Source: Corynebacterium suranareeae
GTDB taxonomy: Bacteria > Actinomycetota > Actinomycetes > Mycobacteriales > Mycobacteriaceae
Direction: 5' to 3'
DNA length: 64,000 nt
Assembly (NCBI RefSeq): GCF_002355155.1
Contig: NZ_AP017369.1
Span: forward strand, 1,116,001-1,180,000
Shown piece after piece: positions 1-64,000 of the stretch. The position numbers and the translations under genes were made by a program. The notes under the pieces were generated by a model. That model ran no database searches and was not told the origin of the DNA. It was given only the letters and a program-made list of their open reading frames with translations. Each line of letters starts with the position of its first letter. Within the stretch, counting starts at the first letter, position 1.

Positions 1-864
1 CTGGATAAAAAAGCTTATGAAAAAGAACTAAAAAGACTTCAAGCTGAACTTGTTGATTTGCAGCAATGGGTCGTGGAAACCGGTGCACGCGTAGTCATCG
101 TCATGGAGGGTCGCGATGCCGCTGGTAAAGGTTCCGCGATCAAACGCATAACGCAGTACCTCAACCCCAGATCCGCAAGGATTGAGGCGTTGCCTACCCC
201 AAACTCTCGGGAAAAAGGGCAGTGGTACTTCCAGCGTTACATTGAAAAACTACCGACTGCTGGTGAAATCGTCATCTTTGATCGCTCCTGGTATAACCGT
301 GCCGGCGTCGAGCGTGTAATGGGGTTTTGCACCTCCCAAGAGTATCGACGATTCCTCCACCAAGCCCCAATTTTTGAACGCCTCCTAGTTGAAGACGGCA
401 TTCACCTGCGCAAGTACTGGTTCTCTGTATCTGATGAAGAACAGATTGAACGCTTCCAAGATCGCCTGAGTGATCCGCTGCGCAGATGGAAACTCTCACC
501 AATGGATCTGCAGTCAATTACCCGGTGGGAGGATTACTCACGTGCAAAAGATGAGATGTTCATCCACACCGACATCCCTTCGGCACCGTGGTACACCGTG
601 GAATCTGAAGACAAGAAGCGTTCGCGTATCAACGTAATTTCGCATCTGCTCTCCACGATTCCTTATGAAAAGATCGATCGACCGTTGCCGGAGATCCCTC
701 ACCGACCAGATTCTGAATCTGATTACGTGCGTCCTCCACGTGATGAGTTCCGTTATGTCCCAGATGTGGCAGCACATTTGGAAGAAAAACGCATTCAAAA
801 GGAAGAGAAATCCAAGAAGAAGGATTCCGAGAAGGGTAAAGGCAAAAAGAAGTCCAAGAAATAG
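1..864 (+). CDS. ppk2A: Polyphosphate kinase 2 family protein (5' end outside window)
   Basis: Polyphosphate:nucleotide phosphotransferase of the PPK2 family, which moves phosphate between polyphosphate and GDP/ADP in the cytosol. The frame is open from base 1, reading LDKKAYEKELKRLQAEL, which is typical N-terminal PPK2 sequence, so the gene begins upstream and the in-frame TTG at 58 is not its start. Visible motifs: Walker A GRDAAGKG (residues 37-44 of the visible part), Walker B IVIFDRSWYNRAG, and the lid segment with YWFSVSDEEQ and RRWKLSPMD. The last 30 or so residues are a Lys/Glu tail with little sequence complexity. One-domain form by length. The symbol is by analogy with the C. glutamicum paralogue that I place next to this gene order; the family call itself is secure. 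Confidence 0.9.
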   Translation: MDKKAYEKELKRLQAELVDLQQWVVETGARVVIVMEGRDAAGKGSAIKRITQYLNPRSARIEALPTPNSREKGQWYFQRYIEKLPTAGEIVIFDRSWYNRAGVERVMGFCTSQEYRRFLHQAPIFERLLVEDGIHLRKYWFSVSDEEQIERFQDRLSDPLRRWKLSPMDLQSITRWEDYSRAKDEMFIHTDIPSAPWYTVESEDKKRSRINVISHLLSTIPYEKIDRPLPEIPHRPDSESDYVRPPRDEFRYVPDVAAHLEEKRIQKEEKSKKKDSEKGKGKKKSKK

Positions 865-934
865 ATGGGGCAGCCTAGCTTTCAATCACACGGTCTAATC
901 CCTGCTCAATAAGAAGCAACTTTGGAGGGAACGT

Positions 935-1145
935 ATATGCGAATATTCGTTCTGAAATGCTCGCCAGCCATTTTGGTCGAATATTTGCACTAAGGTGAGC
1001 GGTTCGTGCAAATATTCGTTCGATTTAGAGCTTCACTTATGCTAGGTAATCCGATTCTTGATCAGCAAACCTACAGGTTTCACAATTGCCCCACTAGCCC
1101 CAAAATAGGCACCCGTCATAATCGCCCTCAAGCGCTCAAACAGGC
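935..1145 (+). repeat. Intergenic repeat, family 2, copy 1
   Basis: The 375-bp gap between two convergent genes (865-1239) holds no credible gene. It contains a copy of a repeat that recurs inverted at 61335-61548. Shared blocks in order: the 14-mer ATATGCGAATATTC (935-948), CTCGCCA, a 27-bp block at 1057-1083 matching 25 of 27 bases of the reverse complement of 61397-61423, and AAGCGCTYAAACARGC near 1130-1145. This copy also has a perfect 13-bp inverted repeat (978-990 / 1006-1018, 15-nt loop) and the palindrome CGAATATTCG at 940-949. Confidence 0.7.
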
Positions 1146-1239
1146 GCAATCCATACAAAGAGTCATGCGCCATACTCCGACCCCTTAAATCGCCTTCTAC
1201 AGCTTGGGTGCCCAAACCCCCAAGCTGCAGATGAAGCCC

Positions 1240-2034
1240 TTAACTGTTCAACAGCTTATCCAGCACCACGACAACACCCTCATCGACGTTGGATGGAGCA
1301 ATTTCGTCTGCTAATTCCAAAATGTCCGGGTGGGCATTGGACATGGCATAGGATTTTCCGGCAGCCTTGATCAATTCAGTATCGTTCAAATAATCGCCAA
1401 AGACTAAGGTTTGGGATTCTTCCAGGCCTAAAGCGTCGCGCAGTTTTGCTAAAGCCTGACCTTTGTTGGCTGAAGGATCCATAACATCTACCCAATGTTG
1501 GCCGGATACGACAACGTTGGCGTTGGGTGCGGCTGCCCGGATGATTGGAGCACAGTCCTTTTCGGCATCTTGGAAAGTAAAGATAGCGACCTTGATTACT
1601 TCATTATTGACTGCTTCGTGGAGGTCTTTAACCTCTTCGATAGAAACGTAATATTTCAAACCTTCAGCGCGGAAGGCGTCGTCATTGCGTTCAACATAGG
1701 CGCGTTCTGGGCGGCAGACAACTACTCCCATATCGATTTCAGACGCGCGTACGGCATCAATGATTGAGTGAACAGTGTCGTTATCGAGGGTGGTCAAAGA
1801 GATAATTTCGCCATTGTGGGCTACGACGGTGCCATTCTCTGCGATATAGGAAATGGGTTCACCAACATGCTGGAATTGCTTTTGTAGGGTGGCTAGTTGG
1901 CGGCCACTGGCAGGGGCGAAAGCGATACCTTTTTCACGCATTTGTTTCAGAATGTCCCAAAATTTCTCTGGAACTTCGTGGTGGGTGTTTAAAAGCGTGC
2001 CGTCCATGTCTGTCGCGACGAGGCGAAAGTCCAT
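1240..2034 (-). CDS. Cof-type HAD-superfamily phosphatase
   Basis: Cytosolic sugar-phosphate or nucleotide phosphatase of the HAD superfamily, Cof/YbiV type, 264 residues, a normal length. Motif I is DMDGT with nucleophile and acid/base Asp at residues 9 and 11. The Lys of motif III lies in SANKGQAL, and motif IV is VFGDYLNDTEL. A C2-type cap lies between motifs I and III. The frame stays open upstream to 2139, but the ATG at 2034 is chosen because it follows AAAGGAA at good spacing, starts the protein just before motif I, and leaves room for a promoter before the divergent gene at 2138. Substrate unknown. Confidence 0.85.
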   Translation of the reverse strand: MDFRLVATDMDGTLLNTHHEVPEKFWDILKQMREKGIAFAPASGRQLATLQKQFQHVGEPISYIAENGTVVAHNGEIISLTTLDNDTVHSIIDAVRASEIDMGVVVCRPERAYVERNDDAFRAEGLKYYVSIEEVKDLHEAVNNEVIKVAIFTFQDAEKDCAPIIRAAAPNANVVVSGQHWVDVMDPSANKGQALAKLRDALGLEESQTLVFGDYLNDTELIKAAGKSYAMSNAHPDILELADEIAPSNVDEGVVVVLDKLLNS

Positions 2035-2137
2035 TTGTTTGGATTCCTTTCCGATTATGTCTCGATTTCCCATTCTGTCACACCGGACTTGGTTAAACAC
2101 GCGCGCAGAATCCCTGTGATGTGCCACACTGGTTTTC

Positions 2138-3145
2138 ATGACTCAAGTTGTTAATACATTCATTCAGCAATCCACTGGTGTGGTGGAACTTAATCGTCCT
2201 AAAGCTCTTAACTCGCTTAATCAGGAAATGATTGACATTGTTTCGAAAGCGCTCGATGCCTGGGTGGATGTTGATCAGGTGAAACAGGTGCTTATCTATT
2301 CCACTTCTGAGCGTGCCTTTTGCGCGGGCGGGGACGTACGGGCAGTGCGCGAAAGTGTCCTGAATGGTGATGTAGCTGCGGGGGATAAGTACTTCACGGA
2401 TGAGTTTGTGATGAACAATGTGTTGGGAACGTATCCAAAGCCTGTGATTTCTGTTATCAACGGCGTGGCGATGGGTGGCGGTTTGGGAATTTCAATCCAT
2501 GGCTCCCACCGCATCATTACCGGAAACGCTTTTGCATCGATGCCCGAAATGGCGATTGGATATGTCCCTGATGTCGGGTTCACTTATTTCGCGCAGCGTG
2601 CATCTTCGCTGGCTGTCGCTACATTTTTGGCTACTACTGGCTGGCTTATGAGCCCCGCGGATATGTTGTGGGCAGGTGTTGCAACGCACTATATCGATGC
2701 AGAAAACACCCAAGTATTCATTGACACGGTCATTGGCGATTCGCTCGATGCGGCGCTGGAAAAATTCTCCACGCAACCAAAAGACAGCAGCGAGCTGGCC
2801 GGCCTTACCAGCCAGATTGAGGAGACCTTTGGGTTAAGCTCTTGGGCGCTTATCGACGCCTCCCTCCGGTCCCACCCTGACCAATCATTTGTCTCTAAGA
2901 CTCGTGAGCTTTTGGCTTCTGCGGCTCCCGCTTCGGTAGTGGCAACAGTAAAACTCATGCACCAAAACAGTAAAGCAACCACTCTGCGAGAAGGATTAGA
3001 CAATGAACTAGCGATGTCACTGTTTATGATCCGTCAACCGGATTTTGTTGAAGGTGTGCGTGCTGTGTTGGTGGATAAGGATCGAAACGCATCTTTTACA
3101 CCTGATAATTTTGAAGATGTTGATGAGTCACAATTCATAAAATAG
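2138..3145 (+). CDS. Enoyl-CoA hydratase/isomerase family protein, 3-hydroxyisobutyryl-CoA hydrolase type
   Basis: Crotonase-fold protein of 335 residues. Oxyanion-hole segments FCAGGD (61-66) and MGGGLG (112-117) are present. The segment PEMAIGYVPDVG carries Glu137 and Asp145, the acidic pair typical of 3-hydroxyisobutyryl-CoA hydrolases rather than simple hydratases, and the extended C-terminus also fits that subgroup. Likely reaction: thioester hydrolysis in valine or branched-chain acyl-CoA breakdown; specificity is inferred, not shown. Divergent from the HAD phosphatase with about 100 bp between starts. No other valine-degradation genes are adjacent. Confidence 0.8.
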   Translation: MTQVVNTFIQQSTGVVELNRPKALNSLNQEMIDIVSKALDAWVDVDQVKQVLIYSTSERAFCAGGDVRAVRESVLNGDVAAGDKYFTDEFVMNNVLGTYPKPVISVINGVAMGGGLGISIHGSHRIITGNAFASMPEMAIGYVPDVGFTYFAQRASSLAVATFLATTGWLMSPADMLWAGVATHYIDAENTQVFIDTVIGDSLDAALEKFSTQPKDSSELAGLTSQIEETFGLSSWALIDASLRSHPDQSFVSKTRELLASAAPASVVATVKLMHQNSKATTLREGLDNELAMSLFMIRQPDFVEGVRAVLVDKDRNASFTPDNFEDVDESQFIK

Positions 3146-3225
3146 CCCAACTTTTGATAGCGTAGCAGTGGCTCTTTCGATTGATGGGGCCACTGTATAC
3201 ACAATGCTTGAAGAAGGGTAGGGCA

Positions 3226-3948
3226 GTGAAGCCGCTGGGCAAGATCGCCGTTCCCTGGGCGTGGTACCTGGGAATTGTTGGGATCATCATTTTCGATGTG
3301 GTAGCAGCAATAACCATGCTCGCCCTCGTGCCAACAAAAATGCCCGACAGAGTAAACAGCGGACTTGTTGCTTTAGGTGGTTCTTACGCGCCCCCGATGA
3401 ATCGAGAAACGTTGGTGGCTAGAGTCATCGCCGGTGCGGTGCTGATTCTGGTTATTTCCCTCGGGGTGTCGTTGCTGATTTCTGCGCAATCTAAAAACCT
3501 TGCGGCAGACCATCCGGAAGCTTCCGCAGTGCAATTAGCCAGGCGCTGGTCCTTTTTGAACAATATCCAAAGCTGCATTGGGTGGTTCAGTTTCTTTTTG
3601 GCAGCGATTTTAAGTATTTCTGCCCTCAGACTTAATGGGCCTGGTGTTGTCGGACATTTTGAGATGGCAGTGTATATCATCGCGATCGCAGTACTTGCCT
3701 GGACATTGATGGTGTCTTTGCGGCGAGGGCAAATGCTGATTGATCGTGCGATTCCGATTCGTGAAGATGATTCCCAGTTGAAGTGGGGGATCATCTACCA
3801 CGATGCCTCCGACAAGCGGGTGTTTGTAGAACTCGAAGACGGCCACACGACTGTCATCAATATGGCCCGCGGGGGAGCCTGGCTTTTAATCGGTGTGATG
3901 GTGTTGCCAGCGTTAGCCGTCGTCGCGTGGGTTCTCCTGGGAAATTAA
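3226..3948 (+). CDS. Hypothetical integral membrane protein
   Basis: Unrecognised membrane protein of about 240 residues with four predicted hydrophobic segments: near the N-terminus, around 65-85, around 110-160 (probably one or two helices) and at the C-terminus. The first helix followed by a loop with Pro and Asp (LVPTKMPDRVN) loosely resembles DUF1648-type proteins. The soluble segment before the last helix reads as a small beta-rich domain (KWGIIYHDASDKRVFVEL). The GTG at 3226 follows AAGAAGGG at about 8 nt and is preferred to the in-frame TTG at 3181 or ATG at 3184. The stop codon overlaps that of the convergent next gene by 4 nt. Confidence 0.65.
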   Translation: MKPLGKIAVPWAWYLGIVGIIIFDVVAAITMLALVPTKMPDRVNSGLVALGGSYAPPMNRETLVARVIAGAVLILVISLGVSLLISAQSKNLAADHPEASAVQLARRWSFLNNIQSCIGWFSFFLAAILSISALRLNGPGVVGHFEMAVYIIAIAVLAWTLMVSLRRGQMLIDRAIPIREDDSQLKWGIIYHDASDKRVFVELEDGHTTVINMARGGAWLLIGVMVLPALAVVAWVLLGN

Positions 3949-5141
3949 CCCACTTTTATCAGGCGATCTCCTTCAAAAGTGACATTGATTTGTTGACCTT
4001 CGACGGTGATCGCAAAGCCATCGAAGGGGAGTTCGCGGTGTGCAGCGTAGGAGGCTACGGCACGGCGAGCATCAATATCACTTGGTAGCCGGTGGTACAA
4101 GGTTGCTTCCACTGCCGCATGCGAGGCTGGTGGGAGGTGAAGTCGTGGATGATCAAGAAGTAGGACCACGGCAGTGCCATCTTCTTGGCGAACCACAGCG
4201 TGGGTCCACACTCGCAGTACCTGTTTAGCCACGTCAATAAGATCGAAGGCTTGGGCTTGATCAACAGTGATTTCTGGGTTGGTTAAAAGGAGAAGTCCGT
4301 TGTCGTAACCGAAACGAGCAAGACCAGCGGTGGCTTGCCCGTCGAGTTCACGCAATGACCACGCCCATACCCATCGGGATCCATCGATAACTGCCAAAGG
4401 TAGGGCGCGGACTTGGTGTTCGTTTTCTACGGTCGCAACGTTAGTGTCTGAATTAAATGTGACATTGTGAGAGGAAGAGATGGCGTCGAAAAGCAATTGG
4501 TGCTCAGCGGACATGAAGGCCGCATCTGCGCGCACATCGCGTAAGCCCAGCCCACCTGTTATTTCGATGATTTGTCCCTCTTGCAGCAAAATTGAGGTGC
4601 CGTCGCTGAAAGCGATGCGGTTGTGTTCAAACCGGATGCCTAAGTTTCGGAATGCTGCGAAAGAGCTTAAAGCTCTTTTGTGATCCATGCCGGGCCGCAG
4701 TCGAGGTAGTGCTTCGATGAGGCCGCGGCGGGCGTCGTCAAGCTTAGGGGTGTGGTTGATGATAACTAGGGCGCTGCGGCCGTTGCACAGAGGTGCGATA
4801 AACGCTGGCGCATTGTTATACAGCGTGCGTGCTGCGGTGATCAGATCGTCATGAAGAGGCTGCACACCGTGTAATTCCGGGATACTTAAGTCCTGGCCGC
4901 GGGTGCTGACCCATTCTAATTCTTGGCCGTCAATCCACGCGATGACCTCACCCGTGGTATCAAAATGCGCGCCCGCAGCCCGATTGATGCGCACATTGGC
5001 GGAAGTGGCATCGTCGGAAAGATTAAACTCAACTCCAGTAACACGACCTAATTGGGCAGCAAACGCCTGGTCAATGCATGATTGGCCGAGGACGCCGTCG
5101 GTGATGACATCGATGAGGGACGTGGGGCGCGGAATTTCCAT
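3945..5141 (-). CDS. Conserved hypothetical protein, possibly DUF6882-like
   Basis: A 398-residue cytosolic protein without signal peptide or membrane helix. It contains a segment SRWVWAWSLRELDG followed by ARFGYDNGLLLLTNPEI and FDLIDVAKQVLRVW; the W-x-WAW pattern followed by a helix and a nearby Leu-rich strand recalls the DUF6882 family, which I cannot confirm by eye. No catalytic motif is recognised. The start at 5141 is the farthest upstream ATG. An AAAGG sits only about 1 nt before it, so a weak or leaderless start is possible. The gene overlaps the convergent membrane-protein gene by 4 nt at the stop codons. Confidence 0.7.
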   Translation of the reverse strand: MEIPRPTSLIDVITDGVLGQSCIDQAFAAQLGRVTGVEFNLSDDATSANVRINRAAGAHFDTTGEVIAWIDGQELEWVSTRGQDLSIPELHGVQPLHDDLITAARTLYNNAPAFIAPLCNGRSALVIINHTPKLDDARRGLIEALPRLRPGMDHKRALSSFAAFRNLGIRFEHNRIAFSDGTSILLQEGQIIEITGGLGLRDVRADAAFMSAEHQLLFDAISSSHNVTFNSDTNVATVENEHQVRALPLAVIDGSRWVWAWSLRELDGQATAGLARFGYDNGLLLLTNPEITVDQAQAFDLIDVAKQVLRVWTHAVVRQEDGTAVVLLLDHPRLHLPPASHAAVEATLYHRLPSDIDARRAVASYAAHRELPFDGFAITVEGQQINVTFEGDRLIKVG

Positions 5142-5268
5142 GCCTTTAAGGATATGCGCGATAAAAATTTTTGGGGATTTTGGGGCAGGTTGTTACAAAT
5201 TCATCTATCTGTGAAGATATGACAAGTGCATGTAGAAAATTATGCATAACGAACAGGAAGAGTAAACA

Positions 5269-6723
5269 GTGCGTAAAGGAAAGTCCAGCGTCCTCTCAGT
5301 TGCCGTTGCTTGTTCAATCGGATTCGGAATGACCCTAGCGGGTACCGGCGTCGCCACAGCGCAAGAAGCTGCGTATGACTACGGCATGGATCCGAGTATG
5401 AACTACAACCCAATCGACGACATCAAAGACCGCCCAGAAGGCTTGACCAATCTTCCTTATTTTGGAAGTAAATTAACCAGCTGGGGATCCTCCGATGCCA
5501 GCGCGTCATCTGGTTTTGTGACCTCAGCTCGACCGCAGTACACCGATCCGCGGTACCCCGATGGCAAAGATGCATTGCCCAAAGCAACAATCGATATGAA
5601 TCCTGAAGTGCTGGCACGACTGGAACGATTCGTCGGAGTAGACGGGGATCGCATCCGCCAGATCAACGCGTATTCGCCATCCATGGGTCGAACCATCCCG
5701 CTCGTGTGGGTCGTTCCAGAAGATACCTCAGTACCACGCCCAACCGTGTACGCGCTTGGAGGCGGTGACGGTGGCCAAGGTGGACAAAACTGGGTATCTA
5801 GCACCGATCTGGATGAGCTGACCAGCGAAAACAACCTCAACCTCATCTTGCCGATGCTCGGCTCTTACAGCTTCTTTGCTGACTGGGTAGGCGAAAGCGA
5901 AGACATGGGCGGGGCGCAACAGTGGGAAACTTTCCTCACACACGAACTGCCTGAGCCGCTAGAAGCGGCCATCGGGGGAGACGGGCAACGCAGCATCCTA
6001 GGCATGTCCATGTCCGGGGGCTCGGTGCTTAACTTTGCGACGCACAACCCCAACTTTTACTCATCTGTCGGCTCATTTTCTGGATGTGCCGAAACCAATT
6101 CATGGATGGGACGACGCGGCATCGCAGCCACCGCCTACAACGGCAATGTTGTGCCAGAACAGATCTTTGGAGAAGTAGACAGCGATTACTCTCGCTACAA
6201 TGATCCTTTGCTCAACGCCGCGAAACTAGAAGAACAAGACAACCTCTATATCTTCTCCGGCTCCGGCATCTTCTCTGAAATTGATGTCATCGGTGACAAT
6301 GCACCAATCGATGAGGATGCATTTAAAAACCGCGTGCTTGTCGGATTTGAGATCGAAGCAATGTCCAATACATGCACCCACAACCTCAAAGCCGCAACTG
6401 ATCAAATGGGCATTGAAAACATCAACTATGATTTCCGCCCAACCGGAACCCACTCATGGGACTACTGGAATGAAGCACTTCATCGCTTCTACCCACTCAT
6501 GATGCAAGGGTTTGGCCTTGATGGTGGCCCTATTCCGACTTACAACCCGAACGGCGTAACCTCCAGCGAGTCTTCTTCAGAGCTTTCCTCTGACGTAAGC
6601 CTTGGTACCGTAATCGGAAGTGCAACAGGTAGCTCCCAAAGCTCCGAGGTTGGCAGCAGTGTCCGTGAAGTAATTGCAGGAAGTTCCGGATCTAGCCAAT
6701 CCGCTGGAAGCTTCTACGAATAA
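5269..6723 (+). CDS. cmt3: Trehalose corynomycolyltransferase (antigen 85 family)
   Basis: Secreted corynomycolyltransferase that moves corynomycolic acid between trehalose esters and onto arabinogalactan or protein in the outer envelope. 484 residues. N-terminal signal peptide of about 31 residues ends in VATAQ. The alpha/beta-hydrolase core follows: a GGGDGGQGG glycine loop near 163, nucleophile elbow GMSMSGG with Ser247 in the antigen 85 position, and the catalytic His in GTHSWDYW at 395. The last 55 residues are a Ser/Gly-rich tail; no LGFP repeats are seen. GTG start after AGGAAGAG. The symbol follows the C. glutamicum gene I recall at this place; numbering of cmt paralogues varies between papers. 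Confidence 0.85.
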   Translation: MRKGKSSVLSVAVACSIGFGMTLAGTGVATAQEAAYDYGMDPSMNYNPIDDIKDRPEGLTNLPYFGSKLTSWGSSDASASSGFVTSARPQYTDPRYPDGKDALPKATIDMNPEVLARLERFVGVDGDRIRQINAYSPSMGRTIPLVWVVPEDTSVPRPTVYALGGGDGGQGGQNWVSSTDLDELTSENNLNLILPMLGSYSFFADWVGESEDMGGAQQWETFLTHELPEPLEAAIGGDGQRSILGMSMSGGSVLNFATHNPNFYSSVGSFSGCAETNSWMGRRGIAATAYNGNVVPEQIFGEVDSDYSRYNDPLLNAAKLEEQDNLYIFSGSGIFSEIDVIGDNAPIDEDAFKNRVLVGFEIEAMSNTCTHNLKAATDQMGIENINYDFRPTGTHSWDYWNEALHRFYPLMMQGFGLDGGPIPTYNPNGVTSSESSSELSSDVSLGTVIGSATGSSQSSEVGSSVREVIAGSSGSSQSAGSFYE

Positions 6724-6724
6724 G

Positions 6725-6763
6725 AAAAAAATGTGGTGTCTTTGATAAGACACCACATTTTTT
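6725..6763. terminator. Bidirectional rho-independent terminator
   Basis: Inverted repeat ATGTGGTGTC / GACACCACAT with an 8-nt loop, flanked by A6-7 on the left and T6 on the right. It can terminate the mycolyltransferase gene and also the convergent tetR gene, whose stop codon overlaps its right edge. Confidence 0.9.
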
Positions 6764-7349
6764 ATCTCTTGATCCAACTACACGCCCGACGGATCAATGC
6801 AACCCCATCTTCAACATCCCGAGGCTCAGGGTGCCGATAAAAAGTTTGCAAAGAAGTAGCAATAGCTGCCGCATTCAAGTGAATCAAAATAGCAGCATCA
6901 AACTCATCGAGGTGTGGATCCCTCGCTCTCAGGAATTTCACCAACGGATCAATCAACACATCTCTGTCGAGGCTGCAGGTGGTTGACTCTAGAGTTTCTA
7001 AGATCTCACCGATGCGAAACATAGCGCTGAAGGAATTCAACTCACTATCGCCATCGCGCAAATGGGTGACAACTAACTGTTCGATAGCATCCCTGGGATC
7101 GAGTTCAACTGGCAATTTATCCAACTGCGCAGTTAATTCTTGAACCCGAATAACCATGAACTCAAACAGAGCATCTTCCCGCGACTGGAAATAGTTATGA
7201 AAAGTTCTGGGGGAGACCCCGGCTGCCGCCGCTATCGAGGCAACCGTGAGCGCCTCGGGGCCGTCAAACAAGGCAATCTTAGCCGCAGCGCGTGATAACG
7301 CTGCCCGCGTAGCAGCCTTTTTAGTTTCTCTAAGCCCCGACACCTGCAT
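6762..7349 (-). CDS. TetR-family transcriptional regulator
   Basis: 195-residue repressor. The N-terminal TetR helix-turn-helix lies at about residues 12-60, with VASIAAAAGVSPRTFHNYF as the recognition region; the C-terminal ligand/dimer domain is unassigned. Its start lies inside the 3' end of the upstream MmpL gene (20-nt overlap), so the two are co-transcribed and probably translationally coupled. Such exporter-repressor pairs usually form an autoregulated unit; the effector is unknown. A candidate operator is the inverted repeat at 9801-9817 upstream of the exporter gene. Confidence 0.88.
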   Translation of the reverse strand: MQVSGLRETKKAATRAALSRAAAKIALFDGPEALTVASIAAAAGVSPRTFHNYFQSREDALFEFMVIRVQELTAQLDKLPVELDPRDAIEQLVVTHLRDGDSELNSFSAMFRIGEILETLESTTCSLDRDVLIDPLVKFLRARDPHLDEFDAAILIHLNAAAIATSLQTFYRHPEPRDVEDGVALIRRACSWIKR

Positions 7350-9705
7350 TTTCCTTCAATTCCTTGGTGCGAGTTTCATCCAACTCAGTCAGACCCTCGC
7401 CCTCAACATCAACGTTTGGAAGGATCTTATCCAACCACTTAGGCAGCCACCAAGCCTTGTCATCCAGCAAGAACATCGTGGCTGGGATGATCATCATGCG
7501 AACGATGAAGGCATCGAAGAACACAGCAACAGCCAGCGCAAAGCCCATGGTCTTAATAAACGCCATGTCTTGTGCCATAAACGCGGCGAACACCGAGACC
7601 ATGATCAGCGCTGCAGCGGTGACCACGCGGGCACCATGCTTGAAACCATTCGATGTTGCATTTCCAGCTGTCTTGCCCTTGGTAAAGCCTTCACGCATGC
7701 GGGTTACTAGGAAGATCTGGTAATCCATCGCTAGACCAAACACCAGGCCGATGAGCATGATTGGGAGGAAGGATAGCAGCGGCTGTGGATCGTTAATGAG
7801 GCCGAAAGCGCCTTCCTGGAAGATAGCCACCGTTGCACCAAAGGTTGCGATAACTGATAAACCGAAGCCAAGAGCTGCGATCAAAGGCACCCAAATGGAA
7901 CGGAACACCAGCAACAGCACGAGGAATGCAAGCACCAAAACGATAAGCACATAAGGAACGAGGACGTCGCCGAGACGCTCAGAAATGTCATCATAGATTG
8001 GGGTCACACCAGTGACTCCGTATGTTGCACCAGTTTCATCTTCGAAGCTTTGAACATCTGCGCGCAAGGTAGCCAATGTGTCAGAAGTGCGCTCGTCGAT
8101 GGCATCGAATTCTGGAGTAATCAGAATCTGTGCGGTATCGAAATTCTCAGTGGTTTGGGTGATCTGAGCATTCTTTACACCATCGGTGTTTAAGAATTGC
8201 TCGACTGCTTGGCCGTATACCAAGGGGCGTTCTTCCTCTGAGACGTTCGTGGCGTCGACAAGCGCAATCATGGGCGCATTGCGGCCCGGGCCGAACGCAT
8301 CTGCCGTCAAATCATAGGCGGTGCGTGGCGCGCTGCCCAGCGTGGCCGTGCCGTCAGTCGGCATGGCCAGGCGCATATTGGTCGCAGGAATTGCGATTGC
8401 ACCGAGCAAAACGACGCCAACCAGCAGGTATGCAACCGGCATCTTGCGCACAAGGCGAACCCACTTCAGACCCATCGTGGGTTTTTCATCCTCAGGGTCT
8501 GGAACCTTAGGCCCTGGCACGCGCGCGGCGAAAATGCGAGTGCTAAGCAATCCGAGAAGTGCTGGGAGGAACGTGAGCGCAACAAGCACCGCGATGGCAA
8601 CAGTAATCGCAGCTGCAATCGCCATGACGGTAAGGAATGGAATATTAATAATCGACAGAGCAACCAGCGCGATCAACACCGTGGTGCCTGCGAAGACAAC
8701 CGCAGAACCCGCAGTACCCACAGCCATACCCATCGCGTGCGCACGCGTCGCTAGAGGCATGGTGCGCAAACGCTGCGCCAATTCCTTTGGCTCCAAATCA
8801 TTAGAACCAGTCTGCGAAATCAACTCATTGCGGAAACGCGACACAATGAACAACGCGTAGTCGATACCGACCGCAAGACCGATCATCGAAGCCAAAGTAG
8901 GCGTCATATCGTTGACAGAATCAGTAAATGCTGTTGCCAACTGAATGCCCATGATGCCGATACCCACGCCAATAATCGCAGAAATCAACGGCATACCAGC
9001 GGCAATAAATGAACCGAAAGTGACGATCAGAACAACGGCGGCAACTAGCAGACCAATGAGCTCAGAAGTCATATTCAAGCTGGTTGCAGCAGCTCCAAAG
9101 ACGTTGCCGTTGTAGACAACCGTGAGGTCGCCGTCATCGTATTCATCAAGAATGTTGGTGACTTTTTCGCGATCCTCCACAGAGACATCCATGGCGGTAT
9201 CAGCATCAAAAGTCATGGAGATAATGCCAGTGGTTTCATCCGGGCTAAGCGGGCTCACCGCCTCAATATCAGCTGCGATCTTTTCTGCAGGAACACCCTG
9301 AGCTTCCAGAGCAGGAGTCATTTGAGCAGCAAGACCTTGGGAAGCCAACACGGGGTCAACGATAGAATCAGGGTCCTGCAACACACCAGTTGCACGAACC
9401 TCTTCCAGCATCTGGTTTACCTCAGCCTGAACCTCTGGATCGGTGAGGGTTTTTCCTTCCGGTGCCTGGATAACTACCGAGCCAGTTGGCGCTGACGTTG
9501 CATCGTCTGAGCCAGGGAAGCGTTCCTGCATCTTTTCCATGGTTGTGACCGAATCGAGGCCAGGAATGGAAAAGCTACTCGACGTTGGCTTGGCATACAG
9601 GCCAGCCAAAGTTGTTATGCCGATCAGAATGACCAGCCAGACCGCAAGAAAGGGCCACTTCTTTTGATAGGCCGTAGAGCCTAACTTATAGAGGAATTTT
9701 GCCAC
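7330..9705 (-). CDS. MmpL-family RND transporter
   Basis: Inner-membrane exporter of the MmpL/HAE2 RND class, 791 residues. One helix near the N-terminus (18-38), then a large extracytoplasmic domain, five helices (about 215-385), a second external domain (about 430-550) and a final five-helix bundle ending near 750. Both conserved Asp/Tyr transmembrane motifs are visible: GLAVGIDYALFIVSR in the first bundle and FGLAMDYQIFLVTR in the second. GTG start after AAAGGA. Corynebacterial MmpL proteins move trehalose mycolates or drugs; adjacency to a corynomycolyltransferase is suggestive only, and the downstream TetR gene points to an inducible exporter. Confidence 0.9.
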   Translation of the reverse strand: MAKFLYKLGSTAYQKKWPFLAVWLVILIGITTLAGLYAKPTSSSFSIPGLDSVTTMEKMQERFPGSDDATSAPTGSVVIQAPEGKTLTDPEVQAEVNQMLEEVRATGVLQDPDSIVDPVLASQGLAAQMTPALEAQGVPAEKIAADIEAVSPLSPDETTGIISMTFDADTAMDVSVEDREKVTNILDEYDDGDLTVVYNGNVFGAAATSLNMTSELIGLLVAAVVLIVTFGSFIAAGMPLISAIIGVGIGIMGIQLATAFTDSVNDMTPTLASMIGLAVGIDYALFIVSRFRNELISQTGSNDLEPKELAQRLRTMPLATRAHAMGMAVGTAGSAVVFAGTTVLIALVALSIINIPFLTVMAIAAAITVAIAVLVALTFLPALLGLLSTRIFAARVPGPKVPDPEDEKPTMGLKWVRLVRKMPVAYLLVGVVLLGAIAIPATNMRLAMPTDGTATLGSAPRTAYDLTADAFGPGRNAPMIALVDATNVSEEERPLVYGQAVEQFLNTDGVKNAQITQTTENFDTAQILITPEFDAIDERTSDTLATLRADVQSFEDETGATYGVTGVTPIYDDISERLGDVLVPYVLIVLVLAFLVLLLVFRSIWVPLIAALGFGLSVIATFGATVAIFQEGAFGLINDPQPLLSFLPIMLIGLVFGLAMDYQIFLVTRMREGFTKGKTAGNATSNGFKHGARVVTAAALIMVSVFAAFMAQDMAFIKTMGFALAVAVFFDAFIVRMMIIPATMFLLDDKAWWLPKWLDKILPNVDVEGEGLTELDETRTKELKENAGVGA

Positions 9706-9800
9706 AATTGTCCTTTAAAGATTGGAGAGGTTGTTTTACTTCTGCCGTTGCTGAAATGAGTTGCGAGAAATGGATGGAATTTTTCGCAGACAAGGAAATT

Positions 9801-9817
9801 TTGCGCAACGTGTGCAA
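9801..9817. promoter_or_regulatory. Candidate operator upstream of the mmpL-tetR unit
   Basis: Imperfect inverted repeat TTGCGCA-ACG-TGTGCAA (6 of 7 bases pair), about 100 bp before the mmpL start, in the 243-bp gap to the RraA gene. A third TGTGCAA half-site follows at about 9827. Position and form suit a TetR operator. The assignment is inferred. Confidence 0.35.
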
Positions 9818-9948
9818 GTTTAGCTTTGTGCAAGGGCTGGTTTAAAGCTCAGATGGAGCAATGTGTCCAATGGCGGTTTCGGGATGGATTGTGGGGTAAA
9901 TCTCGATTTTGCAGGACAAGCATACTGTTTTCGATCTATGCTGTGGTC

Positions 9949-10449
9949 ATGACTCAAAACACGCCAGGATTCATTGCAACAGCAGACCTCGTAGACATCA
10001 TCGGTGACGACGCGCAATCATGCGATACCCAATTTCAAGACCTTGGAGGACTGAAAGAATTCCACGGAACGATCACCACTGTGAAATGCCTTCAAGACAA
10101 CGCGCTGCTGAAATCCATCTTGAGTGAGGACAACCCTGGGGGAGTACTGGTTATCGACGGTGATGCCTCCGTGCACACTGCACTAGTCGGCGACATTATT
10201 GCCGGTCTTGGAAAGGAACACGGTTGGTCTGGAGTAATTGTCAACGGCGCAATCCGCGACTCCGCAGTCATCGGCACCATGGACTTCGGCTGCAAAGCGC
10301 TCGGAACCAACCCGCGGAAATCAACCAAAACCGGATCAGGAGACCGGGACGTAGTGGTCTCGATCGGTGGCATCGACTTCATTCCCGGACATTACGTTTA
10401 CGCAGATTCTGATGGAATTATTGTTACTGAAGCGCCAGTGGAGCAGTAG
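9949..10449 (+). CDS. RraA-family protein (HMG/CHA aldolase-like)
   Basis: 166-residue stand-alone RraA fold. Members are either regulators of ribonuclease E activity or class II 4-hydroxy-4-methyl-2-oxoglutarate aldolases. Here GDIIAGLG and the catalytic-type motif NGAIRD with Arg103-Asp104 fit the aldolase, and the older label menG for this family is not supported. The ATG at 9949 gives the standard family length; the longer open frame from 9826 has an implausible N-terminus. No Shine-Dalgarno is seen, but TATGCT lies about 6 nt before the ATG, so the mRNA may be leaderless. A second RraA domain occurs fused at 38545-39900. Confidence 0.82.
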
Positions 10450-10598
10450 TTTGTTTGACGGGTAATTTGTTTAGGCGGTAACACAATTGGGGATTGTGGC
10501 CGATTCTTCAAGCAAGGGTAATGTCGAAATGTCTAAGCAGCTCGACTTGTATATCCCTGCTTGAACCTAAAAACTGCCGTCGATCAAAGGTGTCCCAA

Positions 10599-11261
10599 TT
10601 GTTTCATGCCGTGAGTTTCGCTCTATTGGACTCAGTAAATGTCCTGCTCATTGGCATAATTGTTGCAATTGCCGCACTTTTGCCCCGGAAGGGAAAATAT
10701 GGGCCAATCGCTACGCTGTTAGTTGCAGGCGACTGGCTCGGCGTTTTCCTCCTCAGTATCTTGGTGATGCTCGTCTTCGATGGCCTTGAGGGGGTAGTTC
10801 AAGGCTTTCTCGACTCAATTTGGTTTGGTCTCATACTTCTTGCAACCGGTATCGTTTCTTTCATAGCCACTCTGGTGTCCAAAACTGACAGCACTAGAAA
10901 ACTTGATGGATTCCTGGCACCAGTAAAAACCCCAAGCTGGAAAACCGTTGGAGCTGGACTAATTTTGGGAATTGTCCAGTCCGCGACATCACTTCCGTTT
11001 TATGCCGGGCTTGGATACTTAAGTGTTGGAAACTTTGGCCCAGCAATTCAATATGGCGGACTCGTGGTCTATGCGACCTTAGCGTTGAGCTTGCCGATTA
11101 TCGTAGCGATTCTCGTTGGCTTAGTTCGAAAGTATCCGGAAAGTCCAGTTGGTAGATTGTTTGAGCTGGTTGGGAAAAACAAAGAGCGAGTTACAAAATG
11201 GGCTGGTTACTTCGTGGCACTCGTGTTGTGTGTGATGGGTATTGCCTCGATGTTGAAGTAA
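10599..11261 (+). CDS. GAP-family (Sap-like) integral membrane protein
   Basis: About 220-residue protein with six predicted helices, beginning ALLDSVNVLLIGIIVA and ending ALVLCVMGIASMLK. The layout, with a first-helix LLDSVN, a central cytosolic loop and a second-half repeat, resembles the GAP/Sap-like part of the LysE-type transporter group, including actinobacterial sulfolipid-addressing proteins and cadmium exporters. Start uncertain: TTG at 10599 follows AAAGGTG at 6 nt; GTG at 10590 is the alternative; the frame open to 10494 yields an unlikely N-terminus. Transported substrate unknown. Confidence 0.65.
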   Translation: MFHAVSFALLDSVNVLLIGIIVAIAALLPRKGKYGPIATLLVAGDWLGVFLLSILVMLVFDGLEGVVQGFLDSIWFGLILLATGIVSFIATLVSKTDSTRKLDGFLAPVKTPSWKTVGAGLILGIVQSATSLPFYAGLGYLSVGNFGPAIQYGGLVVYATLALSLPIIVAILVGLVRKYPESPVGRLFELVGKNKERVTKWAGYFVALVLCVMGIASMLK

Positions 11262-11296
11262 ATGTTGTAGGTAATGCACTTGGTTAGTGCACTCGG

Positions 11297-11812
11297 TTAA
11301 TGCACGTACCCGTGGATCGCAAGGAACCAGCTGTTGATTCTTAGGTCAGCTTCCCTTGAAGAAATTCCATTGGTGAAGTCTTGGTACATGCTTGATGTTT
11401 CCTCCAGTGGCTGGAAATGAGGATAGAAGTCCTCATGCTTTACCGTCAATAGAACTGGCGTCCCGTACGAATCTTCTAGTCCAGGGAACTTACTGGCGAG
11501 AAGTCCAGGGAGGCGAACCTTTCTCATCCCGTTGCGGTAATTGAGATAGGTGATTAAATCGGCATGTTCAACTTCAACCCAGCCGCCATAATCAAGCTTT
11601 TTCTTACCGCCATCGATGGGAATTTCGATATTAGATTTGATGAAATGGCGTTTAGGCTTCGGGTATAAAATTTGACAGACGGAAGATCCTGTAGAAACTC
11701 GATCACCACGTTCCAGGGCTTCGATGACGGGATCCGGGAATTTTAGATTGAGTGCTGGAGCCCCGAAATGAGTTTCTCCACAGTGCCCGCAGTAGTAGTG
11801 GCCTGGTTTCAT
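11297..11812 (-). CDS. DUF2199 domain protein
   Basis: 171-residue cytosolic protein of unknown function. It opens with a zinc-ribbon-like CGHCGETHFGAP (Cys8, Cys11) followed by a region with Pro and charged residues, which is the pattern of DUF2199. No partner gene is adjacent; it is convergent with the GAP-family gene. The 294-bp gap to the HNH gene (11813-12106) shows no gene; AT-rich stretches there probably hold divergent promoters. Confidence 0.75.
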   Translation of the reverse strand: MKPGHYYCGHCGETHFGAPALNLKFPDPVIEALERGDRVSTGSSVCQILYPKPKRHFIKSNIEIPIDGGKKKLDYGGWVEVEHADLITYLNYRNGMRKVRLPGLLASKFPGLEDSYGTPVLLTVKHEDFYPHFQPLEETSSMYQDFTNGISSREADLRINSWFLAIHGYVH

Positions 11813-12106
11813 GATGTGTCTCCTTAGGTCTTAGGGTGGTTGACACTTCATAGGCTACGAGGAAAAAGGGGAGTAGCGGGTTCTGCGACTGCTAGTCCTG
11901 TGGATAACTAGCTTGTCGGATTTGATACCTGGGGATAACCCTCTGTGACCTGGAAAATTTGGGAAATGTAGGGAATGATTGGACGTAATTCTGCCTTCGT
12001 CCTGTATTGAATAAGTGTTTGCATATCACCCTTGCGTTCGAACACATGGGCGGGTAGGGTAGGTGATAACAACAAAACGGGGACCCACAGGGAAAGGGGG
12101 GACACC

Positions 12107-13726
12107 ATGAGCATTAGCACCCACGTCAACGCAATCACCACCGCACTACACGCCATCGATAATCACCTGGCAGCACTACTAGACGCTGACGGTGTCACCC
12201 TCGAGCACTACACACCCCTCGAGCCAGACCTTGTAGCACTCGAACACGCCATCAACCACCACGCCACCATCGCAGCACAAGCCACAGCACTGGCAGAACG
12301 CACCAACGCCGCCCACACCATCGGCTCCACCCACCTCATCGACTACCTCACCACCACCTTCGGCCTATCAAAAAAAGGCGCCCACCACCGCATCACCCTC
12401 GCCCACACCCTCTACCCCACCACAGGCAAAACCAGCAGTAGCACCAGTGGTGAAAGTGGCAGCGATACTGACTCCGGTGGTGATTCTGGGGATTCCGGTG
12501 GTGATGACCCTGACCCAGAACCCAACCCAGGGGATACCGGTACAGGCAATGACACTGATGGCAATGACCAGCCCGATGGTGGCTCAGGTGGCTCAGGTGG
12601 CAAGTCGCAGATCAGCGCGGAAAAACACGCCATCATCACCGAAGAACTCACCCACCTCAACCCCAATACCACACCCAGCTACGACCAGCTGCGCCACCAA
12701 GCACTCACCCACGCCATCTGGCGCACCCCAGAAGACCTACGCACCTGGCTACGCAACCAAATACGCACAGCTAACAACGCTCACCCCGATCGCATCACCG
12801 CGATGAGCAAACGCTACCTGGCGTTTAGTAAACCCGATGCCAACAACATGGTCCGCATCAGCGGCCTGATCCCTGCTACCACCGCAGCACTAATCGCAGC
12901 GAACACCGCACCCTTAACCAAACGCGGCAACCTGGTCGATACCCCACCAGCAGACGATACCCGCAGCCGTGGACAACGCCATGCTGACGCACTGCACCAC
13001 ATCATGGAGATCTACAACCAAGGCATTGTTACCCCAGCACGCGGTGGCACAGCCAGCATCATCATCTCCATGACCACCGATGACATCAACGACATCAACA
13101 CCACCGACCCCACTAACAGTAATGGTGGTAGCAGCCCACTGAACAAGCTGTACCCCACCAACACCGGGTACGCACTCAACCTGGCAGAAATCATGAATCT
13201 GATCGCTGCGAAATACGACTTCGCTGTGCTGCTTGATGGACCAACCGGGCAAGCGTTGAATGTTAACCGGATGCAACGCTCAGCGAATCTCATGCAGCGG
13301 ATTGCGTTGTTCGCCTCAGAGTTAGTGTGTAGTGCCCCGCATTGTGATCGCCCGCAGTTAGAGTGCGAGGTTCATCATCTTGACCCGTGGGTTAAAGGTG
13401 GGTTGACCAACCTGGTGAACTTAACCCAGCAGTGTTATAACCATCATCCCCGTATTGATGATTCACGTAGTGGGGTCAATGGGAAAGGCTATATGGACCG
13501 CGATCCTGATACAGGTCGGGCAGCGCATTATCCTGCGGATGGTTCAGGTCCGGTGTGTAACCGCTCTGCTGCATCAGATAGTTCAGGTGGTGCGTGGGCG
13601 AGACGTAAACACCACGGCCCACCACCACACCACCAACCACCACACCACCCACCACCGGATCCACCAGGACCACCAGACGATGTACCGGGTGATGTGTCTA
13701 GTCCTGCTGTCGATACCCTGTTTTAG
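12107..13726 (+). CDS. DUF222 / HNH endonuclease-domain protein with repetitive linker
   Basis: 539-residue protein of the actinobacterial DUF222-HNH type (13E12-like). The N-terminal helical DUF222 part (1-105) is interrupted by a linker of about 65 residues made of Gly, Ser, Asp, Thr and Pro (GESGSDTDSGGDSGDSGG, then GGSGGSGG). The rest of DUF222 follows to about 390. The HNH region has VCSAPHCDR, HHLDPWVKGG and NLTQQCYNHH, the expected metal and zinc residues. The tail is rich in His and Pro (HHGPPPHHQPPHHPPP). ATG chosen because of AAAGGGGGG 6 nt before it. Base use differs from neighbours (many CAC, ACC and CCA codons). Cellular role of this family is unknown. Confidence 0.82.
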   Translation: MSISTHVNAITTALHAIDNHLAALLDADGVTLEHYTPLEPDLVALEHAINHHATIAAQATALAERTNAAHTIGSTHLIDYLTTTFGLSKKGAHHRITLAHTLYPTTGKTSSSTSGESGSDTDSGGDSGDSGGDDPDPEPNPGDTGTGNDTDGNDQPDGGSGGSGGKSQISAEKHAIITEELTHLNPNTTPSYDQLRHQALTHAIWRTPEDLRTWLRNQIRTANNAHPDRITAMSKRYLAFSKPDANNMVRISGLIPATTAALIAANTAPLTKRGNLVDTPPADDTRSRGQRHADALHHIMEIYNQGIVTPARGGTASIIISMTTDDINDINTTDPTNSNGGSSPLNKLYPTNTGYALNLAEIMNLIAAKYDFAVLLDGPTGQALNVNRMQRSANLMQRIALFASELVCSAPHCDRPQLECEVHHLDPWVKGGLTNLVNLTQQCYNHHPRIDDSRSGVNGKGYMDRDPDTGRAAHYPADGSGPVCNRSAASDSSGGAWARRKHHGPPPHHQPPHHPPPDPPGPPDDVPGDVSSPAVDTLF

Positions 13727-13751
13727 CCTGTGCCTGTTACCAGCCGCTGTA

Positions 13752-13773
13752 GTGTGCCTGGTACCGGGCACAC
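13752..13773. terminator. Hairpin between convergent HNH and prfC genes
   Basis: GTGTGCC / GGCACAC arms around an 8-nt loop, 26 bp after the HNH stop. There is no clear T-run, so a role as terminator is likely only from its position. Confidence 0.35.
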
Positions 13774-13852
13774 ACCCCTGCCCACAGCCCGAGGCACCAG
13801 ACCCCAGCCACCAACAACCCAGACGTCGACAAGCACACTCCCGACAAGTAAA

Positions 13853-15511
13853 TTACTCAGCTACCAGCGACTCCAGCACGAAATCAGGGTGCTCCTTCTC
13901 GATGAAGGACAGGCGCCACTTGTCGCTGAACAGGGCAATCAGCTCTCCGTCGGTGCGGGTGAAGATTTCCACGCCGCGCTGCTTCGCCAGTTCAGGTGCG
14001 GTTTCGGCAGTTGTGCGGCGGGCGACGGTGTAAGGAATTGGGTCGGCAACCGTTTCGACGTTGTATTCCACTTCCATGCGGGCCTGCATCACTTCGAACT
14101 GCATCGGACCGACCGCAGCCATGACTGGGTTGGCGTCGCCGCGCAGGTCGTTTTTGAGGATCTGGACAACGCCTTCGGAATCCAGCTGCTCGAGGGCTTT
14201 GCGGAACTGCTTGTATTTGCCAAGTGATTTGGCGCGCAGGATGCGGAAGTGCTCTGGGGCGAACTTCGGCATTGGTGGGTATTGGATTTTTCGGCCTTCG
14301 TAGATGGTGTCGCCTGGTGCGAGTGCGCCGGCGTTGACGAGGCCGACGATGTCGCCAGGGAAGGCAGTTTCGACGGTGGAGCGGGTGCGGCCGAAGACGG
14401 TGAGGGCGTATTTGGTGGAGAAGCTGCGGCCGGATTGGGAGTGGGTGACTTGCATGCCGCGGTCGAATTCGCCGGAGACTACGCGCATGAAGGCGAGGGT
14501 GTCGCGGTGGTTTTTGTCCATGCCGGCTTGCACTTTGAATACGACGCCAGAGAAATCATCGGTGGTGTCGCGGTGCTCATCCATTGCGGAGGTGGCGGCT
14601 TCAAGTGCTTTGGGGTCGGCGTCGCGGCCGGCGGGCGATGGTGCGAGTTGGCAGAGGGTGTCCAGGATTTGGTGGACGCCGAAGTTGAGCATCGCGGAGG
14701 CGAAGATCAGTGGGGAGGTGGTGCAGTTGAGGAAGAGTTCTTGGTCGTGGACAGCGCCGTCGGCGGCGAGGAGTTCGGCTTCTTCGGTGGCGTTTTCCCA
14801 GACTTCGCCTTCGCGTTCGGTGGCTTCTTCTGGGGTGTAGAAGTTTTCTGGGGCGATGGTGGAGCCGCCGGCGGTGCGGGTGAAGTGGATGTATTCTTCG
14901 GCTTCGCCGTCGTTGTTGATGCGGGCAAGTCCTCGGAAGTCGCCGGCTTCACCGACTGGCCAGAATAGTGGGGTTGGTTGGAGTTCGATTTCTTTGACGA
15001 TTTCGTCGACGAGCTCGAGTGGGGTGCGGCCGACGCGGTCCCATTTGTTGATCACGGTGATGATCGGCAGTCCGCGGGCTTTGCAGACGCGGAAGAGTTG
15101 GAGGGTTTGGGGTTCAAGTCCTTTGGCGGCGTCGATAAGCATGACGGCGGCGTCGACGGCCATAAGCACGCGGTAGGTGTCTTCGGAGAAGTCGGCGTGA
15201 CCTGGGGTGTCAACGAGGTTGATCATGAAGGGTTCGCCTTCGTGGCCTTCTGGTGCGTACTCGAATTGGAGTGCGGACGAGGCGATGGAGATGCCGCGGT
15301 CTTTTTCCATTTCCATCCAGTCGGAGACTGTCGCTTTGCGTCCTGCTTTGCCGTGTGTGGCGCCGGCTTCGGAGATGATGTGTGCGTGCAGCGCCAATGC
15401 CTCGGTCAGGGTGGATTTACCGGCGTCGGGGTGTGCGATTACGGCGAATGTTCTGCGGCGGTGCGCCTCTGCGGCGGTTGTGGCAGTGGTGGCGGAATTG
15501 GCGGTGCTCAT
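13853..15511 (-). CDS. prfC: Peptide chain release factor 3
   Basis: Translational GTPase RF3 that recycles RF1/RF2 from the ribosome. 552 residues. G1 AHPDAGKST, G2 region with the RGISI switch segment, G3 DTPGHADFSED, G4 NKWD. Domains II (about 330-400) and III follow. Start set at the ATG at 15511, giving MSTANSATTATT just before the usual N-terminus; the open frame continues upstream to 15646 but reads unlike the family. No SD; TATTCT 8 nt before the ATG suggests a leaderless mRNA. The opposite strand carries long Gly/Val-rich open frames that are composition artefacts. Confidence 0.93.
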   Translation of the reverse strand: MSTANSATTATTAAEAHRRRTFAVIAHPDAGKSTLTEALALHAHIISEAGATHGKAGRKATVSDWMEMEKDRGISIASSALQFEYAPEGHEGEPFMINLVDTPGHADFSEDTYRVLMAVDAAVMLIDAAKGLEPQTLQLFRVCKARGLPIITVINKWDRVGRTPLELVDEIVKEIELQPTPLFWPVGEAGDFRGLARINNDGEAEEYIHFTRTAGGSTIAPENFYTPEEATEREGEVWENATEEAELLAADGAVHDQELFLNCTTSPLIFASAMLNFGVHQILDTLCQLAPSPAGRDADPKALEAATSAMDEHRDTTDDFSGVVFKVQAGMDKNHRDTLAFMRVVSGEFDRGMQVTHSQSGRSFSTKYALTVFGRTRSTVETAFPGDIVGLVNAGALAPGDTIYEGRKIQYPPMPKFAPEHFRILRAKSLGKYKQFRKALEQLDSEGVVQILKNDLRGDANPVMAAVGPMQFEVMQARMEVEYNVETVADPIPYTVARRTTAETAPELAKQRGVEIFTRTDGELIALFSDKWRLSFIEKEHPDFVLESLVAE

Positions 15512-15676
15512 GAATATCAAGAATAGCGGGTTGTAGGCGCTCGGCCATAGTCGCCCCAGCTCAGGCATTTTGTGCGCCGGCGTTGCCTGCTTATCGACGC
15601 CTCCCCCTGTCGTCCCCAATTCGGGGGTGACTGAAATGTAATGCACATCACCACATTTAAGCTCAAAAACAATTAC

Positions 15677-15720
15677 CTATAGGCTGACAGAAACTCTAAA
15701 AACTATAGAGCTATAGAAAC
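15677..15720 (+). promoter_or_regulatory. Two tandem AmtR-like boxes upstream of urtA
   Basis: Two 18-bp direct copies of CTATAG-N6-AGAAAC start at 15677 and 15703, 26 bp apart. The form agrees with the CTATAG-N6-A(T)AG consensus of AmtR, the TetR-type nitrogen repressor of C. glutamicum, which is known to control urea uptake genes. The second box ends 19 bp before the urtA start, next to the CGGAGG ribosome site, fitting direct repression. Confidence 0.75.
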
Positions 15721-15739
15721 CTGAACTTCGGAGGTATCC

Positions 15740-17011
15740 ATGACCCGTCTCATTGGTAAACAAGTACTCACCATCACGGCCGTCTCAGCAATGACGCTGG
15801 CCTTGGCATCATGCACCCGCGCAGTGGATGCAACCTCCGCAGATGGAACCGCGAGCAACACCGCTGCTTCCTGTGTGGATACATCCGGTGACACCATCAA
15901 GATCGGTTTCATCAACTCCTTGTCTGGAACCATGGCAATCTCTGAAACCACCGTCAATCAGTCTCTGCACATGGCTGCCGATGAAATCAACGCAGCCGGC
16001 GGTGTCCTGGGTAAACAACTGGTGATTTCTGAAGAAGACGGCGCCAGCGAACCCGCCACCTTTGCCGAGCGTTCCCAGCGCCTCATCCAACAAGAATGTG
16101 TTGCAGCGGTGTTCGGTGGCTGGACGTCCGCCTCCCGCAAAGCAATGCTTCCAGTCTTTGAGGGCAATAACTCCTTGCTGTTTTACCCAGTGCAGTACGA
16201 GGGCATGGAATCTTCGCCAAATATTTTCTACACCGGTGCTACCACCAACCAGCAGATCATTCCTGCCCTTGACTATTTGCGCGAAAACGGCCTCAACCGC
16301 CTGTTCCTCGTTGGTTCAGACTATGTTTTCCCACGCACTGCCAACTCGATTATCAAGGACTACGCAGAAGCCAACGGCATGGAAATCGTCGGGGAAGATT
16401 ACGCACCTTTGGGATCTACTGACTTCACCACGATTGCCAACCGCATGCGCGATTCCAACGCCGACGCCGTGTTTAACACCCTCAACGGTGATTCGAACGT
16501 GGCATTTTTCCGCCAGTACAACAGCCTTGGATTCAACGCCGACACGCTACCTGTGATGTCCGTATCCATTGCTGAGGAAGAAGTCGGTGGCATTGGCACT
16601 GCCAATATCGAAGGCCAACTGGTGGCGTGGGACTACTACCAAACAGTGGATACACCAGAAAATGCGACCTTTGTGGAGAACTTCAAGGAGCTTTACGGCC
16701 AGGATCGTGTGACCTCTGATCCGATGGAAGCTGCCTACACCAGCCTGTACCTCTGGAAAGAAATGGTAGAAAAGGCCGACTCCTTTGAGGTCGCTGCAAT
16801 TCAGGAAGCCGCCGATGGAACGACCTTTGCCGCACCGGAAGGAACCGTGGTGGTTGATGGGGATAACAACCACATCTCAAAGACCCCGCGCATTGGTCGA
16901 ATTCGCCCTGATGGATTGATCGACACCATTTGGGAAACAGATTCTCCCGTTGATCCTGATCCGTTCTTATCGTCCTACGACTGGGCTAACACTACCTCCG
17001 CTACGTCTTAA
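15740..17011 (+). CDS. urtA: Urea ABC transporter, substrate-binding lipoprotein
   Basis: Extracytoplasmic urea receptor of the UrtABCDE transporter, 423 residues. Signal peptide with lipobox LASC; Cys25 would be lipidated. The type I periplasmic-binding fold follows, starting at [17 protein letters not shown] with the usual GVLGKQL and [15 protein letters not shown] segments of UrtA rather than of branched-chain amino-acid receptors. ATG 8 nt after CGGAGG. First gene of the urtABCDE operon, 10 bp before urtB. Confidence 0.93.
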
Positions 17012-17021
17012 AGGTGAGCTC

Positions 17022-17906
17022 ATGGATATTTTATTTAATCAGCTGGTCGCAGGGCTTTCAGTCGGCTCCGTGCTGCTGCTTGTCGCCGTAGGTTTGTCCC
17101 TGACGTTTGGGCAAATGGGCGTGATCAATATGGCGCATGGTGAATTCATCATGGTTGGTGCCTATACCGCGTTTGTTGTTCAACTTGTTGTGGGGGCTGC
17201 TGGAATCTCGCTGCTGGTCAGTATTCCCTTGGCCTTTATCATTGGTGGGCTTTTCGGAGTGGTCCTGGAGCAGTTCTTGCTTCGCTACCTGTACCACCGG
17301 CCGCTAGATACGCTGTTGGCCACCTTTGGAATTGGTTTGATACTGCAGCAAGTGGCACGTGATATTTTCGGCGCTCCCGCAGTCGATGTTCGGGCCCCTG
17401 AGTTTTTGCGTGGAAACGTTGAAATCTTCGGTGTCCTGGTTCCCACAGCACGATTGTTTATTTTGGCTCTGGCCATTGCCTCGGTTACCGCACTGGCTAT
17501 TTTTCTCAACCGAACAGCGTGGGGCCGACGCATCCGCGCAGTGGTGCTCAACCGTGACTTGGCAGAAACCACAGGCATTGATACCCGCGCGACCGACCGT
17601 ATGACTTTCTTCGTGGGATCTGGACTAGCCGGAATCGCTGGTGTTGCCATCACTTTGATCGGGGCGACTGGCCCCACAATTGGCCAAAACTACATTGTGG
17701 ATGCATTCCTTGTTGTTGCCGCCGGTGGCATTGGGCGCGTCAAAGGTGCCGTGATCATGGCGTTTGCTCTGGGCATAATGCAGGCCTTTGTGGAATATAC
17801 GACAGGGGCGAGCCTAGCTAAGTTCATTGTCCTTATCGCGGTGGTTGCTTTCTTGCAGTTTAGGCCTCAAGGACTTTTCCAAACTCAAACTAGGAGCCTC
17901 GTATGA
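17022..17906 (+). CDS. urtB: Urea ABC transporter, permease UrtB
   Basis: First membrane subunit (LivH type), 294 residues and about eight helices. Family motifs: GLSLTFGQMGVINMAHGEF and the cytosolic EAA-like loop AETTGIDTRATDRMTF. The ATG at 17022 has AAAGGTGAG just before it; a longer open frame overlapping urtA is ignored. Its stop overlaps the urtC start (ATGA, 4 nt), indicating coupled translation. Confidence 0.93.
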   Translation: MDILFNQLVAGLSVGSVLLLVAVGLSLTFGQMGVINMAHGEFIMVGAYTAFVVQLVVGAAGISLLVSIPLAFIIGGLFGVVLEQFLLRYLYHRPLDTLLATFGIGLILQQVARDIFGAPAVDVRAPEFLRGNVEIFGVLVPTARLFILALAIASVTALAIFLNRTAWGRRIRAVVLNRDLAETTGIDTRATDRMTFFVGSGLAGIAGVAITLIGATGPTIGQNYIVDAFLVVAAGGIGRVKGAVIMAFALGIMQAFVEYTTGASLAKFIVLIAVVAFLQFRPQGLFQTQTRSLV

Positions 17907-18970
17907 GCATCCAATTGAAAAAACCCGCAAAAAAGAGCGTGAAGCCGAAACTTAGCGTCGTTAATGCTCCCACGCTGCGCGTGGCTGCGCTGGGCCTGGC
18001 CGGACTCGCCGCTGTGTTGCTGTGCGCCCCGCTGTTTTTGTCTACTTTTCAGCTGACGTTGATGTCGCGGTTGGTGTGTTATGCCATCGTGGCAGTCGGA
18101 ATCGGCTTGGCCTGGGGTAGGGGTGGAATGCTCACCTTGGGCCAGGGCGTGTTCTTTGGAATTGGTGCGTACATCATGGCGATGCACATGCTGTTTAGTG
18201 ATGCGCAACTTTTTGGCGGCGCGCCTGTTCCAGCATGGTGGTCCATTTTTGCCCATCCAGCTATCGCACTTGCTGCGGTGCTTGTAGTTCCCGGAATCCT
18301 AGCTTTTGTTATTGGGTTTTCCATTTTCAAACGACGCATCAAAGGTGCCTACTTCGCGATCGTGAACCAGGCATTAGCCGCAGCCGTTGTGGTGTTGCTG
18401 GTTGGTCAGCAAGATTCACTCGGAGGTTCCAATGGTTTATCGGGTTTTAGATCGTTTATGGGGTTCGCGGTTTATGACCCCATCAACCGCATCATGTTTT
18501 ACTTCACGGCAGTCGCGGTCCTCCTGGGGTTGGTGGCTATCTCATATTGGCTCATGCGCAGCCGCTATGGAGAATTGCTCGTGGCCACTAGAGATGCCGA
18601 AGAACGCGTGCGATTTTTAGGTTATGATCCCGCGCTGATCAAGACAGCAGCGTACGTGATTGCCGCAATGATTGCAGGTATTGCCGGCGCACTATTTGTT
18701 CCGATCGTGGGCATTATTTCCCCAGCTGAAATCGGTGTGGTTCCGTCCATCGTGTTTGTTATCGCGGTGGCTGCTGGTGGCAGGGCCTCACTTTTTGGAC
18801 CCGTAATTGGTGCCCTTGTTTTGGGGTGGGTGGAATCTAGCTTGGCCCAAACATTTCCCAGCATGTGGTCGTATTTCCAAGGCGCAATCTTGGTCATCGT
18901 CATCGTTTTGCTTCCGGGTGGAATCGCATCAATAACATTTAAACGCAGCAGAAAGGCCACGCAATCATGA
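17903..18970 (+). CDS. urtC: Urea ABC transporter, permease UrtC
   Basis: Second membrane subunit (LivM type), 355 residues. A basic N-terminus (KKPAKKSVKPK) precedes about nine helices. GIGLAWGRGGMLTLGQGVFFG and the coupling-loop region ATRDAEERVRFLGYD are typical. Overlaps both neighbours by 4 nt. Confidence 0.93.
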   Translation: MSIQLKKPAKKSVKPKLSVVNAPTLRVAALGLAGLAAVLLCAPLFLSTFQLTLMSRLVCYAIVAVGIGLAWGRGGMLTLGQGVFFGIGAYIMAMHMLFSDAQLFGGAPVPAWWSIFAHPAIALAAVLVVPGILAFVIGFSIFKRRIKGAYFAIVNQALAAAVVVLLVGQQDSLGGSNGLSGFRSFMGFAVYDPINRIMFYFTAVAVLLGLVAISYWLMRSRYGELLVATRDAEERVRFLGYDPALIKTAAYVIAAMIAGIAGALFVPIVGIISPAEIGVVPSIVFVIAVAAGGRASLFGPVIGALVLGWVESSLAQTFPSMWSYFQGAILVIVIVLLPGGIASITFKRSRKATQS

Positions 18971-19695
18971 GCCTTGAAATTACCAACCTCAAAGTTGCTT
19001 TCGGATCTTTTATCGCCGTAAATGAGATCAGTTTCCAAGTACTTCCCGGTGATGTACATTTTCTTATCGGAGCCAACGGTGCAGGAAAAACTACCTGTAT
19101 CGATGCCATCAGCGGGTTAGCGCCGGGGCAAGGGTCAGTGAGTTTGGATGGCACGGAGATTCTAGGAACCCCGGTTCATCGCATCGCACGAATGGGTGTG
19201 GGACGTACATTCCAAACAGCCAGTGTTTTTGAAGAGTTGTCGGTTTTACAAAATTTGGACATTGCGTGCGGGATTCACCGTCCTTTGCGTGCACTGTTGG
19301 GAGTGCGGCACCAGATCAACCCACGCATTGAACATGCTTTGGATGTCACTGGTCTTGATCATCTTGTTAATGCGCAGGCGGGCACCCTTTCGCATGGGCA
19401 GAAGCAGTGGTTGGAAATCGCGATGCTGTTGGTCCAAGACGCTCAAGTGCTCATGCTCGATGAGCCGGTGGCCGGCATGAGTGAGGAGGAACGCATTGCA
19501 ACAGGTGAGCTTTTACAGAAGGTGGCTCATGGTCGCATCGTCTTAGTTGTTGAGCACGACATGGAATTTATGCGCCGGTTTGCCACTCGCGTCACTGTGA
19601 TGAATCGCGGCCAGATCTTGTGTGAAGGCTCGGTTGATGAGATCCAGGCGAATCCAGATGTGCAGTCTATTTATTTAGGTACCGCAGGGAAGTGA
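18967..19695 (+). CDS. urtD: Urea ABC transporter, ATPase UrtD
   Basis: LivG-type ATPase, 242 residues. Walker A GANGAGKTT; signature reads LSHGQKQWLEIAMLL (LSHGQ, normal for UrtD); Walker B VLMLDEPVAGM; H-loop VVEHDMEFM. Pairs with UrtE below UrtB/C. Confidence 0.94.
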   Translation: MSLEITNLKVAFGSFIAVNEISFQVLPGDVHFLIGANGAGKTTCIDAISGLAPGQGSVSLDGTEILGTPVHRIARMGVGRTFQTASVFEELSVLQNLDIACGIHRPLRALLGVRHQINPRIEHALDVTGLDHLVNAQAGTLSHGQKQWLEIAMLLVQDAQVLMLDEPVAGMSEEERIATGELLQKVAHGRIVLVVEHDMEFMRRFATRVTVMNRGQILCEGSVDEIQANPDVQSIYLGTAGK

Positions 19696-19702
19696 GCTAG
19701 TC

Positions 19703-20404
19703 ATGCTTGAAATTTCTAATATATGTGCAGGTTATGGGCGCACCGAGGTGTTGCATTCGCTATCTATTTCAACAGGCAACAGCGGGATTTTGTCCATCCT
19801 TGGGCATAATGGCGCGGGCAAATCCACGTTGCTGCGCGCGGCAGTTGGGCTGATCAAGCCGACCTCTGGATCGGTGAAATTGTTTGGCCAGGATGTCACC
19901 TCGACCTCCACGCACGAGCGGGTTAAATTGGGCATGGCTTATGTGCCGCAGGGGCAGCAATCCTTTACCCAGCTTAGCTGCATGGAAAATTTACAGGTCG
20001 TCGCTGATTTGCAAGGGCGTGCGGGCCGGGAGCGAATCGCCGAGGCACTAGATCGTTTCCCGGCGCTAACGCAGGTGCTTGACCGCCAAGCGGGGCTGCT
20101 TTCCGGTGGTCAGCGCCAGCAGCTCGCGATCGCCCGCGCGCTGATCACGGCGCCAAAGATTTTGCTTCTCGACGAACCCACCGAGGGAATCCAACCATCG
20201 GTGGTTGCTGAAATCCAGCGAACCATTATTGATTTAGCTAATGATGGAATGAGCATTGTCCTGGTTGAGCAAAATATTGGTTTTGCGTTGGAGGCCGCCA
20301 GTAATTACGCCATTGTTGCCAGAGGCCAGGTTGTGGCAACAGGCCAAGGTGGCGAAACCACGGTGGAAAAGCAAGAGAAGGTGCGTGAGTCGTTAGCTAT
20401 CTAG
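19703..20404 (+). CDS. urtE: Urea ABC transporter, ATPase UrtE
   Basis: LivF-type ATPase, 233 residues. Walker A GHNGAGKST; signature LLSGGQRQQLAIARAL; Walker B ILLLDEPTEGIQPSVV, whose IQPS ending is typical of UrtE; H-loop LVEQNIGFAL. Starts 7 bp after urtD and ends with a 4-nt stop-codon overlap with the convergent pth gene. Confidence 0.94.
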   Translation: MLEISNICAGYGRTEVLHSLSISTGNSGILSILGHNGAGKSTLLRAAVGLIKPTSGSVKLFGQDVTSTSTHERVKLGMAYVPQGQQSFTQLSCMENLQVVADLQGRAGRERIAEALDRFPALTQVLDRQAGLLSGGQRQQLAIARALITAPKILLLDEPTEGIQPSVVAEIQRTIIDLANDGMSIVLVEQNIGFALEAASNYAIVARGQVVATGQGGETTVEKQEKVRESLAI

Positions 20405-21015
20405 CGGCTATGGATGGAATTTTGGGCAGCAGATAAGCCCTTTTCCACCACTATGTCTACGGCCTCTGCAGCTAGTGCGATGCCCGGCTGGTCATGATCG
20501 ACAGGTTCAAGCACATAGTCAGGCACCGCCATTCCGGCAGGAGGACGTGAAATGCCAATGCGCACCCGCACATAATCCCTGGTCCCTAGTTCTTGGGTCA
20601 GGGATTTTAATCCGTTGTGTCCGTTTTCATTTCCGCCCATTTTTAACCGCACTTTACCAGCTGGGAGGTCAAGTTCATCGTGGATGACAATGATGCGCTC
20701 AGGTGGAATACCTAAAGCTTTAGCAAGTGGTGCTACTCCCTGACCGGAGTGGTTCATGAAGGTAGTAGAGCGCACGGCGAGCACCTCAGGTGCAAGCTGG
20801 GTTGTGAGGGCCTTGTAGCCCGTGATGGGGGTAAGAGGTGACTGCTGGTGGGCGTCGATAAGCATGTCTTGGCACATATAGCCGACGTTGTGCCGGGTGG
20901 ATTCGTATTTGGCACCTGGGTTGCCGAGGCCTACAACCAGCCAGTTTGCGCTTGGAAGCGCGGGTTTTGGGGAAAAGAGTGCTTGGATTTTAGACAAAAA
21001 ACTCACGGGAGTCAT
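20401..21015 (-). CDS. pth: Peptidyl-tRNA hydrolase (first of two)
   Basis: Cytosolic enzyme that frees tRNA from peptidyl-tRNA dropped from ribosomes. 204 residues. LVVGLGNPGAKYESTRHNVG with Asn32 and catalytic His42; IVIHDELDLP with the conserved Asp; GHNGLKS. It carries about 20 extra N-terminal residues (MTPVSFLSKIQALFSPK) relative to the second copy at 23815-24363, and the glycine loop reads GGNENGHNGL instead of GGGDHGHNGL. The two copies are clearly different paralogues, not a recent duplication. Divergent from the nitronate monooxygenase gene with only 29 bp between starts. Confidence 0.93.
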   Translation of the reverse strand: MTPVSFLSKIQALFSPKPALPSANWLVVGLGNPGAKYESTRHNVGYMCQDMLIDAHQQSPLTPITGYKALTTQLAPEVLAVRSTTFMNHSGQGVAPLAKALGIPPERIIVIHDELDLPAGKVRLKMGGNENGHNGLKSLTQELGTRDYVRVRIGISRPPAGMAVPDYVLEPVDHDQPGIALAAEAVDIVVEKGLSAAQNSIHSR

Positions 21016-21044
21016 CCTAAGCCAGGCGCGCCTAGGATGGTGCC

Positions 21045-22070
21045 ATGAGTATCCTCGACAGTTTAAAAACTCCTGTTATTGTCGCTCCGATGGCGGGCGG
21101 ACCGTCTACTCCGGCGCTGGTTAATGCAGCTGCTGAGGCTGGTTCTTTGGGTTTCTTAGCTGGTGGTGTAATGCCGGTTGAGCAGCTAAAACAAGAGCTA
21201 GCGGAGGTAAAAGGTGTTTTTGGGGTCAATCTTTTTCGGCCTCAAAGCGATACGCCAAAACCATCGGATATTGATGAGCTAGCGGGGTTGCTCTCTTCAC
21301 CGTTTCGGCAGTACGGACTTAATGAACCCACCGTGCCCACGCCCGATTTAACAAATGGGTGGGAGGAGAAATTCGCTGCGGTGCTTGGTGCGAAACCCGC
21401 TGTTTTTTCCTGTACATTTGGCATTTTTAGCTCGGAAGAATTCGCGCAGATTAAAGATGCAGGCATTGAGGCGTGGGTGACGGTGACTAACCCTGAAGAT
21501 GCTGTGACAGCGCAAAAAGCGGGTGCCGATGCGCTTGTTGTTCAAGGACCAGAAGCAGGCGGGCATCGCTCCACTTGGACTATCGGTGAGGAACCAGATG
21601 AGCGCGACCTCGCAACCCTTATCCAGGCGGTAAAGCAGGCCGGTGTGGAGATCCCACTTATTGCAGCTGGTGGTCTATCAACCGCTTCCGATGTGGCAGC
21701 AATCCTGGACAAAGGAGCTAGCGCCGCTTCTTGTGGTTCGGCGTTTTTGCTCAGCCCCGAAGCGGGGACTAGTGCCTTAAACCGTGAGATTTTAGATGCT
21801 GCTCCGGCGCTTGGTTTGGAATCGGTGTCATCACGCGCCTTTTCTGGACGTTTTGCCAGGGGAGTGGAAACACAATTTACAAGATCGAATGAGGGGTTAC
21901 CCCCGTTGTACCCGTACCTCAACCCAATGATCACATCTTTGCGAAAGGCGGCGGGTAGTGCAGGGAACTGGGATTACGCCTACTGCCTGGTCGGAGTGGG
22001 CCTGGAATCGATTGCAAAGACAAGCGCGAAACAGATACTTGAATCATTGACACCTTCCGCTTTGAGCTAG
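21045..22070 (+). CDS. Nitronate monooxygenase (2-nitropropane dioxygenase family)
   Basis: FMN-dependent TIM-barrel oxidase, 341 residues. APMAGGPSTPALVNAAAEAG at the N-terminus, GADALVVQGPEAGGHRS with the catalytic-site His, and PLIAAGGLSTASDVAAIL for phosphate binding. Detoxifies nitronates such as propionate 3-nitronate by family knowledge; the true substrate is unknown. AGGATGG precedes the ATG. Confidence 0.87.
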   Translation: MSILDSLKTPVIVAPMAGGPSTPALVNAAAEAGSLGFLAGGVMPVEQLKQELAEVKGVFGVNLFRPQSDTPKPSDIDELAGLLSSPFRQYGLNEPTVPTPDLTNGWEEKFAAVLGAKPAVFSCTFGIFSSEEFAQIKDAGIEAWVTVTNPEDAVTAQKAGADALVVQGPEAGGHRSTWTIGEEPDERDLATLIQAVKQAGVEIPLIAAGGLSTASDVAAILDKGASAASCGSAFLLSPEAGTSALNREILDAAPALGLESVSSRAFSGRFARGVETQFTRSNEGLPPLYPYLNPMITSLRKAAGSAGNWDYAYCLVGVGLESIAKTSAKQILESLTPSALS

Positions 22071-22135
22071 TGTTGGGGGGAGGGTTTTAACCTACCCAGC
22101 GACCCCCTAGCGACTACCCAACGAAGGACTCTTAA

Positions 22136-23578
22136 ATGACGCACAACCACAAGGACTGGAACGATCGCATTGCAGTTGCGGAGCAAATGGTTCCTCTCAT
22201 CGGACGCCTGCACCGCAACAACAACGTGGTCGTTTCCGTATTCGGTCGTCTCCTTGTGAATGTCTCAGACATCGACATCATCAAATCTCACCGCTACGCC
22301 CGCCACATCATATCCAAGGAACTTCCACTGGAAAGCTCCTTGGATATTTTGCGTGAATTGGTAGACATGAACCTGGGCACCGCATCGATCGATCTGGGGC
22401 AGCTGGCCTACGACTTCGAGGAATCTGACAGCACTGACCTGCGTGCCTTCTTGGAAGAATCCCTCGCGCCTATCATTGGCACAGAAGTTGAAAGCAAACA
22501 CACCGATATCGTGCTCTACGGCTTTGGTCGCATCGGCCGCCTGCTGGCCCGCATCCTGGTCTCCCGCGAAGCACTCTACGATGGCGCACGACTGCGCGCT
22601 ATCGTTGTGCGCAAAAACGGCGATGAAGACCTGGTCAAACGCGCTTCACTGCTGCGCCGCGATTCTGTCCACGGCGGATTTGATGGCACCATCACCACCG
22701 ATCATGACAACAACATCATCTGGGCAAACGGCACCCCAATCCAGGTCATTTACTCCAATGACCCAGCAAGCATTGATTACACCGAATATGGAATCAATGA
22801 CGCCGTTGTTGTCGATAACACCGGACGCTGGCGTGACCGCGAGGGCCTATCCCAGCACCTCAAGTCCAAGGGCGTTGCCAAGGTTGTGCTCACCGCGCCG
22901 GGCAAGGGCGATTTGAAGAACATCGTGTACGGCATCAACCATGCTGATATCACCGCTGATGATCAGATCGTATCCGCAGCCTCATGCACCACCAACGCCA
23001 TTACGCCTGTGCTGAAGGTGATCAACGATCGCTACGGCGTGGAATTCGGCCACGTGGAAACCGTGCACTCCTTCACCAATGATCAGAACCTGATTGATAA
23101 CTTCCACAAGGGTTCACGTCGTGGCCGTGCCGCGGGCCTAAACATGGTGCTCACCGAAACCGGTGCCGCAAAGGCTGTGTCCAAGGCTCTTCCAGAGCTG
23201 GAAGGCAAGCTCACCGGCAACGCCATCCGCGTTCCCACCCCAGATGTATCCATGGCAGTGCTCAACCTGACCTTGGAGAAGGAAGTAGACCGCGACGAGG
23301 TCAATGAGTTCCTGCGCCGAGTATCCCTGCACTCCAACCTGCGCCAGCAAATCGATTGGATTCGCTCCCCAGAAGTTGTTTCCACCGACTTCGTGGGCAC
23401 CACCCACGCGGGCATTGTTGATGGCCTAGCTACCATTGCAACCGGTCGCCACCTGGTGCTCTATGTGTGGTATGACAACGAGTTCGGCTACTCCAACCAG
23501 GTCATTCGCATCGTCGAGGAAATCGCCGGTGTGCGCCCACGGGTGTACCCAGAGCGTAAGCAGCCAGTCGCTTTGTAA
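22136..23578 (+). CDS. gapB: Glyceraldehyde-3-phosphate dehydrogenase GapB
   Basis: 480-residue GAPDH of the GapB/GapX type, with about 120 extra N-terminal residues compared with glycolytic GapA. Rossmann motif YGFGRIGRL around 130, catalytic Cys284 in SAASCTTNAITP, and the S-loop and C-terminal VWYDNEFGYSNQV. In C. glutamicum the equivalent enzyme serves gluconeogenesis and prefers NADP(H). GAAGGA lies before the ATG. No terminator is obvious; a small gene starts 45 bp later. Confidence 0.92.
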   Translation: MTHNHKDWNDRIAVAEQMVPLIGRLHRNNNVVVSVFGRLLVNVSDIDIIKSHRYARHIISKELPLESSLDILRELVDMNLGTASIDLGQLAYDFEESDSTDLRAFLEESLAPIIGTEVESKHTDIVLYGFGRIGRLLARILVSREALYDGARLRAIVVRKNGDEDLVKRASLLRRDSVHGGFDGTITTDHDNNIIWANGTPIQVIYSNDPASIDYTEYGINDAVVVDNTGRWRDREGLSQHLKSKGVAKVVLTAPGKGDLKNIVYGINHADITADDQIVSAASCTTNAITPVLKVINDRYGVEFGHVETVHSFTNDQNLIDNFHKGSRRGRAAGLNMVLTETGAAKAVSKALPELEGKLTGNAIRVPTPDVSMAVLNLTLEKEVDRDEVNEFLRRVSLHSNLRQQIDWIRSPEVVSTDFVGTTHAGIVDGLATIATGRHLVLYVWYDNEFGYSNQVIRIVEEIAGVRPRVYPERKQPVAL

Positions 23579-23622
23579 GATTTCAGTAGGTAATCCAAGC
23601 CTAATACCGTGCGATTAGACAC

Positions 23623-23814
23623 ATGAGTAAGCGTAAGTCTCGGGTGAAAATCACCCACAACCCGCTGGGCATGAAGCTCAAAGACACGTGTTGTCGCAAA
23701 ACTCCGCGCTGCAAGAACTGTCCAGTGGTGTACACGCGCTTACTCAAATCTGGCGCTTTAGAAAACGATGACGCCGACCTGCCGCGCCGCCTCAAAGAGG
23801 CGCGGCGCAAGTAG
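23623..23814 (+). CDS. Small basic cysteine-containing protein
   Basis: 63-residue protein of unknown function, very basic at both ends. The centre has TCCRKTPRCKNCPVVYTRL, four Cys in CC-x5-C-x2-C, which could hold a metal ion. Its stop codon is immediately followed, with no base between, by the stop of the convergent pth gene. Retained as real because of the gap-filling fit, start codon and Cys pattern. Confidence 0.65.
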   Translation: MSKRKSRVKITHNPLGMKLKDTCCRKTPRCKNCPVVYTRLLKSGALENDDADLPRRLKEARRK

Positions 23815-24363
23815 CTAGCTGGCCATATGCTTTTCGACGAGATCTGCAGCGTCCGCCGCCATGATCGGAATTTCCGCTAGTTCTTGCTTGCCAAAAGGCT
23901 TCAACACAAAACTTGCCGGATCCATCCGACCCGGTGGCCTGCCGATCCCGACACTAAGTTTCCAATAATCCTTAGTACCCAAAGCTTTAGACGTGGATTT
24001 TAAGCCATTGTGCCCGTGGTCCCCACCACCTTGCCGAAGCTTCACCTGGCCAAAATCAAGCTCTAATTCATCATGGATCACAATGACGTTGGCAGCTGAA
24101 ATTTTAAAGAAATCGCACAACGCCCTAATCGGTGTTCCAGACAGGTTCATAAAACTCCGAGGCTTAGCCACAATCAAACCCGGCAGCTGCGCAATTTCAG
24201 TGTTGGAACGTTTATGCACGCTAAAAGACGCAAATTTACGCGATACTAATTCCTCTGCGACTTCAAAACCAATATTGTGGCGAGTGCCCACATATTTCGG
24301 ACCCGGATTACCTAGGCCAACAACTAAAAGGGGAGAGTTGGGAGAGTTCTTCACATCCCCCAT
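23815..24363 (-). CDS. pth: Peptidyl-tRNA hydrolase (second copy)
   Basis: 182-residue paralogue. LVVGLGNPGPKYVGTRHNIG with Asn19 and catalytic His29, VIVIHDELELDFG, and canonical GGGDHGHNGLKS. It follows rplY on the same strand, the common rplY-pth arrangement in bacteria, so this is probably the ancestral copy. A long hairpin (24381-24489) separates it from rplY. Confidence 0.94.
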   Translation of the reverse strand: MGDVKNSPNSPLLVVGLGNPGPKYVGTRHNIGFEVAEELVSRKFASFSVHKRSNTEIAQLPGLIVAKPRSFMNLSGTPIRALCDFFKISAANVIVIHDELELDFGQVKLRQGGGDHGHNGLKSTSKALGTKDYWKLSVGIGRPPGRMDPASFVLKPFGKQELAEIPIMAADAADLVEKHMAS

Positions 24364-24380
24364 CCAACCATGAGTTTCAG

Positions 24381-24489
24381 ATAAGCAAAAACGGGCTTCG
24401 TACCCTTTGAAAAAGCTTGCGATGATGATTGTGCACTGTCATCACCGCGTGCTTTTTCAAAAAGTAGCGAAACCCGTTAGATCGCTTAT
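24381..24489 (-). repeat. Very long imperfect hairpin between rplY and pth
   Basis: Left arm 24381-24428 (48 nt) and right arm 24439-24489 (51 nt) are reverse complements over most of their length, with identical ends ATAAGC, TTTGAAAAAGC and TGATGA, and a 10-nt loop. In the rplY mRNA it would form a stem of almost 50 bp just after the rplY stop. It has no simple U-run, so it may be an RNase-processing or stability element, or a partial terminator. Confidence 0.85.
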
Positions 24490-24501
24490 TGCGAAGAAAG
24501 C

Positions 24502-25110
24502 TTACTCAGCTGCTTCTTCGCCCTCAGCTGCAGCCTCATCCTCGTCGGTCTCTTCTGCTTCAACCTCTGGGTAAACGATGTTCACGATGAGGGTCTCAGG
24601 ATCCTCAACCAAGGTGGTGTCGCCATCGAGCTCGATGTCAGCAGCGGTGACCTGAGCGCCGAACTCAAGTCCCTCGATGGAAACCTTGAACTCTTCAGGG
24701 ATGGACAGAACGTCTGCCTCAACCTTGATGGTGTCAGCATCCTGAACGAACATGGTGCCTGGAGCTGGCTCGCCCTCAACGATGACAGGAACGTCAACCT
24801 CAACCTTTTCGCCGCGCTTAATAGCAAGCAGGTCAAGGTGATCGATGTTGAAGGTTAGAACGTTCTGGTCGATGTGCTTGACCATGGTGAGGTGCTTTTC
24901 GCCCTCAACGTCAAGCTCAACAACAGCGTTAACGCCCTCGCTGCGGACAAGTGCTGCGAAGACGCGGTGATCAACGGTCACGTGCAGGTTGGACTCAACG
25001 TCTGCGCCGTAAACAACAGCAGGGATCTGGCCAGCAACGCGTGCACGACGTGCAGAGCCCTTGCCGAACTCAGTGCGGACAGCAGCCTCAATGGTCTGGT
25101 ACTTTGCCAT
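24502..25110 (-). CDS. rplY: 50S ribosomal protein L25 (CTC form)
   Basis: Binds 5S rRNA. 202 residues: N-terminal L25 domain (1-90) starting AAVRTEFGKGSARRARVAG, then the C-terminal TL5/CTC beta domain and an acidic tail of about 20 residues (EEAAE). Strong GAGGAGA before the ATG. Preceded by a leader with a terminator-like hairpin and followed by a long hairpin and pth. Confidence 0.95.
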   Translation of the reverse strand: MAKYQTIEAAVRTEFGKGSARRARVAGQIPAVVYGADVESNLHVTVDHRVFAALVRSEGVNAVVELDVEGEKHLTMVKHIDQNVLTFNIDHLDLLAIKRGEKVEVDVPVIVEGEPAPGTMFVQDADTIKVEADVLSIPEEFKVSIEGLEFGAQVTAADIELDGDTTLVEDPETLIVNIVYPEVEAEETDEDEAAAEGEEAAE

Positions 25111-25150
25111 AGTGATTTCTCCTCATGGATGAAGGTGGACACTCGGCCGC

Positions 25151-25203
25151 GAAAAGAAAAAGCCCGCGACCGACTCGAATGTCTTGGTCGAGTCTTCGCA
25201 GGC
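25151..25203 (-). promoter_or_regulatory. Terminator-like hairpin in the rplY leader (possible attenuator)
   Basis: Minus-strand RNA folds as GCCUGCGA / UCGCGGGC (one G-U pair) enclosing a perfect 7-bp GACUCGA / UCGAGUC stem, followed by UUUUUCUUUUC. It lies 40-90 nt before the rplY start, with no gene between it and any possible promoter, since the next gene upstream is divergent. It can therefore only stop rplY transcription itself. Autogenous control by L25 is a reasonable guess. Confidence 0.7.
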
Positions 25204-25343
25204 AGCGCACCACAAAAGTGCACTAAAGAAGTCTAGATCGCGTCGATAACGGTTAAACACAAAAATGCTTGACCCTCGCCGAGACCTAAACATACTAGCA
25301 TGGAGTGAAAACCTACTCCAACTCCTAAGAAGCAGGCAACCTC

Positions 25344-25766
25344 ATGGCACGACTACAACATGACATGATCTTCATCAACCTACCTGTCACTGATCTCGCA
25401 GCGTCCAAGCGTTTTTATGCAGGTCTTGGCTTTGCAGAGAACCCAGTTTTTAGCGATGAGCATACTGCTTCGTTTGAAGTAAGCGATGCAATAGTCGTGA
25501 TGCTTTTAGACACTGAGCGTTTCAACACCTTCACCCACAGGCCTGCCGTGGAAAAGAACGGCCCTAGGGAAGTCTTAAATTGCTTGTCCGTGTGCTCAAC
25601 TGAAGACGCAGATGAATTTATGCGCCGTGCGAGAGAATTCGGTGGCACCATCACACGTGAGCTTGCTGCAGAAGGCCCCATGTACGGCGGGGCATTTGAC
25701 GATCCAGATGGGCACGGGTGGGAGTTGATGTACTTTGACCCAGATGCACTAGCTGATATGTCTTAA
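25344..25766 (+). CDS. VOC-family (glyoxalase/dioxygenase superfamily) protein
   Basis: 140-residue protein with paired beta-alpha-beta-beta-beta modules. MIFINLPVTDLAASKRFYAGLGF and ..AFDDPDGHGWELMYFD carry the usual VOC metal-site positions, though the first usual His is replaced (FINLPV). Function cannot be assigned; such proteins are often annotated as lactoylglutathione lyase. Its 3' end overlaps the convergent AlkD-like gene by 18 nt. Confidence 0.8.
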   Translation: MARLQHDMIFINLPVTDLAASKRFYAGLGFAENPVFSDEHTASFEVSDAIVVMLLDTERFNTFTHRPAVEKNGPREVLNCLSVCSTEDADEFMRRAREFGGTITRELAAEGPMYGGAFDDPDGHGWELMYFDPDALADMS

Positions 25767-26378
25767 GGCTTCTCTGCGGCTAAGTGGCGTTAACTCTGAG
25801 GCGTCGACAAAAGCGCGGACCCAGCTGGGATCGTGGCGAGAGAAATCTCTAAGCGCCCAGCCAATGGCTTTGTTGATGAAAAACTCCGAAGACCCAAGAT
25901 TTTGCTCAATGATCCACGCCAGTAGGGAAGCGTCAGTGTTTTTCTTTCGACCCAGTTGGTGAATGATAGCAACTCGGCGAACCCAGAAATCCTCATCTAA
26001 TGCCCAAGCGCGCATGAGATCATCGTCGTGGTTCGCGCCGATGGGTTTAGCTAAAGAATCAACAGTGTCCCACCACGATTTGGTTTGTACTAAAGCTTTG
26101 GCAAATCCTAAATCGGCGATACCCACCCGTTTGATGTGATCGCAAGCAACATATTGAAACTCGCGCTCTGGGGCGTTGAAACAATCCACCACAAAATCGG
26201 TGTCTAATGTTTTAAGTGATTTAAGAATCTCTTTGCAGGCCTCTTTGCGTGGGGTTGCCGCAATGCCGAGAAAAGGAAACTGATCCCGCATGTAGCCAGC
26301 CATACCGGTGGCACGTGCGGGATCAGCTAAAGGTTCCAATGCCAACCGGACGCGCTCAAATACGTCCGAAGTGTGCAT
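25749..26378 (-). CDS. AlkD-like DNA alkylation repair protein
   Basis: HEAT-like repeat DNA glycosylase family, about 209 residues. The helical pattern and PFLGIAATPRKEACKE, ESREFQYVACD-type segment (ERFQYVA region), TKSWWDTVDSLAK and WALDEDFWVRRVAIIHQL are characteristic; the Trp and Asp of SWWDTVD match the AlkD active-site cleft. Start: ATG at 26378, 5 nt after the prs stop; a GTG at 26393 overlapping prs is an alternative. Last gene of the glmU-prs-alkD run, probably coupled to prs. Confidence 0.85.
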   Translation of the reverse strand: MHTSDVFERVRLALEPLADPARATGMAGYMRDQFPFLGIAATPRKEACKEILKSLKTLDTDFVVDCFNAPEREFQYVACDHIKRVGIADLGFAKALVQTKSWWDTVDSLAKPIGANHDDDLMRAWALDEDFWVRRVAIIHQLGRKKNTDASLLAWIIEQNLGSSEFFINKAIGWALRDFSRHDPSWVRAFVDASELTPLSRREALRHIS

Positions 26379-26382
26379 TGTT

Positions 26383-27360
26383 TTAAGCTTCACCCTCGAA
26401 GAGAGTGGTCACGGAGCCGTTTTCGAAGATCTCGTTGATGGTACGAGCCAGCAGCGGTGCGATCGACAAAACAGTCAGGTTGCTCCAGCCTTCGGTGGAC
26501 TGAGGCAAGGTGTCGGTGGTGATAACTTCCTCAGCACCGCATGCGGACAAACGCTCGCGAGCTGGGTCAGAGAACACACCGTGGGTGCAGGCGATAACAA
26601 CTGACTTTGCGCCAGCCTTCTTCAGCACACCGACAGCGCCGGCGATGGTTCCGCCGGTGTCGATCATGTCGTCGAGAAGCACGCAGTCCTTGCCGTCGAC
26701 GTCACCGACCACGCGGTTGGCGACAACCTGGTTGGCAACCTCGGTGGAGCGGGTCTTGTGCACGAAAGCCATTGGGGCATCACCAAGGGTGTTTGCCCAC
26801 TTTTCTGCAACCTTCACACGACCTGCGTCAGGGGAAACCACGCAGATGTTGTCGAGGTTGTAGTTTTCCTTGATGTAATCAGTCAGGATCGGCATGGCGT
26901 GCATGTGATCGACTGGGCCATCGAAGAAGCCCTGGATCTGATCAGTGTGCAAGTCCACAGACACGATGCGGTCTGCACCAGCAGTAAGCATGAGATCTGC
27001 GATGAGGCGGGCAGAAATTGGCTCACGGCCACGGTGCTTTTTATCCTGGCGCGCATATGGGTAGAACGGCAGGATCGCGGTGATACGCTTTGCAGATCCA
27101 CGCTTGAGGGCGTCGATCATTAAAAGCTGTTCCATCAGCCACTTGTTCAGAGGCTGCGTGTGGGACTGAAGGACGAAACAGTCAGAGCCACGAACGGACT
27201 CCTCGAAGCGGACGTAGATTTCACCATTGGCAAAATCGCGTGCCGTCATGGGAGTGACTTCTACCTCAAGCTCTTTAGCTACAGCTTCAGCTAGTTCTGG
27301 GTGCGCACGACCCGAGAACAACATGAGGTTTTTATGGTTTTGTTTCCAGTGAGCAGTCAT
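26383..27360 (-). CDS. prs: Ribose-phosphate pyrophosphokinase
   Basis: Makes PRPP from ribose 5-phosphate and ATP for nucleotide, His, Trp and arabinan precursor (decaprenyl-phosphoryl ribose) synthesis. 325 residues. FSGRAHPELAEAVAKEL, ARQDKKHRGREPISARL flexible loop, Mg/PRPP-binding motif DDMIDTGGT. Starts 11 bp after glmU, the usual actinobacterial glmU-prs operon. Confidence 0.96.
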   Translation of the reverse strand: MTAHWKQNHKNLMLFSGRAHPELAEAVAKELEVEVTPMTARDFANGEIYVRFEESVRGSDCFVLQSHTQPLNKWLMEQLLMIDALKRGSAKRITAILPFYPYARQDKKHRGREPISARLIADLMLTAGADRIVSVDLHTDQIQGFFDGPVDHMHAMPILTDYIKENYNLDNICVVSPDAGRVKVAEKWANTLGDAPMAFVHKTRSTEVANQVVANRVVGDVDGKDCVLLDDMIDTGGTIAGAVGVLKKAGAKSVVIACTHGVFSDPARERLSACGAEEVITTDTLPQSTEGWSNLTVLSIAPLLARTINEIFENGSVTTLFEGEA

Positions 27361-27371
27361 GAGAAGTCTGC

Positions 27372-28829
27372 TTAGCCTTCCTGGTTGTGGACGTTTTGGG
27401 CGGCTTCTGCGGCTTTCGCTGCAGCGGATCCCGGGCGCTTTTTTTGCACCCAGCCTTCGATGTTTCGTTGGCGTCCGCCGGACACGGCAAGGGCTCCGGG
27501 TGGAACATCGTCTTTGATTACTGTACCGGCTCCGGAATATGCTCCGTCACCCACGGTCACTGGAGCGATGAACATGGTGTCAGAACCAGTGCGAACGTGG
27601 CTGCCAACAGTGGTGTGGTGCTTGTTTTCGCCGTCGTAGTTAACGAAAACGGAAGAAGCACCAATGTTGGATTCTTCACCAATGGTGGCGTCGCCAACGT
27701 AGGTGAGGTGTGGAACCTTGGAGCCACGGCCAATGGTGGCTTTCTTGGTTTCTACGAATCCACCGAGTTTGCCTTCTGCACCCAAGCTGGTGCCTGGGCG
27801 GATGTAGGTGAATGGACCAACGGTGGCGTTTTCGCCGATGGTGGAATCAAAGCCATGGGTGCGCACCACGGAAGCGCCTTCGCCGATGGTCATGTTGGTC
27901 AAGGTGGTGTCTGGGCCAAGTTCCACGCGGTCACCGATGACGGTTTCGCCCTTGAGCTGGGTACCTGGGTGGATGATCACATCGCGGCCGATAGTAACCT
28001 CAACATCAATCCAGGTTGTTGCAGGATCAACGATGGTTGCACCACCTTTCATGGCGGCGGTGACAGTTCGGCGGTTTAGCTCTGCGCCAGCTTCGGCTAG
28101 TTGAACGCGGTCGTTGACGCCGGCAAGCTCGCGGGCATCAGCAGCGGTGTGGGCACGAACAGGGTGGCCTTCGCTGCGCGCGATTCCTAGAACGTCGGTG
28201 AGGTAGAGCTCGCCTTGAGCATTATCGGATTTCAGCTCTGAAAGGGCAGAACGCAAGATAGCCGCGTCGAAAGCAAAGACACCAGAGTTAACCTCATCAA
28301 TAGCTTGGACCTCTTCGGAGGCATCTTTTTGCTCAACGATCGCGGTGACTTCGCCTTCTTCGTTGCGCACGATGCGGCCGTAACCGGTGGGGTCTTCCAG
28401 ACGCATGGTCAACACTGTGACAGCGGTGGGGACTTCCGTGTGGGCTTCCAGCAATGCGGATAGGGTGTCGTCGGTAAGCAAGGGGACATCGCCGTTGGTG
28501 ACGATGATGGTGCCCTCAAAGCCTTCGAGCTGATCCATAGCGCACTGCACTGCATGTCCAGTGCCGTTTTGTTCTTCCTGGACGGCCACTAAAACTTCAC
28601 GGTTTAGTTTTTCTGCCACCTCGGCAACAGCAGGACCTACCTGGTCGCGACCATGCCCGATTACTGCAACGATGTGCTGCGGGTTAAGACCAGCAGCGGC
28701 ATGCAAGCTATGCGAAATGAGACTGCGGCCGCCGATGCTGTGCAACGTTTTTTGTAAGTCAGATTTCATTCGGGTTCCGGCACCAGCTGCCAAAACGACA
28801 ACTGCACTGGAAGAATCGCTTGCGCTCAA
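27372..28829 (-). CDS. glmU: Bifunctional GlmU (acetyltransferase / UDP-GlcNAc pyrophosphorylase)
   Basis: Makes UDP-N-acetylglucosamine for peptidoglycan and arabinogalactan linker. 485 residues. N-terminal nucleotidyltransferase [21 protein letters not shown] metal site; linker; C-terminal left-handed beta-helix of hexapeptide repeats from about 265, with [19 protein letters not shown] and [10 protein letters not shown] acetyl-CoA/active-site segments. TTG start (MSASDSSS); an AAGGA lies upstream at longer spacing. Confidence 0.95.
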
Positions 28830-28857
28830 GATTATCTCAAATCCTTAAAAGTTTTCG

Positions 28858-28892
28858 CGGGGCACTTATACCCAAGCAAGCATAATGCCCCG
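28858..28892 (-). terminator. Terminator after the MFS gene
   Basis: On the minus strand, CGGGGCA-TTAT pairs with ATAA-GTGCCCCG, followed by GCGAAAACTTTT. A smaller TGAGCA / TGCTCA hairpin lies just before it (about 28893-28912). It separates the MFS gene from glmU. Confidence 0.65.
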
Positions 28893-28934
28893 ATGAGCAA
28901 AACCTGCTCATTTGGGTTGAAAATCTTTAAAAAC

Positions 28935-30164
28935 CTATCCCGCAGAAACCTCTTTGAGCCCCCGGGCAGTAAGAGTGCCCAGCAGGCCAATGACAGCTAG
29001 GAACAGTAACGCTGCCTCATTTCCGAAGATAGAAATGACGCCAGAAAGAGCTCCGACAATGAGTAAAACTACACCCATTAGTGTGTTGGCATCAGCAACA
29101 TAGCGGGTGCGAGTATCACCTTCCGCCATGTCCATCACATAGGTTTTGCGGGCCACGCGGATCGCGGTGTGCGCCAAAGTGACCAGGAAGAAACTTAACG
29201 GAAACACCACTGTGTTTACTGCCGATGGGGCAAACGCAGCACTAAGCACCACCAGTACTAAAACGATTGAGCCAAAGAGCGCGCCGCCAGCCATGACGTT
29301 TTTAGAAGAGCGGTCTGACCAAATGCCAGAAATTCTTCCACCGACAATTGAGGCCAATCCAGAGGCAATGAGGAAGAAACCAAGCGTGTCGATGCTGCTG
29401 CCCGATTCCGCGGCCAGAGCCACGATAAAAGCAGTCGACAGAGCTGTCACAAGCATCATGGAGCGAACAAGGACGAAGCGTCGAAAAGCTTTATCGTCTT
29501 TTAACGCCTCGATGCACCGGCGCACCCACGGGTTATCGGTGGGGCCGTCGTGCGAGGTTTCAGGCTCGTCGCGCTCCAGGCGCGCAAAAATAATTGAGGC
29601 AAACAGCCAGCTAAAAGAACTTGCGATAACCACAGACGCCAGCACCCACGCCGGGGAATCCGCGCCCAAAAACACGGCAATGGCAAGGCCTGCAACAAGC
29701 CCCATCACGCCACCAATGACAGTGGCACGACCCGTCACCAGCCCGCGTTTACCCTTAGAAATCACCTTGCCCTGCACATCTTTCGACGCAATCGAGCACA
29801 TGGAACGAAACAGCGACAGCGCGCCCAGCAGCACAATCACCGCAATACCCAGCCCCCAGCCGCGCAAAAACAACGCCGCCATCCCAATACCCAGCGCCGA
29901 GACGAACTGGCCGTTCGAACCAATCACCCACACTTTGCTTCTCGACGTCTGCCTCAACACCCAGCCAGTAATCGCAGCTTGCGGCAGCATCGATCCGGCT
30001 TCGCGGATCGGAACCAACAGCGCCAGCAAAAACCCTGGCGCGCCTGCGGCATGTAACAACCACGGCAACACTGTTTTGGCTGCCACAATTTGATCACCAA
30101 TATTTTGCAAGCCGTTGGACCAAATGAGCCGACGTGCGTTGCGCTCCTCTGTGGGATTTGTCAT
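28935..30164 (-). CDS. Major facilitator superfamily transporter
   Basis: 409-residue, 12-helix membrane transporter. The first helices read GLQNIGDQIVAAKTVLPWLL, with the MFS signature region around GWVLRQTSRSKVWV between helices 2 and 3. The long central loop (about 185-210) holds ERDEPETSHDGPTDN. No substrate can be assigned. Its first codons and upstream 30 bp are duplicated at 30622-30672. Confidence 0.8.
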   Translation of the reverse strand: MTNPTEERNARRLIWSNGLQNIGDQIVAAKTVLPWLLHAAGAPGFLLALLVPIREAGSMLPQAAITGWVLRQTSRSKVWVIGSNGQFVSALGIGMAALFLRGWGLGIAVIVLLGALSLFRSMCSIASKDVQGKVISKGKRGLVTGRATVIGGVMGLVAGLAIAVFLGADSPAWVLASVVIASSFSWLFASIIFARLERDEPETSHDGPTDNPWVRRCIEALKDDKAFRRFVLVRSMMLVTALSTAFIVALAAESGSSIDTLGFFLIASGLASIVGGRISGIWSDRSSKNVMAGGALFGSIVLVLVVLSAAFAPSAVNTVVFPLSFFLVTLAHTAIRVARKTYVMDMAEGDTRTRYVADANTLMGVVLLIVGALSGVISIFGNEAALLFLAVIGLLGTLTARGLKEVSAG

Positions 30165-30196
30165 GGACTAAAGCTTAGGAGAGATGCGTGCAAACG
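30146..30196. repeat. 51-bp direct repeat, copy 1 (MFS gene start)
   Basis: CCTCTGTGGGATTTGTCATG and the following 31 bp recur at 30622-30672 with about 82% identity and no gaps. This copy contains the start codon of the MFS gene. The two copies flank an intergenic repeat element and a 25-bp inverted repeat. Confidence 0.8.
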
Positions 30197-30223
30197 GGCT
30201 TGTTGGGGCAGTGGCTTCATACC

Positions 30224-30462
30224 GTCATATACGACCAACTCCATAGGCAGATTAAAATTTCTTGGTCGCCAGTGCTGGTTTGAGGGCATTGATACTCGCG
30301 TACGCGACCAAAACTTGCTTTGAGATAAGCGTTTTTGGTCACCAGATGAAAAACTGCTCAAAGAGGCCAGAAAAGGTGACCTCACAGAATCGCCTCTCCC
30401 GGCCTTTGGGAACCCTGTCGATACAAACACTTATGTGAACAATTGGAGGCCTTAAACTGGCT
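30224..30462 (+). repeat. Structured intergenic repeat, family 1, copy A
   Basis: About 240-bp element in the 554-bp gap between divergent MFS and multicopper oxidase genes. Order: hairpin 1 (CGACCAA 30232-30238 / TTGGTCG 30262-30268), hairpin 2 (GACCAAAA 30306-30313 / TTTTGGTC 30333-30340), then a tail with AGAATCGCCT and GGCCTTTGGG up to AGGCCTTAAACTGGC. The same order is found at 47791-48039 and 53349-53610. Confidence 0.75.
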
Positions 30463-30536
30463 GTAAACGCCTTGGTTTCTCAAGCTCAATTTCTTAATTT
30501 CCCTCGGTTTTTGGCTGATTTCCTTCACGTGCTCAA

Positions 30537-30600
30537 CTTCTTAACAGGCGACATCGCTAGGAAAACCTGACATCGCCTAGCGAAGTCGCCTGTTAAGAAG
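30537..30600. repeat. 25-bp near-perfect inverted repeat
   Basis: Arms 30537-30561 and 30576-30600 pair in 24 of 25 positions (CTTCTTAACAGGCGACATCG... against its complement) around a 14-nt loop. No T-run follows. Located between the family 1 element and the second 51-bp direct repeat. Confidence 0.9.
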
Positions 30601-30621
30601 TCGCTTTTTAAGTGGTGTGTC

Positions 30622-30672
30622 CCTCTGTGGGATTTGTCATGGATCAAAGCCCAGAAGAAGTGGGTGCAAACG
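30622..30672. repeat. 51-bp direct repeat, copy 2
   Basis: Copy of 30146-30196 containing a dead MFS start region. Only about 10 codons follow the copied start on the minus strand in matching sequence. It ends 5 bp before the TATGAT -10 candidate of the multicopper oxidase gene. Confidence 0.8.
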
Positions 30673-30676
30673 TTGT

Positions 30677-30703
30677 TATGATGAACTTTAGATTAAATAA
30701 TCT
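30677..30703 (+). promoter_or_regulatory. Candidate promoter and operator of the multicopper oxidase gene
   Basis: TATGAT at 30677-30682 as -10, followed by the palindrome AGATTA-AA-TAATCT at 30690-30703, which would overlap the transcript start. The regulator is unknown. Confidence 0.35.
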
Positions 30704-30718
30704 GCTTGAGGAGTACAT

Positions 30719-32254
30719 GTGGCAGCGGTGGATCGTCGAACTTTTTTCAAAGGTGCCGGAGCTGTGGCAGCGGCAGTAGTTGGTGCACAAGTACTAACTG
30801 CGTGTTCTTCAGAATCTGTGCGAGGTTATGGGGGAGAGCCGCGAGCACTGCCTATTCCGCCAGCAGATTTAGGTTCCCGTGAGGGAACAAGCGTCCACTT
30901 CGCCTTGGATGCTCAAACTGGGGAAAGCCAGATTCTTCCTGATGTCACCACTGAAACGTGGGGTTTCAACGGCACGCATTTGGGTCCAACGTTGGTGATG
31001 AAAAAGGGCGATGACGTCCACATTGATGTGACAAATAATTTGGATGACATGACCACGGTGCATTGGCATGGTATGAAACTCCCAGCGATTGCCGATGGCG
31101 GACCGCATTCACCGATTGAGCCAGGCCAGACCTGGTCACCAACGTGGACAGTGGCTAATGATGCTGCCACATTGTGGTATCACCCGCACACCCATGGATT
31201 GACCGGACTGCATGCATATCGTGGTCTGGCGGGAATGATCATCGTTGAAGATGAAGTTTCGGAAGCATTGGATCTGCCGCAAGAATATGGTGTCGATGAT
31301 ATTCCGCTGGTGTTGATGGATCACCGCTTCTTAGACGATGGCTCGTTGGACGAAGAAGACCTGCCGGACCTGGGGCTTTTGGGTGATACTCCCACTGCTA
31401 ATGGCATCACCAACGCACACTTTGATGCCACCACAACCCGGGTGCGCTTTAGGGTACTTAATGGTTCCAACATGCGGTTTTATAACTTGGCGTTTTCTGA
31501 TGAACGCACATTCCAGGTCATTGCCAGTGATGCTGGTTTTCTAGACCAGACCGCAGACCGCACCACCTTGGCAATTGGGCCAGGTGAACGGTGGGAGATC
31601 GTCGTGGATTTGGAACCTGGCGAGGACGTCACTTTGGAATCTGTTGGTTTCAAGAACAATTATGGCGTGCCAGATGATGAATTTGTGCCAGATTTTGGCA
31701 TGGGTGATTCCTTCCAGCTGCTCACTATCACCGGGCCTGCCGAAGATGCCGCACAAACATCAGCCTTGCCTGGAGTGTTGGTGAAATCTTCAGAGCCAGA
31801 TACTATCGACGCCCCCGAGCGCACCTTCATCATGAACACGTTTTCCATCAATGACCTGCAGATGGACATGCAGCGGGTTGATGTTGTTATTGATCATGAT
31901 CAGCCTGAAGTGTGGGTGGTTACCAACGACAACTCTGATTGGCCGCACAATTTTCATGTCCATGACGCTCGCTTCAAAGTACTAAAATTCGAAGGCACCG
32001 ATGTGGAACTATTTAACGATGGTTGGAAAGACACCGTCGGCCTGCCACCAGGGGCAACCGCAACTTTAGCAGTGGAATTTGGGCACTATCCAGATCCCCA
32101 GTGGCCATACATGTATCACTGCCATATGCTCTATCACGAAGACCAAGGCATGATGGGGCAGTTTGTCATCGTCAACCCCGGCGAAGAGCCGGCGGCGGTG
32201 CTGGGTGCTGGGGCCAGCTCGGGGTCTATGGCCGGTGGAGAGCATGAGCACTGA
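30719..32254 (+). CDS. Secreted multicopper oxidase (CueO/laccase-like), Tat lipoprotein
   Basis: 511-residue three-cupredoxin oxidase, probably oxidising Cu(I) or Fe(II) outside the cell. N-terminal DRRTFFKGAG is a twin-arginine motif (Arg6-Arg7), and LTAC places Cys29 in a lipobox, so it would be exported folded and anchored by lipid. All copper-site motifs are present: HWHG, YHPHTHG, HNFHVHDARF and YHCHMLYHEDQGM (T1 Cys inside HCH, Met axial ligand). The C-terminus ends in a His/Glu tail (GGEHEH). GTG start 7 nt after GAGGAG; an out-of-frame ATG overlaps it. Confidence 0.9.
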   Translation: MAAVDRRTFFKGAGAVAAAVVGAQVLTACSSESVRGYGGEPRALPIPPADLGSREGTSVHFALDAQTGESQILPDVTTETWGFNGTHLGPTLVMKKGDDVHIDVTNNLDDMTTVHWHGMKLPAIADGGPHSPIEPGQTWSPTWTVANDAATLWYHPHTHGLTGLHAYRGLAGMIIVEDEVSEALDLPQEYGVDDIPLVLMDHRFLDDGSLDEEDLPDLGLLGDTPTANGITNAHFDATTTRVRFRVLNGSNMRFYNLAFSDERTFQVIASDAGFLDQTADRTTLAIGPGERWEIVVDLEPGEDVTLESVGFKNNYGVPDDEFVPDFGMGDSFQLLTITGPAEDAAQTSALPGVLVKSSEPDTIDAPERTFIMNTFSINDLQMDMQRVDVVIDHDQPEVWVVTNDNSDWPHNFHVHDARFKVLKFEGTDVELFNDGWKDTVGLPPGATATLAVEFGHYPDPQWPYMYHCHMLYHEDQGMMGQFVIVNPGEEPAAVLGAGASSGSMAGGEHEH

Positions 32255-32385
32255 GATGGGTGGCGGCGTCGAAAAGCAATAATTTTTGCTCATGACATTT
32301 GTCATTAAAAATATGTGAGGAACGCAGAAACATTCCTGACATATGGCTCTACCAGGTGTTATTGGAAGTGGGCACAATAAAACCC

Positions 32386-33312
32386 ATGACAACGACACCT
32401 GCAATTGAAGTAGCTGAGCTGGTCCGCTCCTATGGGGATTACGAGGCCGTGAAAGGCGTGAGCTTTCAGGTCAACCGCGGTGAAGTCTTCGGGCTTCTAG
32501 GAACCAACGGCGCTGGTAAAACCTCCACTTTGGAAGTAATCGAAGGGCTATCTCGCCCCACTTCCGGCACAGTGCGTATCTCCGGGCTAGACCCCGTGGC
32601 TGACCGCGCCATCCTGCGCCCCGAACTAGGAATCATGCTGCAATCCGGCGGGCTGCCCTCACAACTAACCGTCCTAGAAACCATGAACATGTGGCACGGC
32701 ACCTGCTCTTATCCACGTGATATCAAAGATGTGCTCGCCAGCGTTGATCTGCTTCACCGCGAAAACGTCAAAGTGGGCGCACTATCTGGCGGAGAACAAC
32801 GTCGCCTTGATCTCGCCTGTGCTTTGCTGGGGGACCCATCAATTTTGTTCCTTGATGAACCCACCACCGGACTTGACCCAGAATCCCGACGCCACACCTG
32901 GCAACTACTCCAGGAATTAAAACAGCGCGGAGTCACCATGATGCTGACCACCCATTACTTAGAAGAAGCTGAATTTCTTTGCGATCGGATCGCCATCATG
33001 GACTCCGGCGAAATCGCAGTTGCCGGCACCTTGGAAGAACTAGCAGCACGTGAGAAATCGATCATCAGCTTTGTGCTGTCGGGCTCCCAGGTAGATCTCC
33101 CAAGGCTTGGCGGCGCAGAGATCATCCGCGAGTTAATCAGCGACAACGCGCACATTCGAATTTCCACCTCCCACCTGCAAGAACACACCTTGGAACTGCT
33201 GAGCTGGGCGTCGGCATCAGGAATAGTCTTAGAAAACTTTGCGGCGAAACCTGCCACCTTGGAATCGGTGTTCATGGAAATTGCTTCACCACAAACCGCA
33301 CCGGCACGTTAA
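32386..33312 (+). CDS. ABC transporter ATPase
   Basis: 308-residue DrrA/CcmA-type ATPase. Walker A GTNGAGKTS, Q-loop MLQSGGLP, signature LSGGEQRRLDLACAL, Walker B ILFLDEPTTGLDPE, H-loop TTHYLEEAE, then a C-terminal DUF4162-like domain ending LESVFMEIA. The ATG at 32386 is chosen; the frame is open to 32299 but the sequence there is not family-like. CAATAA 6 nt before it suggests a leaderless mRNA. Forms an exporter with the next gene and lies in one run with a two-component system. Confidence 0.9.
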   Translation: MTTTPAIEVAELVRSYGDYEAVKGVSFQVNRGEVFGLLGTNGAGKTSTLEVIEGLSRPTSGTVRISGLDPVADRAILRPELGIMLQSGGLPSQLTVLETMNMWHGTCSYPRDIKDVLASVDLLHRENVKVGALSGGEQRRLDLACALLGDPSILFLDEPTTGLDPESRRHTWQLLQELKQRGVTMMLTTHYLEEAEFLCDRIAIMDSGEIAVAGTLEELAAREKSIISFVLSGSQVDLPRLGGAEIIRELISDNAHIRISTSHLQEHTLELLSWASASGIVLENFAAKPATLESVFMEIASPQTAPAR

Positions 33313-33342
33313 AACTCAAGCCTGTATAGAAAAGAGAACCTC

Positions 33343-34188
33343 ATGAACGCTCAAACCGTCACCTCATCCGTAACCCCTTCTGTGACACCTTCTGTGACCC
33401 CAGCCCGCAAAACCGCATTTGTGAAAACCTCCCTGTTTAAAGCCGAATGGCTTCAGTTCCGGCGCAACAGAACTTTAATGTTCATGGCCACAGTTTTCCC
33501 CGTCGGAATCCCGCTCCTCATCTTTGCCGTGGGCGCAGGTGGGGCAGTGGAAACCGCAAATGCTTTTGACTACTTTGTCATGTACACCCTGCTTTTCGTG
33601 CAGTTTTATACTGTTTTATCCATGGCTACGACGCGCCGGGATGAGCGTGTGTTGAAACGACTTCGGACAGGAGAAGCCCGAGATCTCGATATTCTGGGAG
33701 CCATTTGTTTCCCCGGCGCGCTTTTAACACTCATCTTCACCATCGTCATCATTCCACTGTTGCTTGCCCTTGGTGCTCCCATGCCGGTAAACCTGATTCC
33801 CATGGTCTTGGCAGTCCTACTTGGTTTGGTGCTGTGCAGTGCACTTGCTTTACTTACCAGTGGCTTTACCCGCAATGCTGAAGCTGCACAATTAACCTCT
33901 GGACCAGTATTTATACTTGCGATGGGTGGGTTGGGATCTGTCCGAATCGCATTTGGTGAAAGCATCGTTGCCGATATTTTGGCTTACACCCCCTTCGCCG
34001 CGATTAGCGATTTAGCCCAAATTGGTTGGGCAGGCGCAACCTTTTATGACAATGTCACAGGTGCAACACCAGTCGACTTTGCCGGTGCGTTCCAAGAAAT
34101 GCTTGTACCTTTAGGTATCCTGGCGGTTTGGACAATCGTGGCGTTGTGGGCGGCAAGCCGTTATATGCGCTGGGATTCCCACCGTTAA
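33343..34188 (+). CDS. ABC-2 type transporter permease
   Basis: 281-residue membrane subunit with six helices, typical of ABC-2 permeases (KAEWLQFRRNRTLMFMATVFPVGIPLL at the N-terminal amphipathic region and helix 1). The first 20 residues are a short tandem repeat, VTPS three times, coded by near-identical 12-bp units. Ends KSRYMRWDS-like (ASRYMRWDSHR). Partner of the preceding ATPase; substrate likely a peptide antibiotic or lipid, by analogy only. Confidence 0.88.
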   Translation: MNAQTVTSSVTPSVTPSVTPARKTAFVKTSLFKAEWLQFRRNRTLMFMATVFPVGIPLLIFAVGAGGAVETANAFDYFVMYTLLFVQFYTVLSMATTRRDERVLKRLRTGEARDLDILGAICFPGALLTLIFTIVIIPLLLALGAPMPVNLIPMVLAVLLGLVLCSALALLTSGFTRNAEAAQLTSGPVFILAMGGLGSVRIAFGESIVADILAYTPFAAISDLAQIGWAGATFYDNVTGATPVDFAGAFQEMLVPLGILAVWTIVALWAASRYMRWDSHR

Positions 34189-34253
34189 AGTTCCGCTAGC
34201 CGCTTGGGGTTGCCGCGAGCGGTGGTCAAGTCGCTCCTAGCATTTGAGAAACG

Positions 34254-35489
34254 ATGGTTAAAGATTTCAAGTTTTCACGTTTGGTAACTCCCGTCATGGC
34301 TCCGCTGAACTCATGGCGGAAGTTGCCCAATTTGGCTAAGTACACGCTGTACACCCGGTTGTCGTTGCAGTCGATACCCGTGGTGTTGTTGCTTGTGTAT
34401 TTCCTTGCGGTGATCGCAAATGCCCAAAGTTTAGATTTATCGTTTCTTTGGCTTTTTATTTCCGGCCTTGTACTGCTTGTTTTTACAGTGCTGGTGTATG
34501 AGTTTCATCCGTCACTTAATTCCCGGCCGCGGCGCAATGTTCAACCGTTTTTTGTTGCTGGTTTAGCGTTGAATCTTGTCGTGTTTGTTGCTTCTGTGAT
34601 TGTTCAGCTGCCTGTGCTTGAAGGCTTCACCACGGAAAGCATCCGAGCATTCGCGTTGGTGTATACCGTGACTTGCGCGTTTTTATTATCTATCGCGTAT
34701 GTTCCGTGGCTGAATTATAGGTGGGCATGGATCATCGCGATTTCTGGAGTCTTGTGGTGGATTAACACGACCACCAACTATCTCACCGCCATAGGTGTCA
34801 TCATGCCAGCAGCAATGGCTGGGACTGTTCGGCTTTCCATCTGGACTGTTGATGTAATGAAAGAAGCCGAGCGGTCGCGCGAATTGGAAGCGTCACTTCG
34901 GGTAACAGAAGAACGTCTGCGTTTTGCCCAAGAACTTCATGACACCTTGGGCCAGCACCTCGCTGCCATGTCCGTGAAGTCAGAACTTGCATTGGCACTG
35001 GCCAAACGTGGCGATGATCGACTGGAAAACGAGCTGCGGGAGCTGCAAAAACTCACCCGAACCTCCATGTCAGAAATGCGAGAGGTAGTCTCTGGCTACA
35101 GGACGATCAATTTAGCCACGGAAGTCGAAGGAGCAAAAAGCTTGCTTGCCGACGCCCACATCAACCTTTCCGTCATCGGCACCACGTCTCAGGTGTCACC
35201 CGATCACCGAGAACTGTGCGCGTGGCTTGTTAGAGAAGCCACCACAAACATTTTGCGGCATTCAGATGCCACCGATGTCACCCTCACCTTAAGCAGTAAA
35301 GAAGTTCGCATTGATAACAATGGGGTGACAAAAGAAATTACTAAACTTTCAGGACTTAGTGCGCTGCGCAGTAGGGCAGAATCAGCAGGGATGACGTTGT
35401 TTGTTTCCCGTGAAGGCGACATCTTTAGTGTGCGCATGCTGCTCGATTACACAGATGACACCGTTGCTACGGAAAGGCCAACCTCATGA
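34254..35489 (+). CDS. Two-component sensor histidine kinase (NarL/DesK type)
   Basis: 411 residues. Five or six helices occupy about 30-195 with short loops and no large external domain, as in sensors that detect signals within the membrane. HisKA_3 phosphorylation helix AQELHDTLGQHLAAM has His229; the HATPase region includes EATTNILRHSDATDV and a compact G1/G2. Overlaps its response-regulator gene by 4 nt. Follows an ABC exporter, as in antibiotic-sensing systems. Equivalent, I believe, to CgtS10 of C. glutamicum, but I am not certain of that numbering. Confidence 0.9.
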   Translation: MVKDFKFSRLVTPVMAPLNSWRKLPNLAKYTLYTRLSLQSIPVVLLLVYFLAVIANAQSLDLSFLWLFISGLVLLVFTVLVYEFHPSLNSRPRRNVQPFFVAGLALNLVVFVASVIVQLPVLEGFTTESIRAFALVYTVTCAFLLSIAYVPWLNYRWAWIIAISGVLWWINTTTNYLTAIGVIMPAAMAGTVRLSIWTVDVMKEAERSRELEASLRVTEERLRFAQELHDTLGQHLAAMSVKSELALALAKRGDDRLENELRELQKLTRTSMSEMREVVSGYRTINLATEVEGAKSLLADAHINLSVIGTTSQVSPDHRELCAWLVREATTNILRHSDATDVTLTLSSKEVRIDNNGVTKEITKLSGLSALRSRAESAGMTLFVSREGDIFSVRMLLDYTDDTVATERPTS

Positions 35490-36097
35490 TTACCATTTCC
35501 ATTGCCGATGACGAATCCTTAATCGCAAGCTCCCTGTCTACGCTGCTGAGTTTAGAACCTGACCTTGAAGTCAGCCAGATCGCAGCTTCGGGCGAAGAAC
35601 TTCTTGAACTATGGGAAAATCTAGAAACCCGCACCGATGTCTGTGTGATTGATCTTCAACTCGGTGGCATTGACGGCATCGATACCGCCTCAAAATTGAT
35701 GGCCACCACACCTGGTTTGGCCGTGCTGATTGTGACGAGCCACGCCAGACCACGCCAATTAAAACGCGCATTAAACGCAGGTGTCTTAGGATTTCTTCCC
35801 AAAACATCCACCGCAGAACAATTCGCCACAGCAATTCGAACCGTGCATGCCAGGCGTCGCTATATTGATCCCGAGCTAGCTGCAATGACGATCAGCGCTG
35901 GAGAATCACCGCTGACAAATCGTGAAGAGGAAGTACTTGAACTTGCAGGTAAAGGTTTAAGCGCAGAGGAAATCGCTGAGGCAGCACACCTTGCTCCGGG
36001 TACAACAAGGAACTATTTGTCCCAGGCAATGGCAAAAGTTGGCGCGCAGAACCGCTTTGAAGCGTTCACGCGCGCCAGGGAAATGGGCTGGCTGTAA
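35486..36097 (+). CDS. Two-component response regulator (LuxR/NarL family)
   Basis: 203 residues. Receiver domain with acidic pair DDE (8-10), phospho-acceptor Asp56 in CVIDLQLGG, and conserved Lys in FLPKTS. C-terminal LuxR helix-turn-helix from about 140 (LTNREEEVLELAGKGLSAEEIA). Coupled to the upstream kinase gene; probable target is the adjacent ABC exporter operon. Confidence 0.92.
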   Translation: MITISIADDESLIASSLSTLLSLEPDLEVSQIAASGEELLELWENLETRTDVCVIDLQLGGIDGIDTASKLMATTPGLAVLIVTSHARPRQLKRALNAGVLGFLPKTSTAEQFATAIRTVHARRRYIDPELAAMTISAGESPLTNREEEVLELAGKGLSAEEIAEAAHLAPGTTRNYLSQAMAKVGAQNRFEAFTRAREMGWL

Positions 36098-36133
36098 CTC
36101 TTTAAATTAACTTAGCCCAAATATGTAGAAATC

Positions 36134-36268
36134 CTAGAAGGATAGCACCGCAAGGATGGTGGACCCCACAAATGCTGGGATAAATGTGTCTCGTGGGAGG
36201 CCAGTCATGTTGACCCAGTTGTTGGTGCTCCACTCAAACCAGTGATTGACGATCGATACGATATCCAT
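36134..36268 (-). CDS. Small ORF, 44 residues, aromatic and amphipathic
   Basis: Short frame translating to a 44-residue peptide that starts MDIVSIVNHWFEWSTNNW and ends with a hydrophobic AFVGSTILAVLSF. GGAAG lies 9 nt before the ATG. Composition (three Trp, amphipathic first half, no Cys) and length recall small corynebacterial envelope peptides such as PorA/PorH, but the sequence is not one I recognise. Lies in the 370-bp gap between the response regulator and the YihY-type gene, on the opposite strand to both. Would be missed by ordinary length cut-offs. Confidence 0.6.
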   Translation of the reverse strand: MDIVSIVNHWFEWSTNNWVNMTGLPRDTFIPAFVGSTILAVLSF

Positions 36269-36467
36269 GAGCTTTACTTCCTTTTCTCGGGCTGTGCCGG
36301 GCTATGCCAAACTGCTTAACACAAACTAATAATTGGTGATCTACCCCACACTATAAATGAGTTTGTCGGCCAAACTGTGGTACTGCAGATAACTGTTGCC
36401 GTTTCGTAACCGCTTGGTTAGGAAATTTCTCCAATGCTCAAATGGGCGAATATGACATGATGAAGTC

Positions 36468-37562
36468 GTGGTACAGCCCCAAGAACATCTCGATGCAACG
36501 TTGATCGCCGCGGACACCCATGACGGCATCAGCGATTCCGGCGAGCTTAAGCAACGTTTGAGTTTCAAGGGATGGAAATATGCCTTGAGTCGTACTGTAA
36601 AAGATGTTATTCCTGATGGCTTGCTTGATTTGGCAGCGCTGTTGACGTTCTTTTCTATCCTCTCCCTGGCTCCGGCAGTGCTGCTGGGGTATTCGGCGAT
36701 CACGATATTTTTGGCTAGTGATTCCACTGAAATTTTGCATCTTGTGCGTGATCTTGTCTCGCAAAATATGCCTGAAGACCAAGCGCAAGTGGTGCTGAGC
36801 GTTATTGATTCGATTGCAGGTTCCGCCACTGCTGGACAAGTGGGAGCTATTGTCGGTTCGATCGTGGCGCTGTGGACCTCATCTGCTTATGTTCGTGCTT
36901 TTTCCAGGTGTGCCAATGCCGTTTATGGCCGCAGCGAAGGCCGAACATTGTTGAAACAGTGGGGGATGATGCTCCTGCTCAACCTCGGATTATTGCTTGG
37001 AATCATCATCATTTTGGTGTCGTGGGTGGTCAACGAAACGTTAGTCATGGGACTACTTGCCCCCATCGCAGAACCACTACACCTTACCGAAGAGCTAAGT
37101 TTCCTAACCGATAAGTTCATGCCGATTTGGGTATGGGTGCGCTGGCCGGTGATTGTGGTGGTGCTCATTATGTTTGTAGCCACCCTCTATTATTGGGCCC
37201 CTAACGCAAAGCCGTGGAGATTCAGGTGGCTTAGCCTGGGATCTTTTTTAGCCATTGTAGGAATCATTATTGCTGGTATTGGCCTGAATTTCTATTTCAC
37301 AACGTTCGCTGCGTTTAGTTCTTATGGGGCAGTGGGATCATTGCTCGCGGTGTTTATAGCGCTGTGGATTTTTAATATTTGTTTGATTATTGGTCTGAAA
37401 ATTGACGTTGAAATCAGTCGCGCACGCCAGCTCCAAGCGGGCATGTCGGCAGAGGCCCATAGCCTGGTTCCACCGCGTTCAATTGATGCGGTGGCAAAAA
37501 TGAAGCAGCGCCAGCAGCGCTTAACGGAGCAGGCTAAGGCTTTTAGGGAAGAGAGCAATTAA
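36468..37562 (+). CDS. YihY/BrkB-family membrane protein
   Basis: 364-residue protein of the family once called ribonuclease BN, now regarded as envelope proteins of unknown function. A cytosolic N-terminus (about 45 residues) is followed by six helices with the family signature LAALLTFFSILSLAPAVLL and SSAYVRAFSRCANAVYG. The C-terminal cytosolic tail is Gln/Arg-rich (MKQRQQRLTEQAKAFREESN). GTG start with TATGAC upstream and no SD, probably leaderless. The last 63 bp of this gene are repeated at 41584-41646. Confidence 0.85.
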   Translation: MVQPQEHLDATLIAADTHDGISDSGELKQRLSFKGWKYALSRTVKDVIPDGLLDLAALLTFFSILSLAPAVLLGYSAITIFLASDSTEILHLVRDLVSQNMPEDQAQVVLSVIDSIAGSATAGQVGAIVGSIVALWTSSAYVRAFSRCANAVYGRSEGRTLLKQWGMMLLLNLGLLLGIIIILVSWVVNETLVMGLLAPIAEPLHLTEELSFLTDKFMPIWVWVRWPVIVVVLIMFVATLYYWAPNAKPWRFRWLSLGSFLAIVGIIIAGIGLNFYFTTFAAFSSYGAVGSLLAVFIALWIFNICLIIGLKIDVEISRARQLQAGMSAEAHSLVPPRSIDAVAKMKQRQQRLTEQAKAFREESN

Positions 37563-37583
37563 AAAATTGCTTGTCGACGCCCC
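37500..37583. repeat. Direct repeat, left boundary of the 37.5-41.7 kb island
   Basis: 84 bp covering the end of the yihY-like gene, its stop codon, a small AGCAATT / AATTGCT hairpin and GTCGACGCCCC. It recurs at 41584-41668 with about four differences. Confidence 0.9.
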
Positions 37584-37611
37584 GTTCCTCTCAGATCGAG
37601 TAACTGCTGGT

Positions 37612-38361
37612 CTAAAGCATTTGTGTGCTAATTCTTCGAGCTGCTTGTAGTACCAAAGATTGGTGCTCGAGGATTGCACTTTCATTGATTAGACCGTCGT
37701 GTCCAGCAATGCTGATTGTTGCAATCACTTCATCATGTCCGTTTCGAATTGGAGCAGTCAGGCTTACTGTGCCACGGCTTCGTTCGGACGAGCTGACAAA
37801 GTAATCAGTTTCGTGAATGTTTGCTAGATCTTGTCGCAGTGTTTCAGCGGTTTGTATTTCTCCATCTGCCAAGTGAAACGGTTCGTAATTGTTGACTATT
37901 TCATCTCGTTTTTCCTGATCCATAAAGGCTAGGAGTACTTTTCCACCACCAAGGGTGAGTGAGAGGAGTTGGCCAATGGGAAATTCGTAGCCAAGTGCGT
38001 TGGGGGCTTCAATGCGAGAAATTAGTACGCGTTGATCGCCACTAGGTACAAAAACTGATGATGTCAGAGATGAAATGGATGCAACCTCACGCAAAATCGG
38101 CGGTGAAATAAGAGCTAGCCGATCTTGGAGCTGGAATGCATGTGCATGTGGGAGAACCTGGGGTCCAAGTGTGTATCCGGTGGGGGACATCTTGAGATAG
38201 TCGCGTTTTTCTAAAGTTCCGAGAATGCGCTTCGTCGTGGCGATGTGGAGACCTGTCGCCTTGGAGATCTGCGTGAGTGTTAACGGGTCGGTTGATGAAG
38301 ACACGCTTTCGATGACATCGAGGGCTCGCTCTAATGTTCGACCCTGATTTCCTTCTGCCAT
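37612..38361 (-). CDS. IclR-family transcriptional regulator
   Basis: 249 residues. N-terminal winged helix (about 8-65: LTLTQISKATGLHIATTKRILGTL) and C-terminal GAF-like effector domain with the conserved GGGKVLLAF and SRGTVSLTAPI. The ATG at 38361 is chosen over the longer frame because it has AAGGAGG 6 nt upstream. Divergent from the dehydrogenase-aldolase gene, with a 183-bp control region between them. IclR regulators of this layout usually control the divergent catabolic operon and respond to its substrate. Confidence 0.9.
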   Translation of the reverse strand: MAEGNQGRTLERALDVIESVSSSTDPLTLTQISKATGLHIATTKRILGTLEKRDYLKMSPTGYTLGPQVLPHAHAFQLQDRLALISPPILREVASISSLTSSVFVPSGDQRVLISRIEAPNALGYEFPIGQLLSLTLGGGKVLLAFMDQEKRDEIVNNYEPFHLADGEIQTAETLRQDLANIHETDYFVSSSERSRGTVSLTAPIRNGHDEVIATISIAGHDGLINESAILEHQSLVLQAARRISTQML

Positions 38362-38460
38362 TTTATGCCTCCTTCTAGGCACTGGGTGGACTTTAAGTAT
38401 GTTCCACATCTCTGTGCGAAACAAGATATCACTCAAAGATAAAAGATTTCAAAGTCACTA

Positions 38461-38515
38461 TTGACAACTTTGTGAGCAGTACGTCACAATGACTCTCATC
38501 ACTTCATCAAGTGAT
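38461..38515 (+). promoter_or_regulatory. Promoter and overlapping palindromic operator of the catabolic operon
   Basis: TTGACA (38461-38466), 18-bp spacer and CACAAT (38485-38490) form a good promoter. ATCACTT-CATC-AAGTGAT at 38498-38515 is a perfect 7-bp inverted repeat lying over the expected start of transcription. A half-similar ATCA-TCTAG-TGAT follows at about 38524-38535. IclR binding here is inferred. Confidence 0.6.
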
Positions 38516-38544
38516 AGGAATTATCATCTAGTGATAGAGGGGTT

Positions 38545-39900
38545 ATGAAAGTAGCAGTTTTAGGTCTCGGCGAAGCGGGAATCATGTATTCCCAGGCATT
38601 TGCAGAGGCCGGTTGTGAGGTACGTGGTTTCGATATTCGGCAGGTAGCAGTGCCTGAAGGGGTCACTTTTGTCCCCTCGGTGGCAGAAGCTGTGCATAAT
38701 GCCGACCTGATTTTGAGTCTTGTCACCTCCCGCGGAGCGCTTGCTGTTGCACAAGAAGTGCGTGAATCGGTTACATCAGCTGCCGTGTATATTGATCTAA
38801 ATTCCGCATCACCTGCAAAGAAGCTCGAGGTTCAAGATGCACTTGATGGATCCGTCAAAATGGTTGATGGTGCAGTAATTGGCTCTGTGATGAAATACGG
38901 TGCGAAGGTGCATTTGTTGTTGTCTGGAGAATTTGCACAAGAAGCTGCAGAATCTATGTCCGTGATCGGCTCAGACGCAGAGGCTATTGGTGGAGCTGTT
39001 GGCGATGCATCACAACGCAAGTTGCTTCGTAGTGTTTTCATGAAGGGTCTTGGTGCACTGATTGCGGAAGCAATGCAAGCGGGTGAGGAAACCGGCCAAG
39101 TTAAATGGATGCGAACCCAGATTGCCAATGAGCTTATAGATGGTGAAGCCACGCTGGATCGCCTTAATGACGGCACAAAAATCCATGCATTGCGTAGGGC
39201 ACATGAGTTGAAAGATAGCCTTGATCAACTCCAACTAAATGCATGTGAATCACTTAATTGGCCAGTGACCCGTGGCGCACTTGATGTACATAAGTACTGG
39301 GCACGCACAACAGGATCAAGCATTGTGGAAGAACTGGCGCAGGTCCCTACTGCAGCGCTTGGTGATGGTGGAGATCGTTTAGGTGTCGTGCATTCGTCAA
39401 TCAAACAGACATGGAAGTCCCGCGCGATAGCTGGCAAAGCATTTACGGTATACACCAGAGAAGGCGACAATCAGGCTATACACCGAGCACTTAAAGAAGC
39501 AGCTCCTGGGGATATTCTCGTTGTATCTGGTGGCGGATTCACCGAGCGCGCCCTGATGGGCGAACTAATTGCACAACGAGCACAAAACGCGGGAATCATC
39601 GGGATGGTTATCGATGGCGCTGTCCGAGATGTTGATGAATTGGAAAAACTCGACTTCCCAGTGTGGGCGGCAGGCGTTTCACCAGCAGGACCATACAAAC
39701 ACGGCCCAGGCCGACTAGGAGTACCAGTTTCCATCGGAGGGGTTGTCTGCCAACACCGCGACTTCGTCGTTGCCGATGCTGATGGTGTGGTTGTAATTCC
39801 TGGCGAAAGTGCAGAACAACATCTTCATGCAGGTTTAGCCGTGGTGGCAGATGAAGCTTCCAGGCGTGAACTTATTCGTGCAACAGTCCCGGTCACCTAA
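38545..39900 (+). CDS. Fusion: NAD(P)-dependent hydroxyacid dehydrogenase + RraA-type aldolase
   Basis: 451 residues. The N-terminal half (1-240) is a beta-hydroxyacid dehydrogenase-like module: Rossmann GLGEAG (7-12), LILSLVTSRGALAVA, YIDLNSASPAKKLE, and a helical C-domain with MKGLGALIAEAM, as in the DUF1932-type branch. The C-terminal half (about 250-451) is a full RraA/HMG-aldolase domain: GDILVVSGGGFTERALMGELIA and DGAVRD with Arg361-Asp362. The pairing suggests oxidation of a hydroxyacid to an oxo acid that the second domain cleaves to pyruvate plus another product. Followed 29 bp later by a TRAP permease. GAGGGG before the ATG. Confidence 0.85.
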   Translation: MKVAVLGLGEAGIMYSQAFAEAGCEVRGFDIRQVAVPEGVTFVPSVAEAVHNADLILSLVTSRGALAVAQEVRESVTSAAVYIDLNSASPAKKLEVQDALDGSVKMVDGAVIGSVMKYGAKVHLLLSGEFAQEAAESMSVIGSDAEAIGGAVGDASQRKLLRSVFMKGLGALIAEAMQAGEETGQVKWMRTQIANELIDGEATLDRLNDGTKIHALRRAHELKDSLDQLQLNACESLNWPVTRGALDVHKYWARTTGSSIVEELAQVPTAALGDGGDRLGVVHSSIKQTWKSRAIAGKAFTVYTREGDNQAIHRALKEAAPGDILVVSGGGFTERALMGELIAQRAQNAGIIGMVIDGAVRDVDELEKLDFPVWAAGVSPAGPYKHGPGRLGVPVSIGGVVCQHRDFVVADADGVVVIPGESAEQHLHAGLAVVADEASRRELIRATVPVT

Positions 39901-39929
39901 GACCTAAGAAAAAGAAAGGAGGAAAGTCA

Positions 39930-41279
39930 ATGCCTATTGCGCTGATTGCTCTTGCAGTATTTATTGCCGTCATTGTTGTGTGGAATGTTGTATTCAAACG
40001 AAACATGGCCGAAGCTATGATCGTTGGTTTTCTTGCCACACTATTATTCGCGGGTAAAGATGCACCGCGTTTTGTGGTTGAGGCGCTGCGGGAAGCCGTG
40101 GAGAATGAAGTCCTGTTTGCAGCTGCAGCTTTCGTATTCATGACGTATTTTGTGCAAAAGACTGGCGTCATGGATCGGCTTGTCGGAATCCTCAGCTCAC
40201 TTTTAGGACGACTTCCAGGTGGGCCAGCACTGGTTGACACTGTAGCTTCCGGCGCGATGGGAGCATTGGCTGGTGGATCCAACACTGGTAATGCGGCAGC
40301 CAGTGGTTCGATCACTGGGCCTTGGATGGTTAAAACTGGATGGACTCCGCACCGTGCAGCTACGATCATCGCAGGTAATGCAGGTTTGGGGGCGGCGTTG
40401 CCTCCCAGTGCATCAATGGTGATCATGATTGGTTTTGCAGGTTCAATGGTCACAACCAGCCAGGTGTACATGGCGTTATTAGTGGCTGGTCTTTACCAGG
40501 TAGTGTATCGAATCTTTTTAACTGGTTGGTTTGTGTTCCGTGACGGTATCAAAGCCGAAACACATAGTGATCATGTTCCTTTGAGGAAGTCCTGGAAGCA
40601 GGGTTGGCCATCAACACTAATCTTTATTGGTGCGATTCTTCCGATTTTGTTGACTGTTGGCCCATTGGCTAATTACCTCAGCAACACGAGCGTTGGAGAG
40701 TCCATGGGGAATATTTCCCTTATTATGTGGATTCCATTGCTTATTATCTTTATCTCTGGTGTTGTGGCTTGGCGTGAACTGCCGAGGTCTCCGAAGGCTT
40801 GGTGGTCTTTCATGGGAGATGGCGTGCCGCAGTTCTATACCATTGGAACAATTTTGTTCTTCGCTATTCTGGCCAGTGAGGTCCTTGCTTCTTTGGGGCT
40901 GGATCAAGATGTCAATATGGTCTTGGATGGACTGAATTTGCCGTTGTGGCTTCTAGTTGCACTGGTAGGCTTGTTGGTGGTGTTGGTTGCAGGACCTTTG
41001 TCATCGTCGGCAACATTGAGTGCGGTTGGCCAGGTTTCTTTGTTCGCCATGGTCGGTGCAGGTGTTGAACCAATCTTGGCTCTAATTGCTATTTTGGTTT
41101 TCGCTTCCACTGAAGGTGCATCTCCTCCAGCTTCAGGTTCTATCTTCGTAGCCTGCGGTATTACTGGGGCTAGACCTGAAAAGACGTTTATTCCGCTCGT
41201 TGTTTATTACGTTGTTCCATTCTTCTTCCTTGGTGTGTTTATTGCACTTGGAATTATCCCCGTGCCCACAGGAGGCTAA
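39930..41279 (+). CDS. TRAP transporter large permease (DctM-like)
   Basis: 449-residue, about 12-helix sodium- or proton-coupled permease of the DctM type. Diagnostic stretch: VQKTGVMDRLVGILSSLLG, GALAGGSNTGNAAASGSI and AGLGAALPPSASMVIM, mirrored in the second half by SATLSAVGQV and STEGASPPASGSIF, the two substrate/sodium loops. An excellent ribosome site AAAGGAGG precedes the ATG. No DctP binding protein is encoded nearby; only a small two-helix protein follows. Likely imports the substrate of the upstream fusion enzyme. Confidence 0.8.
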   Translation: MPIALIALAVFIAVIVVWNVVFKRNMAEAMIVGFLATLLFAGKDAPRFVVEALREAVENEVLFAAAAFVFMTYFVQKTGVMDRLVGILSSLLGRLPGGPALVDTVASGAMGALAGGSNTGNAAASGSITGPWMVKTGWTPHRAATIIAGNAGLGAALPPSASMVIMIGFAGSMVTTSQVYMALLVAGLYQVVYRIFLTGWFVFRDGIKAETHSDHVPLRKSWKQGWPSTLIFIGAILPILLTVGPLANYLSNTSVGESMGNISLIMWIPLLIIFISGVVAWRELPRSPKAWWSFMGDGVPQFYTIGTILFFAILASEVLASLGLDQDVNMVLDGLNLPLWLLVALVGLLVVLVAGPLSSSATLSAVGQVSLFAMVGAGVEPILALIAILVFASTEGASPPASGSIFVACGITGARPEKTFIPLVVYYVVPFFFLGVFIALGIIPVPTGG

Positions 41280-41282
41280 ATC

Positions 41283-41540
41283 ATGAAACAGTCAATTAAT
41301 CAGACAACAAAGTTTCTATTTGCACTCTCGATTAGTGTCTTCTTTGTCCTCGGTTTCCTCATCGTTGGTGGGCAAGCGGTAGGACTGGTTATTCAGAACT
41401 CAGCACTTATTTCTCGTTCATATGAGTTATTTGCTGTTCCCTCCATTTCGATGGCTGTTATCGCCGGTCTCATGGGATATATCAACTACAACACGATCGA
41501 AAAGCCAGCCTTTAAAGATCTAGAAGACGAAGAAGACTAG
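41283..41540 (+). CDS. Small two-helix membrane protein, possible TRAP partner
   Basis: 85 residues; two hydrophobic segments (about 10-35 and 50-68) and an acidic C-terminus (KDLEDEED). Starts 3 bp after the TRAP permease stop, so it is translated with it. DctQ subunits normally have four helices and about 160 residues; this would be a half-size analogue or an unrelated accessory subunit. Not recognised from any family. Confidence 0.65.
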   Translation: MKQSINQTTKFLFALSISVFFVLGFLIVGGQAVGLVIQNSALISRSYELFAVPSISMAVIAGLMGYINYNTIEKPAFKDLEDEED

Positions 41541-41583
41541 GCAGCGGCCTGCTTTTTCAAGGCACCCAGTCAATGTGAATTGA

Positions 41584-41668
41584 GATGAAGCAGCGCCAAC
41601 AGCGTTTAACGGAGCAGGCTAAAGCTTTTAGGGAAGAGAGCAATTAGAAAAATTGCTTGTCGACGCCC
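41584..41668. repeat. Direct repeat, right boundary of the island
   Basis: Copy of 37500-37583 (about 95% identical), with the last 20 codons of the yihY-like gene but no gene body in front of it. The 181-bp gap 41541-41721 holds this repeat and then the promoter region of the next gene. Confidence 0.9.
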
Positions 41669-41721
41669 CCTCCTGTTTCCTGTACCGTGAGGGTTATCAC
41701 AGTAATTAGGAAGGGTTAATA

Positions 41722-41991
41722 ATGAAGATCCGTCATCGTGTCCTCATAGCGTGCGCTGCAATAGTCCCTCTTGTGTTTTCCACAAATGCAACTGCGAATG
41801 CGCAAGATTTGGTCCAAACCTCCAATGAAGCTGTTGTTGCATCTACTTACGGTCAGTTGCAGAATCCAATAGTGGCTCCGTTTGCCATATTTTCAACCAT
41901 GTCGGTGTTAACGGCACACTTCTTTGTGTGGTGTCCAGTGGCAACAAACTCAGGGTGGATTGACCCCTACTCAGGCGAGTGTACGTTCTAA
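41722..41991 (+). CDS. Small secreted protein
   Basis: 89-residue exported protein of unknown function. Signal peptide 1-28 (basic MKIRHR, hydrophobic core, ATANAQD cleavage region). The mature part of about 60 residues has two Cys (WCPVATNSGWIDPYSGECTF), possibly one disulphide, and a short hydrophobic stretch (VAPFAIFSTMSVL). AGGAAGGG precedes the ATG. Confidence 0.65.
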   Translation: MKIRHRVLIACAAIVPLVFSTNATANAQDLVQTSNEAVVASTYGQLQNPIVAPFAIFSTMSVLTAHFFVWCPVATNSGWIDPYSGECTF

Positions 41992-42121
41992 CCATGAAAA
42001 CCGGGTAAAGGTTTAACTCCCGGGGAACTTTGTCACTTTTGTCGATCAGTTGTTTCAAGTCAGCATTACCTAAGTTAGGCTGTGAAGAATTGAATTGATC
42101 TGACAACTAGACAGGGTTTTG

Positions 42122-43561
42122 ATGACAACAACACACACTGCCTCAAGCATTCTGCGGAGAATGATTAGGCGACAGTGGGGCAAAGTTGCCTTCGGTGCTT
42201 TTTTCTTGGGGCTGTGGCAGCTTTCAGAAGCATTGGTTCCGATCGCAATTGGTGTGATTGTTGATCATGCAGTGCTGCCACGGGATTTCAGGCTCCTAAT
42301 TATTGGTCTTGTTGCCTTTGCTCTGTTGTTTGTGGTGCTGAGTTTTTCTTATCGCTTCGGCTCGCGGGCACTTAATAAGGCAGTGAACTTTGAATCCCAT
42401 GCGTTGCGTGTGGAGGTGGCAGATCATGCGCTGAAAAACTTAGATCCTAAGAGTTTGGTTCCGGGTGAGGTGATGTCGCGTTCCACGGCGGATGCGGATT
42501 CCTCGACAAGGATTTTTAGTCAGATCGGCACGGGGGTGTCAGCTGCAACTGGCTTTCTAGGGGCAGCGGTTTATCTCCTCGTTAGTGATTGGCTAGTCGG
42601 GCTTTTGGTCTTAGTCTTAGTTCCGGTTATCTCTGGAATCGTTGCCTTAGCTAGTAAAGGAATTTCGCGGCGAAGTTTTAAACAGCAAGAAAAGTTAGCG
42701 GAATCTGGTGCGCAGGCAAGCGATATCATGATGGGTTTGCGCGTAATTAAGGCCATTGGTGGCGAGCGTTGGGCTGCGCAAACTTTTGAAAAGGCTTCGC
42801 AGGATTCAGCGAAAGCGGCGGTTGATACGGCTGTTGCTTCGGGAAAAGTTGCTGGCATCGGTGAGTTGTCCATTGCATTGAACTTGGCTGCCGTGTTGCT
42901 CTTGGCGGGGTGGAGGGTGACCACAGGGGAGTTGGGGCCAGGTCAGTTGATCGCCATTGTTGGTGTGGCGGTGTATTTGTCTGAGCCGATTCGATTGTTG
43001 AGTAACTCGATTAATGCATCCGCCATTGCTCATGGTGCGGCAGAGCGTGTGGCTACTTTCTTAAATCTCACTGCTGCTGAAGATGCAGGATCACACACCA
43101 TGGACATTAAAAAGGGAGAACTGGTTGTTGTTACTCCACCTGTTACTGCAGTGTCACAGGGCGACAATGTGCTAACCACGCCTCATGCTGCCGATATTTT
43201 CGAAGGCACGTTGCGGTCCAATATCTGCATGGATCACCACAAAGATACCCCTATTGATCCAGAGGTGATTAGCGCTTCTGGGCTAAGCGACATTATTGAG
43301 GCCGAGGGAATCGATGCACCGGTGAGGGATTCTGGTAGTAATCTTTCCGGTGGTCAGCGCCAGCGCGTGGCATTGGCCAGAGCGTTGCATGCCAATCCAG
43401 AGGTATTAGTACTGGTAGATCCCACAAGTGCAGTAGATTCTGTGACTGAGGTAGCTATCGCCCAAGGGGTTAAACAGTTGAGAGCTGGGAAGACAACGAT
43501 CATTGTGAGTTCTTCACCTGCTTTTTATAACTTGGCGGATCGGATGATTGCTGGTGAGTAA
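42122..43561 (+). CDS. ABC exporter subunit with degenerate nucleotide site
   Basis: 479 residues: six-helix type-I exporter membrane domain (1-320) then a shortened nucleotide domain. No Walker A exists: the segment where it should be reads ELVVVTPPVTAVSQGDN, and the Q-loop PHAADIFEGTLRSNI comes about 20 residues later, some 50 residues sooner than normal. The signature NLSGGQRQRVALARAL is perfect. Walker B reads VLVLVDPTSAVDS without the catalytic Glu. It can supply only a signature to the partner encoded next, whose start overlaps it. ATG at 42122 preferred to TTG at 42119. Confidence 0.85.
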   Translation: MTTTHTASSILRRMIRRQWGKVAFGAFFLGLWQLSEALVPIAIGVIVDHAVLPRDFRLLIIGLVAFALLFVVLSFSYRFGSRALNKAVNFESHALRVEVADHALKNLDPKSLVPGEVMSRSTADADSSTRIFSQIGTGVSAATGFLGAAVYLLVSDWLVGLLVLVLVPVISGIVALASKGISRRSFKQQEKLAESGAQASDIMMGLRVIKAIGGERWAAQTFEKASQDSAKAAVDTAVASGKVAGIGELSIALNLAAVLLLAGWRVTTGELGPGQLIAIVGVAVYLSEPIRLLSNSINASAIAHGAAERVATFLNLTAAEDAGSHTMDIKKGELVVVTPPVTAVSQGDNVLTTPHAADIFEGTLRSNICMDHHKDTPIDPEVISASGLSDIIEAEGIDAPVRDSGSNLSGGQRQRVALARALHANPEVLVLVDPTSAVDSVTEVAIAQGVKQLRAGKTTIIVSSSPAFYNLADRMIAGE

Positions 43562-45290
43562 GTTGATTGCGTCATCGACGCCGAAACAAGCGTTTAAAGC
43601 GGCCATTGCGGAGCTCAAGCCGTACAGGTTAAGGCTGGTGGGGGTTGTTTTTTGTGGTGTGTTCACCGCCGTGGCGGGGTTGGTAGGGCCATGGGCGGTG
43701 GGAGGGCTCGTCGATAAGCTGCTTGAATCCCCAAGCATGGACGACGTTGTAGCTTTCGCACTCCTGATCGTGGCTGGCGGCGTGGTTTCTGGCCTGGGCA
43801 CGTGGTGGGGTAGCGCGCTGTTGGCGCGCGCGTTGGAGCCCGCGATTGCCCGGTTGCGCGAAAAAGTGCTGCGTGCGGCGGTGAGCTTGGATGCCAACAC
43901 CGTGGAAACTGCCGGGCGCGGCGATGTAATTTCGCGTATTGCCGATGATTCGCGTGAGGTTTCTAATGCAGCGAGCACGGTTGTGCCGCTGATGGTTCAA
44001 GCTGGATTTACCGTGGTAATTTCCGCGTTCGGCATGGCTGCGGTGGATTGGCGGCTGGGCCTTGTTGGACTTGTGGCGATCCCGCTTTATTGGACCACGC
44101 TGCGCGTCTATCTTCCCAGGTCTGGGCCACTTTATACCCGTGAGCGCGAGGCTTTCGGTGTGCGCACGCAGCGCCTTGTTGGTGCGGTTGAAGGCGCGGA
44201 AACCTTGCGTGCGTTTCGGGCTGAGGACACTGAGTTGAAGCGAATTGATGCAGCGTCAGCGGAAGCTCGCGATATTTCCATTTCTGTTTTCAGGTTTTTA
44301 ACCTGGGCGTTTTCACGCAACAATCGCGCGGAATGCATCACGTTGATTCTCATTTTGGGCACAGGCTTTTACCTGTTCAACGCGGATTTAGTCACTGTCG
44401 GTGCCGTGTCCACAGCCGCGCTGATTTTCCATCGCCTTTTCGGCCCCATCGGCGTGCTGGTCGGCATGTTTTCCGACATCCAATCCGCCAGCGCATCGCT
44501 GATCCGCATGGTCGGCGTGATTAACACCGCCTCACACCAGGTCAGCGGCACCTTGCCGGCGCCTGCCAGCACCGCTTTATCGCTTTTCGACGTCTCCCAC
44601 CACTACCACACCGCTCCTGTTATTAAGAACGCATCCCTGCAGATTGCTGAAGGCGAGCGGATTGCGATAGTGGGGGCAACCGGTGCTGGAAAAAGTACGC
44701 TTGCCCTCATTGCAGCTGGTTTATTAACCCAAAGCTCTGGACGTGTGAGTCTTGGCGGTGTTGATTTTGCTGATATCGACCCAGACGAACTACGCAAAAA
44801 CATCGCGATGGTAAGTCAGGAAATCCACTGTTTTAGAGGCTCAGTTCTAGACAATGTGAAAATTGCGCGACCCGGAGCAACCGATGCCGAAGTAAAAGCA
44901 GTGCTTTCTGATTTAGATGATGCCTGGTTAGAGCGTTTACCTCAAGGCCTTGAAACCATTGTGGGCGATGGCGGATTCAGATTAACTTCAGTGGAAAACC
45001 AAATCATCGCTCTTGCTCGCGTTCATTTGGCGGATCCAGCGATCGTGATCCTAGATGAAGCCACCGCCGAATCAGGTTCAGATCATGCCAAACTGCTGGA
45101 AGAAGCAGCCCTGAAAGTAACCAAAGATCGCTCAGCGCTGGTCGTGGCTCACCGTCTTGATCAAGCACGAACCGCCGATCGCATCATTGTCATGGATTCC
45201 GGAGAAATCATAGAATCCGGAACTCATGAACAACTTCGAGCAATCGGCGGTCGTTATGAGGCGCTGTGGTCAGCGTGGTCTGCGCGGTAA
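43554..45290 (+). CDS. ABC exporter subunit with intact ATP-binding and degenerate signature
   Basis: 578 residues: exporter membrane domain plus full nucleotide domain. Walker A VGATGAGKST and Walker B AIVILDEATAES are intact, but the signature is lost (RLTSVENQIIALARV in place of LSGGQ). It complements the preceding gene, so the heterodimer would have exactly one composite ATP site. GTG at 43554 (8-nt overlap with the partner) is preferred; TTG at 43548 is possible. Substrate unknown. Confidence 0.85.
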   Translation: MSKLIASSTPKQAFKAAIAELKPYRLRLVGVVFCGVFTAVAGLVGPWAVGGLVDKLLESPSMDDVVAFALLIVAGGVVSGLGTWWGSALLARALEPAIARLREKVLRAAVSLDANTVETAGRGDVISRIADDSREVSNAASTVVPLMVQAGFTVVISAFGMAAVDWRLGLVGLVAIPLYWTTLRVYLPRSGPLYTREREAFGVRTQRLVGAVEGAETLRAFRAEDTELKRIDAASAEARDISISVFRFLTWAFSRNNRAECITLILILGTGFYLFNADLVTVGAVSTAALIFHRLFGPIGVLVGMFSDIQSASASLIRMVGVINTASHQVSGTLPAPASTALSLFDVSHHYHTAPVIKNASLQIAEGERIAIVGATGAGKSTLALIAAGLLTQSSGRVSLGGVDFADIDPDELRKNIAMVSQEIHCFRGSVLDNVKIARPGATDAEVKAVLSDLDDAWLERLPQGLETIVGDGGFRLTSVENQIIALARVHLADPAIVILDEATAESGSDHAKLLEEAALKVTKDRSALVVAHRLDQARTADRIIVMDSGEIIESGTHEQLRAIGGRYEALWSAWSAR

Positions 45291-45301
45291 TTTTGGGATA
45301 G

Positions 45302-47275
45302 TTAGCCGCCCAAGACCACGCCTTCTCTGCGTGGATCGGCGCCACCAACAATGGTGTCGCCATCTTTTACCAGGGCGGACAAACCACTGGATTGTTCACC
45401 CACATTGACCTCGTGGCCTTTGCTTTCCAATTCAGAGACCAAGTCTGCTGAATCATCAGCGATCAATGGATGTTCACTGCCCAGTCCTGTTTTAGGTTGA
45501 TTCATTGCACCAAAGTTAGGTGCAGAAACTGCCTGCTGTGGATCCATTCCCCAGTCAATAATGTTGACCAAGGTTTTCACCACGAACTGGATAATCAGGG
45601 ATCCACCAGGTGAACCCAACACCATGTTCAGATCCGCGATCTCGCCACCGTCATCGGCATTGAACACCAACATTGGGGACATCGATGAACGTGGACGTTT
45701 CGCAGATTCCACCCGGTTTGCTACTGGCTCGCCGTTTTCATCAAGTGGTTCAGCAGAGAAGTCAGTTAGCTGATTGTTCAAAATGAAACCGCGGGTGAAG
45801 TGGAATGAGCCAAATGCTGCTTCCACACTGGTGGTCAGCGATGCAGCGTTGCCATAAGAATCGATGATAGAAATGTGGCTGGTGCCATTTTCCGGTATCG
45901 GAGCCATCACCGGTTCTTCGCTAAGACCTGCCGTTGCCTCGCCCATAGAGTTGTCAGGATCAATTAGATCTGCACGCCTATCGGTGTAGTCTGCGCTGAT
46001 CAGCTCATCGACGCCACCGCCAGGAACATCAACAAATGCAGGATCACCGATATATGCATCACGGTCGGCATAAGCCAAACGTTCTGCTTCTGAAATCAAG
46101 TGCACAGCTTCCGCATCTGGCAGCCCGCCATCTAAACCAACCTCAGTGGGTGGGTACTGGGAAAGATCAAAGTTATTCAGAATGCCTAAGGTTTCCATCA
46201 CCGTGACACCACCAGATGATGATGGCGGCATACCGCACACAACCTTGTCACGGTACGGAGCACACAACGCCTCGCGGGTCTCTGGAGTATAAGCAGCCAA
46301 ATCTGCAGTGCTCATCAAGGAAGGAGTAAATCCGTCAACCTCACGAGTTGCGCGCTCCACGATGTCAGCTGCGATTTCACCCGTGTAGAAGGCATCGGGG
46401 CCACCTTCTGAGATAAGGCGAATGGTTTCAGCGTAATCCGGGTTTTGCAGCAGCGTGCCTGGTGCTTTCGCCTCGCCGTTTTCATCAAGGAAGTACGCAG
46501 CGGCTTCTGGATCATGCGACAGATCTTCAGCTGAATTAGCAATGGATGCAGACATACGCGGACTGATCTCAAAACCATCGGCGGCTAGTTGCTCTGGAGC
46601 AGCTAAAACATCCTGCCAAGAGGTCTGGCCGAAAGAATCGTGGAGCTGGCCTAAAGCTGCCACAATTCCAGGAACACCAATTGACCTGCCTGAACGCCTA
46701 GCATCGGGCACCGGCGCTGTTTGATCCTCAGCTGATACATGGATCAGATAGTTTTCATCTGCGGCGACAGGTGCTGTCTCACGACCATCAATCGCAGTTA
46801 CTGCATTAGCTTCGGCGTCGTAGTACAAAATGTATCCGCCGCCACCAAGACCGGATGACTGGGGTTCGGTAAGTCCCAACACAAACTGTGCTGTGACCAG
46901 GGCATCAGCTGCAGTGCCACCTTCCCTCAACACAGCACACGCTGCTTCAGAAGCCAGGGGGTTGGCAGTTGCTACCGCATAGCCTTCGGTTTGAACTGGG
47001 GTCATGCCCTCGCGGTAACCAGTGCCGATTTCCGGAGCTACCGAAATATCATCACCAGTGTGCGTGCCTTCGACCGCTTCATCAGAAGTTGCATCAGCGG
47101 GAAGCTCACAGGGGGCAAGTGGGGGAGAGGTGTTTGCTTCAGATGTTGAAGCTTCAGAACTTGTGGCGCTTGCCGAGGTGTCATCGTCAGTAGAACAAGA
47201 AGAAATGGTCAGGGTCAGGGCTGCCACAGTGAACGCAGCCATCGATCTTAAGATTGTGCTTTGGGTCACTTTCAT
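45302..47275 (-). CDS. ggtB: Gamma-glutamyltransferase, lipoprotein
   Basis: 657-residue secreted GGT that hydrolyses or transfers gamma-glutamyl groups (glutathione, gamma-glutamyl peptides). Signal peptide with lipobox ISSC, then a Ser/Thr/Glu-rich linker. Proenzyme motif ENGTSHISIIDSYGNA has the Thr used for self-cleavage and catalysis; PPSSSGG, GSPGGS and NFGAMNQP are typical. ATG at 47275 preferred to the GTG one codon upstream. Convergent with the ABC pair, only 11 bp apart. Confidence 0.92.
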   Translation of the reverse strand: MKVTQSTILRSMAAFTVAALTLTISSCSTDDDTSASATSSEASTSEANTSPPLAPCELPADATSDEAVEGTHTGDDISVAPEIGTGYREGMTPVQTEGYAVATANPLASEAACAVLREGGTAADALVTAQFVLGLTEPQSSGLGGGGYILYYDAEANAVTAIDGRETAPVAADENYLIHVSAEDQTAPVPDARRSGRSIGVPGIVAALGQLHDSFGQTSWQDVLAAPEQLAADGFEISPRMSASIANSAEDLSHDPEAAAYFLDENGEAKAPGTLLQNPDYAETIRLISEGGPDAFYTGEIAADIVERATREVDGFTPSLMSTADLAAYTPETREALCAPYRDKVVCGMPPSSSGGVTVMETLGILNNFDLSQYPPTEVGLDGGLPDAEAVHLISEAERLAYADRDAYIGDPAFVDVPGGGVDELISADYTDRRADLIDPDNSMGEATAGLSEEPVMAPIPENGTSHISIIDSYGNAASLTTSVEAAFGSFHFTRGFILNNQLTDFSAEPLDENGEPVANRVESAKRPRSSMSPMLVFNADDGGEIADLNMVLGSPGGSLIIQFVVKTLVNIIDWGMDPQQAVSAPNFGAMNQPKTGLGSEHPLIADDSADLVSELESKGHEVNVGEQSSGLSALVKDGDTIVGGADPRREGVVLGG

Positions 47276-47486
47276 CACTCGAGCCTATCAGGGAATTTTT
47301 ATGTAGGGGTGATATTTTCTCCAGAAAAAATAGTTGGTAGAAACCCATTATTGGACACTTGCAATTACTTTAAGTGTGGCCTAAGGTTAATTTCTGATTA
47401 ACAAAAAGAGTTCTAAAAGTGAACTTAGAATTTCGGGTGGGGCATTCAAGACGGAATACGCCTAATGAAAAGGAAAGGAACACATC

Positions 47487-47738
47487 ATGAAAAACATTCA
47501 TGACGAAATCAGCCGCATCGAACGCAGCCACGACTACCTGTGGAGTGTTCGAGAAGATCTCCATGCACGATTTGATGGCAAGCTAAAAGCGCACTTTGTC
47601 GACAGCGTCCTAGACAGCATTGCTGAAGGCTACGAAGGTCGAATCAACCGCTTCCGGAAAATCTTTATTGAAAAGCGTGCTGTCGAACAGCTTCGCACCG
47701 TAGCTGCTTCCCGACCAAGCCACCTCTTGGCTGCTTAA
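47487..47738 (+). CDS. Small conserved-looking protein, 83 residues
   Basis: Charged, mostly helical cytosolic protein (DEISRIERSHDYLWSVREDL...), no motif recognised, no signal peptide. Very good AAAGGAAAGGAA before the ATG. Upstream, GTATACTTTAAG-like AT-rich sequence around 47360-47400 probably contains the promoter. Function unknown. Confidence 0.65.
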   Translation: MKNIHDEISRIERSHDYLWSVREDLHARFDGKLKAHFVDSVLDSIAEGYEGRINRFRKIFIEKRAVEQLRTVAASRPSHLLAA

Positions 47739-47790
47739 AGGAGATATTTAGGCAACTCAGGCATGGAGTTGGTGCAACCTCTACGCACCG

Positions 47791-48039
47791 GCATATTTGA
47801 CCAAAACCATAGTGCGATCAAAGATCCTTGGTCACCAGAGCAAGTTTGTAGACCATGATAACGCCATATTTGACCAAGAATTTCCCTCTCACATTGGTGC
47901 TTGGTCACCAGGTGAAGTAGTGGGCAAAAACTGATGAGCAAGTCAGAAAAATTAACCCCGTAGAATCGCCTATAAGCGCCCTTCGGATCTCAAGTGATAT
48001 AAATACCCATTCTCAAAACCCGGGCGCTTAAATCGGCCG
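47791..48039 (+). repeat. Structured intergenic repeat, family 1, copy B
   Basis: Fills the 369-bp gap between convergent genes. Hairpin 1: TGACCAA 47798-47804 / TTGGTCA 47828-47834. Hairpin 2: TGACCAAG 47871-47878 / CTTGGTCA 47900-47907. Hairpin 3: TAAGCGCCC 47973-47981 / GGGCGCTTA 48022-48030, all perfect. The two first units, each CATATTTGACCAA...TTGGTCACCAG, are tandem copies of each other. Confidence 0.8.
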
Positions 48040-48107
48040 TAGTGGTCTACGGGCAAAAAACAAAGCGAGCTGGCTTTGATGGCTAAACAAAAGCTTTGCC
48101 ATTCGGG

Positions 48108-48587
48108 CTATTCGCAGGCAATTCCATCGCCATCGCGGTCAAGTTTGGAACTGTATCCAGGAGATCCTGCATAAAGTGGCGCTGCTCCTGCTGCACGAAC
48201 CGCTGCGCAATTGGCATAATACGACTGAACAGGTGCAGGTGGGGGAGCCGGGATTTCAGCAAAGTGTTGTGGAGTATTGACATAAGTTTCAGGCTCGGGA
48301 ATGTACTCTACTGCTGCTGGTTCCACGATTTCCTGACCAATTTCTTCCACTGGTGCAACTTCTGCAACCGTTTCGGTTACTGTGCTGGCTTCTTCAGAAG
48401 TGGTCTGCGTGGTGGTCACGACCTGGGTAACGGTGATTTCTGAACTGCTAGATTCTGAAGTGTCCGCGTCGCAAGCAGTTATAAGACCCATGAGTAGTAG
48501 GGATGAAAAGCCAAGAACTGCTCTTGATTGCATGCGACCAAAACTACGTTTCGTAGTGTGTTCTGACGCAGAAGAAGATAGGGACAT
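48108..48587 (-). CDS. Excalibur-domain lipoprotein
   Basis: 159 residues. Hydrophobic segment ending LITAC gives a lipobox Cys at about residue 39. A Thr/Glu/Val-rich spacer follows, then the C-terminal excalibur domain (about 122-159) with YYANCAAVRAAGAAPL and the calcium-loop-like DRDGDGIACE. Probably cell-wall associated. The ATG at 48587 has CGAGG at 5 nt; an inner ATG at 48533 would give a more standard-length signal peptide but lacks a ribosome site. Confidence 0.85.
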   Translation of the reverse strand: MSLSSSASEHTTKRSFGRMQSRAVLGFSSLLLMGLITACDADTSESSSSEITVTQVVTTTQTTSEEASTVTETVAEVAPVEEIGQEIVEPAAVEYIPEPETYVNTPQHFAEIPAPPPAPVQSYYANCAAVRAAGAAPLYAGSPGYSSKLDRDGDGIACE

Positions 48588-48689
48588 AGTGCCTCGAGTG
48601 GGAGTAGGAGATTTAAAGTACTCAGATAAGCTAACACTCGGTTTGAGGGGGAAACATATTTTTTGATGCTCTGCCCACTAAATTAAACA

Positions 48690-48727
48690 AGAAAACCCGG
48701 CTACCGAAAATCTATTTGGTAGCCGGG
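48690..48727 (-). terminator. Terminator of the tRNA-Gln gene
   Basis: Perfect 10-bp stem CCCGGCTACC / GGTAGCCGGG with a 12-nt loop, followed on the minus strand by TTTTC. Confidence 0.9.
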
Positions 48728-48737
48728 CATCAAAAAG

Positions 48738-48809
48738 CTTCCCCACCAGGACTCGAACCTAGAATGACGGTACCAAAAACCGTAGTGTTGCCGATTACAC
48801 CATGGGGAA
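48738..48809 (-). tRNA. tRNA-Gln (anticodon UUG)
   Basis: 72-nt cloverleaf without encoded CCA. Acceptor TTCCCCA / TGGGGAA, D arm GTG...CAC, anticodon stem ACGGT / ACCGT with loop TTTTGGT (anticodon TTG), T arm CTAGG-TTCGAGT-CCTGG, discriminator G. Followed by a strong terminator. Confidence 0.96.
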
Positions 48810-48900
48810 CTGCAGTAACTGACTGCACCGCTAGAGTTTACATCATTGTCTTAAAAAACCAATTATTGGGGGTGTAGTTAGCTGAGATAGGCTGGTTGAC

Positions 48901-49566
48901 ATGGTTCGACAGCGGATGACCGGCAAGGAACGCCGGGAGCAATTAATCTCTATTGGGCGTGCGGTTTTCGCTGAGCGAGGTTTTGATGGCGCGAGCGTGG
49001 AGGAGATTGCCGCGCGCGCGAATGTGTCTAAGCCGGTGGTGTATGAGCACTTCGGTGGCAAAGAGGGTTTGTATGCGGTGGTTATTGATCGTGAGATGAT
49101 CAAGTTGGAGTCGATGATCACGCAGTCTTTGCAGCATGGTCGCTCCCGTTACCGCATTGAGCAGGCTGTTCTTGCGCTTTTGACGTATGTGGAAGATGAA
49201 ACGGATGGGTTTTTGATCCTGGTGCGCGATATGCGGCCCGGCGAGAGTCGGTCGTATGGCACTTTGCTTAACGACGCCACGACGCAGGTCTCACACATCC
49301 TCGGCAATGCCTTCACCCGGTCCGGGCTCAATCCGGAGTACGCGACTCTTTATGGGCAAGCATTGGTCGGCATGGTCTCGATGACGGCACAATGGTGGTT
49401 GGATGAGCGCACTCCGCCGAAGGAAGAAGTTGCGGCGCATATTGTTAATCTCTGTTGGAATGGTTTGACGGGGATGGAAGCCGATCCGAAGTTAACGCCT
49501 GTCAGTTCCACTGAGGGTGCGATTTTTGGTCAAGATAATGAAACATCTAAGGAGATTCAAGCGTGA
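48901..49566 (+). CDS. TetR-family transcriptional regulator
   Basis: 221 residues. Helix-turn-helix at about 10-55 ([29 protein letters not shown]). TAGGCT lies 7 nt before the ATG and there is no SD, so the mRNA is probably leaderless. The stop overlaps the mfd start by 4 nt, so repair factor and regulator form one unit. Confidence 0.9.
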
Positions 49567-52500
49567 CACCGATGCTCGCGGGGTTGTTGAAGGTCGCTGC
49601 AACCGACCCTAAATTAAAGGGATTGATGTCCAATGTGGGGCAGCAGCATCTGCATATCACGGGTATCGATCAGGCTCGTCCGTGGGTGATCGGTGCGTTG
49701 GCTCATCATGCTCCGGTGTTGGTGGTGACTGCTACTGGTCGTGAGGCCGAGGATCTTACCGCTGAGTTGAAGGCAATGATGGGGGATAAGGTGGCGTGGC
49801 TTCCTTCGTGGGAGACGTTGCCTCATGAACGCTTAAGCCCTGGTGTAGATATTGTGGGCAAGCGTGCCCAGGTACTCAATCACTTGAAAGACTTAAAAGT
49901 TGTTGTCGCTGCTGCGCGCGCGTTTTGCCAGCCTGTGCTGAAAGAAGCAGAAGGTCGTGCGCCGCTGACACTTTCTGAAGGCGCAGAGTTTGATTTTTCT
50001 AGCCTGACGTCAGAGTTAGTTTTCCGTGCATATAAGCATGTGGACATGGTGGCAAAGCGTGGTGAGTTTGCTACCCGCGGTGGCATTTTGGATATTTTCC
50101 CTACCACGTTGGATTATCCGGTGCGTGTGGAATTTTGGGGCGATGAAGTCTCTGACATCAGGCAGTTCTCTGTTGCCGATCAGCGCACCATCCCAGAAAT
50201 TACCATTGAAAGCATCGAGATTTATCCGGCGCGTGAACTGCTGATCACTAAAGATGTTGCTGCTCGTGCTGAGTCGTTGATGACCAAGCATCCGGGCAAT
50301 CCCACATTGGTGGAGATGCTGTCAAAGATTTCTGATTCTCAGGACGTTGATGGCATGGAGGCATTGATTCCAGCGCTGACCGATACTCCGATGGTGCCCA
50401 TGCTGGAACTCATGCCAGAAAATACTCACGTGTTGGTGATTGCTCCGGAAAAAGTGCGCACCCGTATTGCGGATTTGGAAGCAACCGATGCTGAGTTTTT
50501 GATGGCAGGGTGGGAAGCCGCTGCCATGGGAGCTGATGGTCCCGTAGCTGCAGAAGGCCTCGATTTGGAAGCTTCTAGCTATCGCAGTTATGAAAGTTTG
50601 GAGGTCTCTGCGTCGAAAAGCGATTTGGCGTGGTGGACTTTCGCCCCGCCCGGCATGTTTGAGGCGGCGGATGAAGCGACGCTGCCGTTGGATTTTGAAG
50701 CCGGCCCGGCGCCGCGCGGTGAGCTGCCGAAAATCGATGAGATGATGGCCCAGCTGCTCGCGCACACTACCGCTGGCGGACGTGCGGCGTTTATTGCGCC
50801 AACCCAAGGCGCGATTAAACGTATGGTTGATCGCTTTGCCGAGAAGGGCATTCCGACTCACGTGGCAACCCCAGGCTGGGAGCCAACGCCTGGTCAAGTC
50901 ACTTTATATCATGCGCTCAGCCATGCCGGTTTGGTATTTCCTAAGGTGCGGAAACACCGTGATGGCGCTGCCATGCCACTGGTGGTTATTACCGAAACCG
51001 ATCTGACCGGTAACCGGGTGGGCGATATCGCGGGAGCAAAACGCAGGCCTGCGAAACGCCGGAACAAAGTGGATCCTTTGGCATTGGAACCAGGGGATTT
51101 GGTGGTGCATGAAACCCACGGCATTGGGCGTTTTGTGAAAATGACTGAACGTACCATTTCCGCAGGTGATGAAACCTCGCGCCGGGAATACATCGTGCTG
51201 GAATATGCGCCATCCAAGCGTGGCCAGCCAGGCGACCAGCTTTACGTGCCCATGGATGCACTGGATATGCTCAGCCGCTACGTTGGTGGCGAAAAACCAA
51301 CCCTTTCCAAAATGGGTGGTTCTGATTGGAAAAACGCGAAGAAAAAGGCTCGAGCAGCAGTCCGGGAAATCGCCGGTGAGTTGGTGGAACTTTACGCCAA
51401 GCGCCAATCCGCGCCGGGTCATCCTTTTGCGCCAGATACTCCATGGCAAAAAGAAATGGAAGATAACTTTCCCTACGTAGAAACCGAAGACCAAATGCTG
51501 GCGATCGATGCGGTCAAGGAGGACATGGAGAAAAGTGTCCCGATGGATCGCGTGATCATTGGTGATGTGGGATACGGCAAAACCGAAGTGGCGGTGCGCG
51601 CGGCGTTTAAAGCAGTTCAAGATGGCAAACAAGTAGCTGTGTTGGTGCCCACCACGTTGCTTGCTCAGCAGCATCAGTCCACTTTTGAAGAGCGCATGGC
51701 TGGTTTTCCAGTCACGATCAAAGGCTTGTCACGTTTTACTTCGACAGCTGACTCTAAAGAAATTTTGTCCGGACTTGCCACGGGTTCGGTGGATATCGTG
51801 ATCGGTACGCACCGTCTATTGCAAACCGGTGTGCAGTGGAAAAACTTAGGCCTTGTCATTGTTGATGAGGAGCAGCGTTTCGGTGTTGAGCACAAAGAGC
51901 ACATCAAGGCTTTGCGTACTCACGTGGATGTGTTGACCATGTCCGCAACCCCAATTCCACGAACCTTGGAAATGTCTATGGCTGGTATTCGTGAGATGAC
52001 CACCATGCTGACCCCTCCTGAGGATCGCCATCCCATCCTCACCTATGTAGGCCCTTATGAAGACAAACAGGTTGCGGCATCAATTCGACGTGAGCTCCTG
52101 CGAGACGGTCAAGTCTTTTTCATCCACAACAAGGTGGCAGATATTGAAAAGAAAGCCCGTGAAATCCGTGACCTCGTGCCCGAAGCACGCGTGGTTGTTG
52201 CCCACGGCCAGATGAGCGAGGAACTGCTTGAGCAAACAGTTCAAGGATTCTGGGACCGCGAATACGACGTGCTTGTGTGTACCACCATCGTGGAAACAGG
52301 GTTGGACATTGCCAACGCCAACACGCTGATCGTGGAAAATGCCCACCACATGGGCTTGTCTCAGCTTCACCAATTGCGTGGCCGAGTGGGTCGTTCCCGC
52401 GAGCGCGGTTACGCTTACTTCCTGTATCCAAAGGGCGCAACACTAACGGAAATGTCCTACGACCGTCTTGCGACCATCGCCCAAAACAACGATCTGGGTG

Positions 52501-53216
52501 CTGGCATGGCCGTTGCGATGAAGGACCTGGAAATGCGTGGCGCCGGAAACGTGCTGGGTGCAGAACAATCAGGCCACATTGCAGGCGTTGGCTTTGATTT
52601 GTATGTGCGTCTTGTCGGTGAAGCAGTTGAGGCTTATCGCGCGCTTGCCGACGGAAAAACTGTCGACGGCACCGTTAAAGGACCAAAGGAAATCCGCGTG
52701 GACCTTCCAGTGGACGCCCACATTCCGGAGAAATACATCAACGCCGAACGCCTGCGCCTGGAAATTTACCGAAAGCTCGCACAATCCGAATCCGAAGTGG
52801 ATCTGCGCCTAGCGGTCGAAGAAATGGAAGACCGCTACGGACCGATCCCCGAAGAGGTTGCCCGACTGCTCTCGGTATCCAGGTTGCGCCACCTCATGCG
52901 CGAAGCACACCTCACCGACATTGCAGTCCAGGGCACACGCATCAAGGTCCACCCGGTTGACCTGGCCGACTCCCAGCAAGTGCGCTTAAAGCGCCTGTTC
53001 CCAGGCGCCACCTACCGCGCTGCCGCTAAAGCAATCCAGTTGTCCTTCCCGAAGGCTGGCAACAAGGTGACAGATCCTTTGCTTCGCGACGTCGACCTCC
53101 TCCAATGGATCGCCGACTTTATTTCCAAAATGTTCAACTTGGAAGAAATCGATGTCCGCGGACCGAAGCGAGGCAAGCCGAAGAAGAAAACAAATGTAAT
53201 CTCCGTCAGCGAATAA
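49563..53216 (+). CDS. mfd: Transcription-repair coupling factor Mfd
   Basis: 1217-residue DNA translocase that removes stalled RNA polymerase and recruits UvrA. N-terminal UvrB-like domains (to about 400); RNA-polymerase-interacting CarD-like domain around 500-570 ([17 protein letters not shown]); SF2 helicase core with Walker [16 protein letters not shown] box ([10 protein letters not shown]), [14 protein letters not shown] motif VI; and the C-terminal TRCF domain. A basic tail ([10 protein letters not shown]) follows. GTG start coupled to the tetR gene. Confidence 0.96.
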
Positions 53217-53348
53217 GGTCGCGTGCTGGGCTGCGTGGGCTGTTTGGGGTATCGCGCTCAACACCAAGCACAGATGCCCACCAGGGACAAACAATGCATG
53301 ATGCCGTCAGCTTGGATTACGCGGTGGGCTTTTTAGAAACCGGACAGG

Positions 53349-53610
53349 CGTGCCAAGATTTTCTATTTTTGTGAAATTTTGGCACGTATGTTTGGTTTAC
53401 GCTGATGTTAACCAAACTGTTAACCAAACAGGCATGCCAAGATTCCAGAATTCTAAGGATCCTTGTCACCTGTGTTTGTTCTCAACTGACATCGCCCAAA
53501 ATCTGGCCTGTGGCCTCTTGAAAAGTGACCTTCCAGAAGCGCTTCTAAGAGCCTTTCGGGGCCTCGACCATGCAAATACTCATTCTGAAAACTTGAGGCG
53601 TCAAATAGGC
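53349..53610 (+). repeat. Structured intergenic repeat, family 1, copy C
   Basis: In the 401-bp gap between convergent mfd and ABC genes. Hairpin 1: CGTGCCAA 53349-53356 / TTGGCACG 53379-53386. Second unit: ATGCCAAG / CTTGTCAC-type pairing near 53434-53468 with one mismatch. Between them GTTTGGTT / AACCAAAC (53390-53397 / 53410-53417) and a tandem TGTTAACCAAAC. The tail AGAAGCGCTTCTAAGAGCCTTTCGGG aligns with the tails of copies A and B. Confidence 0.7.
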
Positions 53611-53617
53611 GCAACTG

Positions 53618-55558
53618 TTAAGAGCCGGATTCTCCCTTAATGGGTGCGTCGAATTGGGAGTTGTACAGCTTCCAATATTCACCTTCTAGTGCCATGAGCT
53701 CTCGGTGGTTTCCTTGTTCGACGATTTCACCATCTTTCATCATCAAAATCAGGTTGGCATCACGGATCGTGGAAAGCCGGTGGGCGATGACAAACGCGGT
53801 GCGGTCTTGGCGCAATTTGGTCATGGCGCGTTGAATGAACAACTCGGTTCGAGTATCCACTGAGGAGGTTGCTTCATCCAAGATCAGTAACCGGGGGTTA
53901 GCCAGGAATGCGCGGGCGATGGTGATCAGTTGGCGTTCGCCGACTGAGAGGTTCATTGCTTCGTCATCTAGCACGGTGTCGTAGCCGTCGGGGAGTGATC
54001 GCACGAAGCGGTCCACGTAGGCAGCTTTTGATGCGGCCAGCATTTCTTCTTCTGTTGCTTCGGGCCTGCCGTAGAGAATGTTGTCTCTGATGGTTCCGGC
54101 AAACAGCCAGGTATCTTGGAGCACCATGCCGGTGCGTGAACGCAGATTTTTACGGGTCATGGTGCGGATATCTATAGCATTGTCGGCTGTTTCACCGAGC
54201 GTGATGGATCCGCTGTTGATGTCGTAGAAACGCATGATCAGATTCACCAAGGTCGTCTTGCCGGCGCCAGTGGGGCCAACGATGGCGATGGTGCTTCCAG
54301 AACGCACTTCCAAATCTAAATTGTTGATCAGTGGGAGTTCTGGTGTGTAGCCGAACGATACGTCTTTGAACTCCAGGCGGTTAGCGCCGAAAGCTACGGT
54401 GTTGGCTTGCGCAGGGTCATTGTCCTGGTCTTTTTCGTCGAGAAGCTCAAAAACGCGCTCAGCGCTGGCTACGCCGGATTGCAGTAAGTTGGCCATGGAA
54501 CCCAATTGCGACAGTGGTTGGGTGAATTGGCGGGAGTATTGGATGAAGGATTGGACGGCACCGATTGATAGGGAACCGGAAGCGACTTGTAATCCGCCGA
54601 CTACCGCAATTGCTACGTAGCTTAAGTTTCCTACGAACATCATGGTTGGCATGATGATGCCTGAAACAAACTGAGCTCCGAAACTTGCCTTATATACAGC
54701 CTGGTTTTCTTCCTCAAAAGCCTTTTGGACATCTTTTTGGTGCCCAAATACCTTGACCACTGCATGGCCGGAATAGGTTTCCTCCACGCGCGCATTTAAC
54801 ACACCGGTCTGTTTCCACTGCTGGGCAAAAAGTTTCTGGGAGCGTTTTGCAACCAGCACGGTGACCACGATGGTGATCGGGATGGTAATCAATGCAACGA
54901 GTGCAAGCAGCGGAGAGATGATAAACATCATCACCAACACACCAATGACGGTGAGTAGTGAAGTAATCGCCTGGGACAATGTCTGCTGCAAAGATTGTCC
55001 GATATTGTCTACGTCATTGGTCACGCGACTGAGCAGATCGCCTCGTTTGATGGAGTCGAAATAGCTCAGAGGTAGGCGGTGAACCTTTTCTTCCACTTCC
55101 ATGCGTAGGCGGTGCATCGCACTTTGCACAATGCGGTTGAGCATCCGAGCCTGGATCAGGGAAAGCACACTACCGATCACATAGGCACCGATGACCAGAC
55201 CTAGGATCAGGCCCAACTTATCAAAATCAATGCCTGAACCTGGAACAAGATTCATGTCTTGCATCATGGAGGCTTGGTTGTTTTCACCAGCAGCCTGAAG
55301 CTGCGCGATGATATCTTCCTTCGAGGCACCTGCTGGCATGCGCTTGGAGAGGAAACCTTCGAACACCACGTTGGTGGCTTTGCCCAGCAACCACGGACCA
55401 AGCACTGTGAGGCCGACGCTTAAAATGGCGAGGAAAATTACCACAATTAATGTGGTGCGGTCGTGGCCAAGAATCCCGAAAAGTCTTTTTGCCGATGGTC
55501 CGAAATTTTGTGCCTTTTGGTGCGGAGCAGCATCTTTGCGGCCTGCATTATCACTCAT
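53618..55558 (-). CDS. Heterodimeric ABC exporter, subunit with catalytic Glu
   Basis: 646-residue exporter half (six helices, then ATPase). A long extracytoplasmic or inter-helix segment follows helix 1 (about 75-110). Walker A VGPTGAGKTT, Walker B LLILDEATSSVDT intact, signature altered to LSVGERQL. Partner of the gene at 55555-57288; starts 4 nt inside it. LmrCD/TM287-288-like multidrug or lipid exporter. Confidence 0.9.
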   Translation of the reverse strand: MSDNAGRKDAAPHQKAQNFGPSAKRLFGILGHDRTTLIVVIFLAILSVGLTVLGPWLLGKATNVVFEGFLSKRMPAGASKEDIIAQLQAAGENNQASMMQDMNLVPGSGIDFDKLGLILGLVIGAYVIGSVLSLIQARMLNRIVQSAMHRLRMEVEEKVHRLPLSYFDSIKRGDLLSRVTNDVDNIGQSLQQTLSQAITSLLTVIGVLVMMFIISPLLALVALITIPITIVVTVLVAKRSQKLFAQQWKQTGVLNARVEETYSGHAVVKVFGHQKDVQKAFEEENQAVYKASFGAQFVSGIIMPTMMFVGNLSYVAIAVVGGLQVASGSLSIGAVQSFIQYSRQFTQPLSQLGSMANLLQSGVASAERVFELLDEKDQDNDPAQANTVAFGANRLEFKDVSFGYTPELPLINNLDLEVRSGSTIAIVGPTGAGKTTLVNLIMRFYDINSGSITLGETADNAIDIRTMTRKNLRSRTGMVLQDTWLFAGTIRDNILYGRPEATEEEMLAASKAAYVDRFVRSLPDGYDTVLDDEAMNLSVGERQLITIARAFLANPRLLILDEATSSVDTRTELFIQRAMTKLRQDRTAFVIAHRLSTIRDANLILMMKDGEIVEQGNHRELMALEGEYWKLYNSQFDAPIKGESGS

Positions 55559-57288
55559 GATTTAGCCTGCGCAGTCTCTTGGGATTCAACAATTTCGCGG
55601 TAGGTATCGCATGTTTTCAGCAAATTATCATGGGTGCCGATACCTGCGATTTCGCCATTATCTAACACCACAATCTGATCAGCATCCCGAATCGTGCTCA
55701 CGCGTTGAGCCACAATCAGCTTGGTGGCTTCCGGCAAGTGGGTGGATAATGCTCGTCGCAGAGCAGCGTCGGTGCTGACATCGAGGGCGGAGAAAGAATC
55801 GTCGAAAATATAAATCTCAGGCTGTTTCAGCAAGGCCCGCGCAATAGCTAAACGTTGACGCTGACCACCAGAAACATTGGTGCCACCTTGAGCAATCTCA
55901 GAATCAAGAGCCTCTGGCATATCGCGTACAAAGTCAGCAGCTTGAGCAATGGCCAAAGCCTGCCACAGCTGTGTGTCATCCGCGTCTTCGTTTCCATAAC
56001 GCAGGTTGCTGGCAATGGTTCCAGAAAATAGGAAAGATTTCTGCGGAACAAGACCGATCCGATCCCACAGTTCCAGGGGTTCAAAGTCGCGGACATCGGT
56101 GCCATCGATGGTAACTTCGCCGGAGGTGACGTCGAAAAGCCTAGGCACCAGCCCGATCAGCGTTGTCTTGCCCGACCCGGTTGAGCCGATGATCGCCGTC
56201 GTGCTGCCCGGCGCGACGCGGAAGCTGACATTATTTAGCACCGGGTCATCCGCACCGGGGTAGGCAAAGGTTGCGTTGTTAAACACGATTTCACCAGCGC
56301 TTTTCGACGGCTGCGCCGGTGTTTCTGGCGCCTGAACCGATGGCACGGTGTTCAAAACCTCGCCGATGCGATCAGCTGACACGGCGGCGCGGGGGACCAT
56401 CACGAACATGAATGCCGCCATCATCACGCCCATGAGAATTTGCATGATGTACTGCAAGAATGCGAACAACGTACCAATTTGTGTTTCACCGGATTCGACT
56501 TGGAAGGCGCCAAACCAAATCACGGCGACTGCAGAGAGGTTCATAATCAGCATTACAGCGGGAAACATCAAGGCCATGAGGTTGCCGGTACGCACACCAA
56601 TATCAGCAACGTCTTGACTTGCTGAGGTAAAACGCGCGCGCTCTTCATCTTCACGCACGAATGCCCGAATCACGCGGATGCCGGTGAGCTGCTCACGCAT
56701 GATCTGGTTGATGCGGTCAATGCGTTTTTGCATCAGCTGGAACATGGGAACCATGCGCACAATAATCAACGCCACGACAATGATGAGAACTGGAATGCTC
56801 ACCACCATCAGCCACGACAATCCAAGATCTTGGCGCACAGCCATGATCACGCCACCAATGGCTAACATCGGGGCGGAAATCATGAGTGTGGAGGTCATCT
56901 GCACCAGCATTTGGATTTGCTGCACGTCATTGGTGTTTCGTGTAATCAGTGAAGGCGCTCCAAATTGGCCCATTTCACGTTCTGAGAAACTGACTACCTT
57001 TCCAAAGATCGCCGACCGCAGATCTCTGCCCACAGTCATAGACAATTTCGAGCCGAAATACACACCGGCAATGGCGCAGGCGACCTGGACCAACGTCAGC
57101 GCCAACATGATGCCACCAGTGCGCCAGATATATCCGATATCGCCTGTGACCACACCATTGTCAATGATGTCTGCGTTGAGCGTGGGGAGAAGAAGCGAAG
57201 TGATTGATTGCGCCAATTGAAAAATAATGACAGCTAAAATTAGAGGCCATGTGGGTTTAAGAAACCTCACCAAAATTGACCACAGCAT
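55555..57288 (-). CDS. Heterodimeric ABC exporter, subunit with degenerate Walker B
   Basis: 577-residue exporter half. Walker A IGSTGSGKTT, canonical signature VSGGQRQRLAIARAL, but Walker B reads IYIFDDSFSALD with Asp instead of catalytic Glu. Together with the partner this gives one normal and one degenerate ATP site, as in LmrCD-type exporters. First gene of the two-gene operon. Confidence 0.9.
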   Translation of the reverse strand: MLWSILVRFLKPTWPLILAVIIFQLAQSITSLLLPTLNADIIDNGVVTGDIGYIWRTGGIMLALTLVQVACAIAGVYFGSKLSMTVGRDLRSAIFGKVVSFSEREMGQFGAPSLITRNTNDVQQIQMLVQMTSTLMISAPMLAIGGVIMAVRQDLGLSWLMVVSIPVLIIVVALIIVRMVPMFQLMQKRIDRINQIMREQLTGIRVIRAFVREDEERARFTSASQDVADIGVRTGNLMALMFPAVMLIMNLSAVAVIWFGAFQVESGETQIGTLFAFLQYIMQILMGVMMAAFMFVMVPRAAVSADRIGEVLNTVPSVQAPETPAQPSKSAGEIVFNNATFAYPGADDPVLNNVSFRVAPGSTTAIIGSTGSGKTTLIGLVPRLFDVTSGEVTIDGTDVRDFEPLELWDRIGLVPQKSFLFSGTIASNLRYGNEDADDTQLWQALAIAQAADFVRDMPEALDSEIAQGGTNVSGGQRQRLAIARALLKQPEIYIFDDSFSALDVSTDAALRRALSTHLPEATKLIVAQRVSTIRDADQIVVLDNGEIAGIGTHDNLLKTCDTYREIVESQETAQAKS

Positions 57289-57390
57289 GAATGTATTCCT
57301 TTTTAGGGAGAGTCATCCCCAGTGGGTGTCCGGGGGTTAAGGCTGGACGTTAAATTTGCTTAACGGTTTCCCCAAGATTACGCCCAAATT

Positions 57391-57567
57391 CTAGTGATGG
57401 ATTGTTGCTGGTTTCTTCAGCCAATTAGGTAGCGGAAATTCGTTGAGATAGCAGGCAGCGATGGCAAGACCAATGCTTGGAAGTGATAGCTCATCGCGAT
57501 AACACAAATACCAACTGTGGTGTTCAGGGTGGAATTTATTCTTGGATGCTGCAAGGGAGCGGAAGCC
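57391..57567 (-). pseudogene. Orphaned C-terminus of the lipid aminoacyl synthase gene, after a premature TAG
   Basis: The reading frame of the next gene continues past its TAG (57568-57570) for 58 more codons to a TAG at 57391-57393 without any shift. The product, GFRSLAASKNKFHPEHHSWY onward to NWLKKPATIHH, matches the usual end of DUF2156/MprF-type synthases (FR-x-L...KF-P...YL-Y). The stop sits exactly where a Tyr or similar residue is expected (EPF-stop-GFRSL). So the gene is cut by one nonsense change, unless it is read through or a sequencing error. Confidence 0.8.
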
Positions 57568-59865
57568 CTAAAACGGTTCCATTGCTTTGCCTAGAAGGTC
57601 TAAAATCGCATCAATGGTGCCACGGTTGTCCATGCTGTTAGTGGAGCTTAATGGCGCGCCCGAAAGGGACACCCATTTCAGGTTGAGATCTCTGGCGATA
57701 ACGACGGCCTCGGAAATTAAAAACTCAATAACCGATTTGAACCCCTGTGGATCACGGCGCATCACATCGAGCGTATATCCAACAATGTAGCCATCTTCAA
57801 ACACCGGCAACCAGCTTGTTATGCCGTGGAGATGATCATCGGCACCGACGGCAAGCAAGAGAAAAGTATCTGGATCTGACAACTCATTGACAGTTCCTAG
57901 TGTGAAGCCCATCTCCGGCAGTGCTTTTTCAGAGACCCATTCCTCCGACAGTGAGATGATTTTGTGCTGCATCTCGGTACTAAGTTTTGCCCACGTGGTC
58001 CAGATGGCATGCACTGATTCTTTGGCTGCACGGTTTCTAGCGGTACGAACATTTTGAAAGCGTTTGCCCTTAAAGTCCGCCTGCTCGGGGTGAAGTACCG
58101 CCTCCTCAGCCACGCGGAGTTTATGATGTCCTGCGCTCATGCGTTCTGTGGAGAATTGCTCACCCACCGAATACCACGCGACAATCCAGCCTTGGTGGCT
58201 TGCGAATTCTTCGAATTGCCTGGCCAAGTCATCCTTGGATTCGCACGAGTCTGGGCCAATAATAGGCTCTCCGAGGGTAATCGCAACCCCTCTTTTAACG
58301 CGGTAGGCCACGTAACCTGTGGATTTTGGAGCCCACCAATAAGTATTGCCACCCCAGGTGGTCATCCAAGATAGGTGATCACCACTGCCAGCCTTCAAGG
58401 TTTCGGCTGCTTTTTCCTGGTCTTTATAGGCCTTATCGACGTGCACACCCATCAGCAAGTGGTACAGCACTGCGGCGGCCACCAGCCAGAATAGTGTTCC
58501 CGTCCATTCAAAAACCGCCCACCCACGAGGAGATCTGGGGAAGAGCTGGTGATTTAAAACTGTATCGATCGTGGGAGGAAGATACCGGAAGGGAAGCTCT
58601 TTAAGCGCTAGCCCGATTGTTGGGTGAGGGTGGAACGCATGGGGAATAAGCAGGGTAGTAAGAATCCAGATGGCCGCAGTTCCCAATAAAGTAAGACTGA
58701 GCACGATGGCAGACTGGGAAATCCGTGCTGTATCGATTTTTACTTGGAAAGCACGGCGGAAAATCACCAACACAGCCAACGCGATCAACCAAGGCACAAT
58801 CACGCTAAAAGCATTGACCGACCACAATAAATCTGTGGCATCCGCGGATAGTTTAATCAGCTGAAACATCAAGACTGCGATGGACAGTAGCTGAGCCAGA
58901 ACTGACAGCATCCAGGCAACACGACGTCCACGGCTTAGCCCCAATGCCAGAACCACTGTGAGGATCAGAGGAATCAAATTAGCCACTGATGGGCCCACAC
59001 CGTGCTGTTGCAGCTGGTCAAGTGCACCTTGGCAAGCATCCGACGTCCCATCGGCGTGGCAGAGATGATGCATGTGTTCCTCTGTCACAAGTGGTTGCCA
59101 AATCAATTCGGTTGCGCTGGAAAACGGACCATGGGTGAGCGGGTTAAGTGCAGCAAGGACAGGGCCTACTGCTACGGCAGTGATCAAAATGGCCGACATG
59201 ATCCGAGCTTCACGGATGGTAAGCGAACCTGAAAACCAGCGTCTACCTGGTGTTTTTCGATGCCTGCCCAGCTCGCCTACAACAGTGCCGATGATGGTGG
59301 CGGTGAGGACGGTGACGTCGGCAAGCGTGCCCGTATAAAGCAGCAACGTCAACGTGATGGTGAACAGTACCAGCCTCGTGCGTCGGCGCCATAAAAGCGG
59401 CATGGATGCAGATGCGAACGCTGCGACACCGAAGACCCAGAAATCCGGGGTGAGCAACACATCTTCTAACAAGTTGTTGCCCCAGCGGTTCAGGCCGGCT
59501 TCCTCAATGAGATAAGCGATGCCGATGCCTAATGGAACAGAGCTGATGTGGAGTAATACCGCTGCGACCGCGAATTTCAGACTGCCTAGAATTCTTTCAG
59601 CAGGGACTGCAAAAACAATGATCCACAACGTAGACATCAACGCCGCAGTGGTGGGGGAGGAACTTAGACCAGCGGTGAGGAAATGCGGACTAATTATCGT
59701 CCACGGTAAGGAGAGCCCAAGGGTATTGGTTGGATTCTCTGCGCCGAGGACTTCCCGCAAGCCCCACATGATGATGACCATGAGCAGGCTAAGAGGTGTG
59801 AAACGTAAGGATTTACCCAGCCATCTCAGACCGAAGAGAAAATAGGACTGTGACGATTTTTCCAT
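57568..59865 (-). CDS. Aminoacyl-phosphatidylglycerol synthase-like membrane protein (C-terminally truncated)
   Basis: MprF-type enzyme that transfers an amino acid from tRNA to a membrane lipid; the C. glutamicum homologue is reported, as I recall, to make alanyl-phosphatidylglycerol and alanyl-diacylglycerol. 764 residues as read: about 12 helices (1-470), then the soluble DUF2156 synthase domain (from about 490) with STGYVAYRVKRGVAITLGEP and KGKRFQNVRTARNRAAKE. Start ATG at 59865, two bases after the stop of the esterase gene; a longer frame from 59901 would overlap it. The family's final 58 residues are separated by an in-frame TAG, so activity is doubtful. Confidence 0.82.
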   Translation of the reverse strand: MEKSSQSYFLFGLRWLGKSLRFTPLSLLMVIIMWGLREVLGAENPTNTLGLSLPWTIISPHFLTAGLSSSPTTAALMSTLWIIVFAVPAERILGSLKFAVAAVLLHISSVPLGIGIAYLIEEAGLNRWGNNLLEDVLLTPDFWVFGVAAFASASMPLLWRRRTRLVLFTITLTLLLYTGTLADVTVLTATIIGTVVGELGRHRKTPGRRWFSGSLTIREARIMSAILITAVAVGPVLAALNPLTHGPFSSATELIWQPLVTEEHMHHLCHADGTSDACQGALDQLQQHGVGPSVANLIPLILTVVLALGLSRGRRVAWMLSVLAQLLSIAVLMFQLIKLSADATDLLWSVNAFSVIVPWLIALAVLVIFRRAFQVKIDTARISQSAIVLSLTLLGTAAIWILTTLLIPHAFHPHPTIGLALKELPFRYLPPTIDTVLNHQLFPRSPRGWAVFEWTGTLFWLVAAAVLYHLLMGVHVDKAYKDQEKAAETLKAGSGDHLSWMTTWGGNTYWWAPKSTGYVAYRVKRGVAITLGEPIIGPDSCESKDDLARQFEEFASHQGWIVAWYSVGEQFSTERMSAGHHKLRVAEEAVLHPEQADFKGKRFQNVRTARNRAAKESVHAIWTTWAKLSTEMQHKIISLSEEWVSEKALPEMGFTLGTVNELSDPDTFLLLAVGADDHLHGITSWLPVFEDGYIVGYTLDVMRRDPQGFKSVIEFLISEAVVIARDLNLKWVSLSGAPLSSTNSMDNRGTIDAILDLLGKAMEPF

Positions 59866-59867
59866 TG

Positions 59868-61145
59868 TTAAACCTGCACTCCGCCACGTTGTGCAACCCA
59901 ATCAAAAGTATTAGCCAAAGCTACTCGCCACACCTGGAAAGAATGCCCACCGGCAACGGTATCAAAAGTGGTGGACATTCCAGCCTGATTACTTAAATTG
60001 TTCAAGTGGGACAATGCTGTCACAGCACTTTCATCATTGCTACCAGCGATAAACTTGCCCGAAATTCCACTGTAGGTATGATCCCTAGAACCAATTGCTT
60101 GATTGAGTAAATCCTCAGGGTTAACGGCTTTGAATGCGTCTTCATCGCCGCCGAAAAGTTGATCAACTGTTTGCTCACGTGTGCCAAGGGTGGGTTCTGC
60201 CTGCCCAGAAAAATCAAGGAAAGAACCATAAGACTTCGGATGATTAGTCATAATTTGCAAAGCGCACGTGCCACCGTAACTTAGCCCTCCAATAGTCCAG
60301 GTGCGTTGATCCTGATTGACTCGAAACTTCTGCTTGATCAACATCGGAACATCTTGGGATAGGTAAGTCATCACGTCCTGTGAATCAGAATCAACACATG
60401 CCGGGTTTCCGCTAAAAGATCCCGTGCCATCCACACTGATAACAATCGGACTAATTCCATCGTGTGTGGCCTGGAAATTATCAGCTGTTTGATCAGCATC
60501 ACCACTGCTAAACCACTGATCCGGCTGGCCAGGATTTCCAGCCATTAAAACCAACACCGGCAACTGCACATCAGGATGAGTCCAATAAGCAGGAGGGATA
60601 TAAGCATAAGCATCGCGAGCATTAAAATCCGAGACAGAATCATCCGTTGTTCCAGCTAAAGGCACCTGCACTAGTGCACCGACTTCACGGTCATCCATGG
60701 TTGGGGCAGTGGATTGGGATTCAAAATCCGCATACGACATGGACACAGCCGCAGGTACAGGATTGAAAGAACCCAACGTTGGGTACGGCTGATAATTCAA
60801 ATTGACCACAGCAGCAGAATTAATCAGCGCAATTACTGTAAGACCTGCCATCCAGATTCTTGTACGACCAGTGCGGAAAAAGACACTCAACAGGGAAAAC
60901 ACTGCCACACCAGCGGCTAAATAAATTGTCCACGGATTCGGATCCGGGAACGGCCTCCACAGCTTTTCAATGATCACCCACGCACTGAGGGTTAGAGCCA
61001 CTGCAGAGATTAGTGCGCCAAGCGTGCGTTTCCTGGGTTTGTGGACAATTCCGTACGCAGTCGCAGCAACAGTTAGTACAGCAACACAAATGATCACGGT
61101 TAGGGCCGTGGAATCGACAAGCGAGACTGTTCGCCATTCATTCAC
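59868..61145 (-). CDS. Membrane-anchored esterase (alpha/beta hydrolase)
   Basis: 425 residues. Four N-terminal helices (about 12-32, 43-62, 72-90, 97-114) anchor an external alpha/beta hydrolase of the antigen-85/esterase-D type. Nucleophile elbow GGLSYGG with Ser289; catalytic His401 in VAGGHSFQVW; oxyanion region MAGNPGQPDQWF. Ends 2 bp before the aminoacyl-lipid synthase gene, so the pair is an operon; such a partner is expected to remove aminoacyl groups from lipids and thereby set their level. Confidence 0.85.
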   Translation of the reverse strand: MNEWRTVSLVDSTALTVIICVAVLTVAATAYGIVHKPRKRTLGALISAVALTLSAWVIIEKLWRPFPDPNPWTIYLAAGVAVFSLLSVFFRTGRTRIWMAGLTVIALINSAAVVNLNYQPYPTLGSFNPVPAAVSMSYADFESQSTAPTMDDREVGALVQVPLAGTTDDSVSDFNARDAYAYIPPAYWTHPDVQLPVLVLMAGNPGQPDQWFSSGDADQTADNFQATHDGISPIVISVDGTGSFSGNPACVDSDSQDVMTYLSQDVPMLIKQKFRVNQDQRTWTIGGLSYGGTCALQIMTNHPKSYGSFLDFSGQAEPTLGTREQTVDQLFGGDEDAFKAVNPEDLLNQAIGSRDHTYSGISGKFIAGSNDESAVTALSHLNNLSNQAGMSTTFDTVAGGHSFQVWRVALANTFDWVAQRGGVQV

Positions 61146-61334
61146 ATCGTCATTATCCGCTTGAAAATCTTCAAAGAATTAGGGAAGAGCTAAGAAATGC
61201 TGGTGAAGTAGCAGGAAAATGGATCAAGATGGTTCTTGCCGTTTAGGTGATTCTCGGTGGTAGTAAATTCCTTCTGGTTGCAGGAGCCGATTTAAGGGGT
61301 TGGGGTCTGCTGGATGAATGTTTGTGTGGGTAGG

Positions 61335-61548
61335 GCTTGTTTAAGCGCTTACAGGCGAATTTAGAGGCTGTTCAATTTGAGGCCAATGGGGTAGAAGTGA
61401 AACCTGGAAGTTTGCTGATCAAGTATTCACCACAAACGTGAGGTCCAACCACGGGATCGAATAAATTTTTGCACCTAAAGGGCTGTCTGATGAAAATTCC
61501 CCCCACAAATCGATGGCGAGTTCGGTTTTGTGGTGAATATTCGCATAT
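61335..61548 (-). repeat. Intergenic repeat, family 2, copy 2 (inverted relative to copy 1)
   Basis: In the 482-bp gap between esterase and lysI genes (61146-61627), which has no gene. Blocks shared with 935-1145 in reverse: GAATATTCGCATAT (61535-61548), 61397-61423 (25 of 27 bases) and GGGCTTGTTTAAGCGCTT (61335-61352). It carries a perfect 13-bp inverted repeat TATTCACCACAAA / TTTGTGGTGAATA at 61424-61436 / 61527-61539. Confidence 0.7.
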
Positions 61549-61627
61549 TATTTCGATTTGGGTGAGGTGAGGCTGACAAGACGGTAGCCTCTAAGAGGAA
61601 TTGAGCCAAATGCAAAGTCAAGAAGTG

Positions 61628-63133
61628 CTAAAGCGATAGCGATCCATTTGCCAAACCGACAATTCCACAAACGGCAGCAATGCTAAGGACCACAACCACA
61701 CCTATTTCAAAGCGGTTAAACACTCTTTCGCCCCGATAAAGCCTGGTCCACACATAGGGGATTAGTCCTGGAATCATCGCCATTGCGCCGAAAAGAACAT
61801 ATTGCGGTTCCGCGGCATAAAACAACCACACTGAGTAAATGGTGGCCAGCAGCCCAACGACCAGGTGTTTCCGATTTTCTTGGGCTGAAATTTTTGGACC
61901 TGAATCATCAAAACGAGTTCCTGCATGAGGGTGAGTGATTCCTCTGCCACGGGTTGCCAGCATTACTAAATAGAGAGCAGAAAACAGATACGGTACGAGA
62001 TACAAGTTGGTGGCCAACTGAACCATGGATACGTAGGTGGTTTCATTGAGGAAGAAAATGATGATGAACACCTGGATCACGATCGTGGAGATCAGCTGTG
62101 CCATCCACGCAGCACCGCGGTTGTTGATGGCGCCGATTTTCTTTGGAATCAACCCATCCATTGCCATTAATGCCAACGGTTCCGCACACAGCATCTGCCA
62201 GGACACATAAGCACCAAGAACTGACAGGCACAGCCCCAAGGAAATCAGTGCCGCACCCCATGGGCCGACCACCGCTTCAAGAACCGACGCCATGGAATTA
62301 TCTGGCAAAGCAGCAAGTTCCTGTTGGGTGAGCACGCCGAAACTCAATGTAGAAATAGACATCAGCAGAAGGAGAACGGCTACAAAACCGATAACGGTAG
62401 CGCGACTGACATCTCTCCTGGAACGCGCTTGACGTGAGTAAACTGATGCTCCTTCAATGCCAATAAACACCCAGACTGTGTACACCATGATTCCGCGTAC
62501 TTGATCAAAGATGCTGCCCACATCACCGTCACGTCCCCACAGATCGACCGTGAACTTTTCCCAGCTAAAACCTAAGAATGCAACGAGGATGATAAAGCAC
62601 AGTAGTGGCAGGATTTTAGCTACGGTTGTTACTGTCGTCAGGAAAGCCGCTTGGCTAATTCCGCGTGAGACCACACCAAAAACCAGCCACGTCAACCCAC
62701 TAACCGCCAACGCTGACACAAAAGGGTGGTCTTGGGAAAACAGCGGAACATAGTGTCCCAACGTGGAGAAAAATAACGTGGCGTAGCCAACTTGCGCGAT
62801 TACGGACCCCAGCCAGTATCCCCAGGCGGAGGAAAAGCCTACGTAATCACCCAATCCGACTCGGGCGTAGGCGTAAACACCGGAATCTAAGTGCGGTTTC
62901 CTGCGCGCAAGAACGTGAAACACAAAGGCCACTGATAGCATGCCCACACCGGCGATTAGCCAGCCAATCAGCATCGCGCCGGGAGCTGCAACCGAGCCAA
63001 TGTTTTGGGGGATGGAGAAAATCCCGGCACCGACCGTTGATCCAATGATCAGTGCGATGAGGGTTCTAATAGATACAGTGCGGTTTGTGTCCGCTGATCC
63101 TGTTGAACCCGAAGAATCTGTTTGATTAAGCAC
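61628..63133 (-). CDS. lysI: L-lysine permease (APC superfamily)
   Basis: 501-residue, 12- or 13-helix amino-acid permease of the basic amino-acid/polyamine antiporter type. GSTVGAGIFSIPQNI in helix 1, GYWLGSVIAQVGYATLFFST, and FIGIEGASVYSRQARSRRDV in helix 6 are characteristic. Length and neighbourhood agree with lysI of C. glutamicum, a lysine uptake system. Divergent from the small gene at 63235. Confidence 0.88.
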   Translation of the reverse strand: MLNQTDSSGSTGSADTNRTVSIRTLIALIIGSTVGAGIFSIPQNIGSVAAPGAMLIGWLIAGVGMLSVAFVFHVLARRKPHLDSGVYAYARVGLGDYVGFSSAWGYWLGSVIAQVGYATLFFSTLGHYVPLFSQDHPFVSALAVSGLTWLVFGVVSRGISQAAFLTTVTTVAKILPLLCFIILVAFLGFSWEKFTVDLWGRDGDVGSIFDQVRGIMVYTVWVFIGIEGASVYSRQARSRRDVSRATVIGFVAVLLLLMSISTLSFGVLTQQELAALPDNSMASVLEAVVGPWGAALISLGLCLSVLGAYVSWQMLCAEPLALMAMDGLIPKKIGAINNRGAAWMAQLISTIVIQVFIIIFFLNETTYVSMVQLATNLYLVPYLFSALYLVMLATRGRGITHPHAGTRFDDSGPKISAQENRKHLVVGLLATIYSVWLFYAAEPQYVLFGAMAMIPGLIPYVWTRLYRGERVFNRFEIGVVVVLSIAAVCGIVGLANGSLSL

Positions 63134-63234
63134 TCATTTAACGTAGTTGACGCCCAACGCTGACGCTAAACTTCGCGTATTCTCGGGGGTTGTAAATCAA
63201 ATGCAGGTGAATTGTTAGGAAAGGTAGGAAACCC

Positions 63235-63450
63235 ATGGGCATTTTCGATGAGGCTAAGAAAAAGGCGACCGACTTCCTCGGATCCGATGCAGGCGAGCAG
63301 AAGTCAGACGAATTGCTTGATAAGGCTGCTGATGCCGCCAAGGGTCGTCTTGGTGAGGATAAGGCAGATCAGATCAACAAGGTCCGCGATGCGGTAGATG
63401 AGCGCATCGGTAACAACAATGGTGGCGAAGAAGAGGAGCCTGCCAACTAG
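63235..63450 (+). CDS. Small MT0933-like antitoxin-type protein
   Basis: 71 residues, charged and helical: MGIFDEAKKKATDFLGSDAG then repeated KADQINKVRDAVDERI. This is the pattern of the mycobacterial MT0933/Rv0909 antitoxin-like family, which is also widespread as a solitary protein. No toxin gene is adjacent. The acidic C-terminus (GGEEEEPAN) is typical. GGAAAGG lies before the ATG. Confidence 0.75.
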   Translation: MGIFDEAKKKATDFLGSDAGEQKSDELLDKAADAAKGRLGEDKADQINKVRDAVDERIGNNNGGEEEEPAN

Positions 63451-63461
63451 AATGAGGCGTC

Positions 63462-64000
63462 ATGCGCGTCGTTGTTGTTGATCCACATCACCCCGTCCTT
63501 CCGGTTTCTTTTATAGAGGCTGCAATTGGGCGGGGTGAACCTGTTTTAGTTGATGATGATTTTCCGTTTGATGTTGGAAAATGGGGGATAAAGACGTCGA
63601 AAAGCGCTTCCTGGCTGCTTACTGCAAACCCCATGCTTATCGACGCACCCCTCGACCCATTGCGCGAGGCGGTCAGTGTGATGCGGGCGGCCGTGGGCCG
63701 CGGGGAATGGGAACGTGGGCAGACGCATGAAAGTTTGATTCCTTATTTAAAGGAGGAATCGCAGGAGTTCATCGAGGCTGTGCAGTCAGGCGATGACGAG
63801 GACATGAAAAAGGAGCTGGGGGATGTGTTACTCCAGGTACTTTTTCATGCAGAAATCGCCGCCCGTCAGTCTCGTTTCGATATTTTTGACGTGGCGGCGA
63901 GTTTCGTTGCCAAGATGCGATCACGGTCGCCGTACCTTTTCGACGGATCCACCGGAATCGTGCCTACCGAGGAACAGGAACTGCTTTGGGCGCAAGGTAA
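63462..64000 (+). CDS. mazG: MazG nucleoside triphosphate pyrophosphohydrolase (3' end outside window)
   Basis: House-cleaning NTP pyrophosphatase. The first 70 residues (MRVVVVDPHHPVLPVSFIEA...) are an actinobacterial extension; the MazG fold follows with the metal motifs KEESQEFIEAV and KKELGDVLLQVLFHAEIA, then FDVAASFVAKMRSR and SPYLFDG. Open to the last base of the window, so about 180 residues are visible. Starts 12 bp after the small upstream gene, perhaps one transcript. Confidence 0.87.
   Translation, partial: MRVVVVDPHHPVLPVSFIEAAIGRGEPVLVDDDFPFDVGKWGIKTSKSASWLLTANPMLIDAPLDPLREAVSVMRAAVGRGEWERGQTHESLIPYLKEESQEFIEAVQSGDDEDMKKELGDVLLQVLFHAEIAARQSRFDIFDVAASFVAKMRSRSPYLFDGSTGIVPTEEQELLWAQG

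Follow-up and report, generated by a model that had tools for sequence, protein, structure and literature searches.

Gene content of the cassette

The window, the whole stretch of 64,000 nucleotides of Corynebacterium suranareeae DNA that was analysed, contains a cassette in which a gene joining a dehydrogenase to an RraA domain stands with genes for an IclR-family regulator, a DctM-family permease and a small membrane protein, between two direct repeats (Table 1). The N-terminal half of the fused product (aa 1 to ~250) is an MTH1747/DUF1932-like beta-hydroxyacid dehydrogenase and the C-terminal half (aa ~254 to 448) a LigK-like RraA aldolase domain. Pfam places NAD_binding_2 at residues 2–128 (E 1.7e-7, above the cut-off) and RraA-like at residues 272–417 (E 1.6e-46); DUF1932 (PF09130) at residues 186–249 scores below its gathering cut-off (18 vs 25 bits). 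The NAD_binding_2 domain, a Rossmann GxGxxG motif and the catalytic Lys put the first half in the beta-hydroxyacid dehydrogenase superfamily, and its closest solved relatives by sequence are 4ezb and 3qsg. The AF2 model of the protein has a mean pLDDT of 94.5, and the second half has the Aldolase/RraA fold, LigK-type aldolase being the closest fold match. An earlier note on this DNA had claimed a dehydrogenase–RraA fusion in one chain, which the single 451-aa ORF and its Pfam domains bear out; it had also located GLGEAG (residues 7–12) and DGAVRD (residues 357–362, with R361 and D362) correctly.

Table 1. Features of the cassette and its borders (positions in the window)
Feature	Position	Strand	Basis or remark
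Left direct-repeat copy	37500..37583	+	3' end of BrkB-like gene and following bases
IclR-family regulator	37612..38436	-	Pfam HTH_IclR 45.9, IclR_C 73.6 bits, above cut-offs
Candidate IclR operator 1	38498..38515	.	palindrome ATCACTT-N4-AAGTGAT; putative function
Candidate IclR operator 2	38522..38536	.	TATCA-N5-TGATA; putative function
Fused dehydrogenase–RraA gene	38545..39900	+	one uninterrupted ORF of 451 aa (ATG at 38545, stop ending at 39900); Pfam, AF2 model, fold matches, 42-sequence alignment
DctM-family permease	39930..41279	+	Pfam DctM 168.5 vs 23.8 bits
Small protein, 85 aa	41283..41540	+	hydrophobic segments reading as two TM helices; no Pfam match
Right direct-repeat copy	41585..41669	+	85 bp, 95.3% identical

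The regulator likely starts at an internal ATG near 38361. Of the two candidate operators, the first has a core (TCACTT-N4-AAGTGA) that is kept in two of three genomes of the genus and carries one mismatch in the third; the second lies just before the ribosome-binding site and is identical in the three genomes.

The direct repeats flanking the cassette are likely an insertion footprint; no integrase was found among the ORFs read between them. In a congener (G140) brkB, pieces of the ABC gene and a flanking gene that we take to be gamma-glutamyltransferase-like follow one another in order with no cassette. The cassette of G210 stands between brkB and the gamma-glutamyltransferase-like gene with no ABC pair, and that of G134 has none of the flanking markers within 19 kb. 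GC content is 48.5% in the cassette and 52.0% in the window. The earlier note's view of the region as an island holds in that the cassette is accessory. The full-length fusion occurs in a mere 3 of 201 sampled genomes of the host genus, the own genome included, the other two copies being 82% and 72% identical. Among 61 genomes (the own and 60 relatives) the full-length fusion occurs only in the own. Host-genus rows group with Brevibacterium rows in both the dehydrogenase tree (98/92) and the DctM tree (98/94), a grouping of sequences that would fit lateral transfer.

Elsewhere the host genome encodes three DctP-DctQ-DctM sets; the cassette DctM is its fourth DctM and has neither DctP nor DctQ beside it: the three genome matches to DctP all lie away from positions 1155930–1157276 of the genome, and no DctQ match was found near the cassette. 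In a TRAP transporter review, DctQ is described as essential (PMC5812351). The "TRAP importer" of the earlier note is therefore right only in part: a DctM permease is present, but the label is not justified for it, and a complete tripartite TRAP system is ruled out for the cassette. The 85-aa membrane protein may stand in for DctQ, and the cassette DctM would then import its substrate free of a binding protein. A DctM lacking DctP and DctQ is not known to act as a transporter.

Spread of the fusion and of its split relatives

A contig scan with the fusion protein as the single query gave no match. With an 11-sequence alignment as query, the scan returned 49 loci, of which 43 encode the two domains in line, 3 have the dehydrogenase as a gene of its own and 3 are remote; the count of 43 is no census because both search patterns fall within the dehydrogenase half. 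Forty-two of the in-line loci are intact ORFs of 447–471 codons, the frame of the remaining one (L096) being broken, and by their record titles the 43 belong to 18 named actinobacterial genera and one genus-less Propionibacteriales MAG. The fusion is not a product of chance, since it recurs at full length in two congeners and in 42 intact ORFs. In trees of 32 hand-picked rows, 21 of them fused and 11 split, a branch sets the fused RraA domains apart from the rest (96/97), and another does so weakly for the fused dehydrogenase domains (67/86); this grouping allows a single fusion event. No description of the fusion came up in searches of the open-licence PMC literature, among the matches listed; the suggestion that its pathway is not yet described is compatible with that result, within the bounds of open-licence PMC papers and the matches listed.

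Every one of the 43 fusion loci has an IclR-family gene; in 30, as here, it lies upstream in divergent orientation, and in 13 it lies downstream. A DctM gene follows the fusion in 41. Together with the Pfam assignments, these counts confirm the regulator that had been proposed beside the fusion and the linkage of the fusion to a carboxylate-type permease. The two exceptions for DctM are a locus that ends at the contig edge (L113) and a Nesterenkonia locus with TctC/TctA-like genes instead (L097, 8001–12310, where these follow the fusion); the latter fusion is also the sole aligned one with D at position 340. Relatives of the small protein were detected in 32 of the 43 loci. A cyclase-like gene occurs in 11 (L095, L098, L102, L103, L105–L108 and L110–L112), is PF04199 where scanned (L031, L069, L098) and suggests that the substrate derives from a lactone or an amide. 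Clustering of the other ORFs near the 43 fusion loci yielded no other enzyme that is always present; even the most widespread cluster reaches just 11 loci from 6 genera, and a number of clusters consist of wrong-frame ORFs.

The two families also occur as separate genes. DUF1932-type dehydrogenase and RraA genes adjoin in P. syringae, Nitratireductor and Shinella; in Priestia a citrate:proton symporter gene is nearby, and in Rhizobium the pair adjoins a TRAP-type permease whose annotation is split in two. Split pairs stand among aromatic ring-cleavage genes in Diaphorobacter (L034) and Thermus (L054) and, by eye, in L028. We know of no substrate shared by the split pairs. In a tblastn search of plasmids, 22 of 725 matching records cover at least 80% of the query at one place, some of them being near-copies. 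The RraA gene of an Arthrobacter plasmid locus (L031, 7953–8586) lies in two frames, reflecting a broken gene or a sequencing error.

Conserved residues and class of the RraA half

Residues of the C-terminal half were mapped onto LigK by a gap-free alignment to 3noj with an offset of 238. Identical in all 42 aligned fusions are R361, D362 and E437 (LigK R123, D124 and E199, the last lying three residues beyond the alignment end), N309 and K385 (N71 and K147), and G339, G382 and R278 (G101, G144 and R40); H313, corresponding to H75, is H in 37 of the 42. Three LigK residues are replaced: D102 by E340 (E in 41 fusions, D in one), T145 by P383 (42 of 42) and R195 by V433 (V in 40, I in two). Class II pyruvate aldolases of the HMG/CHA (LigK) type carry the motif D-x20-R-D and other RraA-like lyases G-x20-R-D-x2-E/D. 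The aligned fusions read E-x20-R-D in 41 cases and D-x20-R-D in one, and at position 365 have E in 20 and D in two of the 42.

A study of HMG/CHA aldolase (PMC5065237) assigns roles to these residues, R123, D124, E199, N71 and K147 included; it gives N71 and K147 as critical for HMG cleavage and T145 as holding the proposed general-acid water, with an 18-fold loss in kcat for T145A. As T145 corresponds to P383 in the fusions and its loss is costly in LigK, the acid/phosphate site differs between them. In the dehydrogenase half, all 42 sequences share G7, G9, E10, G12, D30, N86, K159 and R162, so that the key residues expected in both halves are kept and mostly invariant. An Asp after the second strand of a Rossmann fold is by rule a sign of NAD+ preference, and the position of D30 past that strand suggests NAD+ as the cofactor, which would in turn imply the direction of oxidation.

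The RraA half misses both curated LigK equivalog cut-offs (TIGR02798, 122.1 vs 304.5 bits; PRK09262, 135.6 vs 179 bits). LigK orthology is thus rejected and we do not file the domain as LigK; it probably works like LigK. The equivalog of the RNase E regulator RraA is likewise missed (PRK09372, 102.7 vs 136 bits), and an RNA regulator is rejected on this curated score. Outside the cassette, the window holds a free RraA-like gene (9826–10449, + strand; PF03737, 140.6 bits) with D-x20-R-D by eye, and therefore a candidate for an aldolase or decarboxylase separate from the fusion.

Partners of related DctM genes

We mapped 43 DctM genes, namely 17 hits of a class search including the own gene (394 genomes), 22 further hits of an order search (397 genomes), two plasmid records and two congeners; a phylum-wide search had hits in 3 of 396 genomes, none of them new. 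Their partners are dehydrogenase and RraA in 27 of the 43 (window and congeners included), a CoA-transferase III-like and a CitE-like gene in 8, and neither module in 8. The lyase family was Pfam-confirmed in four of the CoA-transferase loci and the transferase in two, and the two lyases scanned scored best, below cut-offs, with the itaconate-pathway lyase RipC and CitE. Among 26 dehydrogenase/RraA pairs checked for frame beside DctM, 21 form one ORF and five are separate. Both modules occur in a one-strand cluster at L060, and at L176 a separate dehydrogenase/RraA pair lies ~2 kb from a DctM gene with CoA-transferase and lyase.

The loci with neither module were inspected with L188 and L189 left out. 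L066 is a 6.4-kb contig from which partners may be cut off, L185 and L186 resemble each other by eye, and two loci have a tetronate-pathway gene above its cut-off, a 3-oxo-tetronate kinase at L071 (452.8 bits, cut-off 350) and a 3-oxo-tetronate-4-phosphate decarboxylase at L184 (250.4 bits, cut-off 250). A PF13531 binding-protein-like gene of 225–237 aa, in which no signal peptide is obvious by eye, lies beside the tetronate genes and DctM at L071 (7316–8029) and L184 (9336–10013), and another near the LigK/DUF1932 pair of L034 (7117–7806).

In a tree of DctM built from 43 rows (39 mapped genes and four fusion loci), partner type changes five times, the minimum being four, and the CoA-transferase rows need three changes. 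The dehydrogenase–RraA rows form not one group but two that lie apart, and the tree program gave a warning of long branches meeting; one shared substrate is therefore not implied. Judged by gene neighbourhood, the partners point to small hydroxylated carboxylates as substrates, possibly differing between groups. The branched or hydroxylated dicarboxylic acid of the earlier note thus agrees in part: the partners fit a small carboxylic acid that is hydroxylated or branched, and name no substrate.

Proposed pathway and alternatives

The reading that we rank first, and hold tentatively, is import followed by NAD+-dependent oxidation to a 2-oxo acid and metal-dependent retro-aldol cleavage. We predict that IclR binds the palindromes before the fusion gene and responds to the substrate or an intermediate, and that DctM and its small partner bring in a small hydroxylated carboxylate. 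With NAD+, the N-terminal domain would oxidize a secondary hydroxyl to give a 2-oxo acid. Held on a divalent metal in the C-terminal domain, this acid would be cut at a C–C bond by retro-aldol chemistry via a pyruvate-type enolate, releasing pyruvate (or a homologue) and a second carbonyl compound. The retro-aldol step with pyruvate release that the earlier note suggested may thus be right, though decarboxylation fits nearly as well. Against the first-ranked reading stand the replacement of D102, T145 and R195 of LigK, the incomplete retention of H75 (37 of 42 fusions), and the missed LigK equivalog cut-offs. The broader claim that the fusion performs an oxidation and then some C–C cleavage we regard as fairly probable.

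A close rival, although rather unlikely taken singly, is oxidative decarboxylation, in which the dehydrogenase converts a malate-type acid (possibly 3-substituted) to an oxaloacetate-type acid that then loses CO2 in the RraA domain; with the same reservation, the fusion could then be a two-domain functional analogue of malic enzyme. Beta-HAD enzymes typically yield beta-oxo acids, and oxidation of a beta-hydroxyacid often gives a decarboxylating product, which favours this rival. It stands close because HMG/CHA aldolase also decarboxylates oxaloacetate via the same enolate (PMC5065237), and because the general-acid/phosphate site of LigK is altered in the fusions; the CoA-transferase and CitE-like partners in the DctM subfamily fit beta-hydroxy-dicarboxylates as well. 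The nearest fold, however, is an aldolase, and the residues critical for HMG cleavage, N71 and K147, are kept in 42 of 42 fusions.

The order of steps could also be reversed, the RraA domain cutting a 4-hydroxy-2-oxo acid and the dehydrogenase then reducing or oxidizing a product. We retain this improbable reading because split pairs stand among aromatic ring-cleavage genes, with separate DUF1932-type dehydrogenase genes adjoining LigK-type genes at L034, L054 and, by eye, L028. LigK ends an aromatic pathway, and we know of no prior hydroxy-acid oxidation there. The cassette, however, brings an importer of its own and lacks any further enzyme that would make a 2-oxo acid, and the conserved D30 suggests NAD+ and hence oxidation. 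It is very improbable that the substrates of the two domains have nothing to do with each other and that co-regulation or assembly is the sole reason for the fusion: by names and profile lengths RraA is fused to other enzymes in PRK07028 and PRK12764, but the same two families adjoin as separate genes in distant bacteria and both domains keep conserved residues. We give almost no credence to the RraA half as a non-catalytic RNase E regulator attached to a dehydrogenase, in view of the missed PRK09372 cut-off, the aldolase metal and enolate residues invariant in the 42 aligned fusions, and the catabolic gene context.

Implications and comparison with known systems

The fusion joins two widespread families with an unsettled joint function, the DUF1932-type dehydrogenases and the LigK-like RraA proteins; as both are in one polypeptide, work on a single purified protein might explain what many split pairs do. 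The cassette, of a kind that recurs in other actinobacteria, also points to DctM-type importers that may act without a binding protein, and to a carbon source in the host genus so far without assignment. More speculatively, and on balance doubtfully, binding-protein-independent DctM importers with a small membrane partner might serve small hydroxy-acids across actinobacteria and be combined with interchangeable C–C-cleaving modules, the dehydrogenase–RraA module being an undescribed CoA- and phosphate-free route for a lactone-forming hydroxy-dicarboxylate, in which a cyclase-family hydrolase opens the lactone or amide in some lineages.

Compared with HMG/CHA aldolase (LigK/PcmE type; PDB 3noj, P. 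putida), the domain here is joined to a dehydrogenase, has E340, P383 and V433 for D102, T145 and R195, and has no aromatic ring-cleavage gene among the cassette neighbours scanned. The MTH1747/DUF1932-type proteins (PDB 1i36, 3qsg and 4ezb) relate to beta-hydroxyacid dehydrogenases under titles of "unknown function" or "like"; the fusion adds an RraA domain to this type, its DUF1932 match being below the Pfam cut-off. TRAP transporters (DctPQM) have the large permease DctM in common with the cassette, but DctP and DctQ where the cassette has its 85-aa membrane protein. A relative of the cassette DctM is found among genes for tetronate (threonate/erythronate) catabolism at L071 and L184, with a kinase and a phosphate-dependent decarboxylase in the place of dehydrogenase–RraA. 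The split pairs of P. syringae, Priestia, Rhizobium, Nitratireductor and Thermus plasmids share both families with the fusion, and several lie close to genes for transporters of the MFS, citrate:proton symporter, TTT or TRAP type; they differ in consisting of two genes in variable order, where the fusion is one gene.
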